Source of the DNA: Candidatus Mediterraneibacter vanvlietii
GTDB lineage: Bacteria > Bacillota > Clostridia > Lachnospirales > Lachnospiraceae
Length of the DNA: 55,189 nucleotides
Direction of reading: 5' to 3'
NCBI GenBank assembly: GCA_019113645.1
Contig: DXGZ01000019.1
Span: 1-55,189 of the forward strand
The position numbers were made by a program, and so were the translations under genes. Of the stretch, positions 1 to 55,189 are shown in pieces. Numbering within the stretch: the first letter of the stretch is position 1; every line of letters begins with the position of its first letter. A model generated the notes under the pieces. The model did no database searches, was not told the origin of the DNA, and was given only the letters and a program-made list of their open reading frames with translations.

Positions 1-2
1 AG

Positions 3-312
3 TAATTACCGATCTGGATGGAACAGAAAACAGACCCTATTGCAAAAACTTTTCTGCCGGGAGGGAGACTGTGAGCAGCTGACTTCGGAAGGGTGATTAG
101 GAAAAGTTACGGCTTTGGGCAGGGACTTTAGGACTGACAATGAGATTGTCTGAGCCGCAGGCGAGTTGCTCATTGTCAGTCCTGCTTTTTGTCCATGCCC
201 GGAGCCGTTAGTTTTCCTTATTGCCCGGAGCGGAAGCTGAACACAGTTTCCCTCCCGGCAGAATACGGTCTGCATATGCTCCTGTTTTCGTCTGATTTGA
301 AACCGGTAATTA
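3..312 (-). repeat. Foldback element copy E1, behind glyA
   Basis: A long imperfect palindrome. The outer ends pair (3-11 with 304-312) and the tip is a perfect 15-bp helix (130-144 with 169-183) around a 24-nt loop (145-168). Between these, the left arm and the reverse complement of the right arm can be aligned along their whole length. Read on the minus strand, the direction of glyA transcription, the tip loop is CAACTC, then GCC-TGC-GGC, then TCAGACAAT. Conserved boxes are at 81-90 (GACTTCGGAA on the plus strand) and 229-234 (AGCGGA). It begins 20 bp behind the glyA stop codon and has no credible gene. The family is shared with the copies at 24471, 24986 and 55008. Its function is unknown; transcript termination or mRNA 3'-end protection is an inference. 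Confidence 0.85.
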
Positions 313-331
313 TTGAACTGATAGCTGACTA

Positions 332-1567
332 TCAGCAGAGGGGATACTTCTCTGTGAGTTCTGCCACAAGTTTCTTTGCAGCTTCCACGTTATCCTCGCT
401 CTCGATCACCATGGCGATGATCTCTGCGATTTTGTCCATGTCATCTTCTTTCATTCCACGTGTTGTGACAGCCGGAGTTCCGAGTCTCACGCCGCTTGTC
501 ACAAACGGAGAACGGGGATCATTCGGGATCGTGTTTTTATTGCAGGTAATATGAGCGTCATCCAGACGTTTTTCCAGTTCTTTTCCGCTCACGTTATTCT
601 CAGTCAGGTCTACGAGCATCAGATGATTATCCGTGTCGCCGGATACAATCTTAACCCCGCGTTTCTTCAGACCTTCGCAGAGCGCTTTCGCATTCTTTAC
701 TACCTGTTTCTGGTATTCTTTAAACTCCGGCTCAAGCGCTTCTTTGAAGCATACTGCTTTCGCCGCAATCACATGCATCAGCGGGCCTCCCTGAATTCCC
801 GGGAAAATCGCTTTGTTGAAGTTAAACTTCTCATTCATCTCATTGCTGGAGAGAATCATGCCGCCGCGGGGTCCGCGCAGCGTCTTATGTGTCGTGGTCG
901 TTGTCACATGAGCATATGGAATCGGGCTCGGATGCAGTCCTGCTGCCACAAGTCCCGCGATGTGCGCCATATCAACCATAAGGTATGCGCCCACCTCATC
1001 CGCAATCTCACGGAAACGCTTGAAATCAATCGTCCGCGCATATGCGCTTGCCCCGGCGATAATCAGCTTCGGATGACACTCCTTCGCGATCTCCTGAACA
1101 CGGTCATAATCAATCACGCCTTCGTCATTCACACCATATGGAACCACATGATAATATTTTCCGGACATATTGACCGGTGATCCGTGGGTCAGGTGTCCGC
1201 CGTGATCCAGGTTCATTCCCATGTAGGTATCTCCCGGCTGCAGAATGGCAAACATTACTGCCATATTCGCCTGCGCTCCTGAGTGGGGCTGCACATTGGC
1301 ATACTCACATCCAAAGAGTTTCTTTGCTCTCTCTCTGGCGAGTTCTTCCACCTCATCCACGCACTGGCATCCGCCGTAATACCTCTTGCCCGGATAGCCT
1401 TCCGCGTATTTGTTCGTCAGCGGGCTTCCCATTGCAGCCATCACTGCCTTGCTCACCCAGTTCTCGGAAGCAATCAGCTCGATATGAGAGTTCTGTCTCT
1501 CCATCTCCGCCATGATTGCATCGGCAATCTCCGGATCTGTATTCCGGATCTCATCAAAGTCGTACAT
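332..1567 (-). CDS. glyA: Serine hydroxymethyltransferase
   Basis: A 411-residue PLP enzyme that interconverts serine and glycine while loading or unloading methylene-tetrahydrofolate; cytosolic. The PLP-lysine motif [15 protein letters not shown] is intact, as are the N-terminal SENW and the GGxxCVDEVE segments typical of bacterial GlyA, and the length is normal for the family. The start at 1567 is chosen over an upstream ATG at 1606 because GGAGGG lies 8 bases ahead of it and the protein then begins at the usual place (MYDFDEI). It appears monocistronic, with its own promoter at 1617-1646. The 3' end runs straight into foldback element E1. Confidence 0.97.
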
Positions 1568-1616
1568 CGTCCTATCCCTCCATTTATTCAGTATTTCATT
1601 TATCACTTACCTGCCC

Positions 1617-1646
1617 ATTATAGCACAGGCACAGCTTATCCGTCTA
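1617..1646 (-). promoter_or_regulatory. Predicted sigma-A promoter of glyA
   Basis: On the minus strand: -35 TAGACG (1641-1646), 18-bp spacer, perfect -10 TATAAT (1617-1622), about 45 bp ahead of the glyA start. Confidence 0.6.
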
Positions 1647-1730
1647 TCAGTTAAGTATTTCTGTCCGTTAAGGATTTGGAAAGCAGTACTCTGCTGTATC
1701 TGCGATTTTTTCGCACCAGGCGGCATCCGC

Positions 1731-4700
1731 TTACAAATCAAACAGTGAGAGCTGGTTGCTCTGCGGCAAATTGCCGAACAGCCCCAGATCATGCATGAGG
1801 TCGATCACGGTCTTGCTGACTTTGGTCCGCTGCCGGAAATCATCAAGAGACAGATAAGGGCCGTCCTTAGACGCCTCCTCCACAGCTTCCGCCGCCTTGT
1901 CTCCCATTCCTTCAATACTGGCAAGAGAAGGCATCAGCTTTCCGTCAATGATCTGGAACATCTTGGCTTTCGCCCGGTAAAGGTCAATCGGGAGAAACTC
2001 AAATCCGCGCGCATACATCTCCTGAACGATCTTCATATCCTTCATGACATCCTGCTCTTTCTTGCTCAGGGTATCAATCCGCTTCTTATAGTCTTTCATA
2101 TAATAATCCAGCTTATCCTTCCCCTGACACATGATCTCATAGGAAAACGCGTCCGCACGGATTCCGAAATACGCTGCATAATACGCCAGCGGATAGTGGA
2201 TCTTACAGTATGCAATACGGTATGCCATCATAACATATGCCGCCGCATGGGCTTTCGGGAACATATAGCTGATCTTTTTACAGGACCAGATATACCAGTC
2301 CGGAACATCCTGTTCCTTCATGGCCTCCTCCCACTCTGGTTTCAGCCCTTTCCCCTTTCTGACGCTCTCCATGATCGTAAATGCCAGCGCACTCTCCACT
2401 CCTTTATTGATCAGGTAAATCATGATATCGTCACGGGTACAGATTGCGGTGGAGATGGTTGCCTTCCCTGATTTCACAAGTTCCTGGGCATTTCCCAGCC
2501 ACACATTCGTACCGTGGGACAGCCCGGAGATCCGGATCAGGTCAGAGAGTGTCTGGGGCTTCGTATCTTCCACCATCTGGATAACAAAGTCTGTTCCGAA
2601 CTCAGGAATACCCAGGCATCCCAGCTTGCACCCGTCGATATCCTCCGGCTTGATGCCAAGAATATCCGTGCCGTGGAACAGCTCGATCACTTCCCGGTCA
2701 TCCAGAGGGATCTCTGTCGCTATAAACGGGTGATCTGCATTGTATTCGTTCTCCATTGCATCGGATGTAATATAATCCTCCAGCGTACGGATCATCGTCG
2801 GATCATCGTGTCCCAGAATATCCAGTTTCAGCAGGTTGTGATCAATGGAATGATAGTCAAAATGCGTTGTTGTAATACCGCATTCCATATCGTTGGCCGG
2901 ATGCTGTACCGGGGTAAATTCATTAATGTCATGTCCATGAGGAAGTACAACGATTCCGCCCGGATGCTGCCCGGTACTTCGCCTGATACCGGTACATCCC
3001 TCCGTGATCCTCTCAATCTCGCAGCGCCGCTTGCGCTGTTCATGTTCCTCATAGTAGTTCTTCACAAAACCATATGCTGTCTTGTCTGCAAGGGTTCCGA
3101 TGGTTCCCGCCTTAAACGTGTGTCCTTCCCCGAAGAGAACCTCTGTGTATTTATGGGCTTTTGCCTGATAGTCACCGGAGAAGTTCAGGTCAATATCCGG
3201 CTCCTTGTCTCCCTTGAATCCGAGGAACGTCTCAAAGGGAATATCGAATCCCGCCTTTACAAGCGGCTCTCCGCAGACCGGGCATGCCTTGTCCGGCATA
3301 TCATAGCCGCATCCGCCTGCATATGCCCGTACCTCATCGGAATCAAAATCACTGTAATGACAGTTTTTGCAGTAATAGTGCGGACTTAACGGATTGACCT
3401 CTGTAATTCCAGCCATTGTCGCAACAAAAGACGAACCGACCGATCCACGGGATCCAACCAGGTATCCGTCCGCATTGGACTTCCACACCAGCTTCTGGGC
3501 GATAATATACATAACCGCGTATCCGTTTGAGATAATGGAATTTAGCTCTTTCTCCAGACGTTCGGATACCTGGACCGGCAGATCCTCCCCGTACATCTCA
3601 TGGGCTTTCCTGTAACAGATATCTCTTAACTCCTGATCGGAATTCTCAATGACCGGCGGACACTTGTTCGGATTAACCGGTGAGATCTTTTCCACCATGC
3701 CGGCGATCTTCACCGGATTGTCAATCACGATCTCCCGCGCTTTCGCCGCGCCCAGGTAGGCGAACTCCTCCAGCATCTCGTCCGTGGTGCGCAGGAACAG
3801 AGGCGGCTGGGTATCCGCATCGTCAAATCCTTTTCCCGCCATGATGATTCTCCTGTACACCTCATCTTCCGGATCAAGGAAATGAACGTCGCACGTTGCC
3901 ACAACCGGTTTACCGAATTTCTCGCCGAGCTCAACAATTTCCCGGTTCAGATTCTGCAGGTCTTCCTCAGAAGTCACGTCCGGGACACGGTCACTCTCAA
4001 TCATAAACCGGTTGTTCCCGATCGGCTGTATCTCATAGTAGTCGTAGAAATCCGCCAGTCTGGCGATCTGCTGGGCGGAGCGCTTCTCCAGAATTGCCTG
4101 GTAAAGTTCTCCCGCCTCACAGGCGCTGCCAATGAGAAGACCTTCTCTGTGTTCATTTAACAAACTTTTCGGAATTCTCGGACGCCTTGAATAATAAGTC
4201 ATATGTGACTCGGTGATCAGCTGATACAGGTTATACCGCCCAATATTGTTTTTCGCGAGAATAATGATATGGTGAGTGGGCATTTTCCGGATAGCATTGA
4301 CATTCCGGTCCCCATACCGGTTTACCTCTTTCAGCGTCGTGATATTGTCTTTTTTAAGCATTTCCACGAATTTGACAAAGATCTCTGCGGTAGCTCCTGC
4401 GTCATCCACAGCCCTGTGGTGATTCTCAAGAGAGATATTAAGGGCTTTCGCCACGATATTCAGTTTGTATTTCGACAGAGTCGGCAGCAGTACACGGGCT
4501 AATGCAACGGTATCTACATAGATAAAATGATCATCAAGTCCGAGGTTTCTGCAGTTCTGTTCAACAAACCCCACATCAAATCCCGCGTTATGGGCCACGA
4601 GGACACCGTCCCCTACAAATTCAAGAAACTGAGGCAGAATCGTCTCTATACCGGGCGAATCCATCACCATCTCATCCGTAATGCTGGTAAGATTCGTGAT

Positions 4701-6287
4701 TTCGAACGGAATCGGACGTTTTGGATTTACAAAAGTGCTGAATCTGTCAACAATTCTGCCGTCCTGCACTTTCACCGCTCCGATCTCAATAATACTGTCC
4801 CGTATCGAGCTGAATCCGGTTGTCTCAATATCAAAAACAATATATGTATCGTCCAGAGACTGGTCTCCCGCATTCACCGCAATCTCTGTCAGGTCGTCCA
4901 CTATGTAGCCCTCCACACCATAGATCACCTTAAAGGGATCATCCTTGTCCAGTGTCTCGATGTAATGATTGGCGTCCGGAAAGGCCTGCGCCACGCCATG
5001 ATCCGTAATGGCGATCGCCGGGTGTCCCCAGTCATGCGCACGTTTTACAATGTCCTTCACCTCGGAAACACCATCCATATCGCTCATCTTTGTATGGCAG
5101 TGGAGCTCTACGCGTTTTATGGGGCTTAAATCTTCTCTTGACACTGTGAAGTCGCCGATCTTTTTGATGCCGGTCACCGAACCGATTGTCAGTTCTCCGT
5201 CGAACTTGTCGATCGTGGTGATTCCCTTGATTTTCACAAACGCGCCTTTTTTCAGTTCTCCGAGTATCTCCGGCAACTGATCATTCCGGGCAAACATTTT
5301 GACCATGATCGTGTCCGTAAAATCCGTGACAGCAAACATGATAATCGTCTTTTCATTCCTGATCTCACGGGTATCAAAATTAATAATCTTTCCGTGTACA
5401 GTGATCTCTCCCATCTCAGTGATCACCTGTTCCAGAGCAATCGGCTCGTCCTCAAAGTTCTTTCCGTAAATCAGGTTCGGATCATCCCCGACCTTCACAG
5501 GACGATAATAATCCTTTTTCTTAAACTCACCCTTCTTGAACCCTTTCCGGCTGCCGTTCTCTTTTCCTGCCTTCTTCGAAGCATTTCCCGACGAAGAACT
5601 CCCGGCTGCCTTCGATTCTTTTCCTTTACCTTCCCCGGATTCTTTCGCTTCAGCAGCTGGTTCATGTGCCGGAATGTCTTCTCCTCTCTGACGGGCCCTC
5701 CGCTCGAAAATGGCATTGATTTCCTGCTGAATCCGCTGCTCATCATATTCACGCGAGCCGGAAGAATCCGGCTCGCGGTAGGAAATCCGGATATCCGCAG
5801 GAATGCGGAACCGTTCTTTATAGATATGTTCCAGAAGTTCCAGTATCTCTTCTTTCCTTCCCTCTGATACAATCGTATCCAGCAGCTCCAGACAGATCAC
5901 TCCGCCTTCCTCATAATGAATCTGCGCCTGCATGAACATATTTGCCGCAAGAACACTGATTTCCTTTAATTCAAGGATAATACTCTCCCTGTACTCTCTC
6001 ATCAGTGCTTCCGCCGTGTACTGTCCGGACAGACGATACTCCTCTTCAATACGGATATCAACTGCTGTCCGCCCGAAGAGCTGTTCTTTGATCTGCCGCT
6101 CCATCTGCCGGATCTGTTTCTTCTGAATCAGATGGCGGCTGAAAATGTATATGTGAAGAAAATCACGCCGGGAATTCGTCGTGATCTTCTTAACCTCTAC
6201 ATCCGTAAATAATATCTGTATATCATCCTCTACTTTCAGAGTGGGGAATACGTTAAAAAAAGTCTTTTCGCTCTTTACCTGTTCCAA
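1731..6287 (-). CDS. polC: DNA polymerase III alpha subunit, Gram-positive PolC type
   Basis: The replicative polymerase of Firmicutes, with built-in proofreading; 1518 residues, about 80 more than typical. Order seen: N-terminal domain, OB fold (about 265-385), PHP domain starting at VELHCHTK (393-400), inserted 3'-5' exonuclease (DIETTG at about 486-491; HNAGFDVGF; HRAVDDAGA), then the polymerase core with GSRGSVGSSF (about 945), a zinc module (Cys 973, 976, 993, 1002, 1005) and the catalytic DIDLNF (about 1031-1036). A Lys/Ser/Gly-rich linker at about 205-262 precedes the OB fold and accounts for part of the extra length. The start codon is TTG, preceded by AGGAGAGG; no in-frame ATG nearby fits better. 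It lies 32 bp behind ispG and is probably co-transcribed with it. Confidence 0.97.
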   Translation of the reverse strand: MEQVKSEKTFFNVFPTLKVEDDIQILFTDVEVKKITTNSRRDFLHIYIFSRHLIQKKQIRQMERQIKEQLFGRTAVDIRIEEEYRLSGQYTAEALMREYRESIILELKEISVLAANMFMQAQIHYEEGGVICLELLDTIVSEGRKEEILELLEHIYKERFRIPADIRISYREPDSSGSREYDEQRIQQEINAIFERRARQRGEDIPAHEPAAEAKESGEGKGKESKAAGSSSSGNASKKAGKENGSRKGFKKGEFKKKDYYRPVKVGDDPNLIYGKNFEDEPIALEQVITEMGEITVHGKIINFDTREIRNEKTIIMFAVTDFTDTIMVKMFARNDQLPEILGELKKGAFVKIKGITTIDKFDGELTIGSVTGIKKIGDFTVSREDLSPIKRVELHCHTKMSDMDGVSEVKDIVKRAHDWGHPAIAITDHGVAQAFPDANHYIETLDKDDPFKVIYGVEGYIVDDLTEIAVNAGDQSLDDTYIVFDIETTGFSSIRDSIIEIGAVKVQDGRIVDRFSTFVNPKRPIPFEITNLTSITDEMVMDSPGIETILPQFLEFVGDGVLVAHNAGFDVGFVEQNCRNLGLDDHFIYVDTVALARVLLPTLSKYKLNIVAKALNISLENHHRAVDDAGATAEIFVKFVEMLKKDNITTLKEVNRYGDRNVNAIRKMPTHHIIILAKNNIGRYNLYQLITESHMTYYSRRPRIPKSLLNEHREGLLIGSACEAGELYQAILEKRSAQQIARLADFYDYYEIQPIGNNRFMIESDRVPDVTSEEDLQNLNREIVELGEKFGKPVVATCDVHFLDPEDEVYRRIIMAGKGFDDADTQPPLFLRTTDEMLEEFAYLGAAKAREIVIDNPVKIAGMVEKISPVNPNKCPPVIENSDQELRDICYRKAHEMYGEDLPVQVSERLEKELNSIISNGYAVMYIIAQKLVWKSNADGYLVGSRGSVGSSFVATMAGITEVNPLSPHYYCKNCHYSDFDSDEVRAYAGGCGYDMPDKACPVCGEPLVKAGFDIPFETFLGFKGDKEPDIDLNFSGDYQAKAHKYTEVLFGEGHTFKAGTIGTLADKTAYGFVKNYYEEHEQRKRRCEIERITEGCTGIRRSTGQHPGGIVVLPHGHDINEFTPVQHPANDMECGITTTHFDYHSIDHNLLKLDILGHDDPTMIRTLEDYITSDAMENEYNADHPFIATEIPLDDREVIELFHGTDILGIKPEDIDGCKLGCLGIPEFGTDFVIQMVEDTKPQTLSDLIRISGLSHGTNVWLGNAQELVKSGKATISTAICTRDDIMIYLINKGVESALAFTIMESVRKGKGLKPEWEEAMKEQDVPDWYIWSCKKISYMFPKAHAAAYVMMAYRIAYCKIHYPLAYYAAYFGIRADAFSYEIMCQGKDKLDYYMKDYKKRIDTLSKKEQDVMKDMKIVQEMYARGFEFLPIDLYRAKAKMFQIIDGKLMPSLASIEGMGDKAAEAVEEASKDGPYLSLDDFRQRTKVSKTVIDLMHDLGLFGNLPQSNQLSLFDL

Positions 6288-6319
6288 ACTATCCTCTCCT
6301 GTCGATTTTCCGTCTGTCC

Positions 6320-7375
6320 CTAGTCATTCCAGTGCAGGAGTTCCTGCCGAAGCGTCTCGAGAAGCTCATCTTCTTTCACTTTCCTGATGATCTCACCTTT
6401 TTTGATCAGAAGTCCTTCGCCAATTCCTCCAGCTATACCGATATCCGCTTCTTTCGCTTCTCCCGGTCCGTTCACCACGCATCCCATCACGGCAACCTTG
6501 ATATCAAGCGGGATATCCTCCACCATTTTCTCCACCTGGTTTGCAAGACCGATCAGGTCGATCTTTGTCCTTCCGCATGTCGGGCAGGAGACAACCTCGA
6601 TTCCGCCCTTGCGCAGCCCCAGTGTTTTCAGAATCAGTTTCGCTGTGCGTATCTCTTCGGCCGGATCCCCTGTCAGCGAAACACGAATGGTATTTCCGAT
6701 CCCTTCATGAAGAATAATCCCAAGCCCTACAGAAGATTTTACATTTCCTGAGTACACGGTTCCGGACTCTGTGATTCCCACATGAAGAGGATACGGGCAT
6801 TCTTTTGCAATCAGCTCGTGGGCCTTCACGCACATCAGCACATCCGAAGACTTAATACTGACGACAAGATTATCATAGCCCATATTCTCGATCATGTGCA
6901 CCTTGTCAAGCGCGCTCTCCACAATTCCCTCCGCGGTGACACCTCCGTATTTCTCAATCAGATGTTTCTCAAGAGAGCCGCTGTTGACGCCCACACGGAT
7001 CGGCACGCCGTATTCCTTCGCCTTGTCCACGACAGCCTGCACACGGTCTTCCGTTCCGATATTTCCCGGATTGATCCTGATTTTATCCGCCCCGTTCTCA
7101 ATCGCGGCGATTGCCAGCCGGTAATCAAAATGAATATCAGCCACAAGCGGGATATGAATACTTTTCTTGATTTCTTTTAACGCCTGCGCTGCTTCCATTG
7201 TCGGAACAGCACAGCGGATGATCTCACATCCTGCTGCCTCAAGTTTCAGAATCTGAGATACCGTAGCTTCCACATCCTCTGTCTTTGTATTTGTCATGGA
7301 CTGAATCGCAACCGGATAATTCCCTCCGATGGTCACGTTTCCGATTTTGATTTCTTTTGTCTGATTCCTGTACAT
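6320..7375 (-). CDS. ispG: 4-hydroxy-3-methylbut-2-en-1-yl diphosphate synthase
   Basis: A [4Fe-4S] enzyme of the non-mevalonate isoprenoid pathway that reductively opens methylerythritol cyclodiphosphate to HMBPP; 351 residues, the bacterial short form. The N-terminal TIM barrel carries GNVTIGGNYPVAIQSMTNTKT. The C-terminal iron-sulfur part shows SCPTCGRT and MGCVVNGPGEA, which supply the three cluster cysteines and the conserved glutamate region. AGGAG sits 7 bases ahead of the ATG. The upstream gene ends in a terminator (7438-7468), so ispG-polC is probably its own transcription unit. Confidence 0.97.
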   Translation of the reverse strand: MYRNQTKEIKIGNVTIGGNYPVAIQSMTNTKTEDVEATVSQILKLEAAGCEIIRCAVPTMEAAQALKEIKKSIHIPLVADIHFDYRLAIAAIENGADKIRINPGNIGTEDRVQAVVDKAKEYGVPIRVGVNSGSLEKHLIEKYGGVTAEGIVESALDKVHMIENMGYDNLVVSIKSSDVLMCVKAHELIAKECPYPLHVGITESGTVYSGNVKSSVGLGIILHEGIGNTIRVSLTGDPAEEIRTAKLILKTLGLRKGGIEVVSCPTCGRTKIDLIGLANQVEKMVEDIPLDIKVAVMGCVVNGPGEAKEADIGIAGGIGEGLLIKKGEIIRKVKEDELLETLRQELLHWND

Positions 7376-7437
7376 ACGTATACTCCTTTCCTCGACTGCT
7401 TTCTCTGTGAACTTTATAAAATCCTTTTCCCGTTACA

Positions 7438-7468
7438 GAAGAAAAAGAGCTCCGCGAACGGAACTCTT
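7438..7468 (-). terminator. Rho-independent terminator of the small membrane protein gene
   Basis: Minus strand: a 10-bp stem (AAGAGTTCCG / CGGAGCTCTT, one G-U pair) with a TTCG tetraloop, followed by a run of T. It starts just behind the stop codon of the gene at 7474. Confidence 0.8.
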
Positions 7469-7473
7469 TTCTG

Positions 7474-7869
7474 CTATTTCTGGCTGCGTTCAAATACCAT
7501 CTGATCTCCGTATTCACGCTCTGTCAGTGTCAGTGTATTCTGCTCCACATTATAATCATAGGAACCGGAAAGGATGCCTTCTGTATAAGCATTTTCCGTC
7601 TGTACTGTGAAGATCTTTGTCTTTGTATCCACACTGTAATTCAGATTCTGTACTTCCCCGCTTTCCGCTTCTTTCAATGTGAGTTCTCCGTCATCACCAA
7701 TCTCCAGAACCGCGCCGCTGTCCTCGCTGATCCACGTTCCTTCCAGAGGATTTCCCGTAAAAAGCTTGATAATAAAAAACGCTGCTATGATAATAATGAG
7801 TACCGAAGAGACCGTAAGAATCGTTCTCCAGATCGTACTTCTTTTTTCTTCGTTGTTTTCATAAATCAT
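7474..7869 (-). CDS. Small membrane-anchored protein with a lipocalin-like C-terminal part, unknown function
   Basis: 131 residues. One N-terminal membrane helix (about 15-37, rich in I/V/F) leaves a short charged head inside and an extracytoplasmic domain of about 90 residues. That domain begins with LEGTWISEDSGAVLEIGDDGELTL and has repeated alternating beta-strand patterns (GxW start, TGxL-like turns), reminiscent of DUF4923/lipocalin-like small domains in clostridial surface proteins. I do not recognise a function. It stands alone between a perfect sigma-A promoter and a strong terminator, so it is probably expressed on its own and at a good level. Confidence 0.75.
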   Translation of the reverse strand: MIYENNEEKRSTIWRTILTVSSVLIIIIAAFFIIKLFTGNPLEGTWISEDSGAVLEIGDDGELTLKEAESGEVQNLNYSVDTKTKIFTVQTENAYTEGILSGSYDYNVEQNTLTLTEREYGDQMVFERSQK

Positions 7870-7898
7870 ATAATATTCCCCTTCTTTTTCTGTCTTTC

Positions 7899-7927
7899 AT
7901 TATACGGAATTCAAACTGTGATGTCAA
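7899..7927 (-). promoter_or_regulatory. Consensus sigma-A promoter
   Basis: Minus strand: TTGACA (7922-7927), 17-bp spacer, TATAAT (7899-7904), about 30 bp ahead of the start at 7869. Both hexamers match the consensus fully. Confidence 0.85.
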
Positions 7928-7964
7928 CGTCTCCATGAAGGGGAAAGTTCTTTTCCGCGGCAGC

Positions 7965-9026
7965 TCATCTGATCTTCTTTCTCAGAAAATCAAACAGCCT
8001 GTCCATCTCCTCATCTGTTCCCACAGTAATTCTCAGGTACTGTCCAAGTCTCTCTCCCGGCCAGTGCCTTACATATATTTTCTGTGCTTTCAGCTCCTCG
8101 AAGAGCTGTCCTCCGTCATAATCCGGGTGTTTTGCGAACAGGAAATTCGCCCTGGAATCTGTGAATACGAAGCCCAGTTTCTTCAGTTCTTCCTTGGCCC
8201 GCTCTCTTGTCGCAATAATCCGGCTGATGCTCTCTTCAAAATAGTTTCTGTCCTTTACTGCTTCCGCCCCGCAGACAAGCGCCGCGCGGCTCATGGTGTA
8301 GGAGTTGAAAGAATATTTCACATCATTCAGGCAGCGAATCAGATCCGGGTTGGACACTGCGAATCCAATGCGCATTCCCGCCATGCTTCTCGACTTTGAA
8401 AACGTCTGAGTAACAATGAGATTATCATACCTGTCGATCAGCTCCATGGCGGATTTCCCTGCGAAATCCACATACGCCTCATCCACGATCACAACAGAGT
8501 CCCTGTTATGTTCCAGAATATCCTCTACAAAATCAAGTTCCTCATAGACTGCGGTAGGCGCATTCGGATTCGGAAAAATGATCCCTCCGTTTTCTCTGTA
8601 GTAGTCTTCCCTCACAATGCGGAAATTATCATCCAGCTTCGGGCACTCATAGGGAATCCCGTAAAGTCCGGCCCACACTTTATAAAAGGAATATGTAATA
8701 TCCGGAAACAGGATCGGTCTGCCCGAATTAAAAAACGTCAGAAAACAGAGTGAAATCACATCATCCGATCCAACTCCGACAAACACCTGATCGCTGCCGA
8801 CACCGTATTCATCCGCCAGGGCATCAACGAGGATGCCGCATGCCGGATCCGGATAGAGCCTGAAATCTTCAGCTCTCAGCGTCTCCAGCGCCTTCTGCAC
8901 TCCAGGCGCTGGCGGATAAGGATTCTCGTTCGTGTTTAATTTGATTACTTTCTCCTGGGGCTGTTCGCCGGGAACATACGGTTCCACTTTCCTGATTTTC
9001 CCAAGGAGTTCTTCTCTCACTGCCAT
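7965..9026 (-). CDS. hisC: Histidinol-phosphate aminotransferase
   Basis: A class I/II PLP aminotransferase (353 residues) that converts imidazole acetol-phosphate to histidinol phosphate in histidine synthesis. Seen: N-terminal KLNTNENPYPP, VGSDDVISLCF, PNPNAPTAVYEELDF, VDEAYVDFAG and the PLP-lysine segment TQTFSKSRSMAGMRIGF; the arginine near the C-terminal LRITVGT is in place. No other his gene is in the window, so a broader substrate range (aromatic amino acids) is possible. It lies 5 bp behind the preceding aminotransferase gene, last in a string that runs from 14010. Confidence 0.9.
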   Translation of the reverse strand: MAVREELLGKIRKVEPYVPGEQPQEKVIKLNTNENPYPPAPGVQKALETLRAEDFRLYPDPACGILVDALADEYGVGSDQVFVGVGSDDVISLCFLTFFNSGRPILFPDITYSFYKVWAGLYGIPYECPKLDDNFRIVREDYYRENGGIIFPNPNAPTAVYEELDFVEDILEHNRDSVVIVDEAYVDFAGKSAMELIDRYDNLIVTQTFSKSRSMAGMRIGFAVSNPDLIRCLNDVKYSFNSYTMSRAALVCGAEAVKDRNYFEESISRIIATRERAKEELKKLGFVFTDSRANFLFAKHPDYDGGQLFEELKAQKIYVRHWPGERLGQYLRITVGTDEEMDRLFDFLRKKIR

Positions 9027-9031
9027 AATAT

Positions 9032-10222
9032 CTACTCCGCGTATTCTTTTGCAAGCTCTGCGAATTTAGGCAGAGAGTTCACGATGGTTTCATAGGAAAC
9101 ACAGTAAGCGATTCGCACATATCCCGGGCATGCGAAAGAGCTTCCCGGAACAACAAGGATATTGTATTTTTTCGCAGCTGCACAGAACTCTTTCTCGTCA
9201 GCAACCGGTGATTTCACGAAGAGATAGAACGCGCCCTCCGGCTTGATGCACTCGAAGCCCAGCTCTTTGAGTCCGTTATACAGAGTCTCACGGTTTCTGT
9301 CATAGAAGGACAGATCTGTCTTCTCATTCAGGCATGCTTTCACAACCTTCTGCTGCAGAGTCGGCGCATTGACAAATCCGAGGATTCTGGTTGCGACATT
9401 TGCCGCGGAAATGATGTTCTCACTGTCCGCAGCCTCATCCGGAATCACCAGATATCCGATTCGCTCGCCCGGCAGTGACAGCGACTTGCTGTAGGAGTAT
9501 CCCACGATCGTATTGTTGTAATATTTCGTGAGATAAGGCACTTCCACACCGTCATATGCCAGTTCCCTGTATGGCTCGTCCGAGATCAGATAGATATCTG
9601 TTCCGAACTCTTTCTGCTTCTTCTCCATGATTGCCGCCAGTTTCAGGATCGTCTCCTCAGAGTAGACAACACCAGTCGGGTTGTTCGGAGTGTTGACAAT
9701 CACCGCTCTTGTCTTCGGAGTAATCTTCTCTTCGAACTCATCCAGTTTCGGCTGGAAATCCACTGTATTCGGGGACACTTCCACAAGTACACCGTCATAG
9801 TTGTTGACATAGCTTCTGTACTCGCCGAAATACGGAGCGAATACGATCACCTCGTCCCCGGGGTTGAGCAGGGATTTCAGAATCACGTTAAGACCGCCGG
9901 CAGCACCCACTGTCATGGTAATATTCTTCGCGGAAAAATTCGTTTCGAAACGCCCGTTTAACGATTCCGCGACAGCCTGGCGCACATCCTCATATCCCGC
10001 ATTGCTGTTTGTATAACCGTGAAGCACAACCGGATCTTCTTCATTGAGAAGATCGATAATCGCTTTCTTCACAGCCTCCGGCGCCGGAACATTCGGGTTG
10101 CCGAGGCTGAAATCAAATACATTCTCAGCGCCGTAGATTCCGGCAAGGCGGTTGCCTTCCTCAAACATTGCGCGGATCGCCGAACTGTTAGCCACCATGT
10201 TTTCCATTTTCTTCGATATCAT
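9032..10222 (-). CDS. Pyridoxal phosphate-dependent aminotransferase (aspartate aminotransferase-like)
   Basis: 396 residues, fold type I. Seen: FDFSLGNPNVPAP at the N-terminus, NTPNNPTGVVYSEE, a DEPYRELAYDG segment and the PLP lysine in YSKSLSLPGERIGY. The C-terminal GAFYLFVKSP and VRIAYCVSYE fit the AspC/PatA-like group. The exact amino acid partner cannot be read from sequence. It lies 6 bp behind the DUF2156 gene and just ahead of hisC, so the two aminotransferases are made together. Confidence 0.85.
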   Translation of the reverse strand: MISKKMENMVANSSAIRAMFEEGNRLAGIYGAENVFDFSLGNPNVPAPEAVKKAIIDLLNEEDPVVLHGYTNSNAGYEDVRQAVAESLNGRFETNFSAKNITMTVGAAGGLNVILKSLLNPGDEVIVFAPYFGEYRSYVNNYDGVLVEVSPNTVDFQPKLDEFEEKITPKTRAVIVNTPNNPTGVVYSEETILKLAAIMEKKQKEFGTDIYLISDEPYRELAYDGVEVPYLTKYYNNTIVGYSYSKSLSLPGERIGYLVIPDEAADSENIISAANVATRILGFVNAPTLQQKVVKACLNEKTDLSFYDRNRETLYNGLKELGFECIKPEGAFYLFVKSPVADEKEFCAAAKKYNILVVPGSSFACPGYVRIAYCVSYETIVNSLPKFAELAKEYAE

Positions 10223-10228
10223 TGTCTT

Positions 10229-11128
10229 TCACTCCTTTTCTTTCACAATCCCTTTCTCTTCCAGAAAAGCAGGCCGGTAGGAGAGTTTTGCTTTACGAAG
10301 CCCTTCCGCGCCTGTATCGTCCTCCCTGTTCACATATTTATAATCCATACATTCGTGCTGTACGAACTGCTGATTGATCATCGGGTACGCACCTTCTACG
10401 TCAGCGAATGCCTTCTCGATATGCACTACAAACGTATCGTCGCAGATCGGCTCGCCGAGAGAGAATGCCACAATCTTTCCATCGATTTTAAGCACTCCGC
10501 CCCTTAACTCCAGTTCTTTAAAAAGCCGCAGAGAATTCAGCGTCACGCACATCTCTGAATTTTTCTCCGGATCATCCTCACATCCGTTCTGGTTTCTCCA
10601 CTTAAGAGCCATCTGGAAACAGTTTTCCACGTTTTCATCGTTCAGAGACTCATATGTCCAGTTCGGATACAGATTTTTAAATTTGTTAATGTGATTTCTC
10701 TTCGCGTGAAGCTTCTTCCCTGCAAGAGTCGCCAGCTTCTCTGTCTCATATATATAATCCGCGTAGTCTCTGACATACTCGATTTCAAAGCGGTCCGGAT
10801 ACCACGCCTCAAGACAGGCGAACATCTCCGGAGTTACATTATAAAGAAGAAACGGCATTCCCTGCTCCCTGCAGTACTGCATCAGGAACTCAAGTGCTTT
10901 TTTAATATTCTCCTCTTCGCCTGCCGGGAAAGAAAAGGCAGGCTGATCGCCCATATTCCGGAACACGAGCGTATCTTCGATAATCGCATACTGAACCTTG
11001 TAGTGTCTGGACCACAGATATACATTGACAAAGGTGCGCTCGCAGCTTCTGCTCGGGGATTTGCGGAAATATTCCGTAATAATCTCCCTGTCCTCCAGTT
11101 CAGGGCGCTTAAATACTGGTTCTGTCAT
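10229..11128 (-). CDS. DUF2156 protein (phosphatidylglycerol lysyltransferase C-terminal-like, GNAT fold)
   Basis: 299 residues made only of the soluble acyltransferase-like domain that forms the C-terminal half of MprF-type enzymes; no membrane helices are seen. Recognisable family patterns are SCERTFVNVYLWSRHYK near the N-terminus, AGKKLHAKRNHINKF in the middle, and GGVLKIDGKIVAFSLGEPICDDTFVVHIEKA followed by INQQFVQH and NREDDTGAEGLRKAKLSYRP near the end. The free-standing form is common in clostridia and its substrate is not known; aminoacylation of a lipid or peptide is only an inference. It abuts prfA with 3 bp between them. Confidence 0.85.
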   Translation of the reverse strand: MTEPVFKRPELEDREIITEYFRKSPSRSCERTFVNVYLWSRHYKVQYAIIEDTLVFRNMGDQPAFSFPAGEEENIKKALEFLMQYCREQGMPFLLYNVTPEMFACLEAWYPDRFEIEYVRDYADYIYETEKLATLAGKKLHAKRNHINKFKNLYPNWTYESLNDENVENCFQMALKWRNQNGCEDDPEKNSEMCVTLNSLRLFKELELRGGVLKIDGKIVAFSLGEPICDDTFVVHIEKAFADVEGAYPMINQQFVQHECMDYKYVNREDDTGAEGLRKAKLSYRPAFLEEKGIVKEKE

Positions 11129-11131
11129 CCG

Positions 11132-12202
11132 TTATTCCTCCATTTTTGCCAGTTTTGCCGTCTGATCTGCTGCGATCAGGCTGTCGATTATTTCATCCAG
11201 GTCACCATTTAACACGGAATCCAGTTTGTGAAGCGTAAGTTTGATTCTGTGGTCTGTCACACGTCCCTGCGGGAAATTGTAAGTACGGATCTTCTCAGAG
11301 CGGTCTCCTGTTCCGATCTGACTTCTTCTCGCCTCCGCCTCAGATGCCTGCTGCTTCTCCAGCTCCAGGTCATACAGTTTGGAACGCAGAAGACGGAATG
11401 CTTTCTCTTTGTTCTGAAGCTGAGATTTTTCTGTCTGGCTGTAGATCACGATTCCGGTCGGGAAGTGAGTCAGACGCACAGCGGAATCAGTCGTATTGAC
11501 ACACTGACCGCCGTTTCCCGACGCACGCATAACATCAATTCGGATATCTTTCTCATCGATCACAACATCTACTTCCTCTGCCTCCGGCATAATTGCTACT
11601 GTGATCGTGGATGTATGGATTCTTCCGCCGCTCTCCGTCTCCGGAACTCTCTGCACACGATGAACGCCGCTCTCATACTTCAGCCTTGAGTATGCACCCT
11701 GCCCGGTGATCATAAACACACATTCCTTAAATCCGCCGATTCCATTCTCATTTAAAGAAATCAGCTCAGTTCTCCATCCACGGCTGTCCGCATAGTGCAC
11801 GTACATCCGGTAGATTTCAGCAGCAAAGAGAGCTGCTTCATCTCCGCCCGCACCCGCGCGGATCTCCACGATAACGTTCTTGTCATCGTTCGGGTCTTTC
11901 GGGAGAAGAAGGATCTTCAGTTCCTGTTCCAGCTCTTCCACCCGTTTTCTCGACTCGTTCAGCTCTTCCTTTGCCAGTTCACGCATATCCTCATCTGATT
12001 CGTCCTCCAGCAGCGCAAGACTGTCTTCAATATTCTGTGTACATTTCTTGTATTCCGTGTAAGCCTCAACGATAGGCGCCAGATCACTCTGTTCTTTCAT
12101 GAGCTTCCGGAAGCGGGACTGGTCATCCGCAACGCCCGGCTCCTGAAGTTCGCCCATCACTTCTTCGTAACGAATCAGCAAATCATCTAATCTGTCAAAC
12201 AT
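11132..12202 (-). CDS. prfA: Peptide chain release factor 1
   Basis: 356 residues; reads UAA/UAG in the ribosomal A site and triggers peptide release. The catalytic GGQ sits in [19 protein letters not shown], a slight variant of the usual GAGGQHVN. The domain-2 stop-codon loop and [14 protein letters not shown] are present, and the length is normal. The methyltransferase for the GGQ glutamine (prmC) lies directly upstream in the same string, the usual prmC-prfA pairing. Confidence 0.97.
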
Positions 12203-12226
12203 GTTTCCTCTGTCCTTTTCTAAAAT

Positions 12227-13099
12227 CTAATCTTTTTTACTATATCTTCCATATACAACCCGGTCAAGCCCCGCCAGGTCTTTCTTTATCTCAACATCAT
12301 CGAAACCGTGCTCTCTCATCATAGAAGAGACCGCCTCCGCCTGATCATATCCGATCTCAAAGAGCAGATATCCGCCTTCTCTGAGCCAGCTGCCGCTCTG
12401 CTCTGTAATGGCCCGGTAAAAATAGAGCCCGTCCTCCCGTCCGTCCAGTGCCATGACCGGATCGTGGAGCCTGACCTCCTCCTGAAGCCCGGCAATCTCA
12501 GCGGATTTTATATACGGCGGATTGGAGAGAATCATATCGAACCTTTCCTCCGTATCCCTCAGACTTTCAAACAGGTCCCCCTGGATAAAAGAAGCCGGAA
12601 TCTTTAACCTCGCGGCGTTTCTGCGCGCCACTTCCAGCGCTTTCTCCGAGAGATCGCTGCCGGTTCCCTCAGCCGGGACCCTGCAGTAATAAAGCACGCT
12701 CAAGAGAATACATCCGGATCCGGTGCACAGATCCAGGATCTTCGCTTTATCTCCGGATGAGAAATCCTTCCTTTTCAGAATCTCCAGCGCCTGCTCCACC
12801 AGGATCTCCGTATCCTGTCTCGGTATCAGAACATTTTCATTTACCGAGAACTCCAGCCCCATGAACTCCTGCGTTCCCGTGATGTGCTGCAGGGGAATAT
12901 GGGCGGAGCGCCTGGTGATATGCTCCTGATATGCTGCGTACTGTTCTTCCGAAAGTACCTGATCAGGATCTGTAAAATATCTCGCGCGGCTGATGCCGGT
13001 AACAAATTCCAGCAGATACCATGCGTCAAGACCCGCATCAGGGATCTCCGCATCCATAAGCCGTCTTCTTCCCTCAGCCAGCGCTTCCTTCAGCTTCAT
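12227..13099 (-). CDS. prmC: Release factor glutamine methyltransferase
   Basis: 290 residues. Methylates the GGQ glutamine of release factors using S-adenosylmethionine. Seen: an N-terminal helical domain, VLIPRQDTE, the SAM site ILDLCTGSGCILLSVLYY, and the signature SNPPYIKSAEI. The start at 13099 is preferred to 13117: AAGGAG lies 6 bases ahead and the ATG overlaps the DUF1385 stop as ATGA, a sign of translational coupling. Confidence 0.95.
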   Translation of the reverse strand: MKLKEALAEGRRRLMDAEIPDAGLDAWYLLEFVTGISRARYFTDPDQVLSEEQYAAYQEHITRRSAHIPLQHITGTQEFMGLEFSVNENVLIPRQDTEILVEQALEILKRKDFSSGDKAKILDLCTGSGCILLSVLYYCRVPAEGTGSDLSEKALEVARRNAARLKIPASFIQGDLFESLRDTEERFDMILSNPPYIKSAEIAGLQEEVRLHDPVMALDGREDGLYFYRAITEQSGSWLREGGYLLFEIGYDQAEAVSSMMREHGFDDVEIKKDLAGLDRVVYGRYSKKD

Positions 13100-14010
13100 A
13101 AGTTCTCCTTCTGCCATGTGCGCCAGTCAAACACTTCCTCCACGGCGCGGATGCCGACTTCAATCATGCTGTCATCCGGTTCTTTTGTTGTCATGTTCTG
13201 CACCCACATTCCCGGCTGGCTCAGAGCATTGATCACCACATTATCACTGTTTCCCGCGAGACGGATGATCTCGTAGGACACGCCCGCTATTACCGGAAGA
13301 AGCGCTATACGGATCAGCACTCTCGCCACCTGTGACTCCGCTGTGATGAAGAAGCAGAAAATAATACTGACAATCATCACAAAGAACAGAAAACTGGTCC
13401 CGCAGCGCTTGTGCTGCTTGGAACTTTTCCTGACGTTCTCCACATTCAGCTCCAGCCCGTGCTCGATGCAGTTGATGCACTTGTGTTCCGCACCGTGATA
13501 CATGAACGTCCGTTTGATATCATTTGTCCTGGAGATCAGGAACACATAGAGCAGAAAGATCGCTACACGGATTACGCCCTCGAAAATCGTCATGGCCGCT
13601 CTGGAAGATGTGTACTTCTCTACGAAACTGCTCAGGAAATACGGAAGCACCATGAAAAGAACTACCGCAATCACAATCGCCAGAACCACAGTAAGATTCA
13701 TGAACAGCTTTTCTCTTTTTTCCTGTTTCTCTGCTTCGGCTCCTGTCAGCGTCTCTTCTTCCTCGTCCTCAAAAAAACTTGCTGAAAACATCAGCGTCTT
13801 CATTCCAAGGACAAGGGAGTCCACAAAATTAAATATCCCGCGTACAAACGGAATCTTAAGGGGAGTCTTCCATGGGATCACGCTGTGATACTCCTGTACG
13901 TCAACAGCAATCTCCCCGTCAGTTTTGCGGACCGCGACAGAATACTTTCCGCCGTTTCGCATCATGATGCCTTCCAGTACTGCCTGTCCTCCTATGTTTG
14001 ATGACTTCAT
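13096..14010 (-). CDS. DUF1385 membrane protein (YqhQ-like)
   Basis: 304 residues. Family signature GGQAVLEGIMMRNGGKYSVAVRK at the N-terminus and YHGAEHKCINCIEHGLEL in the middle, with a cluster of conserved His/Cys. About four membrane helices: two at roughly 110-180, one around 215-235 and one around 240-255. An acidic patch (EDEEEETLTGAEAEKQEK) precedes the first helix. The family is widespread in Firmicutes next to rpmE, prmC and prfA, as here; its biochemical role is not established. Start has GGGAGG upstream. Confidence 0.9.
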   Translation of the reverse strand: MKSSNIGGQAVLEGIMMRNGGKYSVAVRKTDGEIAVDVQEYHSVIPWKTPLKIPFVRGIFNFVDSLVLGMKTLMFSASFFEDEEEETLTGAEAEKQEKREKLFMNLTVVLAIVIAVVLFMVLPYFLSSFVEKYTSSRAAMTIFEGVIRVAIFLLYVFLISRTNDIKRTFMYHGAEHKCINCIEHGLELNVENVRKSSKQHKRCGTSFLFFVMIVSIIFCFFITAESQVARVLIRIALLPVIAGVSYEIIRLAGNSDNVVINALSQPGMWVQNMTTKEPDDSMIEVGIRAVEEVFDWRTWQKENL

Positions 14011-14039
14011 AGTCCCTCCCGTCTAAACTTCTTTTAATA

Positions 14040-14072
14040 CGCAAAGAGGCTGAGATGCTACCACCTCAGCCT
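14040..14072 (-). terminator. Hairpin terminator behind rpmE
   Basis: Minus strand: an 8-bp stem AGGCTGAG/CTCAGCCT with a 10-nt loop (14047-14072), followed by a weak T-rich tail. Read-through into DUF1385-prmC-prfA is likely because no strong promoter lies between. Confidence 0.55.
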
Positions 14073-14086
14073 GCTGCATTAATTTC

Positions 14087-14287
14087 TTATTTAATACCGT
14101 ATTTCTTGTTGAACTTGTCAACACGGCCGCGTGCCTGTGCTGCTTTCTGCTGTCCTGTGTAGAACGGATGGCACTTAGAGCAGATCTCAACGTGGATGTT
14201 TTCCTTTGTGGATCCTGTCACAAATGTGTTTCCGCAGTTGCAGGTCACTGTTGCCTGATAATAATTCGGATGGATTCCTTCGCGCAT
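14087..14287 (-). CDS. rpmE: 50S ribosomal protein L31, zinc-binding type
   Basis: 66 residues from the ATG at 14287, which has GAGAGG 8 bases ahead; the upstream in-frame GTG is less likely. Four cysteines in CNCG and [10 protein letters not shown] form the zinc ribbon, so this is the zinc-bearing (C+) L31 and not the zinc-free paralogue used under zinc starvation. The C-terminal [17 protein letters not shown] is typical. Confidence 0.97.
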
Positions 14288-14348
14288 GATTTTCACCTCT
14301 CTATTTCAAAATTACTTAATTTAATTATAATCTCTAAACAGCTTTCTA

Positions 14349-14377
14349 ATTGTATCATAAGATATTTTCTTTTGCAA
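14349..14377 (-). promoter_or_regulatory. Predicted sigma-A promoter of rpmE
   Basis: Minus strand: TTGCAA (14372-14377), 17-bp spacer, TACAAT (14349-14354), about 60 bp ahead of the rpmE start and just behind the rho stop. Confidence 0.65.
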
Positions 14378-14384
14378 CTGTTTT

Positions 14385-15734
14385 TTATATAAACTTCTGA
14401 CGGTTCACCTGATGCACAAGCTCAGCATTTGTTTTCGTACGGGAAAACATATTGAGAAGATTGTCTGTAGCTTCATCGGCTTTCATTCCGTTCAGCGCCT
14501 TGCGCATAATGTAGACAGCTTCCTGCTCTTCTTTATTAAGAAGAAGATCTTCACGTCTTGTTCCGGATTTGGCAATGTCAATCGCGGGAAATACTCTCTT
14601 CTCCTGAAGTTTCCGGTCAAGGATCAGCTCCATGTTTCCGGTTCCCTTGAACTCCTCGTATACAACGTCGTCCATTTTGCTTCCCGTATCGACAAGCGCT
14701 GTAGCGAGGATAGTAAGGCTTCCTCCCTCACGCATATTTCTGGCCGCGCCGAAGAAACGCTTCGGACTGTAGAGAGCCGCCGGGTCAAGACCGCCTGAGA
14801 GAGTTCTTCCCGAAGGCGGAACGATCAGGTTGTACGCACGTGAAAGCCTTGTGATGCTGTCAAGCAGGATCATAACATCATTCCCGTGCTCTACCAGACG
14901 TTTTGCCCGGGCGATCACCATTTCAGAGACTCGTTTGTGATGTTCCGGAAGTTCGTCGAAGGTTGAATGGATCACTTCCACATTCGGGCCGGAGATCGCT
15001 TCTTTTATATCTGTTACCTCCTCCGGGCGCTCATCGATCAGGAGGATCAGCAGATGCATATGAGGTTCTGATTTCTGAACCGCGAGAGCCACCTCTTTTA
15101 AGAGCGTAGTCTTGCCTGCCTTCGGCGGGGACACGATCATTCCTCTCTGCCCCTTTCCGATCGGGGAGATCAGATCCACGATCCGCATCGCCGTGCTGCT
15201 GCCAGCTGACTCAAGGCGGATTCTCCGGTTCGGGAAGATCGGAGTCAGATCCTCAAAATTCTTTCTCTTCATGGCTTCCGCCGGGCGCAGTCCATTAATT
15301 GTGGAAACATAGAGAAGGGCGCTGAACTTCTCGCTCTGTGTCTTCACTCTCGTATTTCCCGTCAGGATATCTCCGGTCTTCAGCCCAAATCTGCGGATCT
15401 GTGCCGGAGACACATATACATCGTTCTCACCCGGAAGATAATTGTCACTCCGGATAAATCCGAATCCGTCCTGCATGACTTCGAGAATACCGTTTGCGGT
15501 ATGTCCGCTGTCAAGCTGCTCGATATCCGTCTCCGCCCTCTTCTCCTTCATCTCTTCTTTTACTTCTTCTTTCGCCTCTGTGGCGGCTTCCTGCTGTTCT
15601 TCCTGTTCATCAAGAGCAAGCATGGCATCAATCAGCTCACTTTTTTTCAGAGTGGAAACGCCTCTCATCTTCCTTGCCTTTGCAAGCTCTTTCAGTGTTG
15701 TCAGAGGGAGTGACTCATACTTTTCTCGTGTCAT
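14385..15734 (-). CDS. rho: Transcription termination factor Rho
   Basis: 449 residues; hexameric RNA-dependent ATPase that ends transcription. Seen: N-terminal SAP-like segment ([21 protein letters not shown]), an inserted Glu/Lys-rich stretch at about 45-75, the cold-shock RNA-binding fold ([28 protein letters not shown]), P-loop [10 protein letters not shown], Walker [14 protein letters not shown], and the Q/R loops ([12 protein letters not shown]). The start at 15734 is preferred over the ATG two codons earlier because AAAGGA is then 7 bases away. A consensus promoter lies upstream. Confidence 0.97.
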
Positions 15735-15846
15735 AACCATTTCCTTTCATTATAATATTTGTTTTCTGGTTTTTTTCTATTTTAAATGCTGCGGGAATTT
15801 CGTCTGAATTGACATAAAATCGATAAACTGCATTAAATATGCAACT

Positions 15847-15875
15847 ATTATACATTTCATCCCCACCCTTGTCAA
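15847..15875 (-). promoter_or_regulatory. Consensus sigma-A promoter of rho
   Basis: Minus strand: TTGACA (15870-15875), 17-bp spacer, TATAAT (15847-15852). The leader of about 105 nt holds no obvious structured element. The -35 box physically overlaps that of the divergent malic enzyme promoter. Confidence 0.85.
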
Positions 15876-15898
15876 GCCGTGGGTGAAAGTGCTATTAT
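15869..15898 (+). promoter_or_regulatory. Predicted promoter of the malic enzyme gene
   Basis: Plus strand: TTGTCA (15869-15874), 18-bp spacer, TATTAT (15893-15898). The leader contains a small hairpin, CAGCC/GGCTG. Confidence 0.6.
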
Positions 15899-15968
15899 AA
15901 ACAATGACAATTCAGCCACAGGGCTGAGCTGTTGCTACATATCAGCAAAAATGAGTGAGGTAATCAAA

Positions 15969-17117
15969 ATGACGAATAACGAGAAAGCACTAATGATGCA
16001 TGAACAGTGGAACGGAAAGATCGAGACTACCGCAAAATCCCATGTCAATTCCCGCGATGATCTCGCCATTGCATATACGCCGGGCGTGGCGGAGCCCTGC
16101 AAAGTCATTGCAGAAGACCCGGAAGCCGCCTATAAGTATACTATGAAAGCGAACACTGTCGCTGTCGTCTCTGATGGGAGCGCGGTCCTGGGACTTGGAA
16201 ACATCGGCGCTCTTGCTGCGATGCCGGTTATGGAAGGGAAAGCTGTTCTCTTCAAGGAATTTGGCGGAGTCAACGCTGTTCCGATCTGTCTGGACACCCA
16301 GGATACGGAAGAGATCATAAAAACCGTGGTCAACATCGCCCCTGCCTTCGGCGGGATCAATCTGGAGGACATCTCCGCTCCCCGCTGTTTTGAGATCGAA
16401 ACCCGTTTAAAAGAACTGCTGGACATTCCTGTATTTCACGATGACCAGCACGGAACTGCCATCGTCGTCCTTGCCGGCATCATCAATGCGCTGAAGGTAA
16501 CCGGCAAAAAGAAAGAAGACTGCCGGATCGTGGTAAACGGAGCCGGAAGCGCCGGTGTGGCGATTACAAAACTTCTTTTGACATATGGGTTCCCTCATAT
16601 TACAATGTGTGATATCAACGGAATCATCTCTCAGGCATCCGAGAATCTGAACTGGATGCAGAAAGAAATGGCGAAAGTAACCAATCTGGAGAATCAGACC
16701 GGCACACTGGCTGACGCGTTAAAAGGCGCAGACATCTTTATCGGTGTATCTGCACCGGGCATTGTCTCCCAGGAGATGGTCTCTTCCATGAATCATGACG
16801 CCATCCTCTTCGCCATGGCGAATCCGGTTCCGGAAATCATGCCGGATCTTGCAAAAGCAGCCGGTGCGAAGGTAGTCGGTACAGGACGCTCGGATTTCCC
16901 GAATCAGGTCAACAATGTCGTGGCCTTCCCGGGAATTTTCAAGGGAGCTCTGGAGGGACGCGCCACACAGATTACAGAGGAGATGAAGCTTGCCGCTGCC
17001 GAGGCAATCGCAGGGCTTGTATCCGATGAAGAATTAAACGAGGACAACATTCTACCTCAGGCGTTCGATCCCCGCGTGGCGGATACGGTAAGCCGTGCGA
17101 TCAGAGAACGGATCTGA
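15969..17117 (+). CDS. NAD(P)-dependent malic enzyme
   Basis: 382 residues; oxidative decarboxylation of malate to pyruvate. Start MTNNEKAL at 15969 with GTGAGG 7 bases ahead; longer in-frame starts at 15879 and 15951 would add residues foreign to the family. Seen: YTPGVAEPC, SDGSAVLGLGNIG, the metal-site segment FHDDQHGTAIV, and the nucleotide fold VVNGAGSAGVAITKLL. This is the short form without a phosphotransacetylase tail. The coenzyme preference cannot be told with certainty. The radical SAM gene follows after 2 bp. Confidence 0.93.
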   Translation: MTNNEKALMMHEQWNGKIETTAKSHVNSRDDLAIAYTPGVAEPCKVIAEDPEAAYKYTMKANTVAVVSDGSAVLGLGNIGALAAMPVMEGKAVLFKEFGGVNAVPICLDTQDTEEIIKTVVNIAPAFGGINLEDISAPRCFEIETRLKELLDIPVFHDDQHGTAIVVLAGIINALKVTGKKKEDCRIVVNGAGSAGVAITKLLLTYGFPHITMCDINGIISQASENLNWMQKEMAKVTNLENQTGTLADALKGADIFIGVSAPGIVSQEMVSSMNHDAILFAMANPVPEIMPDLAKAAGAKVVGTGRSDFPNQVNNVVAFPGIFKGALEGRATQITEEMKLAAAEAIAGLVSDEELNEDNILPQAFDPRVADTVSRAIRERI

Positions 17118-17119
17118 CG

Positions 17120-18109
17120 ATGAATCCTTCTGACTTCAAGACTTCCGAGGGGGCTGCGGCAGCAGTGCCTGAAAACAGCGCCCCCATTCGCTGGGGAGAA
17201 AAAAGGTATCATTCACTGGACTTTGAACTCAGGGATCGGTTCGGTGAGAAAGTTTATAAGATTACATTGAACGGCGGCATGACCTGTCCCAACCGGGATG
17301 GAAAGATCAGCACCGGCGGCTGCATCTTCTGCAGTGCCCGTGGTTCCGGCGATTTTGCCGGAAGTGCCGCCCATACCATAACAGAGCAGCTCGCCGAAGG
17401 AAAACGCGACCTTCTGAGCAAACGGCCGGTGCATTCATATATCGCCTATTTCCAGGCGTTTACAAACACCTACGGTCCTGTAGATTACCTGGAACAGATC
17501 TTCACCGAAGCGATTGAAGATCCGGAAGTGAAAGTTCTTTCCATCGCCACCCGTCCGGACTGTCTGGACAGCGATGTACTGGATCTGCTCGGGCGGCTGA
17601 ATCGCAGAAAGCCAGTCTGGGTGGAACTGGGACTTCAGACGATTCATCCGAAAACAGCCCGGTTCATCCGGAGAGGATACGAACTCGACGTATTTGACAA
17701 CGCTGTTCGGAACCTCCGGGCGCTGGGAATCGAAGTAATTGTGCATGTTATACTGTATCTTCCCGGAGAGACGGAAGAGATGATGTTCGATACCATCGAT
17801 TATCTGAACCACGCGGATATTCAGGGGATCAAGCTTCAGCTTCTTCACGTTCTCAGAGACACTGATCTCGCCCGGGTCTATGAGACAGAACCGTTCCACA
17901 CACCTGACATGGAAGAATATATCCGGATGACCTGCAGGTGCATTGCCAGGCTCAGGTCTGACATTGTCATTCACCGTCTGACCGGAGACGGGCCGAAAGA
18001 TCTGCTGATCGCTCCGCTGTGGACCGGAGCAAAACGCACGGTATTGAACCGGCTTCATCAACACATGAAAGAAAATGATATCTGGCAGGGAAAGGAGTAT
18101 CATGGCTGA
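17120..18109 (+). CDS. TIGR01212-family radical SAM protein (YtqA-like)
   Basis: 329 residues. The cluster cysteines lie in MTCPNRDG...GGCIFCSARGSGDF, the special spacing of the YtqA/YhcC family rather than plain CxxxCxxC. Further family marks are YFQAFTNTYGP, LSIATRPDCL, VELGLQTIH and GIKLQLLHVLRDTDL. Recent family members have been linked to tRNA modification or tetrapyrrole chemistry; no role is certain here. It is coupled to its neighbours: 2 bp behind the malic enzyme gene and overlapping the next gene by 8 bp. Confidence 0.92.
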   Translation: MNPSDFKTSEGAAAAVPENSAPIRWGEKRYHSLDFELRDRFGEKVYKITLNGGMTCPNRDGKISTGGCIFCSARGSGDFAGSAAHTITEQLAEGKRDLLSKRPVHSYIAYFQAFTNTYGPVDYLEQIFTEAIEDPEVKVLSIATRPDCLDSDVLDLLGRLNRRKPVWVELGLQTIHPKTARFIRRGYELDVFDNAVRNLRALGIEVIVHVILYLPGETEEMMFDTIDYLNHADIQGIKLQLLHVLRDTDLARVYETEPFHTPDMEEYIRMTCRCIARLRSDIVIHRLTGDGPKDLLIAPLWTGAKRTVLNRLHQHMKENDIWQGKEYHG

Positions 18110-18614
18110 AACATTTACATTATACAAACTGATCATACTTTATATGCTGAACAAAGTGGATTTTCCGCTCACAACATCTCAGATATCGGAATTCGTGCTC
18201 GACGAGGGATACACCAGTTACTTCAAACTGCAGGAAACACTCTCGGAACTGACTCAGTCCGAGCTGATTCATCCGGAGAACACCCATAACCGGACACTGT
18301 ATCACCTGACCGAGAACGGCGCTGAGACAATCCATTATTTCAGCAACAAGCTCTCTCCCGCAATCCGGGATGATATCGATGAATTTCTGAAAGAGAAACA
18401 GTATGATCTGAAAGAAGAGGCTTCAATCAAATCTGATTACTACCTCAACACGAACAGAGAATTCGAAGTGCGCTGCCAGATCGTAGAAAACGGCTCCAGC
18501 CTGATTGATCTTCGGCTGACTGTGCCGACCGAGAAAGAGGCTGAAGCCATTGTAAACCACTGGAACGGGAAGAGCCAGGAGATCTATACGTTACTCCTGA
18601 CGAATCTTCTCTAA
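18102..18614 (+). CDS. DUF4364 family protein (winged-helix-like)
   Basis: 170 residues from the ATG at 18102, with AAAGGAG in front. The N-terminal half reads like a PadR/winged-helix DNA-binding domain (KLIILYMLNKVDFPLTTSQISEFVLDEGYTSYFKLQETLSEL, then a wing around YHLTENGAETI). The C-terminal half is a small alpha/beta region with DLRLTVPTEKEA. Found in most Lachnospiraceae; targets are unknown. The 3' end overlaps the convergent rarA gene by 24 bp. Confidence 0.88.
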   Translation: MAETFTLYKLIILYMLNKVDFPLTTSQISEFVLDEGYTSYFKLQETLSELTQSELIHPENTHNRTLYHLTENGAETIHYFSNKLSPAIRDDIDEFLKEKQYDLKEEASIKSDYYLNTNREFEVRCQIVENGSSLIDLRLTVPTEKEAEAIVNHWNGKSQEIYTLLLTNLL

Positions 18615-19907
18615 ATATTCCTTCATTGTTTTTTCGTAACCGAGGACGCCGGGTTCGTAGAATCTGGCGTCTTTTATTTCATCTGGAAGATACTGCTGCT
18701 TCACATAATGGTTCGGATAGTCATGGGCGTATTTATACCCTGTTCCATGCCCCAGCTTCTGCGCCCCTTTATAATGTGCGTCCTGCAGATGAACCGGCAC
18801 GCTCGTTTTGTATTTCTTCACTGCCTCACCCGCTGCAAATACAGCGTTGCAGGCGGCATTGCTCTTCGGCGCGCATGCCACATAAGTGACAGCCTGCGAC
18901 AGGATGATCTGGGCTTCCGGCATGCCGATCCTCTCCGCTGCCAGAGATGCGGATACCGCTACGGTGAGCGCCATGGGATCCGCATTTCCCACATCTTCCG
19001 AAGCGCAGATCATAATTCTCCTTGCAATAAACTTAATGTCTTCTCCTGCATAGAGCATCTTTGCCAGGTAGTAGACCGCGGCGTCCGGATCCGAACCTCT
19101 CATACTCTTGATAAAGGCTGAGATGATATCGTAGTGATTATCCCCTCTCTTATCATAGTTGACTACCCGTTTCTGAATGCACTCCGAGGCTACATCGAGG
19201 GTGATGTGAATGAGCCCGTCCCCGCTTCTCTGGGTTGTCAGTATTCCAAGCTCAATGGCATTCAGGGCGCTTCGCGCATCTCCCCCTGCCATATCCGCGA
19301 GGAAATCCAGAGCATCTTCATCGATCTGTGCTTTGAAGCTTCCCATCCCCTTCTCATCATCTTCCACCGCTCTCCTGATCAGAGTTCTGATGTCCTCCTT
19401 TTCAAGAGGCTTAAGCTCGAAAATACTTGATCTGGACAGAAGAGCTCCATTTACTTCAAAGTAGGGGTTTTCTGTTGTCGCCCCGATCAGGATCACGGTT
19501 CCATCCTCCACGAACGGGAGCAGATAGTCCTGCTGTCCCTTGTTGAAGCGGTGAATCTCATCGATAAACAGGATCGTCTTCTTCCCGTACATTCCAAGAA
19601 GTTCTTTCGCTTCTTTCACTACTTCCTCCATATCTTTCTTTCCTGCCACTGTGGCGTTAATCTGCTTAAACTCCGCGCTCGTCGTATTCGCAATCACTTT
19701 TGCCAGCGTCGTCTTGCCTGTGCCGGGCGGTCCGTAGAAGATAACCGAACTCAGTTTATCCGCTTTAATTGCGCGATACAGCAGTTTGTCCTTTCCGATA
19801 ATATGCTGCTGTCCCACTACTTCATCCAGTGTTGCCGGCCGCATTCTCGATGCCAGAGGCGATTCTTTCTCCTTTGCCGTCTCCCTCATATAATCAAACA
19901 GATCCAT
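18591..19907 (-). CDS. rarA: Replication-associated recombination protein A (MgsA/RarA AAA+ ATPase)
   Basis: 438 residues. Acts at stalled replication forks and gaps. Seen: Walker A FYGPPGTGKTTLA, Walker B TILFIDEIHRFNKGQQD, sensor motif GATTENPYFEVN and the arginine finger region SRSSIFELKPL. The C-terminal tetramerisation part includes KMLYAGEDIKFIARRIMICASEDVGNADP. Full length. It sits behind tcdA with 49 bp between them. Confidence 0.96.
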   Translation of the reverse strand: MDLFDYMRETAKEKESPLASRMRPATLDEVVGQQHIIGKDKLLYRAIKADKLSSVIFYGPPGTGKTTLAKVIANTTSAEFKQINATVAGKKDMEEVVKEAKELLGMYGKKTILFIDEIHRFNKGQQDYLLPFVEDGTVILIGATTENPYFEVNGALLSRSSIFELKPLEKEDIRTLIRRAVEDDEKGMGSFKAQIDEDALDFLADMAGGDARSALNAIELGILTTQRSGDGLIHITLDVASECIQKRVVNYDKRGDNHYDIISAFIKSMRGSDPDAAVYYLAKMLYAGEDIKFIARRIMICASEDVGNADPMALTVAVSASLAAERIGMPEAQIILSQAVTYVACAPKSNAACNAVFAAGEAVKKYKTSVPVHLQDAHYKGAQKLGHGTGYKYAHDYPNHYVKQQYLPDEIKDARFYEPGVLGYEKTMKEYLEKIRQE

Positions 19908-19956
19908 AATCTATCTCCTTTGTCTGTCAAATGTCAAATCTTCCTGTTGCCTTCTG

Positions 19957-20688
19957 TCAGAACCGGTCCGCTCCTGCCAGCTCGCGGATCACTTCTCCGG
20001 CAATTAAAATTCCTGCCACCGGCGGCACAAAAGAAACACTCCCCGGCACAGACCTTCTCATCCCCGGATCTTCCTCTGTCTGCCTGTCGCTGACGTCAAT
20101 AGGTTTCTCCTTCGAATAGACAACTTTCAGGTGAAAGATTCCCCGGTTTTTCAGTTCCCTGCGCATGACCCGGCAAAGCGGACACACACTCGTATCCGCC
20201 AGATCAGCGATCTCGAAGAGCTCGGGATGCAGCTTATTTCCTGTCCCCATACTGCTGATCAGCGGGATGTCCCTCTCTTTTGCCTGTTCTGCTATGGCGA
20301 TTTTTGCGCTCACAGTATCCACTGCATCAATAATATAACTGATCTCTCCTGATTCGTCCAGAATCCCGCCGAGATTATCCGGCAGCACAAACGTCTCATA
20401 AGTCGTTACCCTGATATCGGGGTTGATATCACGGATCCGCTCTTTCATAACCTCGGTCTTCAGCTGTCCGACCGTGCTGTGATAAGCAATGGACTGCCGG
20501 TTGATGTTCGTAATCGACACGGTATCGTTATCGATCAGGATCAGCCTGCCGACTCCGCTTCTCGCCAGAGCTTCAATGCAGTGGGATCCAACTCCGCCCA
20601 CACCGAACACCATAACTGCGGCATTTTTCAGCCGCTCTATGCCTTCATTCCCGAGAAGCATCCCGGTTCTCGAATATTCATTTATCAT
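19957..20688 (-). CDS. tcdA: tRNA threonylcarbamoyladenosine dehydratase
   Basis: 243 residues, E1-like (ThiF/MoeB/HesA) fold. Uses ATP to close the threonylcarbamoyl side chain of t6A37 to the cyclic form ct6A. Seen: nucleotide fold VMVFGVGGVGSHCIEALARSG, RLILIDNDTVSITNINRQ, the CPLCRVMRREL segment and the terminal GSVSFVPPVAGILIAGEVIREL. The start at 20688 has GGAG and AAAGGA in front; a longer frame to 20781 would run back through the AraC gene. It overlaps the end of the AraC gene by 11 bp. Confidence 0.93.
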   Translation of the reverse strand: MINEYSRTGMLLGNEGIERLKNAAVMVFGVGGVGSHCIEALARSGVGRLILIDNDTVSITNINRQSIAYHSTVGQLKTEVMKERIRDINPDIRVTTYETFVLPDNLGGILDESGEISYIIDAVDTVSAKIAIAEQAKERDIPLISSMGTGNKLHPELFEIADLADTSVCPLCRVMRRELKNRGIFHLKVVYSKEKPIDVSDRQTEEDPGMRRSVPGSVSFVPPVAGILIAGEVIRELAGADRF

Positions 20689-21532
20689 GCTCCATATCCT
20701 TTCTTTTTGATCTTCTGTATTCCGAAGGACTCTGTCCTTTCTGTTTTCTGAATGCTTTTGAGAAATACAGGTTGTTCTCAAAGCCGACCGAATAGGCGAT
20801 CGCTGAAACGGACAGCTCGGTCTCCCGAAGCAGGCGGCACGCCTGTTTGATCCGGTATTCGGTCAGATATTCCTTTGGAGATTTTCTTGTATAATTCTGA
20901 AACGACCGGAACAGATGACTCCTGCTGATTCCGACATAATATGCGATATCCTCGACCGTAACCGGATAGGAATAATTTGTCTCTATATAACTCTGTGCCT
21001 TCTCCACATAAGTCACCTGCGCGTCCCTGTCCTGGCTTTTGTGCTCCGAATAGTGCATCAGCATGGCAAGGAGGCCGTACAGTTCACCGGTCATGGCAAC
21101 ACTTGCCTCATATGTATTTCCCTTCGCCAGATAAATTCTCTCCAGTCCTTCCCGTATCTTATCCTCCGGAACACTCCCCTTCAATATATAGGGCGTCTCT
21201 CTGGAAAAATCAGTATTCCTTATAATAGACGCGGCATCTGCTCCCATAAATCCTGCCCATCCGTATTCCCAGGGTTCCTCCCTGTCTGCATGGTACTGCA
21301 GTTCTACTCCCGGGAACAGCATGAACGTATCACCGGCGCTTAACCGCACTGAAACTTTCCCCGTAGAATAATAACCGCTCCCGGAAAGAATATGATGGAT
21401 ACAGTAGTGATCCCTTATTCCCGGTCCCCACTGGTACTCCGGCTCACATTTTTGATAGCCCACATTGTATACGGAAAGAGAATTCAGAAAGTTCTCTCCC
21501 ATTTTATAAGAATATTTATAGGAATCTGACAA
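20678..21532 (-). CDS. AraC-family transcriptional regulator, probably of the gal genes
   Basis: About 284 residues. N-terminal cupin sensor domain (HYCIHHILSGSGYYSTGKVSVRLSAGDTFMLFPGVELQYHAD) and C-terminal double helix-turn-helix (VEDIAYYVGISRSHLFRSFQNYTRKSPKEYL; VSAIAYSVGFENNLYFSKAFRKQKGQSPSEYR). The open frame reaches an ATG at 21601, but that ATG has no ribosome site; a TTG at 21532 has AAAGGAG/AGGGTG in front and is my choice. Its divergence from galK suggests control of galactose use. A repeat at 21631-21659 may be its binding site. Confidence 0.85.
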   Translation of the reverse strand: MSDSYKYSYKMGENFLNSLSVYNVGYQKCEPEYQWGPGIRDHYCIHHILSGSGYYSTGKVSVRLSAGDTFMLFPGVELQYHADREEPWEYGWAGFMGADAASIIRNTDFSRETPYILKGSVPEDKIREGLERIYLAKGNTYEASVAMTGELYGLLAMLMHYSEHKSQDRDAQVTYVEKAQSYIETNYSYPVTVEDIAYYVGISRSHLFRSFQNYTRKSPKEYLTEYRIKQACRLLRETELSVSAIAYSVGFENNLYFSKAFRKQKGQSPSEYRRSKRKDMEHDK

Positions 21533-21630
21533 TGCTTCACCCTCTCCTTTCCCATATTCGTTCCTTCTGCACGTTCCCCGCACAGCGGAAACGGCATCCA
21601 TAAAGCATTATAAACTCAACCGGATATCCA

Positions 21631-21659
21631 TGCAACATTTTTACATGTTTTTGCACGTA
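21631..21659. promoter_or_regulatory. Candidate AraC operator between araC and galK
   Basis: Two near-copies of TTTTTRCAYG, 11 bp apart, inside a stretch that starts TGCAACAT and ends TTGCACGT, just upstream of the galK -35 region. AraC activators usually bind such direct repeats next to weak -35 boxes. Only the sequence repeat is seen; binding is inferred. Confidence 0.35.
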
Positions 21660-21666
21660 TTTTTTA

Positions 21667-21696
21667 TAGACTTCAGCATCACTGAGAGACTATACT
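21667..21696 (+). promoter_or_regulatory. Predicted galKT promoter
   Basis: A good -10 TATACT (21691-21696) with a poor -35 TAGACT (21667-21672) at 18 bp, as expected for an activator-dependent promoter. The leader is about 85 nt. Confidence 0.5.
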
Positions 21697-21786
21697 TGAG
21701 ATAGATTGCGGGGAGCGGAAGCATTTCCCTGGCTTCCGTTTCAGGCTTACGAATTACCACTTTATCCAACAGAGGAGGATTCTGAA

Positions 21787-22959
21787 ATGAAACAAAAACT
21801 TTTTGACAAATTTGCAGAACTTTACGGCAGCAGCAACGACGCCAGATTCTACTTTTCTCCCGGACGTGTCAACCTGATCGGGGAACATACGGACTATAAC
21901 GGCGGACATGTTTTTCCCTGCGCGCTCACGATGGGAACTTACGGCGTTGCGCGCAGACGCGATGACCGCACACTCCGCTTCTTTTCCATGAACCTGGATA
22001 AGTTCGGCGTAGTTGAGGCATCTCTCGATGATCTGACGAACAAGCCGGAATACAACTGGGCAAACTATCCGCTTGGTGTTGTCTGGGCTTTCGCTGAAAA
22101 AGGCTACAAACTGGAAAGCGGTCTTGACATGGTTATCTGGGGCAATATTCCGAACGGTTCCGGTCTGTCTTCCTCCGCATCTCTGGAGGTGCTCACAGGC
22201 GTGATCCTTACTGACCTGTTCGGGATCAAAGATCTCAGCATGACCGATCTGGCTCTGATCGGACAGTATTCCGAGAACAACTTCAATGGATGCAACTGCG
22301 GCATCATGGATCAGTTCGCTGTTGCCATGGGCAAAAAGGACAATGCGATCTTCCTTGATACAAGCACATTAAGCTACGAATATGCACCTATCAAACTCGA
22401 AGACGCGAAGATCATCATCACAAACAGCAAGGTAAAACACAGCCTGGTTGATTCCGCATATAATGACCGCCGTCAGGAGTGCACAGACGCTCTCGCAGCA
22501 CTGAAAACCAAACTGGATATCAACGCCCTCGGCGACCTGACTCCGGATGAGTTTGAGGCATCCAAGGACCTGATCACAGATCCTGTACAGTTAAAACGCG
22601 CAAAACACGCAGTTTATGAAAACCAGCGCACCATCGACGCTGTTGCTGCTCTGAAGGCCGGAGATATCGTGAAATTCGGCGAACTGATGAATCAGTCCCA
22701 TGTCTCCCTGCGCGATGATTATGAAGTTTCCTGCGAGGAAATTGACATCCTGGTTGATCTGGCGTGGAAGATCCCTGGCGTAATCGGATCCAGAATCACA
22801 GGAGGCGGGTTCGGCGGATGTACAGTCAGCATCGTAAAAAATGACGCTGTTGACACATTCATCGAGAGCATCGGGAAAGCTTACAAAGAAAAAGTCGGAC
22901 ATGAAGCAGAGTTCTACACAGTTGATATCGGAGACGGAGCTTCCCGTCTGGATGACTGA
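21787..22959 (+). CDS. galK: Galactokinase
   Basis: 390 residues, GHMP kinase; phosphorylates galactose at C1 in the Leloir pathway. Seen: galactokinase signature SPGRVNLIGEHTDYNGGHVFPCAL, ATP site IPNGSGLSSSASLEVL, and GSRITGGGFGGCTVSIV near the C-terminus. The start at 21787 has GAGGAGG in front; the frame remains open to 21706 but lacks a ribosome site there. galT follows after 15 bp. Confidence 0.97.
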   Translation: MKQKLFDKFAELYGSSNDARFYFSPGRVNLIGEHTDYNGGHVFPCALTMGTYGVARRRDDRTLRFFSMNLDKFGVVEASLDDLTNKPEYNWANYPLGVVWAFAEKGYKLESGLDMVIWGNIPNGSGLSSSASLEVLTGVILTDLFGIKDLSMTDLALIGQYSENNFNGCNCGIMDQFAVAMGKKDNAIFLDTSTLSYEYAPIKLEDAKIIITNSKVKHSLVDSAYNDRRQECTDALAALKTKLDINALGDLTPDEFEASKDLITDPVQLKRAKHAVYENQRTIDAVAALKAGDIVKFGELMNQSHVSLRDDYEVSCEEIDILVDLAWKIPGVIGSRITGGGFGGCTVSIVKNDAVDTFIESIGKAYKEKVGHEAEFYTVDIGDGASRLDD

Positions 22960-22974
22960 GGAGGATATGACAGC

Positions 22975-24465
22975 ATGATTTACGAATCAATCAAAAAACT
23001 TGTACAGTACGGAATTGACACCGGACTGACACCTGGATCCGAGCGCATCTATACAACCAACCTTCTCCTCGACCTTATGCAAGAGGATGAATATGAAGAT
23101 GTGGACTGCGATCTCAGTCATATTATTCTTGAAGATATATTAAAAGATCTGCTCGACGAGGCAGTTAACAGAGGAATCATTGAGGACAGTGTGACATACC
23201 GCGACCTGTTCGACACTAAACTCATGAACTGCCTGATGCCCCGCCCGGCGCAGGTACAGGAAAGATTCTGGAAAGAATACGAGAAATCACCTGAGACAGC
23301 TACAGAATTCTACTATAAATTGAGCCAGGACAGTGATTATATCCGCCGCTACCGGATTAAGAAAGACCGCAGATGGACGGTTGACACCGAATACGGCACC
23401 CTGGACATTACCATTAACCTTTCCAAACCGGAAAAAGATCCGAAAGCCATCGCAGCGGCCGGCGCGGCGAAGTCATCTTCCTATCCGAAATGCCAGCTCT
23501 GTATGGAGAACGAGGGATATGCCGGCCGGGTTAATCATCCGGCAAGGGAAAACCACCGCATCATCCCGATCACAATTCAGGGAAAGAAATGGGGATTCCA
23601 GTATTCTCCTTATGTGTACTACAATGAGCACTGCATCGTATTCAACGGTGAACATATCCCGATGAAAATCGACAGAAACGCATTTGCCAAGCTGTTCGAT
23701 TTCATCAAGCTGTTCCCGCACTATTTCCTCGGTTCAAATGCCGATCTGCCGATCGTTGGCGGCTCCATCCTGAGCCACGATCATTTCCAGGGCGGAAACT
23801 ATACTTTTGCCATGGCTAAGGCGCCGGTAATTGAAAGCTTTACTGTGGCAGGATACGAGGATGTGACAGCCGGGATCGTCAAATGGCCGCTCTCTGTCAT
23901 CCGTCTTCAGGGAGCTGATCCGGACCGTATTATCGATCTGGCAGAACATGTTCTGAACAAGTGGCGTTCCTATACTGATGAGGCGGCATTCATCTTTGCC
24001 GAGACTGACGGAACTCCACACAACACGATCACACCGATCGCCCGCAGGAAAGGAGATCTGTATGAGCTTGATCTCACCCTGCGGAATAACATAACAACCG
24101 ATGAGCACCCGCTGGGAGTATACCACCCTCACGCAAAGCTTCATCATATTAAAAAAGAAAATATCGGGCTTATCGAAGTTATGGGACTTGCCGTACTTCC
24201 GGCCCGCCTGAAAGGTGAGATGGAACTTCTCAGGGAATACATCCTCGAGGGCAAAGATATCCGAAGCAATGATGCAATCGCAAAACACGCTGACTGGGTT
24301 GACGAATTCCTTCCGTCATATCCTGATGTGAATACTGAAAATATCGATCACATCCTTGAACAGGAAGTCGGAAAAGTATTCTGTCAGGTGCTTGAAGATG
24401 CGGGAGTATATAAATGCACTGAAGAAGGACTGCAGGCCTTCCGGAGATTTGTGAGCGTGCTGTAA
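22975..24465 (+). CDS. galT: UDP-glucose--hexose-1-phosphate uridylyltransferase, class II
   Basis: 496 residues; swaps UDP between glucose-1-P and galactose-1-P. This is the long Firmicutes (GalT2) type, not the 350-residue E. coli type. The active-site histidines are in GGSILSHDHFQGGNYTFAMAKAP; CQLCMENEGYAGR and NEHCIVFNGEHIPM are further family marks. galE is not in the window and must be elsewhere. The stop codon is followed within 6 bp by foldback element E2. Confidence 0.96.
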   Translation: MIYESIKKLVQYGIDTGLTPGSERIYTTNLLLDLMQEDEYEDVDCDLSHIILEDILKDLLDEAVNRGIIEDSVTYRDLFDTKLMNCLMPRPAQVQERFWKEYEKSPETATEFYYKLSQDSDYIRRYRIKKDRRWTVDTEYGTLDITINLSKPEKDPKAIAAAGAAKSSSYPKCQLCMENEGYAGRVNHPARENHRIIPITIQGKKWGFQYSPYVYYNEHCIVFNGEHIPMKIDRNAFAKLFDFIKLFPHYFLGSNADLPIVGGSILSHDHFQGGNYTFAMAKAPVIESFTVAGYEDVTAGIVKWPLSVIRLQGADPDRIIDLAEHVLNKWRSYTDEAAFIFAETDGTPHNTITPIARRKGDLYELDLTLRNNITTDEHPLGVYHPHAKLHHIKKENIGLIEVMGLAVLPARLKGEMELLREYILEGKDIRSNDAIAKHADWVDEFLPSYPDVNTENIDHILEQEVGKVFCQVLEDAGVYKCTEEGLQAFRRFVSVL

Positions 24466-24470
24466 ATCTG

Positions 24471-24810
24471 AGGTTGTCTGATTCTTCCGAGCAGGAGAAT
24501 CGTTCGAGAACTGCGGAATATAGTTTGTAAAGCCGTATTCAAAGGGGAGGGGCATTGTCTTTTGCTCCGCTTCATGGAGTAAGAAAAACTAAGGGATCTG
24601 ACAAATGACTAAAAACAACAGGGCAGATGGGCAACTCGTTTCACTCAGACAATCCCATCTGCCCTGTTAACGTCATTGTGCCAGATCCCAAGTTTTTTAA
24701 CTCCATTCCGAAGTCGCCAAATCCAACGCCCCTCCTCTTTGAAAAGCGATCCAGACTTATATTCCGCAGTTCTCTGCGTTCTTCAAATCGGAAGAGTCAG
24801 AGCAAACGCA
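24471..24810 (+). repeat. Foldback element copy E2, behind galT
   Basis: A perfect 15-bp tip helix (24617-24631 with 24654-24668) encloses a 22-nt loop: CAACTC, GT-TTC-AC, TCAGACAAT. The lower arms align over about 140 bp, out to 24477-24490 against 24788-24801 (13 of 14 pairs). The boxes of the family are TCCGCT at 24566-24571, AAAAACTAA at about 24584-24592 and TTCCGAAGTC at 24706-24715. It lies in the sense orientation relative to galT. Short open frames inside are by-products of the palindrome. Confidence 0.85.
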
Positions 24811-24811
24811 G

Positions 24812-24950
24812 ATTTAGCGAAAACAGGGGTGCAGTCGGAATGTAACTGGCAGGGTGAAGCATGGCTGAAAAACGAAAATAAAGTGGGAAAAGGGGGACAA
24901 ATGACAGTCAAAGAGTGTTATTTGCTAATGTCCCGGTTTCAAATTTGAAA
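24812..24950. other. Spacer between E2 and E3, possibly a decayed third copy
   Basis: No gene is seen. GAAAACAGGGGTG at about 24820 matches the outer arm of copy E4 (55043 onward), and GGCAGGGTGAAG downstream resembles the next block of that arm. A short GGGACA/TGTCCC pairing exists further on, but the conserved tip loop is absent. This could be a remnant of another foldback element; the match is weak. Confidence 0.3.
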
Positions 24951-24985
24951 TCTTAGTCAATAACCTTCCGTCTTCTTTTTTTGTG

Positions 24986-25352
24986 CTTGAATCGTGAGTA
25001 TGTCGAACAGGAAACTGACCGGCTAGAACAGCGCAGAAATCCGCGGGAGATAATTCGCGGATGTCTTTCGGAGGGAAGGGGATGCCGGAGGCGGTGACTT
25101 CGGAGGGAGCTATAGAAAAAGTTAATGAGCAGGAAAACTGCGTTGGATTGAAAATGGAAATTGTTTGAGCGAAGCGAGTTGTTCCATTTTCAATCCTGTC
25201 TTTAGCAGGTTTCCCGCTCATTTAGTTTTTCTTAGTTCCCGTAGCGGAACCGAATCCGGTATCCCCTTCCCGAAGAATACGTTTTCAATAATGATCTCCT
25301 GCGGATTTCGGATTTGTTCTGTCTGAGTTTTCTATGCGACAAACTCAGATTT
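24986..25352 (-). repeat. Foldback element copy E3, behind the hydrogenase operon
   Basis: Perfect 15-bp tip helix (25145-25159 with 25182-25196) around a 22-nt loop that reads, on the minus strand, CAACTC, GC-TTC-GC, TCAAACAAT. The arms align for about 150 bp each, with one strong outer block (25034-25051 against 25294-25311). The boxes GACTTCGGA (25096-25104), AGCGGA (25243-25248) and TTAGTTTTT (about 25222-25230) are the family marks on the plus strand. The right edge reaches the stop codon of the hydrogenase gene, so the end of that mRNA enters the element at once. Confidence 0.85.
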
Positions 25353-27093
25353 AATTAATCGTCCGCTTTACGTATGTGGTATGCAGGATATGATGTGCCT
25401 TCTCACTTCCCGGCGCCCCAAGATACTCATTGTACAGCCGCTTGATGGACGGATTCTCGTGGGACTTCCGGATTGTCTTCGCCGCGTCATTGTCATAGAG
25501 GGCTTTTGCACGCAACGCTTTCACATCCTCGAAGTTGCGGACATCCGCGTGTACCTGCGGCTGACCGCCGCCGTTTACGCAGCCGCCCGGGCAGCACATG
25601 ATCTCAATAAAGTGATAGTCTGCCTCTCCGGCTCTCACTTTATCCATGATTACTTTTGCGTTGCTCAGTCCGGATGCTACGGCCACTTTCACCTCCATAT
25701 CCGCTACATGATACGTTGCTTCTTTGATTCCTTCCGTTCCGCGGACTTCTGTGAACTCAACCTTATCCAGTGTCTGTCCGGTCAGCGTCTCCACAGCGGT
25801 ACGGAGAGCAGCTTCCATAACCCCGCCTGTTGCTCCGAAGATGACTCCTGCTCCGGAAGATTCTCCCAGAGGATCATCGAATCCTTCATCCGGCAGGCTG
25901 CGGAAATTGATACCAAGCTTGCGGATCAGGCGGGCAAGTTCACGGGTTGTGATGGAGATATCCACATCCGGCACGCCTGCTGCGTACTGGTCATCTCTCT
26001 GGAGCTCGAATTTCTTCGCCGTACACGGCATCACGCTGACGCAGACGATATCTTCCGGCGCGATTCCCATCTTCTCCGCATAGTAGGTCTTGGTAATGGC
26101 TCCGAACATCTGCTGCGGCGATTTACAGCTGGACAGATGAGCCAGCTGATCCGGATAATAATGCTCGCAGTATTTGATCCATCCCGGCGAACAGGAAGTC
26201 ATCATCGGAAGAACGCCTCCGTTCTGTACACGGTCAATAAATTCATGAGCCTCTTCCATGATCGTCAGATCCGCACTGAAGTCTGTATCAAATACCTTGT
26301 CGAATCCGATTCTTCTCAGGGCTGCCGCCATCTTTCCTTCCACGTCGGTTCCCATGGGATAACCGAACTCTTCGCCGAGAGCGGCACGCACGGACGGAGC
26401 CGGCTGTACAACCACATGTTTTGTCTCATCGGCAATTGCTTCCAGCACATCGTCTATATTGCTCTTCTCATAGAGCGCGCCTGTCGGACAGGCTGCGATA
26501 CACTGACCGCATGATACACAGCTTGTATCTCCAAGTCCCATCTCAAAAGCTGATCCGATAAATGTGGCAAATCCTCTGTTGTTCGGACCGATCACTCCCA
26601 CGGTCTGGACTTTCTCGCACACTGCCGAACATCTCCGGCAGAGGATACATTTGTTATTGTCACGCACCATATGAATGGCGCTCTCATCCAGCTCATAATG
26701 ATTCATCTCACCCGCGAAATGATCTTCATCCGTCACGCCCAGCTCCTGGCAGAGTTCCTGCAGTTCGCAGTGTCCGCTTCTCACGCAGGAGAGACACTTC
26801 TTATCATGGTTTGAGAGAAGAAGTTCCAGGGTTCTTCTTCTGGCATCAAGAAGCCTCTGTGTATTCGTCTGTACTTCCATCCCTTCCGCTACCGGATAAA
26901 CGCAGGAAGCTACAAGTCCTTTTGCTCCTTTTACCTCTACCACACACATACGGCATGCGCCGATTTCATTGATGTCTTTTAAATAACACAGCGTCGGGAT
27001 TCGGATTCCGGCAGCATGGGCTGCCTCAAGGATTGTAGAGCCCGCCGGCGCGGTTACATTCAAGCCGTTAATTTTTAAATTCACATTTTCCAT
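25351..27093 (-). CDS. hndD: [FeFe] hydrogenase catalytic subunit, NAD(P)H-linked group A (HndD/HydA)
   Basis: 580 residues. N-terminal [2Fe-2S] domain (Cys 36, 47, 50, 64), His/Cys-bound [4Fe-4S] (His 96, Cys 100, 103, 109), two further [4Fe-4S] sites (CILCRRCSAVC; CVSCGQCIAACP), then the H-cluster domain with TSCSPGW (299-305), MPCTAKKFE and MCCPGGCVNGGGQP, and the small-subunit-like tail YNEYLGAPGSEKAHHILHTTY. With hndA, hndB and hndC it should form a cytosolic complex that makes H2 from NADH, probably with ferredoxin (electron bifurcation). Position 302, directly before the proline of the first motif, is Ser where the textbook motif has Cys. Confidence 0.95.
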   Translation of the reverse strand: MENVNLKINGLNVTAPAGSTILEAAHAAGIRIPTLCYLKDINEIGACRMCVVEVKGAKGLVASCVYPVAEGMEVQTNTQRLLDARRRTLELLLSNHDKKCLSCVRSGHCELQELCQELGVTDEDHFAGEMNHYELDESAIHMVRDNNKCILCRRCSAVCEKVQTVGVIGPNNRGFATFIGSAFEMGLGDTSCVSCGQCIAACPTGALYEKSNIDDVLEAIADETKHVVVQPAPSVRAALGEEFGYPMGTDVEGKMAAALRRIGFDKVFDTDFSADLTIMEEAHEFIDRVQNGGVLPMMTSCSPGWIKYCEHYYPDQLAHLSSCKSPQQMFGAITKTYYAEKMGIAPEDIVCVSVMPCTAKKFELQRDDQYAAGVPDVDISITTRELARLIRKLGINFRSLPDEGFDDPLGESSGAGVIFGATGGVMEAALRTAVETLTGQTLDKVEFTEVRGTEGIKEATYHVADMEVKVAVASGLSNAKVIMDKVRAGEADYHFIEIMCCPGGCVNGGGQPQVHADVRNFEDVKALRAKALYDNDAAKTIRKSHENPSIKRLYNEYLGAPGSEKAHHILHTTYVKRTIN

Positions 27094-27107
27094 TATCTCT
27101 ACCCTCC

Positions 27108-28895
27108 TTATTCCTTATAGATCGCTCCGAAGCGGCATTTTTCCATACAAGCTCCGCACTTCAGACATTTCTCCGGGTTGATCATATGCACTTCTTTTAC
27201 CTTGCCGATAATCGCGTCTGCCGGACAGGTTCTCGCACAGAGCGTACATCCCTTACACTTATCCGGATCGATCTTGTACTGAAGAAGATCTTTGCAGACT
27301 CCTGCCGGACATTTCTTATCTACGATGTGGGCGATATATTCATCCCTGAAATATCTCAGAGTGGAAAGCACCGGATTGGGCGCCGTCTGTCCCAGTGCAC
27401 AAAGAGAATTTTCTTTCAGGTGGTAGCAGAGCTCTTCCAGCTTATCCAGATCCTCCATGGTCGCCTTCCCTTTTGTGATTTTATCCAGAATCTCCAGCAT
27501 ACGTCTTGTTCCGATCCGGCACGGTGTACATTTTCCACAGGACTCATCCACAGTAAATTCAAGGAAGAATTTGGCGATATCCACCATACAGGTATCCTCA
27601 TCCATTACGATCAGTCCGCCGGATCCCATCATGGAGCCGATCGCCGTCAGATTGTCATAGTCAATCGGCACGTCAAAATGTTCTGCCGGGATACATCCGC
27701 CGGACGGTCCGCCGGTCTGGGCTGCCTTGAATTTCTTGCCGTTGGGCACTCCGCCGCCGATCTCTTCCACGATCTCTCTGAGGGTGGTTCCCATGGGAAT
27801 CTCCACAAGACCTGTGTTGTGGATCTTTCCGCCGAGAGCGAACACTTTCGTTCCCTTTGATTTTTCCGTTCCCATAGACGCGAACCATTCCGGTCCGTTC
27901 ACGATGATCTGCGGAATATTCGCATAAGTCTCCACGTTATTTAAGATGGTCGGCTTCTGGAACAGACCTTTGAGAGCCGGATAAGGCGGACGCGGACGCG
28001 GCTCGCCTCTGTTTCCTTCGATGGAAGTCATAAGAGCCGTCTCTTCGCCGCAGACAAACGCGCCGGCTCCGAGACGGAGCTCGATATCAAAATCAAATCC
28101 GCTGTCAAAAATATTTTTACCGAGCAGGCCGTATTCTCTTGCCTGATTAATCGCAATCTCCAGACGCTTTACAGCAATCGGATACTCCGCGCGCACATAG
28201 ATATATCCCTGGGAAGCGCCGATTGCATATCCGGCAATCGCCATGGCCTCCAGCACTGCATGGGGATCTCCTTCCAGAATGGAACGGTCCATGAACGCGC
28301 CCGGGTCACCTTCGTCCGCGTTGCAGCAGACATATTTCTGATCCGCCTCGTTGGCTGCCGCGAATTTCCATTTCAGACCTGTGGGGAATCCGGCTCCGCC
28401 TCTTCCTCTCAGACCGCTGTCCAGAAGAATCTGGATCACATCCTCCGGTTTCTTCTCCGTGAGCACAGTTCCCAGCGCTTCATAGCCGCCTGTTCCGATG
28501 TATTCATCAATATTTTCCGGATTGATCACACCGCAGTTGCGCAGGGCAACTCTGTGCTGTTTCTTATAGAAATTCGTCTCGTTAAGGGGGATGATTTTAT
28601 CCGTCTTGGTTGTCTCATCGTAGAGAAGTCTTGTGACAACTCTTCCCTTTAACAGATGCTCCGATACGATCTCCGGAATATCATCTTCCTGAACCATGGA
28701 ATAGAACGTTCCCTCCGGGTATACGATCATAATCGGCCCCAGAGCACACAGACCGAAACACCCGGTCTTTACTACGCCGACTTCCTCGGACAGCCCGTTC
28801 GCCGCGATTTCTTTTTCCAGTCTCTCCCTGATTCTCTGGCTTCCGGAGGATGTACATCCGGTTCCGCCACAGACAAGTACATGTGAACGATACAT
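27108..28895 (-). CDS. hndC: NADH-oxidising flavin subunit of the hydrogenase (NuoF-like, HndC)
   Basis: 595 residues. N-terminal thioredoxin-like [2Fe-2S] domain (VCGGTGCTSSGS, KTGCFGLC), central FMN/NADH domain (GLRGRGGAGFPTGLKW, CNADEGDPGAFMDR), SLBB part, [4Fe-4S] site ESCGKCTPCRIGT, and a C-terminal two-cluster ferredoxin (CKGCTLCARTCP; CLKCGACMEKCRFGAI). This composite layout is that of bifurcating hydrogenase beta subunits rather than of complex I NuoF. It lies 14 bp ahead of hndD. Confidence 0.95.
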   Translation of the reverse strand: MYRSHVLVCGGTGCTSSGSQRIRERLEKEIAANGLSEEVGVVKTGCFGLCALGPIMIVYPEGTFYSMVQEDDIPEIVSEHLLKGRVVTRLLYDETTKTDKIIPLNETNFYKKQHRVALRNCGVINPENIDEYIGTGGYEALGTVLTEKKPEDVIQILLDSGLRGRGGAGFPTGLKWKFAAANEADQKYVCCNADEGDPGAFMDRSILEGDPHAVLEAMAIAGYAIGASQGYIYVRAEYPIAVKRLEIAINQAREYGLLGKNIFDSGFDFDIELRLGAGAFVCGEETALMTSIEGNRGEPRPRPPYPALKGLFQKPTILNNVETYANIPQIIVNGPEWFASMGTEKSKGTKVFALGGKIHNTGLVEIPMGTTLREIVEEIGGGVPNGKKFKAAQTGGPSGGCIPAEHFDVPIDYDNLTAIGSMMGSGGLIVMDEDTCMVDIAKFFLEFTVDESCGKCTPCRIGTRRMLEILDKITKGKATMEDLDKLEELCYHLKENSLCALGQTAPNPVLSTLRYFRDEYIAHIVDKKCPAGVCKDLLQYKIDPDKCKGCTLCARTCPADAIIGKVKEVHMINPEKCLKCGACMEKCRFGAIYKE

Positions 28896-28915
28896 AAGCC
28901 TTTATCCTCCTTTTC

Positions 28916-29299
28916 TTATTTTGCGTTATTCTGCGCCGCGCTCAGTGTGTATTTTGTAACAACCTGACCGCCCAGCAGGTGAAGACGCAGAACCTCCAGA
29001 GCTTTTTCGGGAGTCATCTTCACATAAGTCACCTTTTCCTTTCCCGGCTCCATCACTTCAACGATCGGTTCATACTGGCACAACCCGATACATCCGGTCT
29101 GCGTCACACTGATCTTCTCGCTCAAGTTCTGTTCCTGCACCGCATCGGAAAGTGCGGTCAGAACCGGTCTTGCACCGCTTGCGATTCCGCAGGTAGCCAT
29201 TCCTACGACAACGCGGATCTGATTCTCATTCTCCGCGCGCACTCCGACTTTTCCCTGCATCTTCGCTCTGATCGCGCGTAATTCTTCAAGAGATTTCAT
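28916..29299 (-). CDS. hndB: Thioredoxin-like [2Fe-2S] ferredoxin subunit (HndB)
   Basis: 127 residues with a helical N-terminus and a thioredoxin-fold cluster domain. Only three cysteines are seen in the usual region (37, 70 and 74, in TCGIASGA and TGCIGLC), as in other HndB proteins, so cluster ligation may differ from NuoE. A member of the hydrogenase complex by context; 20 bp ahead of hndC. Strong site GGAGG ahead of the start. Confidence 0.9.
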   Translation of the reverse strand: MKSLEELRAIRAKMQGKVGVRAENENQIRVVVGMATCGIASGARPVLTALSDAVQEQNLSEKISVTQTGCIGLCQYEPIVEVMEPGKEKVTYVKMTPEKALEVLRLHLLGGQVVTKYTLSAAQNNAK

Positions 29300-29321
29300 A
29301 TAATTCCTCCGTTTCTGTTAT

Positions 29322-29396
29322 TTATTTTCCAAACTTCATACAGATCATGCATCCGAATCCGTCTGACGGACTCCCGCACACAAATCTGCCTTTCAT
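29322..29396 (-). CDS. Possible 24-residue cysteine-containing peptide
   Basis: An ATG-to-TAA frame in the otherwise gene-free 104 bp between the HATPase gene and hndB. It has three cysteines in 24 residues (FVCGSPSDGFGCMICMKF). The only GGAGGA is 18 bases ahead of the ATG, too far for a normal start, so translation is doubtful. Kept because the spacing and cysteine pattern are unusual inside a redox operon. Confidence 0.2.
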   Translation of the reverse strand: MKGRFVCGSPSDGFGCMICMKFGK

Positions 29397-29403
29397 CCAG
29401 ATT

Positions 29404-29964
29404 TCAGATATCGGCTCCTCCGTCCGTTTCCAGTCTGTTTGTCTCGAGATATTCCTTAATAAACACGGAGACTTCTGGTTCGGAAAATGAAATGTCATGT
29501 CCGAGCAGTTCTCTCATCTCTCTTGTATCCAGGACAAACTGCTTTTCTCCGTATTTATATGTATAGACGAAATCAATATCGCTGTTAAAGACAACCAGCG
29601 TGTAAATCGTGGAACTGATATCCCCAAGCGGCATCCTGTCGATATGCGACAGTCCGAACACCGCCTCCACTACTGTCCCTTTTCCTGTTTCTGAATCAAT
29701 CCGGAAACTGCCTCCCGTACTCTCCGCCGCCTGCTTGAAAAAGGGAACTCCAAGCCCAACTTTTCTCGTAGTACGCGTGGTAAAAAACGGATCCTGTACC
29801 TGCTGTACCTGCTCCTTTGTCATGCCGCAGCCGTTATCTTCTATGATAACTGTTATACTGTCCGCATCTGGCTGTACGGAAACCGTGATCTCGATGAGAG
29901 AGGCGCCCGCCCTTACAGAATTCTCGGCAACATCCAGAATATTCAGAGAGATTTCCGGCATCAT
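29404..29964 (-). CDS. HATPase-domain protein of the hydrogenase operon
   Basis: 186 residues. A GHKL ATPase domain with N box (NILDVAENSVRAGAS), G1 box (EDNGCGM), an F-box-like PFFTTRTTRKVGLG and G2 region; it has no phospho-accepting His domain and no membrane helices. A C-terminal tail of about 75 residues (DISSTIYTLVVFNSDIDFVYTYKYGEKQF) is its own. Such proteins sit between hndA and hndB in many clostridial operons; their function is not established. It could be a switch or kinase acting on the hydrogenase or a partner. It lies 3 bp behind hndA. Confidence 0.85.
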   Translation of the reverse strand: MMPEISLNILDVAENSVRAGASLIEITVSVQPDADSITVIIEDNGCGMTKEQVQQVQDPFFTTRTTRKVGLGVPFFKQAAESTGGSFRIDSETGKGTVVEAVFGLSHIDRMPLGDISSTIYTLVVFNSDIDFVYTYKYGEKQFVLDTREMRELLGHDISFSEPEVSVFIKEYLETNRLETDGGADI

Positions 29965-29967
29965 AAC

Positions 29968-30462
29968 TTACTCATACTTTGCCAGTATGCCGTCAATATC
30001 ATCCACTGTAAGACGTCCGTAAACCTCATCGTTGACCATCATAACCGGCGCAAGTCCGCACGCGCCCACGCAGCGGCACGCATCCAGTGAGAATTTTCCG
30101 TCCGGCGTACACTCTCCGCCTACAATCCCCAGTTTCTCCATAAGGGCATTGTAGATATCCCCGGAGCCTTTTACATAGCATGCCGTGCCAAGACAGACGG
30201 AAATCCGGTATTTCCCTTTCGGACTCAGCGTAAACTGCGAATAAAAAGTCGCAACGCCATAGATCTTTTCCATCGGAATTCCTGTCTCGTCCGAGATCAT
30301 CTTCTGAACTTCCATCGGAAGATAACCATATATATCCTGTGCCTTCTGCAGGATCGGCATAAGGGCACCTTTTTCATCTTTGAGCTCGGCGATTACTTTC
30401 ATGAGTGCCTCTTCCTGTTCCTTTGTCCCGGAAAATGGAACTGTTCCTTTCTTCTCTGCCAT
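29968..30462 (-). CDS. hndA: NuoE-like [2Fe-2S] subunit of the hydrogenase (HndA)
   Basis: 164 residues. The helical N-terminal part (GALMPILQKAQDIYGYLP, GVATFYSQFTLSPKGKY) is followed by the thioredoxin-like cluster site CLGTACYVKGS and CRCVGACGLAP, four cysteines in NuoE spacing. First gene of the operon, with GGAGG ahead of the ATG and a good promoter at 30491-30519. Confidence 0.95.
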   Translation of the reverse strand: MAEKKGTVPFSGTKEQEEALMKVIAELKDEKGALMPILQKAQDIYGYLPMEVQKMISDETGIPMEKIYGVATFYSQFTLSPKGKYRISVCLGTACYVKGSGDIYNALMEKLGIVGGECTPDGKFSLDACRCVGACGLAPVMMVNDEVYGRLTVDDIDGILAKYE

Positions 30463-30490
30463 TCTTCAACCTCCATTTCTTAAAAGTCCA

Positions 30491-30519
30491 TTTATACCAT
30501 GATATCACAAATATGTCTA
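30491..30519 (-). promoter_or_regulatory. Predicted promoter of the hydrogenase operon
   Basis: Minus strand: TAGACA (30514-30519), 17-bp spacer, TATAAA (30491-30496), 29 bp ahead of the hndA start. A TTGTGATAATATACAA stretch about 25 bp upstream of the -35 box has the TTGT...ACAA ends of a Rex site, but is 16 bp long rather than 18. Confidence 0.55.
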
Positions 30520-30624
30520 AAACACTACTTCTTTTCTTCCGACATTTGTATATTATCACAACGCCTTGTCTGCATTTATATAAAAACACACAAACTTTAC
30601 TTTTATATCTGCAATTTTTCATTT

Positions 30625-30661
30625 AAAAGAGCGGCACAGCAATTTTTCTGCCATGCCGCTC
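30625..30661 (-). terminator. Terminator of the sugar-acid operon
   Basis: Minus strand: GAGCGGCA/TGCCGCTC 8-bp stem (30629-30661) followed by TTTT, 45 bp behind the histidine phosphatase stop codon. Confidence 0.65.
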
Positions 30662-30705
30662 ATTTCCGTCATTATTTGACATTATTACCGCAGAACCGTG
30701 TTATC

Positions 30706-31350
30706 TCACTGCATTTTATAATGATTTTCAACCAAATCCGGATCATAAAAAATCTTGTCTTTTTCCAAAAGTCTTATTCCCCCTTCTCCGACATGAACCA
30801 GATTAAGAGAACAGTTTGGCGGTACATCCCCCTGCCAGAAATCCGCCGGATTATCATACAGATGGTTCAGGATCCCCCTGACAGCGCATCCATGTGTTAC
30901 GATCAGAATTCGTTTCTGCGCGTTCTCTGGTCTTCCTGTAATATCTTCCAGAAAAGCTTTCCCCCTGTCACAGACCTGCCGGACTGTTTCGCCGCCCGGC
31001 GCTCCTGGAAATTGAAACGGATCTGTATAGAAAAGGTTATATGTCTCCCTGTATCCCGCAACATCCAGTTCATCTGCCGTCATTCCGTCCCATTCTCCCC
31101 ATTCAATCTCCCGTATTCTGTTATCACGGTATGTCGGAATCTTCCTTCCGCGAAGAATAAATTCTGCCGTCTGGATGGTTCTGATAAACGGGCTGAGAAT
31201 TAAAGTGTCAAAGAGAACATCTTTCAGCGCTTCTCCTGTGAGTTTTGCAAGCATTTTTCCTTTTTCATTCAACGGAATATCGCTCTCTCCCTGCAGTTTT
31301 CCGGCGGTATTCCATTCCGTTTCTCCATGTCTGATAAAATACAGCAGCAT
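30706..31350 (-). CDS. Histidine phosphatase family protein
   Basis: 214 residues, phosphoglycerate-mutase-like branch 2 fold. Catalytic RHGETEWN at the N-terminus (His 9), second histidine in ILIVTHGCAVRG, plus the LNEKG and WGEWDGMT patterns. It could be read as an alpha-ribazole phosphatase (CobC) relative, but it is last in the sugar-acid operon, 21 bp behind the PdxA2-like gene, so dephosphorylation of a sugar phosphate is as likely. Substrate unknown. Confidence 0.85.
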   Translation of the reverse strand: MLLYFIRHGETEWNTAGKLQGESDIPLNEKGKMLAKLTGEALKDVLFDTLILSPFIRTIQTAEFILRGRKIPTYRDNRIREIEWGEWDGMTADELDVAGYRETYNLFYTDPFQFPGAPGGETVRQVCDRGKAFLEDITGRPENAQKRILIVTHGCAVRGILNHLYDNPADFWQGDVPPNCSLNLVHVGEGGIRLLEKDKIFYDPDLVENHYKMQ

Positions 31351-31371
31351 GACTTTTCCTCCGGTTTTCTG

Positions 31372-32346
31372 TTATTTTGATCCCATAAACTCCTCTGCCA
31401 CATGCATGGATGTTTTCATATTTGTTCCATCTGCAATTCCCTGTCCGGCAATATCAAACGCTGTTCCATGATCTACAGAGGTTCTTATAATCGGAAGTCC
31501 GATCGTACAGTTTACACAGTCGCTCATATGCTGGAGCTTCGCTGCTATATGTCCCTGATCATGATACATGGCAATCACGCCGTCATAGATTCCGGAAAGA
31601 GCTTTGCTGAATACAGTATCAGGCGGTATCGGTCCTGTTACGTTTATGCCTTCTTTCTTCGCATCTTCCACAGCCGGAATAATCTCATCGATCTCTTCTG
31701 TACCGAACAGACCATGTTCCCCTGCATGCGGATTCAATCCTGCCACCGCCAGATACGGATGTTCCATGCCGGTTTTCTTCAGAGCTGTATTCATCAGACG
31801 AATACAGGTAAGGACCCGTTCTCTGGTAGCGCGGTCACAAGCTTCCCGAAGAGAACAGTGCGTGGAAACATGCATAATCTTCAACGGCCCGTAAAACATC
31901 ATTGCATAATCCTTTGTCCCTGTCAGCGTCGCGAATATTTCCGTATGTCCGTCATAATTATGGCCTCCCATATGAAGAGCTTCCTTGTTCAGCGGTCCGG
32001 TAACCACCGCCTCAATTTTACCTGCAAGCGCATCTTCAATCGAACGCGCTATGTATTGATATGCAGCATCCCCGCATTTTGCAGACAATGCTCCGATCTG
32101 ATACTGATCCATTGTAAGATGAACCGGATCGATCACATTGATGCAGCCTTCTTTATATTCACTGACATCTTCAATTTCACAGAAAGAACATCCCAATCCC
32201 AACTGAGCATTGTATTTTTCCATAATGTCAGCAGCTCCGTACACAACATATTTCTCTTTAAATTCACTGGCATCCGCAAGTGCTTTCACTACAATTTCCG
32301 GACCTACGCCGGCCGGATCTCCCATTGTAATACCAATCATTTTCAT
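31372..32346 (-). CDS. pdxA2: PdxA2-type 4-phospho-D-threonate/erythronate dehydrogenase
   Basis: 324 residues of the PdxA family. Metal-binding histidines lie in HNYDGHTEIF, GLNPHAGEHGLFG and IAMYHDQGHIAAKL; the N-terminal GITMGDPAGVGPEI is standard. In the PdxA2 subfamily the enzyme oxidises 4-phospho-D-threonate or -erythronate; the keto acid then loses CO2 to give dihydroxyacetone phosphate. The neighbouring DUF1537 kinase and acid permease argue for this over vitamin B6 synthesis, and no other B6 gene is nearby. Confidence 0.88.
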   Translation of the reverse strand: MKMIGITMGDPAGVGPEIVVKALADASEFKEKYVVYGAADIMEKYNAQLGLGCSFCEIEDVSEYKEGCINVIDPVHLTMDQYQIGALSAKCGDAAYQYIARSIEDALAGKIEAVVTGPLNKEALHMGGHNYDGHTEIFATLTGTKDYAMMFYGPLKIMHVSTHCSLREACDRATRERVLTCIRLMNTALKKTGMEHPYLAVAGLNPHAGEHGLFGTEEIDEIIPAVEDAKKEGINVTGPIPPDTVFSKALSGIYDGVIAMYHDQGHIAAKLQHMSDCVNCTIGLPIIRTSVDHGTAFDIAGQGIADGTNMKTSMHVAEEFMGSK

Positions 32347-32361
32347 CAGATCTGATCCTCC

Positions 32362-33567
32362 CTACTGTTTAAAAAACTTTATTGCGTCTGCGATTGTATC
32401 CTGCGTTCCTATGGAACCGCCTTTTACGATGCACGGCAGTCCCGGAATATCTCCTCCTTCCAGCTCAATCAGAGCAACAATCGGAAATACTTCCTTTACA
32501 AGACGGGCTCCTCGGGCATGATTATGATCATGAACGCTGATCGCCGTATCTCCTCCGGTCAGAATACATCCGCTGACTTTCACCTCTTTCAGAACAGCCG
32601 CTGACAGTTCTCCCAGCTTTTCCTGCGTAAACTGCGCAACCATCTGCCTGCTCATTCCTTTTTTCTTTCCTGCATCTACTGCTTCCAGATAATCCTCATG
32701 TTCTTTTGCGCTTACAATCAGAACATCCTGTCCCAGCTTCAGCCTTTCTATCGCTTCATCCGCCGTCTTTTCAAGATTTTCTCCCCGGATCAGTTCCGCC
32801 ACATTCATCTCGACAAGCTTTGCGCCTGCTTCCACTGCCATACGCACTTGTGTTCGTGAAGTCTCACTGATACTGCCGACAATTCCAAGAACCGGAGCCT
32901 TGTAATTTAATTCCGAGAAAAGTGCGTTTGCCATTCCTGCCGATCCTGTCCAGAGAACTTTTTTCTTCTGATCTAAAATAAAACGTACAACTGTAGTCAA
33001 ATCCTGATTTTCCAGAACATCAAATGTAATAAACCTGCTTCCGTCAAGTTTCAGATCCTGGTTTCTTATCTGAGCAAGAGTAAAATACTGCACATTTTCC
33101 TGCATTTCCTCTTCCAGCAGAATCTTCAGATTATCCTGTTGTACAAGGCAGAGCGGATCCCTCATAATTTCCGTTTCACAGATACGCACGCCGTTCATCA
33201 TCAAAATCCCATCCACTACGGTTCGGTTTGAATCCGGATTGGCAGGATTAAACACAACGAGATCCGGCTGAAGCACCTCAATAGCCGCCTGAAGTTCTGC
33301 TCTGATATTTCCTCTCAGCGTTGAATCAATTTTCTTATAATGATGCTCATAGGAATATCCACAGATGCCTTCATAGATTGCCTTTACTTTCCTGTACGCA
33401 TCTTCCGCCGGAATATTTCTCGATTCAGAATCGATCACATAAGATTTTTCCGGATTGATGCTTTCCGTATTAAATGCGATATGCGCCTCAATTCCATTTT
33501 TGGACATCTGTACACCAGCATCTCCTGCACCTGTAAAATCGTCTGCTACCATTAAAAATCTAGTCAT
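32362..33567 (-). CDS. Four-carbon acid sugar kinase family protein (DUF1537; DtnK/OiaK-like)
   Basis: 401 residues. Start at 33567 (MTRFLMVADDFTGAGDAG) with GGGAGG in front; the frame extends to 33621 but into non-family sequence. Seen: sugar-binding N-domain (ADDFTGAGD, KKIDSTLRGN, NPANPDSNRTVVDG) and nucleotide-binding C-domain (SGCILTGGDTAISV, ELEGGDIPGLPCIVKGGSIG). The family phosphorylates threonate, erythronate or 3-oxo-isoapionate. The exact substrate cannot be read; the pairing with PdxA2 favours a tetronate, the RuBisCO-like protein in the regulon favours something larger. Confidence 0.9.
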   Translation of the reverse strand: MTRFLMVADDFTGAGDAGVQMSKNGIEAHIAFNTESINPEKSYVIDSESRNIPAEDAYRKVKAIYEGICGYSYEHHYKKIDSTLRGNIRAELQAAIEVLQPDLVVFNPANPDSNRTVVDGILMMNGVRICETEIMRDPLCLVQQDNLKILLEEEMQENVQYFTLAQIRNQDLKLDGSRFITFDVLENQDLTTVVRFILDQKKKVLWTGSAGMANALFSELNYKAPVLGIVGSISETSRTQVRMAVEAGAKLVEMNVAELIRGENLEKTADEAIERLKLGQDVLIVSAKEHEDYLEAVDAGKKKGMSRQMVAQFTQEKLGELSAAVLKEVKVSGCILTGGDTAISVHDHNHARGARLVKEVFPIVALIELEGGDIPGLPCIVKGGSIGTQDTIADAIKFFKQ

Positions 33568-33592
33568 ACCTTTTCCTCCCTTTTTACGCAGG

Positions 33593-34543
33593 TTACTGCT
33601 TCGGGAATTTGGGACATCCAAATTTTCTTGCCCACCAGCCTACAATAAATGGTACGATCAATGCAGAAAGTACGGTAGACGCAGCCACCTGAATTGTAGC
33701 CGTAGCTACAAAGGGTTCCCACATTGCGTCAGCTGTAGCAATCACAGCCGGAACGGCGACTGCATTTCCTGCCGTTGTAGCGACTGCCCAGCCTGCATAT
33801 CCCGGCCTTCTTCCGATCAGCCGGTCGCACAGACAAATGAATGCTCCGCCTACGAAAATTGTCATCATGGCCAGTACGACTCCGGACAGACCGCCTTCAA
33901 GTACATTTGCAAGATCAATTCCCGCTCCCAGAGAAAATCCGATAATCGGAATAATTACATCGCCCGCAGGTCCGAAAAATTCAGTCACTCTGTGATCCAG
34001 ATTCCCGAGAAGCATACCTGCCAGAACCGGTACAAGCGCTGCTACAAGACTCATAATCGGAATATCCGCAAGACCGGACGCTCCCAGTGCCACCAGCGTC
34101 AGAAACGGACCGTCATTAATCGCAAGAATCGGCATGCATGCACAGTCCACATCGTCCCCATACGTCTGCATTAATGCATAGTAAATACTTCCATTGCTGT
34201 TTGTAACCGCACAGATCACCGCCATACTCGAAATACCAAGAAATCCGGCAGGTCCGAAAAACTTTCCGATCAATATACCAAGCAGCGCGCCAATAGCAAA
34301 TTTAGCGAGCAGGAGCAGACCTCCCCGTTTTATTACCGCCGGCATTTCACGAATCTGAAGCTTTGTCCCCATACAGAACAGAAGAATTCCCAGCGCAGTA
34401 TTCGAACCTGCACTTGAAAATGTTGCCGTTGTAATTCCGCCAATCTGGAGTACTCCAGGAATAAACGTATTAATCAGACATCCCAGTACCAATGGCACAA
34501 CCATCATACCTGCAGGGATTCTCTTTAAAAAACTCATTATCAC
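33593..34543 (-). CDS. 2-keto-3-deoxygluconate permease family transporter
   Basis: 316 residues, about ten membrane helices, glycine-rich (FAIGALLGILIGKFFGPAGFLGISS; GWAVATTAGNAVAVPAVIATAD). KdgT-family proton-coupled importer of sugar acids. The start is a GTG at 34543 with GGAGGTGTAGG 5 to 10 bases ahead; an ATG two codons later is the alternative. First gene of the operon with the kinase, PdxA2 and phosphatase, so the substrate is presumably the sugar acid the kinase acts on. Confidence 0.9.
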   Translation of the reverse strand: MIMSFLKRIPAGMMVVPLVLGCLINTFIPGVLQIGGITTATFSSAGSNTALGILLFCMGTKLQIREMPAVIKRGGLLLLAKFAIGALLGILIGKFFGPAGFLGISSMAVICAVTNSNGSIYYALMQTYGDDVDCACMPILAINDGPFLTLVALGASGLADIPIMSLVAALVPVLAGMLLGNLDHRVTEFFGPAGDVIIPIIGFSLGAGIDLANVLEGGLSGVVLAMMTIFVGGAFICLCDRLIGRRPGYAGWAVATTAGNAVAVPAVIATADAMWEPFVATATIQVAASTVLSALIVPFIVGWWARKFGCPKFPKQ

Positions 34544-34601
34544 GACCCTACACCTCCATAGTCAATCTTTTTTACGAATAGCCGGCTATTTTCTGTCTTT
34601 T

Positions 34602-34630
34602 ATTTTATAATCGGCAATATTTTTTTCATA
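34602..34630 (-). promoter_or_regulatory. Predicted promoter of the permease-kinase-dehydrogenase operon
   Basis: Minus strand: -35 TATGAA (34625-34630), 17-bp spacer, -10 TAAAAT (34602-34607). The weak -35 lies exactly 3 bp behind the operator at 34634-34647, the same arrangement as at the RuBisCO-like gene. Confidence 0.6.
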
Positions 34631-34633
34631 GTC

Positions 34634-34647
34634 TGAAAATTTTTTCG
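34634..34647 (-). promoter_or_regulatory. Candidate SorC-type operator, site 1
   Basis: CGAAAAAATTTTCA on the minus strand, 12 of 14 positions shared with the perfect palindrome TGAAAATATTTTCA at 35858. Its centre is about 45 bp ahead of the expected transcript start, a typical activator position. Confidence 0.55.
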
Positions 34648-34685
34648 CTATGGACTAGAGCGAAAGTCTTTCCCGTGCTAAGAAC

Positions 34686-35684
34686 TTATTTGTTATCTGC
34701 CGCCAGATCCAGGATGCCCGCCCCAAGATTACTGTCAATGATCAACGTATCAATCAGCCCGCCCCTCACCGCAGATAAAACTGCAAAGGCCTTATCTTCG
34801 CCGGAAGCCAGCGTAATCTTTTCATCAATGCTGCGGAACTTTTCGAAATCTATGGATAACGTCCGATCTTTCAGCGAGGTATCGCATTCCATTCCGTTTC
34901 TGTCAAAAAAGCGGATTGCAATATCTCCGACAACCCCCTTTGCCTTCAGCTCTTTTAGATCTTCCGGCGGCAGATAATCCGGCCTTGCCAGTACAGTCGT
35001 CGTTTTGGGATAAAAGACCCCTATCCCATTTACGGCAATATTTACCTTGTCAAACATTTGATATACATCGGCAATATTCTTTTCCTGTTTCAGAAGTTCA
35101 ACTGTTTCTTTTGACCTCATGAGCGTATGTGTGAGAAGCGTATGTTTCCTGCCCGAAAACGCCTTTGCAATCCGGTCCACCAGCGTCCTCACATCCCATT
35201 CCGGCACACTGTTTGCAAGACTGCCGTGCAGACTGACGAATTCCGCTTCCACCTTTTGTGCGGGATTAAGATAATTGATCATCTGATAAACTGTACTTCC
35301 CCAGGTAAACCCGACCACATCTCCGCTTTTTATTGTCCGCTGAAGATATCTGGCTGCTTCCAGAGCCACAAGTTTCTTAACGTTTTCCGGATCTTCCCTC
35401 ATGTCAGTTTCATTTTCCAGACTGACTGCCGGAGCGATGATTACCTGTTTCACATTGAGTCTTTCTTTCAGTTCTTTCTCCATTTCCACACATTTCACCA
35501 GCGGATCCCGGATTACAAATTCAATAATCTTTTCTTCCTTTGCCTTTTTCAGAAGACGTGAAACTGTGGTAACGGAAATCCCAAGTTCTTCGGCGATCTC
35601 TCCCTGAGGCTTTTCGCAGATATAGTAAAGATACGCTGTTTTCAATACAAGAAATGTTGACTGATCATACTTGTTCGTTTTCAT
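34686..35684 (-). CDS. SorC/DeoR-family sugar-binding transcriptional regulator
   Basis: 332 residues from the ATG at 35684 with GGAGGGG in front (the frame runs on to 35744 without a ribosome site). N-terminal helix-turn-helix QGEIAEELGISVTTVSRLLKKAKEE; C-terminal phosphosugar-binding domain with GDVVGFTWGSTVYQMI, VNGIGVFYP, GDIAIRFFDRNG and the terminal GGLIDTLIIDSNLGAGIL. It lies between the two units it probably controls. Its own promoter is overlapped by one operator copy, suggesting autorepression. The effector is probably a phosphorylated intermediate of the pathway (inference). Confidence 0.92.
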   Translation of the reverse strand: MKTNKYDQSTFLVLKTAYLYYICEKPQGEIAEELGISVTTVSRLLKKAKEEKIIEFVIRDPLVKCVEMEKELKERLNVKQVIIAPAVSLENETDMREDPENVKKLVALEAARYLQRTIKSGDVVGFTWGSTVYQMINYLNPAQKVEAEFVSLHGSLANSVPEWDVRTLVDRIAKAFSGRKHTLLTHTLMRSKETVELLKQEKNIADVYQMFDKVNIAVNGIGVFYPKTTTVLARPDYLPPEDLKELKAKGVVGDIAIRFFDRNGMECDTSLKDRTLSIDFEKFRSIDEKITLASGEDKAFAVLSAVRGGLIDTLIIDSNLGAGILDLAADNK

Positions 35685-35765
35685 TTTCCCCTCCGATTCA
35701 TTTTTGACATCATATACTTCCGAACAGAAATGCCTCGCCGGCATTTCCAGGGCTCCTATTTATTA

Positions 35766-35794
35766 ATCATATTCCTGTCTGATAATATTTTCAA
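35766..35794 (-). promoter_or_regulatory. Predicted promoter of the SorC-family regulator gene
   Basis: Minus strand: TTGAAA (35789-35794), 17-bp spacer, TATGAT (35766-35771). Its -35 and half of the spacer are covered by the operator at 35780-35793. Confidence 0.6.
35780..35793 (+). promoter_or_regulatory. Candidate SorC-type operator, site 2
   Basis: TGATAATATTTTCA, one mismatch from the perfect palindrome of site 3. Overlaps the -35 box of the regulator gene. Its centre is 78 bp from that of site 3, so looping is possible. Confidence 0.6.
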
Positions 35795-35857
35795 CCATAA
35801 AAATTTTTTCATTTTTTTGATTTTTGAATTAACATATCTATTTTTCAATTTACGGTA

Positions 35858-35871
35858 TGAAAATATTTTCA
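35858..35871 (+). promoter_or_regulatory. Candidate SorC-type operator, site 3
   Basis: TGAAAATATTTTCA, a perfect 14-bp palindrome 3 bp ahead of the -35 box of the RuBisCO-like gene. It lacks the central CG of a cre site, so CcpA is less likely than the local regulator. Confidence 0.65.
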
Positions 35872-35874
35872 GTG

Positions 35875-35903
35875 TTGTAATTTTTTTCTCCTGTCGATAT
35901 AGT
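35875..35903 (+). promoter_or_regulatory. Predicted promoter of the RuBisCO-like gene
   Basis: TTGTAA (35875-35880), 17-bp spacer, TATAGT (35898-35903), about 63 bp ahead of the start codon. Confidence 0.7.
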
Positions 35904-35966
35904 AAGGGCAGAAAGAGAGATCGACAAAACGTTCTACTCAAAAAAATAATTCAGGAGGGAAACATT

Positions 35967-37310
35967 ATGATCAAACAAAACAGATTTTACAATCCACTTT
36001 TAAACCCGCTGTACGAGGGCTGTGACATGGACGATCTCTGTGTTGCAACTTATCTGATCGGCGCGGCTAAAGAAGAAGGCGCCATTCTTAAAGCTGTAAG
36101 TATCGGCATCGAGCAGACGACAGGTTCCTGGGTTGATGTACCGGCTGAAACAGATGAAATGCGTGCAAAATACTGCTCCAAAATCATTGGCGTATATGAA
36201 GTACCGAACTATGAGAATCAGACAAATGTGAATCTCGATGTTGCTCCGGACGGACTTCGTTTCTACGTTATCCGCATCGGTTATCCTGTTGCAAACATTG
36301 AAAATAACATTCCGCTGTTAATCGGATCCATCGCAGGCAATATCATGTCAATGCCATATTTGAAACTGCTTGACATTGACTTTCCGAAAAAATTTGTCGA
36401 CGCCTTCCAGGGACCCAAATACGGCCTTGAAGGGATCCGCGACATCCTCAATGTTTACGAACGTCCGCTGTTAAACAACATGATCAAACCCTGCACCGGC
36501 TATACTCCGGAAGTGGGCGAGAAACTGTTCTTTGAGGCTGCTGCCGGCGGAGTGGATATTATCAAAGACGACGAACTGATCGGCGGAACACGCGAGTTCA
36601 ACGATCTGGCTGAACGTGTAAAAAGAAATATGGACGCGGTAGAGCGTGCTAAGGCGATCAAAGGCGAAAACACGATGTACGCCTGCAATATTACAGACGA
36701 AGTCAGCCGCCTGAAAGAAAACGCAATGACAGTCATCAACAATGGCGGGAACTGCATTATGATCGATATTCACGGAACCGGTTATTCCGCATGCCGTATG
36801 CTTGCCGAAGATCCGGAAATCACAGTTCCGATTCTGGCTCACTCCTGCTTTAACGGCGCGTTTACCTGCTCTCCGTATCAGGGCATGAGTTCGAAAGTAG
36901 TGAACAAACTGGTTCGCCTCAGCGGCGCTGATATTTATCTCACTCAGCCTCCTTATGGAAAATTTGACAATACTTTCGACAACTATATAACAAACATCAA
37001 TACATCCAAAGCGAAATTCTACGATTTGAAACCGATGCTTCCGTTTGTAGGAGGCGGAGTTGTTCCGGGACTGATCGCAAAATTCATGGATGACTGTGGG
37101 CCGGATGTGCTTCTCGGCGTTGGTGCCGGCATCCACGCTCATCCGATGGGACCGCGCGCAGGTGCAATCGCATTCAGAAATGCAATTGATGCAGTCATGA
37201 ATGATATTCCGCTGCGTGAAAAAGCAAAAGAATGCAAAGAACTCAGCGTTGCATTGGATAAATGGGGACTTTACGGTGAAGATCACAGCAAAGATCTGTA
37301 TGCAATCTAA
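35967..37310 (+). CDS. RuBisCO-like protein (form IV) of a sugar-acid regulon
   Basis: 447 residues from the ATG at 35967 (AGGAGGG in front). The large-subunit fold is recognisable by motif: GIEQTTGSWVDV, NNMIKPCTGYTP, GGVDIIKDDELIG, RLSGADIYLTQPPYGKF, FVGGGVVPG, GAGIHAHPMGPRAGA. In spinach numbering the metal triad K201/D203/E204 (IIKDDE), K175 and K334 are kept, while K177 is Cys, H327 is Leu and S379 is Gly, so it cannot be a CO2-fixing RuBisCO. Related proteins act on 3-oxo-isoapionate phosphate as decarboxylase or transcarboxylase/hydrolase, or in methionine salvage. Monocistronic, with a strong terminator and the regulon operator. Confidence 0.92.
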   Translation: MIKQNRFYNPLLNPLYEGCDMDDLCVATYLIGAAKEEGAILKAVSIGIEQTTGSWVDVPAETDEMRAKYCSKIIGVYEVPNYENQTNVNLDVAPDGLRFYVIRIGYPVANIENNIPLLIGSIAGNIMSMPYLKLLDIDFPKKFVDAFQGPKYGLEGIRDILNVYERPLLNNMIKPCTGYTPEVGEKLFFEAAAGGVDIIKDDELIGGTREFNDLAERVKRNMDAVERAKAIKGENTMYACNITDEVSRLKENAMTVINNGGNCIMIDIHGTGYSACRMLAEDPEITVPILAHSCFNGAFTCSPYQGMSSKVVNKLVRLSGADIYLTQPPYGKFDNTFDNYITNINTSKAKFYDLKPMLPFVGGGVVPGLIAKFMDDCGPDVLLGVGAGIHAHPMGPRAGAIAFRNAIDAVMNDIPLREKAKECKELSVALDKWGLYGEDHSKDLYAI

Positions 37311-37373
37311 TTCCCGCGTATTACTTCAAACCAAAATATACTGCCATATATCACTTGCTGTACATACAGCGAA

Positions 37374-37419
37374 AGCAACGAGAGCATTGGTCTTAAGGCC
37401 AATGCTCTCGTTGCTTTTT
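37374..37419 (+). terminator. Rho-independent terminator behind the RuBisCO-like gene
   Basis: A perfect 17-bp stem (37374-37390 with 37399-37415), 8-nt loop, then TTTTT. One of the strongest intrinsic terminators in the window. Confidence 0.9.
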
Positions 37420-37438
37420 ACATACCCAAATGCTATAC

Positions 37439-37466
37439 TTGCTAATAAGAAACGGGAAAATATATT
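37439..37466 (+). promoter_or_regulatory. Possible promoter of the sensory hydrogenase cluster
   Basis: TTGCTA (37439-37444), 16-bp spacer, TATATT (37461-37466), 21 bp ahead of the first gene. Short leader, moderate match. Confidence 0.35.
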
Positions 37467-37487
37467 GTAAAAATTTCAGGAGGGCTT

Positions 37488-37832
37488 ATGACGATCAGAG
37501 ACATGCAGAAACTTCTGGACGCAAAATTCCTGTACGGAGAGGAACTTGCGGATCTGGACGTACAATTCGTTTTTTCCGCAGATATGATGAGCGATGTTCT
37601 TGCATACTGCGGACAGTGTTCCGTACTCATCACCGGTCTTTGCAACCCTCAGGTCGTGCGGACCGCAGAGATGCTTGATATCTGCTGCATCATATTTGTG
37701 CGGGGAAAGATGCCGGATGACAATATGCTGGCGCTTGCAAGGGGGAAATCAATTGCCGTGCTCGCAACAGAACACTACATGTTCACCACATGCGGGATTC
37801 TCTACGAGAACGGACTGCGGGGAGGTGCCTAA
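37488..37832 (+). CDS. DRTGG-domain protein, first of the HydS cluster
   Basis: 114 residues. A small alpha/beta DRTGG-type domain (ADLDVQFVFSADMMSDVLAYCGQCSVLITGLCNPQVVRTAEMLDICCIIFVRGK), rich in cysteine (7), followed by AVLATEHYMFTTCGILYENGL. DRTGG domains are small putative ligand-binding modules also found beside CBS domains and in the phosphotransacetylase N-terminus. A second one occurs at 39708. Together with the HATPase and PHP genes it forms the usual company of putative sensory [FeFe] hydrogenases. AGGAGGG in front of the ATG. Confidence 0.85.
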   Translation: MTIRDMQKLLDAKFLYGEELADLDVQFVFSADMMSDVLAYCGQCSVLITGLCNPQVVRTAEMLDICCIIFVRGKMPDDNMLALARGKSIAVLATEHYMFTTCGILYENGLRGGA

Positions 37833-38255
37833 ATGAGTGATGAACTTATCTTTACCTACCAGATCGACGGGGATGACTTCACCCGCGCGGGCGAGGCGAG
37901 CAGTTCGGTAAAAAACAAACTGAAAATGCTGGGTGTCGGAAGTGATGCCATTCGAAAGGTCGCAATCGCAATGTATGAAGGGGAAATTAATATGGTAATC
38001 CATGCGGACGGAGGAACAATCACTGTCTCAGTATCAGATAAGGATATCACCATGGTCCTCGCCGATCACGGCCCCGGGATTCCCGACATTGACAAAGCTA
38101 TGGAAGAAGGCTATTCCACTGCCAGAGACGAGGTTCGATCTCTGGGCTTCGGTGCCGGTATGGGCCTGCCAAATATGAAACGTTTCACAGATGAGATGAA
38201 GATCGAAACTGTGATCGGACAGGGAACTACCATCACTATGAAGGTAAACCTCTAA
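37833..38255 (+). CDS. Anti-sigma-factor-like HATPase (RsbW/SpoIIAB type)
   Basis: 140 residues. GHKL ATPase/kinase of the serine-kinase type: N box YEGEINMVIHA, G1 ADHGPGIPD, G2 LGFGAGMGLPNMKRF, closing with GQGTTITMKVNL. No transmitter His. In RsbW/SpoIIAB these domains phosphorylate a partner serine; no sigma factor or antagonist gene is next to it, so its target here is unknown. The start codon directly follows the stop of the DRTGG gene. Confidence 0.88.
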   Translation: MSDELIFTYQIDGDDFTRAGEASSSVKNKLKMLGVGSDAIRKVAIAMYEGEINMVIHADGGTITVSVSDKDITMVLADHGPGIPDIDKAMEEGYSTARDEVRSLGFGAGMGLPNMKRFTDEMKIETVIGQGTTITMKVNL

Positions 38256-38275
38256 ACAGAAAGGAGGACATGCCG

Positions 38276-39706
38276 ATGGAAAACAACCACAATAAATTTA
38301 TGCGTTCGGTGAGACTGAAAGAATCTGCCTGTCAGGGATGTATCAACTGCATCAAATACTGTCCCACCCAGGCAATCCGCGTGCATAACGGAAAGGCACA
38401 CATCATAGACAAGTTCTGCATCGACTGCGGCAGATGCATCCGCTATTGTCCGCATCATGCCAAAATCGCCGTGTATGATCCGCTTACGGTAATCAATAAT
38501 TTCAAATATACGGTTGCGCTTCCCGCCCCCTCTCTCTATGCCCAGTACAATAATCTGACCAATGTAGACATCGTACTGAACGCGCTGTTAAAACTGGGGT
38601 TCGATGACGTATATGAGGTAAGTGCGGCCGCAGAACTTGTATCAGAGGCTTCCAGGGAATACATAAAAGAACACCGGGAGGATGCGCCGTTTATCAGTTC
38701 AGCCTGTCCCTCGGTCATACGGCTGATCCGCGTAAAATTCCCCTCCCTTATCTCCCGGCTGCTTCCAATTAAGGCTCCGGTCGAGGTAGCAGCGGAGATT
38801 GCCCGCGCCCGGGCAATGAAGAAAACCGGACTGAAGCCGGAAGAGATCGGCATTATTTTTATCTCTCCCTGCCCGTCCAAGGTATCCTATGCCAAAGCTC
38901 CTCTCGGAATTGAGAAGAGCAATATCGACAATGTGGTTGCAATCAAGGATATCTACCCTCTCCTCCTGCCCCACATGAAGCACGATGAAAGCCAGTTAAA
39001 GCCGCTCTCCCACTCCGGGCGGATCGGAATCGGGTGGAGCAACGCGGGAGGCGAAGTCGGCGGACTTCTGATCGACAACTATCTCGCAGCCGACGGCATC
39101 GTGAACATTCTCCGGGTGCTTGAAGAGCTGGAGGACGAGAAACTCCACGGGCTTACCTTTGTAGAACTGAACGCCTGCAACGGCGGATGTGTGGGCGGAA
39201 CACTCACCGTAGAGAACGCTTATATTGCCATGACAAAAACCAAGCGGCTGACCAGATATCAGCCGGTATCCAAAAACCATCTGGCAGACAATCCCGAGCT
39301 TGAAAACATATTCTGGGCAGGCGACATTGAATATGAACCGGTATTCCGCCTTGGCAATACATTTAAGGAAAGTCTGAAAATGATGAGCGATGTAGAAAAA
39401 CTCACCGCACAGTTCCCGGGACTGGACTGCGGTTCCTGCGGCGCTCCCACCTGTCAGACACTGGCCGAAGACATTGTCAGAGGCGCAGCCACGCCCAATG
39501 ACTGTATCTATGTGCTTCGCTCCAACATTGCGGATCTTTCCAGCAGGATCGAGCAACTGACCCAGGGAGAAAATGCCGGCAAAACACTGTCCCGCGAGGA
39601 TGACGAACTGCTGCACAAATATATCCGGGAACTGACAACGGAACTTGCCTCGTTCGGCGTACCCGAAAATCTGAGGCAGCCGGAAAAGAAAGAGGTGAAA
39701 TACTGA
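38276..39706 (+). CDS. Putative sensory [FeFe] hydrogenase (HydS-like, group C/D)
   Basis: 476 residues; start at 38276 is preferred because AGGAGG is then 8 bases away. Two N-terminal [4Fe-4S] sites (Cys 19/22/25/29 and 48/51/54/58), then a shortened H-cluster domain. All four cluster ligands are in place: Cys144 (SSACPSV), Cys199 (SPCPSK), Cys301 and Cys305 (NACNGGCVGG). The residue before Cys144, the proton-relay Cys of catalytic enzymes, is Ala143, as in sensory types. A C-terminal [4Fe-4S] module (LDCGSCGAPTC, about 385-415) and a coiled tail follow. Low catalytic activity and a role in sensing H2 or redox state are inferences from the family. Confidence 0.9.
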   Translation: MENNHNKFMRSVRLKESACQGCINCIKYCPTQAIRVHNGKAHIIDKFCIDCGRCIRYCPHHAKIAVYDPLTVINNFKYTVALPAPSLYAQYNNLTNVDIVLNALLKLGFDDVYEVSAAAELVSEASREYIKEHREDAPFISSACPSVIRLIRVKFPSLISRLLPIKAPVEVAAEIARARAMKKTGLKPEEIGIIFISPCPSKVSYAKAPLGIEKSNIDNVVAIKDIYPLLLPHMKHDESQLKPLSHSGRIGIGWSNAGGEVGGLLIDNYLAADGIVNILRVLEELEDEKLHGLTFVELNACNGGCVGGTLTVENAYIAMTKTKRLTRYQPVSKNHLADNPELENIFWAGDIEYEPVFRLGNTFKESLKMMSDVEKLTAQFPGLDCGSCGAPTCQTLAEDIVRGAATPNDCIYVLRSNIADLSSRIEQLTQGENAGKTLSREDDELLHKYIRELTTELASFGVPENLRQPEKKEVKY

Positions 39707-39707
39707 T

Positions 39708-40040
39708 ATGAAACTGCAGAACATTTTAGAACTCCCGGAATGCCGGGTATTAGTAAAAGGAAATCCGGATCGTGAGATTTCCCGCGTATTCTGCTGTGAT
39801 CTTCTGAGCATTGCCATGGGGAAGGCCCCGGCTGACGGCGTCTGGGTAACCGTAATGGGGAACAAGAACACCCTCGCCGTAGCATCTCTGACAGATACGG
39901 CATGTATCGTCATGGCAGAAGGTGTCTCGCTGGATGAAGGGACACTTGAGAAAGCTGCGGAAGAAGGAATCGCCGTACTCTCCACCGAGCTTCCTGTCTT
40001 TGATATCGCGCTGGAGATCTACGAGGCCGGCAGACCATGA
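39708..40040 (+). CDS. DRTGG-domain protein, second of the HydS cluster
   Basis: 110 residues, same small fold as the gene at 37488 (REISRVFCCDLLSIAMGKAPADGVWVTVMGNKNTLAVASLTDTACIVMAEG...EEGIAVLSTELPVFDIALEIYEAG). Cysteine-poorer than the first. Starts one base behind the HydS stop with GAGGTG in front; its stop overlaps the PHP start (ATGA). Confidence 0.85.
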   Translation: MKLQNILELPECRVLVKGNPDREISRVFCCDLLSIAMGKAPADGVWVTVMGNKNTLAVASLTDTACIVMAEGVSLDEGTLEKAAEEGIAVLSTELPVFDIALEIYEAGRP

Positions 40041-40774
40041 TCCCTCTTTTTTATGATCTTCATATTCATTCCTGCCTTTCCCCATGCGGGGATGATGATA
40101 TGACGCCCGCCAACATTGCCGGCATGGCTGCGGTCAAAGGACTGGATGTCATCGCGCTGACAGATCACAACTCCTGCAAAAACTGCCCCGCCGCCATGCA
40201 CCACGGAGCAGCCTACGGCGTGACCGTAATTCCCGGTATGGAACTCACAACCGAGGAAGAGGTTCATGTGATCTGCCTGTTTCCATCAATTGAAGACGCG
40301 CTTGCTTTTGACGCGCTGGTATACGAAAAAATAATTCCCGTCCCAAACCGGGAGGACATCTTCGGCAGGCAGCAGATTATGAATGAAAAAGACGAGGTCA
40401 CAGGAAAGGTGGAGCATCTTCTGATTAATGCCACCTCTATCTCTTTTGATGAAGTATTTCCGCTGGTAAAATCATTTCACGGCATCGCCTATCCGGCACA
40501 TGTGGACAAATCATCCACCAGCCTGATTTCAAACCTGGGGTTTGTGCCGCCTGAGAGCACCTTTACCTGCGCGGAATTTCATGATTTTAAGAACCTCCAT
40601 CGAATCCGGCGGGATCATCCTTATTTCACCGCCTGCAATGTGATCTGCTGTTCTGACGCGCATTACCTGGAAGATATTCATGAACCGGAGTATCAGCTCT
40701 TCGCAGAATCACGAAACATCCCTGATATTCTGAAGGCTGTTTCACCAGCCTCTGTTCCGGGCAGTACGCCCTGA
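40037..40774 (+). CDS. PHP-domain phosphoesterase
   Basis: 245 residues. Metal-binding motifs of the PHP family: DLHIHSCLSPCGDDDM, VIALTDHNSCKNC, IPGMELTTEEEVHVICLF, AYPAHVDKSS and CSDAHYLEDI. Related proteins hydrolyse phosphoesters such as 3',5'-nucleotide diphosphates or histidinol phosphate. Next to HATPase and HydS it could remove what the kinase adds, but that is an inference. Translationally coupled to the second DRTGG gene. Confidence 0.88.
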   Translation: MIPLFYDLHIHSCLSPCGDDDMTPANIAGMAAVKGLDVIALTDHNSCKNCPAAMHHGAAYGVTVIPGMELTTEEEVHVICLFPSIEDALAFDALVYEKIIPVPNREDIFGRQQIMNEKDEVTGKVEHLLINATSISFDEVFPLVKSFHGIAYPAHVDKSSTSLISNLGFVPPESTFTCAEFHDFKNLHRIRRDHPYFTACNVICCSDAHYLEDIHEPEYQLFAESRNIPDILKAVSPASVPGSTP

Positions 40775-40784
40775 CTGCCCTCTC

Positions 40785-41471
40785 TTACTGAAACCTGTAT
40801 CCGACCCCCACTTCGGTGATAATGTGCTGTGGGTCGGACGGGTTTTTTTCAATTTTTCTCCGCAGCGTAGCCATAAAAACCCGAAGAGTCCCCGACTCTA
40901 CGCCCTCCGCGTAACCCCAGATTTCTTTTAAAATATAATGATGTGTCAGAACTTTTCCTCTGTTCGCGATAAGAAGCAGGAGTATTTTATACTCGATCGG
41001 GGTCAGATGCACTTCCCCTCCGTCCACTTCCACTCTCCGTTTCCCATAATCCACACACAGATCTCCATCCTCAAATCTGGTCTCTTTTTCCCGGGAGTGC
41101 TTTTCCGTTTTTCTCAGCGCCGCCCGTATCCTGGCAAGCAGTTCGCCCATATAAAACGGCTTTGTCACATAGTCATCCGCTCCCGCATCCAGCGCCCGGA
41201 TTTTCTCGTCCTCTTCCTGGCGGGCCGATACGACAATTACCGGGGTATCAGCGATCTCCCGAATGCGCTCTATCACTTCCATTCCATCACCATCCGGAAG
41301 CCCCAGATCCAGAATCACAACATCCGGCCGGTTGGCATAAAACAGACTGACCGCTTCCTTCACCGATTTCGCCACCTGAAATCCATAATTCTCCTCCCTG
41401 AAACTCACAGACAGAAAATGGATAATATATTTATCATCCTCAACAATCAGGATCGTTTTCTTCTCATCCAT
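40785..41471 (-). CDS. kdpE: Response regulator, OmpR/KdpE type
   Basis: 228 residues. Receiver domain with phospho-acceptor DVVILDLGLPDGDG, switch Thr/Lys (VVSARQ; VTKPFYMGELLARI), and a C-terminal winged helix (HLTPIEYKILLLLIANRGKVLTHHYILKEIWG; NPSDPQHIITEVGVGYRF), which matches KdpE closely. 7 bp behind the kinase gene. No kdpFABC pump is in the window; the adjacent Ktr/Trk genes are the likely targets. Confidence 0.92.
   Translation of the reverse strand: MDEKKTILIVEDDKYIIHFLSVSFREENYGFQVAKSVKEAVSLFYANRPDVVILDLGLPDGDGMEVIERIREIADTPVIVVSARQEEDEKIRALDAGADDYVTKPFYMGELLARIRAALRKTEKHSREKETRFEDGDLCVDYGKRRVEVDGGEVHLTPIEYKILLLLIANRGKVLTHHYILKEIWGYAEGVESGTLRVFMATLRRKIEKNPSDPQHIITEVGVGYRFQ
40801..40849 (+). 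terminator. Possible terminator of the HydS cluster inside the kdpE 3' end
   Basis: Plus strand: CCGACCC-cc-CAC pairs with GTGGGTCGG (2-nt bulge), followed within 5 bases by TTTTTTT. It lies 27 bp behind the PHP stop, within the coding sequence of the convergent kdpE gene. The run of T encodes Lys-Asn of a conserved KdpE segment, so chance cannot be excluded. Confidence 0.4.
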
Positions 41472-41478
41472 AACAATT

Positions 41479-42912
41479 CTACAGACCCGCTGTCTGCGCC
41501 TTCAGCCAGAATGTAAAGCGGGCTCCCCCTTCCAATCTGTTTTCTGCCCATATTTTCCCGCCGTGGGCTTCGACTACTTCTCTGCAGATAGCAAGCCCCA
41601 GACCAATGCCCCGTTTCTGGTCTGGTTCATTTTCTCCCAGAGATACAAATTCATTAAAAATCAGTTCCTCACATCCTGGTTCTATCCCCCTGCCATCGTC
41701 CTCAACGACAAAAAAGGCTTTTCCGTTCTGGTATGTAACTCCCAGCCGGATATTGCCTCCTTCTTCTGTATTCTTCACCGCGTTATCCAGCAGATTTACC
41801 AGCACCTGGACAATCATCCTGCCATCTACGTTTGCGGTAATCAGCTCCTCCGGAAGGGAATCCCGAAACCTGCGGTGTTCTTTCAGTCCCTGGATATGCC
41901 GTTCCGCCTCATAGACAAGATCCTCGATTACTTCCTGATTTCTCTCAATAAACCCTTCCCCATTCTCAATCCGGGTCATACTCAGAATATTCTCCATGGT
42001 ACGGGTCAGCCAGAGACTCTGCTCCCTGATATCACGCACGAGATTCTTCTTCTCATCCGGCGCCATGCTGTCATTATTCATGATAAGGTCACAATCGCCG
42101 ATTATTCCTGTGAGTGGCGTCCGGAAATCATGTGAAATGCTTCTGAGCATACTGCTTTTTAAATGTTCACGCTCTACTTCCAGCTTCGTTTTCTCCTGCT
42201 CCGAATAGATGGTTTCACGGTCCAGCGCAATCCCGATCTGCCCTGCAGCCGCCCGGATAAAAATCTCCTGTTCCGCTGTCATTCCCCGATCCTGCGTATA
42301 TACTTTCAGCTCCCCGGACTGCTGCATGATTCCTCCAATCGGGAAAAGCACATACCCTCCTTCGTATCCTTCCGCCTGCTTTATGCCGTTTTCTTCCTTA
42401 AGACTTACCGACGCTTCATATCCTGTATTTTCCCGGATATATGCCAGTCCAAGCTGGATAATTCTTTCTTTTCCGGTCACATTGCTGAAGCGTTCCGCCA
42501 TCTCAGACATTCTCCGTGCCGTGCGCTCATTCTCTCCGGCGATGGACAGCTGACGGCGGAACCGTGCCGTCATTCCGGAAGAGATGCAGGAAACCACAAG
42601 AAAGAAAAACATCAAAGCCACATCGTCCGGATTCATGATCGCAAATGTATGAACCGGGACAGTAAAAAAATAGTTGAACATCAGAACACTGACTACGGCA
42701 CCAATAATTCCATACTCATATCCCGCTGTAAAGGCTCCGATCAGAAGAACCCCAATCAGGAATACCATCAGAATATTTTCCTTCATCACACCGGCGCGGT
42801 TCAGGATCAGGCATACAAAACTGGACGCCAGTACAATCAAAATTGTGCGTACAATATAGAGAACCCGCTCGCTGTGTTCTGCTTTCCTCATCAGATTTCT
42901 GATTCTCTTCAT
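41479..42912 (-). CDS. KdpD-like sensor histidine kinase, short form
   Basis: 477 residues from the ATG at 42912 (AAAGGGG in front). Four membrane helices (DUF4118, about 20-115) with GYEYGIIGAVVSVLMFNYFFTVP, a GAF-like region, HisKA (SISHDFRTPLTGIIGDCDLI) and HATPase (NLLDNAVKNTEEGG, DDGRGIEPG, GIGLGLAICREVVEAHGG). The N-terminal KdpD and universal-stress domains of full-length KdpD (about 890 residues) are missing. It probably senses K+ or turgor and phosphorylates KdpE. Confidence 0.92.
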   Translation of the reverse strand: MKRIRNLMRKAEHSERVLYIVRTILIVLASSFVCLILNRAGVMKENILMVFLIGVLLIGAFTAGYEYGIIGAVVSVLMFNYFFTVPVHTFAIMNPDDVALMFFFLVVSCISSGMTARFRRQLSIAGENERTARRMSEMAERFSNVTGKERIIQLGLAYIRENTGYEASVSLKEENGIKQAEGYEGGYVLFPIGGIMQQSGELKVYTQDRGMTAEQEIFIRAAAGQIGIALDRETIYSEQEKTKLEVEREHLKSSMLRSISHDFRTPLTGIIGDCDLIMNNDSMAPDEKKNLVRDIREQSLWLTRTMENILSMTRIENGEGFIERNQEVIEDLVYEAERHIQGLKEHRRFRDSLPEELITANVDGRMIVQVLVNLLDNAVKNTEEGGNIRLGVTYQNGKAFFVVEDDGRGIEPGCEELIFNEFVSLGENEPDQKRGIGLGLAICREVVEAHGGKIWAENRLEGGARFTFWLKAQTAGL

Positions 42913-42973
42913 CGCTGTACCCCTTTCTGCACCTGGCATTCAATCGATTTCCTCTCCTGCAAATAGTATCACC

Positions 42974-43627
42974 TTAATTCATATTTGCCAAGATGCGTTC
43001 TACATCCTTTTTCAAACCTACGATCATGAGATGGTCATCGCTCTCAAGCACCCGGTCCGGATGCGGCAGGAACTGTAAATGCCCTTTCACTTTAATCCCC
43101 AGAATGCTGACATGATACCGGGAGCGGACTGCCAGCTGACCGATGCTCTTGCCAGCCCATCCGGGCATCGGCGGAATCTCCAGGATAGAATACCCTTCCG
43201 CCATCTCAATATAATCGAACACCCTGTTACTTCCGTATTTCACAGCAGCGCGCTCTGCCGCGTCCTTCTCCGGATAAATCACTTCATCCGCACCGTTTCT
43301 CAAAAGGAACTTGGCCTGAATGTCCCGGGTCGCCTTGCTGACCACATATTTCGCTCCCATTTCTTTGAGCAGACTGGTAATCTCAAGACTGTTCTGAAAA
43401 TCCGAACCAATGCAGACAAAACAGATGTCAAAATTCCCCACTCCCAGGCTTCGCAGCACATCCTCTCTGGTACAGTCTCCCACCTTCGCCATCACGGCAC
43501 TGGAAAGCAGATCCTGCATACATTCCTCGTCTCTGTCCACGATCATCACTTCATTTCCCATATGTGCCATATTCAGACAGAGATGGTGGCCCAGCCTGCC
43601 CATTCCTATAATCAAAACAGATTTCAT
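42974..43627 (-). CDS. ktrA: K+ uptake regulatory subunit, KtrA/TrkA type
   Basis: 217 residues. RCK domain: Rossmann fold SVLIIGMGRLGHHLCLNMAHMGNEVMIVDRDEE, then RCK_C (GKSIGQLAVRSRYHVSILGIKVKG...RVLESDDHLMIVGL). Peripheral, binds NAD(H)/ATP and gates KtrB. GGGAGG is 10 bases ahead of the ATG at 43627; an earlier in-frame TTG is too close to it. Lies between the membrane subunit and the kinase. Confidence 0.93.
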   Translation of the reverse strand: MKSVLIIGMGRLGHHLCLNMAHMGNEVMIVDRDEECMQDLLSSAVMAKVGDCTREDVLRSLGVGNFDICFVCIGSDFQNSLEITSLLKEMGAKYVVSKATRDIQAKFLLRNGADEVIYPEKDAAERAAVKYGSNRVFDYIEMAEGYSILEIPPMPGWAGKSIGQLAVRSRYHVSILGIKVKGHLQFLPHPDRVLESDDHLMIVGLKKDVERILANMN

Positions 43628-43690
43628 TTCCTTCAACCTCCCTGTTATTATCTCTGTACTGTCCGGCGGCTTCCTGCCCTTTCCGAACCT

Positions 43691-45034
43691 CTATCCGATC
43701 ATTACTTTTTCTTCCGGAAGTTTTACCGGCGGTTCTACTTTGTGTCCTTTCATGGACAATGCGAATGTAAAGCTGCCGATCCTGCCGCAGAACATCAGAA
43801 AAATCAGCACCAGCTTGGAGACAGTTCCAAGATCTCTTGTAATTCCCGCTGACATGCCTACCGTCCCCATCGCTGAGGCTACTTCAAACATTACATCCGT
43901 CACATCCAGCGATGACGCAGTCACGATAATCAGCACGGCTGCAACAGAAAGCATCAGATTCGTGCACAGAACCGTGCCCGCTTTCCGAATGGTATCCTCT
44001 CCGATCCTGCGCCCGAACAGACTGCATTCCCTCTTCTGGAACAGACCGGAAACAACGGAAGCGAGCAGCACAATCGCCGTAGTTGTCTTGATTCCGCCTG
44101 CCGTTGATCCCGGGCTTCCGCCGATAAACATAAGCACCGTGGTTAAAAGCTTGCTGCTGTCAGTAAGCGCTCCTGTATCCACTGTATTGAATCCGGCGGT
44201 TCTGGCAGTTACGGATCCGAACAGCGAACACAGAATCTGCTCATTCAGCGGACGTCCGACAAGGGTATTGTCATACTCCAACACAAACAGAAGCGCTGCT
44301 CCTCCGAAAATAAGGATCAGCGTCATCAGAATGGTGATCTTTGTATGCAGGCTCCATCTGCGGATATGTAAACCGGTCTCTGTAATATCATTCCAGATGA
44401 AGAAGCCGATACCTCCGATAATGATCAGAAGCATAATCACAAGATTAACCACCCAGTCCCCGGAATACTCTGTCAGAGAAATATATGCCCCATCCTTCCC
44501 CATCAGATCAAATCCCGCGTTGCAGAAAGCGGATACAGAATGAAAAACACCATAATAAAGCGCCTGCCCAACATCCATGGTTCTTCCGAACCGGATGGCG
44601 AGAATCAGCGCTCCTGCCCCCTCAAAAAGAGCGGTTCCCATAATAATCTTTTTCGCAAGGCGGACAACTCCTCCTGTCTGCATAAAGTTCACACTCTCCT
44701 GAAGTGTTCCCCGCACCCAGAGTCCGATCTTCCGCCTCAGGACAATTGCGAAAAAGACGCCGATTGTCATAAATCCGAGACCGCCAATCTGAATCAGCAG
44801 CAGGATCACACACTGTCCGAAAGTTGACCAGTACTGAAAAGTGTCCGCAATGACAAGTCCTGTCACGCAGGAAGCAGACACCGCCGTGAACAGGGCGTTC
44901 ACCGGCGGTGTAACAATTCCTTCTCTGGTTGATATGGGCAGCATAAGCAAAAGCGTCCCTGTCAGCACCACGAGGCAGAATCCGATCATAATCATCTGCG
45001 TCGGAGTCAGCCGGCGCATCAGTTTCTTTATCAT
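43691..45034 (-). CDS. ktrB: K+ transporter membrane subunit, KtrB/TrkH type
   Basis: 447 residues, about 8-10 membrane helices in four M1-P-M2 repeats. Selectivity-filter glycines lie in SASCVTGLV, SAFCNAGFDL, TARTAGFNTV and SAMGTVGMSAG. Pairs with the KtrA-type protein. Its start overlaps the end of the preceding small gene by 4 bp (ATGA). Confidence 0.94.
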   Translation of the reverse strand: MIKKLMRRLTPTQMIMIGFCLVVLTGTLLLMLPISTREGIVTPPVNALFTAVSASCVTGLVIADTFQYWSTFGQCVILLLIQIGGLGFMTIGVFFAIVLRRKIGLWVRGTLQESVNFMQTGGVVRLAKKIIMGTALFEGAGALILAIRFGRTMDVGQALYYGVFHSVSAFCNAGFDLMGKDGAYISLTEYSGDWVVNLVIMLLIIIGGIGFFIWNDITETGLHIRRWSLHTKITILMTLILIFGGAALLFVLEYDNTLVGRPLNEQILCSLFGSVTARTAGFNTVDTGALTDSSKLLTTVLMFIGGSPGSTAGGIKTTTAIVLLASVVSGLFQKRECSLFGRRIGEDTIRKAGTVLCTNLMLSVAAVLIIVTASSLDVTDVMFEVASAMGTVGMSAGITRDLGTVSKLVLIFLMFCGRIGSFTFALSMKGHKVEPPVKLPEEKVMIG

Positions 45035-45501
45035 GCCGCACCACCCACTTCATGCTCCAGAGTTACCAGTTCCATTCTCTGCAGCAGTTCTTCTTTGTTG
45101 TATACAATCGAAGTTCCGGTCTGCCTGTAGAGTTTCTTTATCGGCCTTTCATTGCATACACTGTAAATCTCTGCTTTCGGATATGCCTTCCGAAACAGGC
45201 TGCACATAGAGAGATTATCTACATCTGATGTTCCATACGCGACAAGATATTTTACACGCCCCCACTCCCGGGCTATCTGAACATCATCTGTAAATATAAC
45301 CTGGAATCCCGCGGTCCGAAACCACTTTTCCAGTTCCGGCTCCCTTTTTTCTCCGAAAAGCACTGCACAGTCCTGCTTCTTCTCTGTCTGTTTCTCCGTT
45401 TTCCTGTTCTCCGTGAAAAATCCATCCACCCTCTTCATCAGATGGAAACCGTACAGGAAAAATCCTGCTGCAACTGCTAATAATAAAAAATCTCTCAACA
45501 T
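45031..45501 (-). CDS. Membrane-anchored TrkA-N-like small protein
   Basis: 156 residues. One N-terminal membrane helix (LLLAVAAGFFLYGFHLM), a charged linker (TENRKTEKQTEKKQ), then an alpha/beta domain whose pattern (VKYLVAYGTSDVDNLSMCSLFRKAYPKAEIYSVCNERPIKKLYRQTG) resembles the second half of a TrkA-N Rossmann fold without its glycine loop. First gene of the K+ uptake operon, coupled to ktrB. No known function; an accessory or anchoring subunit is an inference. Confidence 0.75.
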   Translation of the reverse strand: MLRDFLLLAVAAGFFLYGFHLMKRVDGFFTENRKTEKQTEKKQDCAVLFGEKREPELEKWFRTAGFQVIFTDDVQIAREWGRVKYLVAYGTSDVDNLSMCSLFRKAYPKAEIYSVCNERPIKKLYRQTGTSIVYNKEELLQRMELVTLEHEVGGAA

Positions 45502-45589
45502 AAAAATCACCTTCTTTTCTTAGTTCTATCATAAAACAGAACTTATTAAGAAGGTGATAATATTGATTACGGCAATGTTTAGATTTTGT

Positions 45590-47155
45590 TTAGACAGCTG
45601 ACCCGCCGTCTTTCTGCACTTCTTCAAATTCTCTCTGAATCTGCTCAGAAGGTTCCGGTGTCAGCAGGGACACAACCACGATACAGATACTCGAGAAGAT
45701 GAATGCCGGAAGCAGTTCGTAGATATCCCACATTCCGCCCAGCGGACGAACCAGAAGATTCCATACGAATACCATTCCCGCCCCGCCGATCATTCCGGCG
45801 ATCGCGCCTGCCCGGGTTGTCCGTTTCCAGAACAGACTGAAAAGCATCAGCGGACCAAATGTGGCTCCGAATCCTGCCCATGCGAAACTTACAATTGTAA
45901 AAATCACACTGTTTTCATCCATAGCGATAATCATGGCTACAACCGCGATCAGAAGCAGCGTAATCCGTGAAATATTAAGCACTTCTCTGTCAGAAGCCTT
46001 TTTCCGGAACAGCCCCTGATAGATGTTCTTCGCAAAAGCTGACGCGGCAATCAGCAGATAAGAATCCGATGAACTGATCGTAGCCGCAAGAATGCCTGCC
46101 ATGACAAATCCTGCAATCAGCGGAGGAAGCAGATTTGTTGACAGCAGAATAAACACATTTTCCGCATCCGCGGATGTTGTTAACGCAGTCGGAAAAAGTG
46201 TTCTTCCGATCAGTCCGATAAATACGGCAATCGTAAGAGAAATCACAACCCAAACCGTAGCTATTCGCCGGGAACGTTTCAGCTCATCCTCATGACGGAT
46301 TGCCATAAAACGAAGCAGCACCTGTGGAACTCCAAAATATCCAAGCCCCCACGCAAGAGCCGATACTACCGGAAGGATGCCATAAGCTGCCGCTTCACCA
46401 AACAGCGGCTGCCCGTTTACGGCCTGCTGTACTCCGTCCACAGTCTGGGGCGTTGCCATTCCGAAGAATTCTAAAAATCCCGGAATCGAACGCACATTGT
46501 CAAGAACCGCTCCCAGACCGCCAGCTGAATAAGTACCGACAATCACAATCACACTGAGTGCGATAATCATCACAATCGCCTGCATGAAATCAGAAGCGCT
46601 CTCCGCCAGAAAACCTCCGATAATGGTATAGATCAGCACAAAGACCGCACCCACGATCATCATCGGAACATAGGGAAGATCAAACAGTGTAGAGAACAGC
46701 TTCCCGCATGTCACAAGGCAGCTTGCCGCATAAACTGTAAAGAATATCAGGATGAAAACCGCTGATATTGTCATGATCACTTTCCGCTTCTCATGAAAAC
46801 GGTTGGAAAAATACTCCGGAAGCGTGATGGCATTTCCCGCTTTCTCACTGTAGCGGCGAAGTCTTTTCGACACGATCAGCCAGTTTATATAAGTTCCAAC
46901 TGCAAGCCCGATCGCCGTCCATGCCGCATCCGCGATTCCGCACCAGTACGCAACTCCCGGCAGTCCCATGAGCAGCCACCCGGACATATCCGAAGCTTCC
47001 GCGCTCATGGCGGTCACCCATGGTCCGAGGCTTCTGCCGCCCAGGAAATAAGCATCCGAGCTGGCATTCGCTTTTCTTGCAAAAGTTACACCAATTATAA
47101 TTACCGCAGCCATATAGATGACCATGGCAATCAATATCTGTAATGTGTCTCCCAT
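45590..47155 (-). CDS. putP: Sodium/proline symporter
   Basis: 521 residues, about 13 membrane helices, SSS family. Seen: SSDAYFLGGRSLGPWVTAMSAEASDMSGWLLMGLPG at the N-terminus, AESASDFMQAIVMI, GYFGVPQVLLRFMAI and AGILAATISSSDSYLLIAASAFAKNIY. The start at 47155 has AAGGA upstream; the frame extends to 47197. Proline is the expected substrate by similarity to PutP. Single gene with its own promoter. Confidence 0.93.
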   Translation of the reverse strand: MGDTLQILIAMVIYMAAVIIIGVTFARKANASSDAYFLGGRSLGPWVTAMSAEASDMSGWLLMGLPGVAYWCGIADAAWTAIGLAVGTYINWLIVSKRLRRYSEKAGNAITLPEYFSNRFHEKRKVIMTISAVFILIFFTVYAASCLVTCGKLFSTLFDLPYVPMMIVGAVFVLIYTIIGGFLAESASDFMQAIVMIIALSVIVIVGTYSAGGLGAVLDNVRSIPGFLEFFGMATPQTVDGVQQAVNGQPLFGEAAAYGILPVVSALAWGLGYFGVPQVLLRFMAIRHEDELKRSRRIATVWVVISLTIAVFIGLIGRTLFPTALTTSADAENVFILLSTNLLPPLIAGFVMAGILAATISSSDSYLLIAASAFAKNIYQGLFRKKASDREVLNISRITLLLIAVVAMIIAMDENSVIFTIVSFAWAGFGATFGPLMLFSLFWKRTTRAGAIAGMIGGAGMVFVWNLLVRPLGGMWDIYELLPAFIFSSICIVVVSLLTPEPSEQIQREFEEVQKDGGSAV

Positions 47156-47288
47156 TCTTTTTTGTCCTTTCTGTCTCCCGCGCCGGAATTCCGACACTTT
47201 CTTTCTCTGTGCCTTTCAGCAGAATATTTTCCGCTTTTCATTCGAAAAGAAGAAAAGTTTTCCACATTTACGACACAATATGGGACTA

Positions 47289-47317
47289 ATTATAAACAAA
47301 ATATAAACTTTTGGCAA
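47289..47317 (-). promoter_or_regulatory. Predicted sigma-A promoter of putP
   Basis: Minus strand: TTGCCA (47312-47317), 17-bp spacer, TATAAT (47289-47294), with a leader of about 130 nt. Directly follows the sirC stop codon. Confidence 0.75.
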
Positions 47318-47320
47318 TCG

Positions 47321-47773
47321 TTACTTTATAATTCTCTCGATTTCCCGGCGCGTCTCTTTTACTTTTCCGGGATCCGTTCCGCCGGAATTAATCCCGATCA
47401 CGACATCATCCGTCATTACCACAGACGGGAAATAGAAATCACACAGGCTCTTATCATCCGCTGTGTTGACCGGTATTCCTCTTTCACTGCACTCGTTCTT
47501 CACAGCGCGGTTTACATCCGGACGGTCCGATGCTGCCAGCACAATTTCATATCCTTCCGTGTCGCCGGCCCCATAACACCGGCGCTCTGCCGTAATCTTT
47601 CCCTGCGTCTCCAGCTCGGTCAGCTCTTCTTTCAGTTCAGGCGCTATTACTTTTATGTCTGCGCCGAATTTCAGGAGCGTTCTCACACGGCGAAGGGCAA
47701 TACTGCCGCCTCCCACCACAAGGATTTTCTTTCCGCTGATATCAATAAACATCGGGAAATATGGTCTCTCCAT
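47321..47773 (-). CDS. Precorrin-2 dehydrogenase-like protein (SirC/CysG N-terminal type)
   Basis: 150 residues. NAD-binding fold KKILVVGGGSIALRRVRTLLKFGADIKVIAPE, followed by VNTADDKSLCDFYFPSVVMTDDVVIGINSGGTDPGKVKETRREIE, the standard SirC/Met8 core. Converts precorrin-2 to sirohydrochlorin; the short form without the C-terminal part is usual in clostridia. Last gene of the string, 15 bp behind cbiC. Confidence 0.9.
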   Translation of the reverse strand: MERPYFPMFIDISGKKILVVGGGSIALRRVRTLLKFGADIKVIAPELKEELTELETQGKITAERRCYGAGDTEGYEIVLAASDRPDVNRAVKNECSERGIPVNTADDKSLCDFYFPSVVMTDDVVIGINSGGTDPGKVKETRREIERIIK

Positions 47774-47788
47774 TTTGCCCTCCTGCCT

Positions 47789-48466
47789 CTACATCTGATA
47801 TAAAAGCGCATTGCAGATACATGCCGCGATACTGCTTCCGCCTTTTCGACCTCTCGCCACAATATAGGGCGTATCTTTCAGGCTCAGAATCAGTTCCTTT
47901 GACTGAACCACGTTTACAAACCCAACCGGCACCGCGATAATAAGCTCCGGATCTATCCTGCCTTCTGACACCAGCTCATGAAGCCGTACCAGCGCGGTGG
48001 GGGCATTTCCGATGGCAAAGATCAGTCCTGGGGCCTTTCCGTCTGCGTCCGCTTTTTCATTCTTTTCTGCTCTGTTCCCCAGGAGAGCAGCTGCCTTATC
48101 CATACATGCCGCCGCCCTTGTGGTACCGTTCTGCTTAGCAGCCTCAGCAACATCCTCATCAGACATAAAGCAGTAAACTTCACCGCCGTACTTAGCCAGA
48201 CGCTTTTTGTTGATTCCCGCCTTCGCCATCTGCGTATCCGTTACAATAGAAGCGCCTCTGCGTATGGCATCCATCGCCCGCTCCACCACATGATCGGAAA
48301 ACACCAGATTGTCGGCATAGTCGAAATCCGCGCTGGTGTGAATACACCGTTTTACAACAGCCTCTGTTCCAGGTATGAGCTGCCTGTCCCCCAGCTCTTC
48401 CGTGATAATCTCAAAACTTCTTTTCTCGATATCAGCAGGCAGAACCTGCTCAAGTTCCATTAACAT
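47789..48466 (-). CDS. cbiC: Precorrin-8X/cobalt-precorrin-8 methylmutase
   Basis: 225 residues. Moves a methyl group from C11 to C12 of the corrin ring. Seen: catalytic histidine in RCIHTSADFDYADNLVFS, TDTQMAKAGI, AIGNAPTALVRL, VPVGFVNVVQSKE and ARGRKGGSSIAACICNALLY. Full length. The other cobinamide-ring genes are not in the window, so the rest of the pathway must be elsewhere or absent. Confidence 0.94.
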   Translation of the reverse strand: MLMELEQVLPADIEKRSFEIITEELGDRQLIPGTEAVVKRCIHTSADFDYADNLVFSDHVVERAMDAIRRGASIVTDTQMAKAGINKKRLAKYGGEVYCFMSDEDVAEAAKQNGTTRAAACMDKAAALLGNRAEKNEKADADGKAPGLIFAIGNAPTALVRLHELVSEGRIDPELIIAVPVGFVNVVQSKELILSLKDTPYIVARGRKGGSSIAACICNALLYQM

Positions 48467-48550
48467 CTGTATTGCCGCTCCTTTCCTTTTTCCCGGTTAT
48501 TTGCCGCCCGGATATCTGCAGACGGAATCGTTCTCCTGTCCGGATAGAAA

Positions 48551-49528
48551 TCACTTCATCCGCATCCCGATTCCACAGACAACCCGATCCACACGCCGGG
48601 CATGTTCCGCCAGCTCCACACATACTCTGCCTGCGGCCTCCCGGTATTCTCTCTCAAAAGCATCGACCGGCACAAGACCGCAGCCGATTTCATCACACAG
48701 TATAATAATCTTCCTGTTCATGCCAAGAATTTTTTCCGTCAGATCCTCCGCGCTTTTCCCCGCCAGCATCCAGCGTTTTACAAGAAGATGAAACCGGTCA
48801 ATCGCAGCTGCATTTTCGATCTCCCGAAATGGAATTTCTTCTCCATCCGCCCACGTCAGCCCGGGGAAAATCATCTCCGCATAAGCTCGTTTTCCCTGAT
48901 AAGCGCCTCCCAAAATCAGTGTGACTCCTGCCGGATATTCACTTTTATTTGTTTCCAAAGATTTCCCTTTTTCCCGTATCTGTATCGGGATTCCGGATAC
49001 AACCTCCGTCACTCTGTCCGCCTCCTCTGCCAGTGCCCTGTTGATCCGCGCCAGATTCTTCTTGTAGAGGACCATTTCTTCTGAATCTGATCCGGATTCG
49101 CGGAACACATCATTCGTCACTACCACGAGATTCCGGCATCGCTCATGAAGCATCCGCACGCCTCTGATCACCGCTTCCGCAGCAGCTATTTTTGCAGCCT
49201 TCGGTTCGTACATCTCATTCGCGGTAAGATTAGAAATACATTCCAGCAGAACGGACGCGCCTTCCAGAGGCGGGGCATCCGGTGCGGTTATATGCTCCGC
49301 CAGTCCGTAATACCACTCAAGTGTCTGAAAACCTTTTCCCGCCCGCATCTCCCTGTGGTGCGCGATCTTCTTCTCTGTCTCCGCGCCATAGGGGATCATG
49401 TCGGCAATATAATACAGCGGCGCACGATTCCCGCTCGCTTCTGCCAGACGGCGGTGTTCACGGCATACTGAAGCCTCCGCATAGGCGGACTTCCCGCTGC
49501 CGCTGCCTCCGATCACCAGTTCCATCAT
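48551..49528 (-). CDS. Tandem CobU-like protein (adenosylcobinamide kinase/guanylyltransferase, duplicated)
   Basis: 325 residues, nearly twice the usual 180. The first half has an intact P-loop GGSGSGKSAYAE (7-18), HHREMRAGKGFQTLEWY and VVVTNDVFRESGSDSEEM...RINRALAEEADRVTEVVSGIPIQI. The second half starts with a P-loop variant GGAYQGKRAYAE (Arg after the Lys) and ends with IILCDEIGCGLVPVDAFEREYREAAGRVCVELAEHARRVDRVVCGIG, which is closer to classical CobU. Each half keeps pieces of the family signature, so it is probably an internal duplication with split duties. AAAGGAGG ahead of the ATG; 17 bp behind the dppA-like gene. Confidence 0.85.
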   Translation of the reverse strand: MMELVIGGSGSGKSAYAEASVCREHRRLAEASGNRAPLYYIADMIPYGAETEKKIAHHREMRAGKGFQTLEWYYGLAEHITAPDAPPLEGASVLLECISNLTANEMYEPKAAKIAAAEAVIRGVRMLHERCRNLVVVTNDVFRESGSDSEEMVLYKKNLARINRALAEEADRVTEVVSGIPIQIREKGKSLETNKSEYPAGVTLILGGAYQGKRAYAEMIFPGLTWADGEEIPFREIENAAAIDRFHLLVKRWMLAGKSAEDLTEKILGMNRKIIILCDEIGCGLVPVDAFEREYREAAGRVCVELAEHARRVDRVVCGIGMRMK

Positions 49529-49545
49529 CGATACACGTCCTCCTT

Positions 49546-51165
49546 TTACCCGATATCCGCATACCGGTACTCCAACGCTCCGCTTGCCGGGATCTGACGG
49601 ATTCCCGAGATCGCCGGGTTCACCAGATTCACGCTCTTCATTGCATAGAGGGGAATGATATAAAACTGTTCTCCTACCGCAAGCTGCTCTGCCTGGTGCA
49701 TAAGTTCCGCCCGCTTTGCCGGATCTGATTCTGAACTGGACCGCGCTACAATCGCGTCATAGGTTTCGTCATGAATGCCGCTGCAGTTGTAAGTACTGTT
49801 TGACATGAGCATGGACAGATACGTGTACGGATCTGCAAAATCTGCCGTCCAGTTCATTCTGCACAGGTCAAAATCCCCTGAGTAGCGTGTAGAGTAGTTT
49901 GCCTGCAGTTCCTGCGCTTCCAGGTTAATTGTAATATTCAGGTTTTCTCTGAGCTGTTCCTGAATCACCTGAGCTGTATTCGAATCCATTTCCAGTGTCG
50001 GATAATTGTACGTCAGTTCCGGGAATCCCTCGCCGTCCGGATATCCCGCCTCCGCGAGAAGCTCCCTGGCACGCTCCACATTTTCCTCAAAGGGCTGAGG
50101 CGCACCGTCCACGAAATACTCCCCGGTGTTTTTATCTTTCATGTACTTTGCGACCAGGTTGTATGTCGGCTCCGTGTCCGATCCCACAATCTGGCAGAGC
50201 TCCTCTCTGTTGATTGCAAGGTTGATCGCTTCGCGCACACGCACGTCATTCAGAGGTTCCACATTCAGATTCATATAAATGTAACGGGTAGCAATCTGAT
50301 CTGTCACAAACAGATCATCCTCCCCCTCATACGCCTCCATCACTGTGGAAGACAGAGAGGTTGCAACGTCCACCTCACCGGCTTCGTAGGCATTTGCCAT
50401 TGACTGCGTATCATCGAAGAACCGATAGGTGATCCGGTCGAGATTCACGGCGTCTTTATTCCAGTAGTTCTCGTTTTTCTCAAGGACAAAATACTGATCC
50501 GCCACGTATTCTTTCAGATAATAAGGACCATTGGCAAGGCTGGTCTCCGGATTTCTGTCCCATCCGCTGTCCACAGAATCCGCATTTTCGGTGCTGGACG
50601 GTGTGTAAACCGGGAGCCGCAGAAGATCCAGGAAATAAACGCAGGGTTCTTCCAAGCGAAAGATCAGCGTATAATCATCCGGCGCCTCCACTCCCAGAGA
50701 ATCCATCTCTGCTTCTCCGTTATAGATCTCCTCCGCATTTTCAATGGGAAAAAGATAATTGGCATATCCGCTTCCGGATGCAGGATCCAGAGCGCGGGTG
50801 ATCGTGTTCAGAAAATCCGCCGATGTCACCGGACTTCCATCCGACCAGAGCGCATCCTGCCGAAGATGGAATGTCCATTCCGTATTCTCCTCGTTCACCT
50901 CATAGCTCTCTGCCGCGCGGTATTCGATCTCACCGTTCTCATCGTAAGTAAGCAGCTCGTCCAGAGCGCTTACAGAATATGCCAGATAGGTAAGCGCAAT
51001 CGAACCTGCGGGATCCATGGATCCCGTGTCACTGCTGATCGCCACTGTGATTTCCTTTTCATCTTCGTTTCCGCTGCCTGCCGGGCTGGCCGTTACACAT
51101 CCTGACAGAAACAAAGTACAGCTTAACATCAATGCAGCAGCCGCTGCCGTCATTCTTTTCCTCAT
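49546..51165 (-). CDS. Oligopeptide ABC transporter substrate-binding lipoprotein
   Basis: 539 residues from the ATG at 51165 (AAGGAG in front). Lipoprotein signal MRKRMTAAAAALMLSCTLF with lipobox LSGC. SBP family 5 core: WTFHLRQDALWSDGSPVTSADF, NGPYYLKEY, INREELCQIVGS and MNWTADFADPYTYLSMLMS, which is the OppA/MppA pattern rather than NikA. Follows the permease and ATPase genes. The corrin genes directly downstream raise the question of another ligand, but nothing in this protein shows it. Confidence 0.9.
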   Translation of the reverse strand: MRKRMTAAAAALMLSCTLFLSGCVTASPAGSGNEDEKEITVAISSDTGSMDPAGSIALTYLAYSVSALDELLTYDENGEIEYRAAESYEVNEENTEWTFHLRQDALWSDGSPVTSADFLNTITRALDPASGSGYANYLFPIENAEEIYNGEAEMDSLGVEAPDDYTLIFRLEEPCVYFLDLLRLPVYTPSSTENADSVDSGWDRNPETSLANGPYYLKEYVADQYFVLEKNENYWNKDAVNLDRITYRFFDDTQSMANAYEAGEVDVATSLSSTVMEAYEGEDDLFVTDQIATRYIYMNLNVEPLNDVRVREAINLAINREELCQIVGSDTEPTYNLVAKYMKDKNTGEYFVDGAPQPFEENVERARELLAEAGYPDGEGFPELTYNYPTLEMDSNTAQVIQEQLRENLNITINLEAQELQANYSTRYSGDFDLCRMNWTADFADPYTYLSMLMSNSTYNCSGIHDETYDAIVARSSSESDPAKRAELMHQAEQLAVGEQFYIIPLYAMKSVNLVNPAISGIRQIPASGALEYRYADIG

Positions 51166-51247
51166 GTATCTCTCCTTAAGTCTTCTGTTCATTTACTACC
51201 GGAATCGTTCTCCCGATCCATTTCCCGTAAACAGGAATGTTGTTGTT

Positions 51248-53059
51248 TTATATCTGGGACGTCATCTTATACCCTTCTGTTCTGCGTCCGCTGTGTTTCT
51301 CAGAGTATAAAAAGCACGCAGTGTCCCTGCTGACAAACCGGTACGCTTCCGGAACCTCATGCCGGCAGCATTCCAGCGCATAACCGCACTGCGGGGCAAA
51401 TAAACAGCCAGCGTGCTCTGTCTGTATATCCGTGCTGTTTTCCAGAAGGGGAGCTGCTTTGATTTTCACAGCTCGCAGCGGATCCGGTTCCGGCACTGCT
51501 TCAATCAGCTGCTTTGTATAAGGATGCCACGGATCAGAACAGACTTCTTTTGTCCTTCCCGTCTCCACGATCTGTCCTCTGTACATCACTGCAACCTTCG
51601 TGCTGATCCTTCTCACTACATGAATGTCATGGGATATAAACAGGCAGGAAATCCCCCGCTCTTTCTGAATTTCAAGCAGCAGCTTCAGGATCTGCTCCTG
51701 TGTCGTTGCATCCAGTGAAGAGAGGGCTTCGTCACAGATCAGAAGCTCCGGCCCCACGATCAGTGCTCTGGCGATCCCGATCCTCTGGCGCTGTCCTCCG
51801 GAGAAAGCATCCGGATACCGGTCCAGATCCCCTTCTTTTAAACCTGTAAGCTCCAGCATTTCTCTGATCTTAAGTTCAATCTTCTCCTCATCCGGCTTCC
51901 GCACTCCATATTTTCTCCGCAGATGCGGCAGAAGCGCTTCCCGGAGAGTCTGCCTCACCGTAAGGCATGGATTTAAGGATGCGTAAGGATCCTGAAACAC
52001 CATCTGGATCTTCCCCTCGCATTCCGTTTTCCTGAGTCTTTCATCCAGTAATTTTCCCTGATAATGCAGCTCTCCTTCATCTGCTTTCAGTATGCCGGAC
52101 AGGATACGGGCAAGGGTCGTCTTCCCGCTGCCGCTCTCTCCTACAAGAGCAAAGACTTCCCCTCCATACAGATCCACAGAGACATCCCGCACGCCTTCCC
52201 GGCTGTCAAACGCCTTTGTTACATGACTGACACTGACAAGCGGGATCCTGTCTTCTTCTCCGGATGTCTTTTTTCCCCCATGCCGGTCCCTGTTCTCAAT
52301 GCTTCCTTTTGCATCCCGGAGCAGCTGTCTTGTATATTCTTCCTGCGGGTCATAAAAGATGTCCTCCGCAGTTCCGTTCTCCACAATCTTTCCCCTGTGC
52401 ATCACGTAGATACGGCTGCACATTGCCGCAGTCACTCCCATATCGTGACTGACAAGAAGAAGAGATGTACCTGTCTCGCGGACAATACTCTTCAGAAGAA
52501 GAAGGATCTGGGCCTGGACTGCCGCATCCAGAGATGTGGTCGGCTCGTCCGCGATAATTACGTCCGGTTCGCATGCCAGCGCTATGGCGATCACCACTCT
52601 CTGGCGCATCCCGCCCGAGAGTTCAAACGGATACTGCCGCATACGGAGCTTCACATTCCGGATTCCCACCCGATTAAGCAGTTCTTCTGCCCGGATCTGT
52701 GCCTCTTTCCTGGTGCATTTTTTCCGCATACGGATCGTCTCAGTCATCTGTCGCCCGATCCTGACAGAAGGATTCAGGCAGCTCAGAGAATCCTGAAAAA
52801 TCATGGCAATATTCTTTCCCGGTGCGGAAGGGCTTCCGCTGACAAGAATGGAATCCGATTTCACCGATGCCTTATCCCCCAGAAGCCCCATCACCGCAAG
52901 CATGGCAGTGCTTTTTCCTGATCCGGATTCCCCGACGATTCCGACAACCTCACCTTTTTCCACATAAAAACTGAGCCCGTGCAGGATTTCGGGCGTCCCC
53001 GCACTGTAGTCTCCTGTCAAATACCTTACGCTCAGTCCCTGTACATCCAGCGCCCTCAT
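51248..53059 (-). CDS. Fused peptide ABC transporter ATPase (DppD-DppF in one chain)
   Basis: 603 residues with two complete ABC domains. First: Walker A GESGSGKSTAM, signature LSGGMRQR, Walker B VIIADEPTT. Second: GESGSGKTTLAR, FSGGQRQR, LLICDEALS. A cysteine-containing oligopeptide tail (HAGCLFAPQCGYALECCRHEVPE) closes the chain, as in OppD/OppF. In most systems the two are separate genes. The start overlaps the dppC stop by 4 bp. Confidence 0.95.
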   Translation of the reverse strand: MRALDVQGLSVRYLTGDYSAGTPEILHGLSFYVEKGEVVGIVGESGSGKSTAMLAVMGLLGDKASVKSDSILVSGSPSAPGKNIAMIFQDSLSCLNPSVRIGRQMTETIRMRKKCTRKEAQIRAEELLNRVGIRNVKLRMRQYPFELSGGMRQRVVIAIALACEPDVIIADEPTTSLDAAVQAQILLLLKSIVRETGTSLLLVSHDMGVTAAMCSRIYVMHRGKIVENGTAEDIFYDPQEEYTRQLLRDAKGSIENRDRHGGKKTSGEEDRIPLVSVSHVTKAFDSREGVRDVSVDLYGGEVFALVGESGSGKTTLARILSGILKADEGELHYQGKLLDERLRKTECEGKIQMVFQDPYASLNPCLTVRQTLREALLPHLRRKYGVRKPDEEKIELKIREMLELTGLKEGDLDRYPDAFSGGQRQRIGIARALIVGPELLICDEALSSLDATTQEQILKLLLEIQKERGISCLFISHDIHVVRRISTKVAVMYRGQIVETGRTKEVCSDPWHPYTKQLIEAVPEPDPLRAVKIKAAPLLENSTDIQTEHAGCLFAPQCGYALECCRHEVPEAYRFVSRDTACFLYSEKHSGRRTEGYKMTSQI

Positions 53060-53952
53060 CTGTTTCCACCTCTCCTGCTTCCGGTTTTCTCCTCAATCGC
53101 TGTGCCGACCATATTGAGGGCAAGTATCATAACACACAGAACAACAAGGGGGCAGATCATCTGATACGGGTAAAGGATCATCTGGCTCCTCGCCTCCTGA
53201 ATAATCGTCCCAAGGCTTGCCGCCGGAGCCGAAAGCCCGACCCCCAGAAAACTTAAGAATGCTTCTGTAAATATTGCCTGAGGTACAAGAAAGATCAGAT
53301 TCACAATAACCGGTCCCGCCGCATTGGGGAGAAGGTGCCTGACCAGAATACGCATCGGAGAGATTCCTTCCATCCGCGCTGCTTCCGCATATTCCGACTT
53401 CTTCAGGCTGACGATCTCACCCCGGACGATCCGCGCCATGCCGATCCATCCCGCCACACACAGTCCGAGAATCATGCTGCCCACGCCGGAGCCCATAACC
53501 AGCGTAATCAGGATCACATAAAGCATGGACGGAATTGCAGAAATAATATCCGCGATCCGCATCAGAACCATATCCAGTTTCTTCCCTGCATATCCGGATA
53601 TCGCACCGTAGATCACGCCGATTACTCCATTGATCAGGGTGCTGGAAATACCGATCACCAGGCTGAGCCCGGCGCCGTACCATACGCGGGCGAACAGATC
53701 CCGCCCGAACCGGTCCGTTCCGAACCAGTGAACCGCTGAGATCGCCTGGTTCTGAATCTGCGCATTCTGTTCCGAGTAGGACCAGGGCCAGAAAAGCGGT
53801 ACGGTAATGGCAAGGATCATCCAGACAAAAAGAATCACGCAGCCTGCTGCCGCCATTTTGCTGCCGCCTGTATAGCGCTCCCACAGCCCGACAGCTCTTC
53901 CCGGTATATGCAGTTTTCCTGATTTCCTGTTGCCTGCCTGCAGCTCTTCCAT
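53056..53952 (-). CDS. Peptide ABC transporter permease, DppC type
   Basis: 298 residues. One N-terminal helix (GCVILFVWMILAITVPLFWP), HWFGTDRFGRDLFARVWYGA, then five helices with the EAA loop EYAEAARMEGISPMRILVRHLLPNAAGPVIV. Pairs with the gene at 53954, with a single base between them. Start has GGAG-type sequence in front. Confidence 0.94.
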   Translation of the reverse strand: MEELQAGNRKSGKLHIPGRAVGLWERYTGGSKMAAAGCVILFVWMILAITVPLFWPWSYSEQNAQIQNQAISAVHWFGTDRFGRDLFARVWYGAGLSLVIGISSTLINGVIGVIYGAISGYAGKKLDMVLMRIADIISAIPSMLYVILITLVMGSGVGSMILGLCVAGWIGMARIVRGEIVSLKKSEYAEAARMEGISPMRILVRHLLPNAAGPVIVNLIFLVPQAIFTEAFLSFLGVGLSAPAASLGTIIQEARSQMILYPYQMICPLVVLCVMILALNMVGTAIEEKTGSRRGGNR

Positions 53953-53953
53953 A

Positions 53954-54886
53954 TTACAGTGTCTCCTCTCTGTAGGCCCTGCGCGTTGCGGGATCCAGCC
54001 ATGCGCACAACAGATCCGTAATCAGATTCACAGCGATCACAACCGCTCCCATAAACACAGTCAGCCCCAGAATCAGTGTGTAATCCCGGTTCGTAATCGA
54101 GCCTACAAACTCTCTTCCAAGTCCGGGTATCGTAAATATACTCTCAATAACAAAACTTCCGGTGAGCAGGGACGCCGACGCAGGCCCCACATAATTCAGC
54201 ACCGGAAGATAGGCGTTTTTCAACGCATGAGTCAGAATCGTTCTTCCCCTGTTCATCCCCTTTGCCCGGGCAAACAGGACGTAGTCTTTCCCCATCTCGG
54301 CCTGAAGCGCGCTCCCCGACAGTCGGGAAATCACAGCCGCAGGATACAGGGAAAGAGCTGTCACCGGGAGCACGTAGTGAAGCGGTGATAACAGTCCGGA
54401 CGCCGGAAGCCATTTTAACTTCACGCTGAATACGAGCATAAGAAGAATCGCAACGGCGAAACTGGGAATTCCCGCTGCGAGCATTCCGCCTGCTGATATA
54501 ACGCGCCTTACGCTTCTGTGCTTTATAAATGCCATGAGAATCCCGAGAGAGGTTCCGAGAATCACAGAAACAACAAGCGCCGTGATCCCGATCGATGCTG
54601 TGATCGGCCACGCCCGCGCGATAATCTCAGTCACCCGGGTGGACGGATCTTCATACGAGATCCCGAGATCTCCGTGCAGCAGTCCGCCCATATATGTAAC
54701 GTACTGCATAAGCAGCGGTTCATTCAGCCCGTACTCCTGTTCCACAGCCTCCACCACCTGAGAAGACACGCCGCCCCTCTGAAAAGGGCTTCCCGGAATC
54801 ATCCTCACAAGGAAAAATGTAACTGTCGCCAGCACAAAAAGCGAGAGGATGCCCGTCAATATTCTTTTCACAGTATAACGAAACAT
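53954..54886 (-). CDS. Peptide ABC transporter permease, DppB type
   Basis: 310 residues, about six helices. N-terminal MFRYTVKRILTGILSLFVLATVTFFLVRMIPGSPF is the DppB hallmark, and the EAA loop is DYVLFARAKGMNRGRTILTHALKNAYLPVLNYVG. First gene of a string running through dppC, the fused ATPase, the binding protein, cobU-like, cbiC and sirC. AAAGG in front of the ATG. Confidence 0.94.
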   Translation of the reverse strand: MFRYTVKRILTGILSLFVLATVTFFLVRMIPGSPFQRGGVSSQVVEAVEQEYGLNEPLLMQYVTYMGGLLHGDLGISYEDPSTRVTEIIARAWPITASIGITALVVSVILGTSLGILMAFIKHRSVRRVISAGGMLAAGIPSFAVAILLMLVFSVKLKWLPASGLLSPLHYVLPVTALSLYPAAVISRLSGSALQAEMGKDYVLFARAKGMNRGRTILTHALKNAYLPVLNYVGPASASLLTGSFVIESIFTIPGLGREFVGSITNRDYTLILGLTVFMGAVVIAVNLITDLLCAWLDPATRRAYREETL

Positions 54887-54959
54887 CCTTTCACCTGCCT
54901 TCCTCTTCTGATCTTTCCGTCTCTGCTCCGGACGGTTCCTGCGAAACCGCTCTTTGTCT

Positions 54960-54988
54960 AATATACCACATCTTGCCCCCTCAATAAA
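54960..54988 (-). promoter_or_regulatory. Possible promoter of the dpp-cob string
   Basis: Minus strand: TTTATT (54983-54988), 17-bp spacer, TATATT (54960-54965), about 75 bp ahead of dppB. The leader shows no cobalamin riboswitch pattern. Confidence 0.4.
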
Positions 54989-55007
54989 GTACAGTTCCGC
55001 TATTTAG

Positions 55008-55189
55008 TTAATTAGGTTCGCTGACTTTTGGAGACGATATTTCCGAAAACAGGGGTGGCCTTCCAAAACATATTCTGCAAGGGTGGAGACTGTGTTCGGC
55101 TTCCGCTCCAGGCGCTAAGGGAAACTAAGGAGTTCCGGGGACGGACTAAAAACAGGGACAGACGGTGAGCAACTCGCATTCGCTCAGAC
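55008..55189 (+). repeat. Foldback element copy E4, cut by the window end
   Basis: Only the left arm and 20 nt of the tip loop (55170-55189: CAACTC, GC-ATTC-GC, TCAGAC) are visible. The arm aligns with the reverse complement of the right arm of E1: GAAAACAGG, ATATTCTGC, GGAGACTGTGTTCGGC, TTCCGCTCC and AAACTAAGG in the same order. The family box TCCGCT is at 55102-55107. It starts about 120 bp ahead of dppB and is not behind any gene end seen here. Confidence 0.8.

Follow-up and report, generated by a model that had tools for sequence, protein, structure and literature searches.

The window, a 55,189-nt stretch of DNA that is one entire contig (G000:C85) of a 3.2-Mb draft genome in 144 contigs, holds four copies of a giant hairpin. 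These copies have roughly an even chance of being a non-autonomous mobile element, built on a hairpin unit of 300–400 nt that often occurs twice, in inverted orientation, with a linker in between. Such an element would move as a folded single strand, most likely single-stranded DNA exposed at replication; an enzyme acting in trans would recognise its tip and conserved internal loops, and joining would leave no obvious target duplication. A gene would come through an insertion at its stop codon unharmed, since the end letters of the element can complete that codon; the hairpin would from then on form the 3′ end or terminator of the gene. In behaviour, and by analogy, the element is what may be called a giant counterpart of the REP/BIME repeats.

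Four Copies in the Window and Many More in the Genome

The features of the window that matter here, with their coordinates, strands, and the evidence for each, are as follows.

1–325, plus strand: E1, right-hand hairpin of a family-A element, its 5′ side cut by the contig start (fold, core match, end motif)
332–1606, minus strand: glyA (serine hydroxymethyltransferase), whose 3′ end adjoins E1 (Pfam PF00464; ORF list)
22975–24465, plus strand: galT (galactose-1-phosphate uridylyltransferase) (Pfam PF01087, PF02744; ORF list)
24464–25352, no strand assigned: family-B composite of E2, a linker, and E3 in opposite orientation (genome recurrence, ends of aligned copies)
24464–24815, minus strand: E2, giant hairpin after the galT stop, its plus core on the window's minus strand (fold, core match, sequence)
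24632–24652, minus strand: apical motif of E2, variant TTGTCTGAGTGAAACGAGTTG (sequence and core alignment)
24816–24987, no strand assigned: linker between E2 and E3, left boundary sharp, right approximate (sequence)
24988–25352, plus strand: E3, giant hairpin, its 3′ side against the hydrogenase stop codon (fold, core match; 5′ boundary approximate)
25161–25181, plus strand: apical motif of E3, TTGTTTGAGCGAAGCGAGTTG (sequence)
25351–27093, minus strand: [FeFe] hydrogenase large subunit gene (Pfam PF02906, PF02256; ORF list)
54999–55189, minus strand: E4, left-hand part of a family-A element, starting GCTATTTAGTT and cut by the contig end (sequence, end motif)

The original prediction had called four foldback copies from the letters alone, and all four were borne out; E1–E3 are indeed giant imperfect hairpins, with z scores of about −16 against shuffled sequence. 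RNA folding gave −166.9 kcal/mol for E1 (1–312; z −16.9), −172.9 for E2 (24471–24810; z −15.7), and −183.3 for E3 (24986–25352; z −15.7), with none of 100 shuffles as good in any case; E4, being cut, was left out. E1 and E4 probably break off at the contig ends because they are repeats in a short-read assembly, and many further contigs of the host genome start or stop inside copies. E2 and E3 had been counted as separate copies; both are present, but they are the two halves of one 889-bp composite with a linker of ~170 bp, which recurs as a unit (on contig C53, for example, at 87% over query positions 64–882).

The copies had also been described as lacking target-site-like ends, which proved wrong: the ends are sharp and conserved. 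DNA searches resolved two main families, A (E1 and E4), bounded by GCTATTTAGTT..AACTAAATAGC, and B (E2/E3), bounded by AAATCTGAG..CTCAGATTT. The end letters of the E2/E3 composite, as bounded, are part of both flanking TAA stops. The final two letters of the galT stop (24463–24465) and the last two, in gene sense, of the hydrogenase stop (25351–25353) fall within the element, so that the two stops overlap its ends as T/AA and TT/A in the sequence, although the assignment of the shared A letters at these junctions is a choice. At the other end of the window, 6 nt separate the end of E1 from the glyA stop codon.

How many copies does the host carry, and how far do they extend among its relatives? 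We built a covariance model, R1, of 170 positions from 17 hairpin cores. In the window it matched the cores of E1 (71–241, plus; 154.2 bits), E2 (24559–24725, minus; 149.3 bits), and E3 (25086–25255, plus; 163.5 bits). With 150 of 837 candidates scored, the host genome gave at least 117 matches at E ≤ 0.001, a number far beyond the four from which multiple copies had been foreseen, although in a few rows an element may be counted a second time, on its other strand or as a half on another contig. At least 83 of them span the whole model and at least 34 are partial, mostly at contig ends. The search that had been proposed thus turned up further copies in the host, in its genus, and in other Lachnospiraceae: R1 matched 48 of 58 genomes of the genus. 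In a sample of 250 genomes from the family, where filters were stricter and each genome had 11 candidates scored, it matched 26, the host among them. Arrangement varies, from 17 core matches in one genome (G060), far apart and as single hairpins, to 68 in another (G042), many of them paired. The linkers of family A, as in locus L018 at about 1300–1345, contain a GC-rich inverted repeat, GGCGCGGC..GCCGCGC, also found in another species (L081). Carriage by phages or plasmids was rejected, as E2/E3 had no match in a phage collection and a family-A composite none in a plasmid collection; the tip pattern described below matches six stretches of IMG/VR.

A Conserved Fold with a Favoured Strand

The fold is under constraint. 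In a MAFFT alignment of the 17 cores, 90.3% of pair cells are standard, and 41 of the 48 core pairs show two-sided changes, a number reached by none of 500 shuffles. The covariation score was 0.664, against 0.268 ± 0.015 for shuffled alignments (0 of 500 reached it) and 0.12–0.22 for slid ones; on the weakest measure, further pair types, 5 of 500 shuffles did as well. The structure comes from the same 17 sequences, which favours it, and kinship among them was not removed. Apart from the tip, the cores share the conserved boxes GACTTCGGA, TTAG, GTTA, and TTTTTAG. This strong covariation is what the prediction of a structured element had called for.

Which strand does the folding? We collected 136 distinct cores by means of the tip pattern, requiring that either strand fold below −55 kcal/mol, and chose 52 representatives less than 90% identical to each other. 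The apical motif, TTGTYTGAGC-nnn-GCGAGTTG or a variant, lies on the better-folding strand, here called plus, in all 52. With the tip included, this strand folds better in 52 of 52 cores by RNA energies (mean −85.0 vs. −70.8) and in 51 of 52 by DNA energies, a comparison that is free of any bias from the choice of pairs. G-T cells also outnumber A-C cells on the TTGTYTGAGC strand, 188 to 46 among the representatives, a count biased by a pair list derived from that strand; the G-T excess does not discriminate RNA from single-stranded DNA. The original prediction had left the choice between these two, and the favoured strand sharpens that choice and does not settle it. When the tip was masked, at loci collected by a scan of genome contigs for the tip, plus remained favoured at 20 of 21 Mediterraneibacter loci and at 3 of 5 in other Lachnospiraceae (1 against). 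As whole hairpins, E1 and E3 obey the plus-strand rule, and E2 folds about equally well on both strands (−177.8 for the strand of the plus core, −180.6 for the other).

These data also bear on a rather unlikely alternative: that each hairpin is a noncoding RNA gene on the plus strand, transcribed from the linker side outward and ending against its neighbour, with tip and loops that bind a protein and with mobility as a secondary matter. The excess of G-U over A-C on one strand would suit such a gene, as would covariation like that of structured RNAs and, in the tip sequence, a tandem G-A beside GNA; we take the tip to be K-turn-like. A promoter is harder to find: a consensus scan of 24300–25500 gave a single promoter-like site, which lies outside the element and is no more than the 1.5 expected from shuffles. 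An RNA gene would moreover have no obvious reason to dock at stop codons of the opposite strand, as these hairpins do, and a scan of the window with 4,227 Rfam families returned no match at gathering score, in agreement with what had been predicted. At E ≤ 10, nine matches appeared between 24400 and 25420 (eight microRNA precursor models and one Leu_leader), all far under their cutoffs.

Docking at Stop Codons

Where do the mobile hairpins, as we read them, sit with respect to genes? Among the outer family-B ends of the host genome, 34 of 40 flank a gene 3′ end, and in 30 of the 40 the last letter of the stop codon lies no more than 8 nt from where ATCTGAG begins; the count covers ends that do not face a linker and have at least 200 nt of flank. 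Family A is without preference for gene 3′ ends, with 13 of 34 outer ends in the host facing 3′ ends and 21 facing 5′ ends (one row flagged as linker-facing was left out).

In three other genomes (G060, G042, and G068), the contexts of 41 loci were 18 convergent, 21 tandem, 1 divergent, and 1 one-sided, based on simple ORF calling and a tip pattern that missed the second hairpin at some G042 loci. Convergent gaps are enriched in G060, where they make up 6 of 12 element gaps vs. 18 of 147 other gaps (P = 0.003), and none of the 12 is divergent vs. 26 of the 147 (P = 0.22). The docking is also polar. For 49 unpaired hairpins—those with no second tip detected within 900 nt, edges being set at the tip ± 170—a stop codon lay within 60 nt on the 3′ side only in 35, on the 5′ side only in 2, on both sides in 3, and on neither in 9. 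The folded strand is therefore, as a rule, antisense to the gene that it abuts. In 2 of the 12 G060 cases, the gene on the 3′ side starts there instead of ending.

A rule of replication strand was considered and rejected. In G060 (16 regions fetched, 12 elements scored), the plus core was on the lagging strand in 8 cases and on the leading strand in 4. At L479 and L493, where a lagging-strand gene ends at the hairpin's 3′ side, polarity tracked the gene; the strand counts thus give no proof of single-stranded DNA.

The pckA locus, compared at 30 loci of 47 matching genomes, host included, shows docking against a native gene end. In the host, the TAA is followed by the element, whose far side is cut off by the end of a contig; in relatives, different sequence comes after the same TAA, and by eye it mostly includes a terminator-like hairpin. 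In two genomes, G055 (L370) and G048 (L371), a giant hairpin lies beyond the terminator-like hairpin, and in G044 (L369) and G059 (L373) the terminator-like stretch is missing. The series gives the impression that the native terminator was lost once a hairpin had arrived; later deletion is thus another way in which a hairpin can come to lie close to a stop. Behind pckA in another genome (L351, G005) stands a hairpin with a degenerate tip, TTGTTCGAACTAATGCGAACTG.

Such placement could also mean that the hairpin is part of the message, an mRNA 3′ untranslated structure that terminates, protects, or processes it, with pairs serving two convergent genes. Docking at stop codons, the enrichment in convergent gaps, the replacement of native terminator-like sequence at pckA, and the galT/hydrogenase gap, where in the sequence each of two hairpins faces its own gene, are all in keeping with this idea. 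We nonetheless consider it unlikely. The mRNA-sense strand is the weaker folder in all 52 cores, although stable at a mean of −70.8; family A is frequently found 5′ of genes (the 21 of 34 ends above); and the window element has no T-run terminator signature beyond shuffles, the consensus scan of 24300–25500 giving one terminator-like site, within E2 (24748–24727, minus), against a shuffle mean of 1.3.

Element Ends and Empty Sites

Do the ends and their flanks bear the marks of a known type of transposition? One candidate is a MITE, derived by deletion from a DDE (double-strand) transposon that has terminal inverted repeats; the foldback would then be only a by-product. The conserved inverted ends, the composites of about 890 bp, and the patchy distribution are what such a derivative would display. 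Aligned copies, however, have no flanking direct repeat at the element ends by eye, and a TA duplication would fit L001 and not most family-B ends. No longer, transposase-bearing copy occurred among the composites inspected; paired cores lie a few hundred nucleotides apart, which leaves no room for a transposase, and many copies are broken by contig ends. Covariation in 41 of 48 pairs together with one favoured strand is likewise unexpected of a by-product, and we regard a MITE origin as improbable.

Movement itself is best seen upstream of rplY, compared at 30 loci of 42 matching genomes, host included. In the host, a family-A composite ends 7 nt before a TTGACA common to relatives; in 29 of 29 loci from other species, the 0.9–1.3 kb inspected contain no tip, the tip pattern serving as detector. 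The site is occupied in the host and empty in the 29 other species; therefore, the elements move. The galT locus was compared at 30 loci of 53 matching genomes, host included. By eye, hairpins of the same layout stand behind galT at the loci of seven other species (L105, L106, L107, L110, L116, L126, and L127), and most remaining loci are without a hairpin. Behind the galT orthologue of G061 (L121), the large hairpin present is of another kind, CCGGAACACAAGT..ACTTGTGTTCCGG, and lacks the tip motif. That the hairpins are instead old gene-end structures, inherited vertically and homogenised within each genome by gene conversion with little movement, is very improbable: quasi-palindromes can be corrected by template switching, and by eye a hairpin does recur behind galT in several species, but the rplY sites are empty and the galT-adjoining copies belong to different families in different species.

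Candidate Enzymes

Which enzyme might move the elements? RAYT-like genes were found in 38 of 58 genomes of the genus by a search with a 16-row RAYT alignment. Four of the proteins scored 70–82 bits against NCBIfam NF047646, whose cutoff is 80, one of them above it. By length and motif, in our own placing, they resemble TnpA-Y1 subclass 2.1. For that subclass, PMC6006769 reports that no REP was found nearby. At several loci the main RAYT type adjoins a frame of 467–479 aa; the single such frame tested is a class II aminoacyl-tRNA synthetase. The host has a single-copy RAYT-like gene at L410 (G000:C77:11800–15200; gene at 1094–1912, minus), and a similar neighbour frame is present in several genus genomes.

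RAYT as the mover is not supported. Hairpins are present in 33 of 38 genomes with RAYT and 15 of 20 without (Fisher P = 0.29), and hairpin counts, with up to 48 per genome counted, do not differ significantly (Mann–Whitney P = 0.14). For genomes at least 90% complete the figures are 20 of 23 vs. 9 of 13 (P = 0.22 and 0.09 in the two tests), and one genome that is 100% complete, G057, has 38 hairpin matches and no RAYT. With no significant association across the 58 genomes after searches with Pfam PF01797 and with the alignment, RAYT was rejected as a required mover. Nor did hairpin tips occur in 20 regions fetched around Y1-transposase matches, 16 of which supplied the aligned RAYT proteins. 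A recurrent neighbour gene was likewise rejected: 137 loci yielded five clusters of neighbour genes that recur in four loci or more, of which the largest is in our reading ABC-transporter-like and the others are short or odd frames, and no RAYT match at E = 0.01.

The Same Tip in Other Phyla

How widespread is the tip beyond the Lachnospiraceae? The pattern TTGTYTGAGCN{2,5}GCGAGTTG, run over genome contigs, matched at least 107 stretches, at least 80 of them titled. The titles name Bacillota, Nitrospirota, Mucispirillum, Bacteroides, Elusimicrobia, Proteobacteria, and Gastranaerophilales, which by our own placing amount to about seven phyla; a few matches (Rothia, Cytophagales, Hungatella) look like chance. 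In these groups, too, the tip sits on hairpins. For the 120 matches whose flanks are long enough, at least 8 of 10 Watson–Crick pairs stand beside the tip in 59 (2.9% with swapped flanks) and at least 7 in 87 (10.5% with swapped flanks), which leaves 33 with fewer. R1 matched at full length in other Lachnospiraceae genera, with up to 112.7 bits at loci most of which had been fetched with R1 itself, and more weakly at full length in Anaerovibrio (34.7 bits), Bacteroides (33.6), and Mucispirillum (31.3); matches that cover little beyond the tip score about 15–26 bits.

With the tip masked, plus is favoured in Mucispirillum (5 of 5), Proteobacteria (5 of 5), Bacteroides (2 of 2), and Anaerovibrio (2 of 2). 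Plus and minus are even in Elusimicrobia (1 vs. 1) and among miscellaneous loci (2 vs. 2), untitled loci divide 20 to 10, and the tip hairpins of Nitrospirales are without strand bias (17 vs. 19). Pooled, the named loci outside Lachnospiraceae stand at 34 vs. 22 (P = 0.03).

In Nitrospirales an integron attC array was rejected: six same-strand copies occur in 8 kb of L192, and their feet, GACGCC/GGCGTC, are without R boxes as judged by reading the sequence, the computed box test having covered the window copies only. In L192, L194, L208, L249, L251, and L253, a second, different hairpin lies downstream of the tip hairpin; it is GGTTTTGG..CCTTTTGCCGAAACAAAAGG in Nitrospirales, to which L192 belongs, and of the type TTCTTTTGGT..CAAAAAGAAAAG elsewhere (all by eye).

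Because the cross-phylum loci were chosen by their tip, these similarities in sequence suggest, and do not show, that the tip hairpins of different phyla are one family. A broader reading, possible but doubtful, is that they form a bacterial class of mobile hairpins read as single strands, spanning about seven phyla and united by TTGTYTGAGC-GNA-GCGAGTTG rather than by their stems. Such hairpins would dock at stop codons in antisense, act as an attC-like tag without an integron, and be moved by an enzyme of single-stranded DNA.

Relation to Known Elements and Significance

How does the element compare with known systems? How palindromic repeats and sites of the attC type come to lie precisely at stop codons has long been puzzling. 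The folded single strand of an integron attC site is antisense to its gene and located at the stop codon, a geometry shared by the hairpins described here. They differ in that no attC box pair (RYYYAAC..GTTRRRY) is present at the feet of E1–E3, which have isolated internal matches or none, and in that they are dispersed at ordinary loci, with no cassette array noticed in the loci inspected. The MITEs RUP, ERIC, and Correia are multicopy, intergenic elements with inverted ends and without coding capacity. Our elements are like them on all these points, no coding capacity having been seen, and unlike them in their larger hairpins, their core covariation, and the lack of an obvious target duplication or visible parent transposon. 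They are long, structured, and non-coding, as are OLE, GOLLD, ROOL, HEARO, and raiA; unlike the large RNAs of Rfam, they match none of its 4,227 families at gathering score.

In behaviour the parallel is with REP, BIME, and REPIN repeats, which RAYT (TnpA-REP) moves and which are described in PMC3733652 as dispersed, high-copy extragenic palindromes, single or in inverted pairs, for the most part in convergent or tandem gaps, beside stop codons. According to the same source, REPs of the two species analysed lie mostly less than 20 bp from gene 3′ ends and in convergent gaps, and GTAG REPs are reported to supply stop codons (PMC3733652). The docking habit therefore has a precedent at one-tenth the size. 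Placement at gene 3′ ends in convergent or tandem gaps is shared by family B and by the copies of other species, and not by family A. A REP is a palindrome of 20–40 bp, whereas the hairpins here, at 300–400 nt, are about ten times larger and have a conserved 21-nt tip and covarying stems. The GTAG/CGTC foot tag of REPs is missing from the 20-nt feet of E2 and E3, the two hairpins tested, which upholds, with the attC result, the earlier view that the copies are neither REP nor attC. A REP also has a cognate RAYT flanked by repeats; here the 20 Y1 regions contained no tips, and RAYT is not needed. We file the element with the dispersed extragenic palindromes and not as a member of REP or attC.

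The original prediction spoke of an undescribed structured element. We found no description of such elements in the CC-licensed PMC literature, mainly titles and abstracts, and a search of CC-licensed titles and abstracts with the tip strings found no paper on hairpin repeats. The inverted pairs and the empty rplY sites extend the prediction: the element is also mobile, not a structured RNA alone. Its surprising parts are the exact docking of family B, the antisense folded strand, and the cross-phylum tip. Similar copies stand at the stop codons of ordinary genes by the dozen, and their polarity and strand preference can be measured, which makes the enzyme and its target rule testable. Because the elements appear to replace native terminator sequence, they may rewire gene 3′ ends in gut Lachnospiraceae. 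If the tip shared by distant phyla belongs to a single system, it would imply a widespread enzyme that has yet to be tied to hairpins of this kind.
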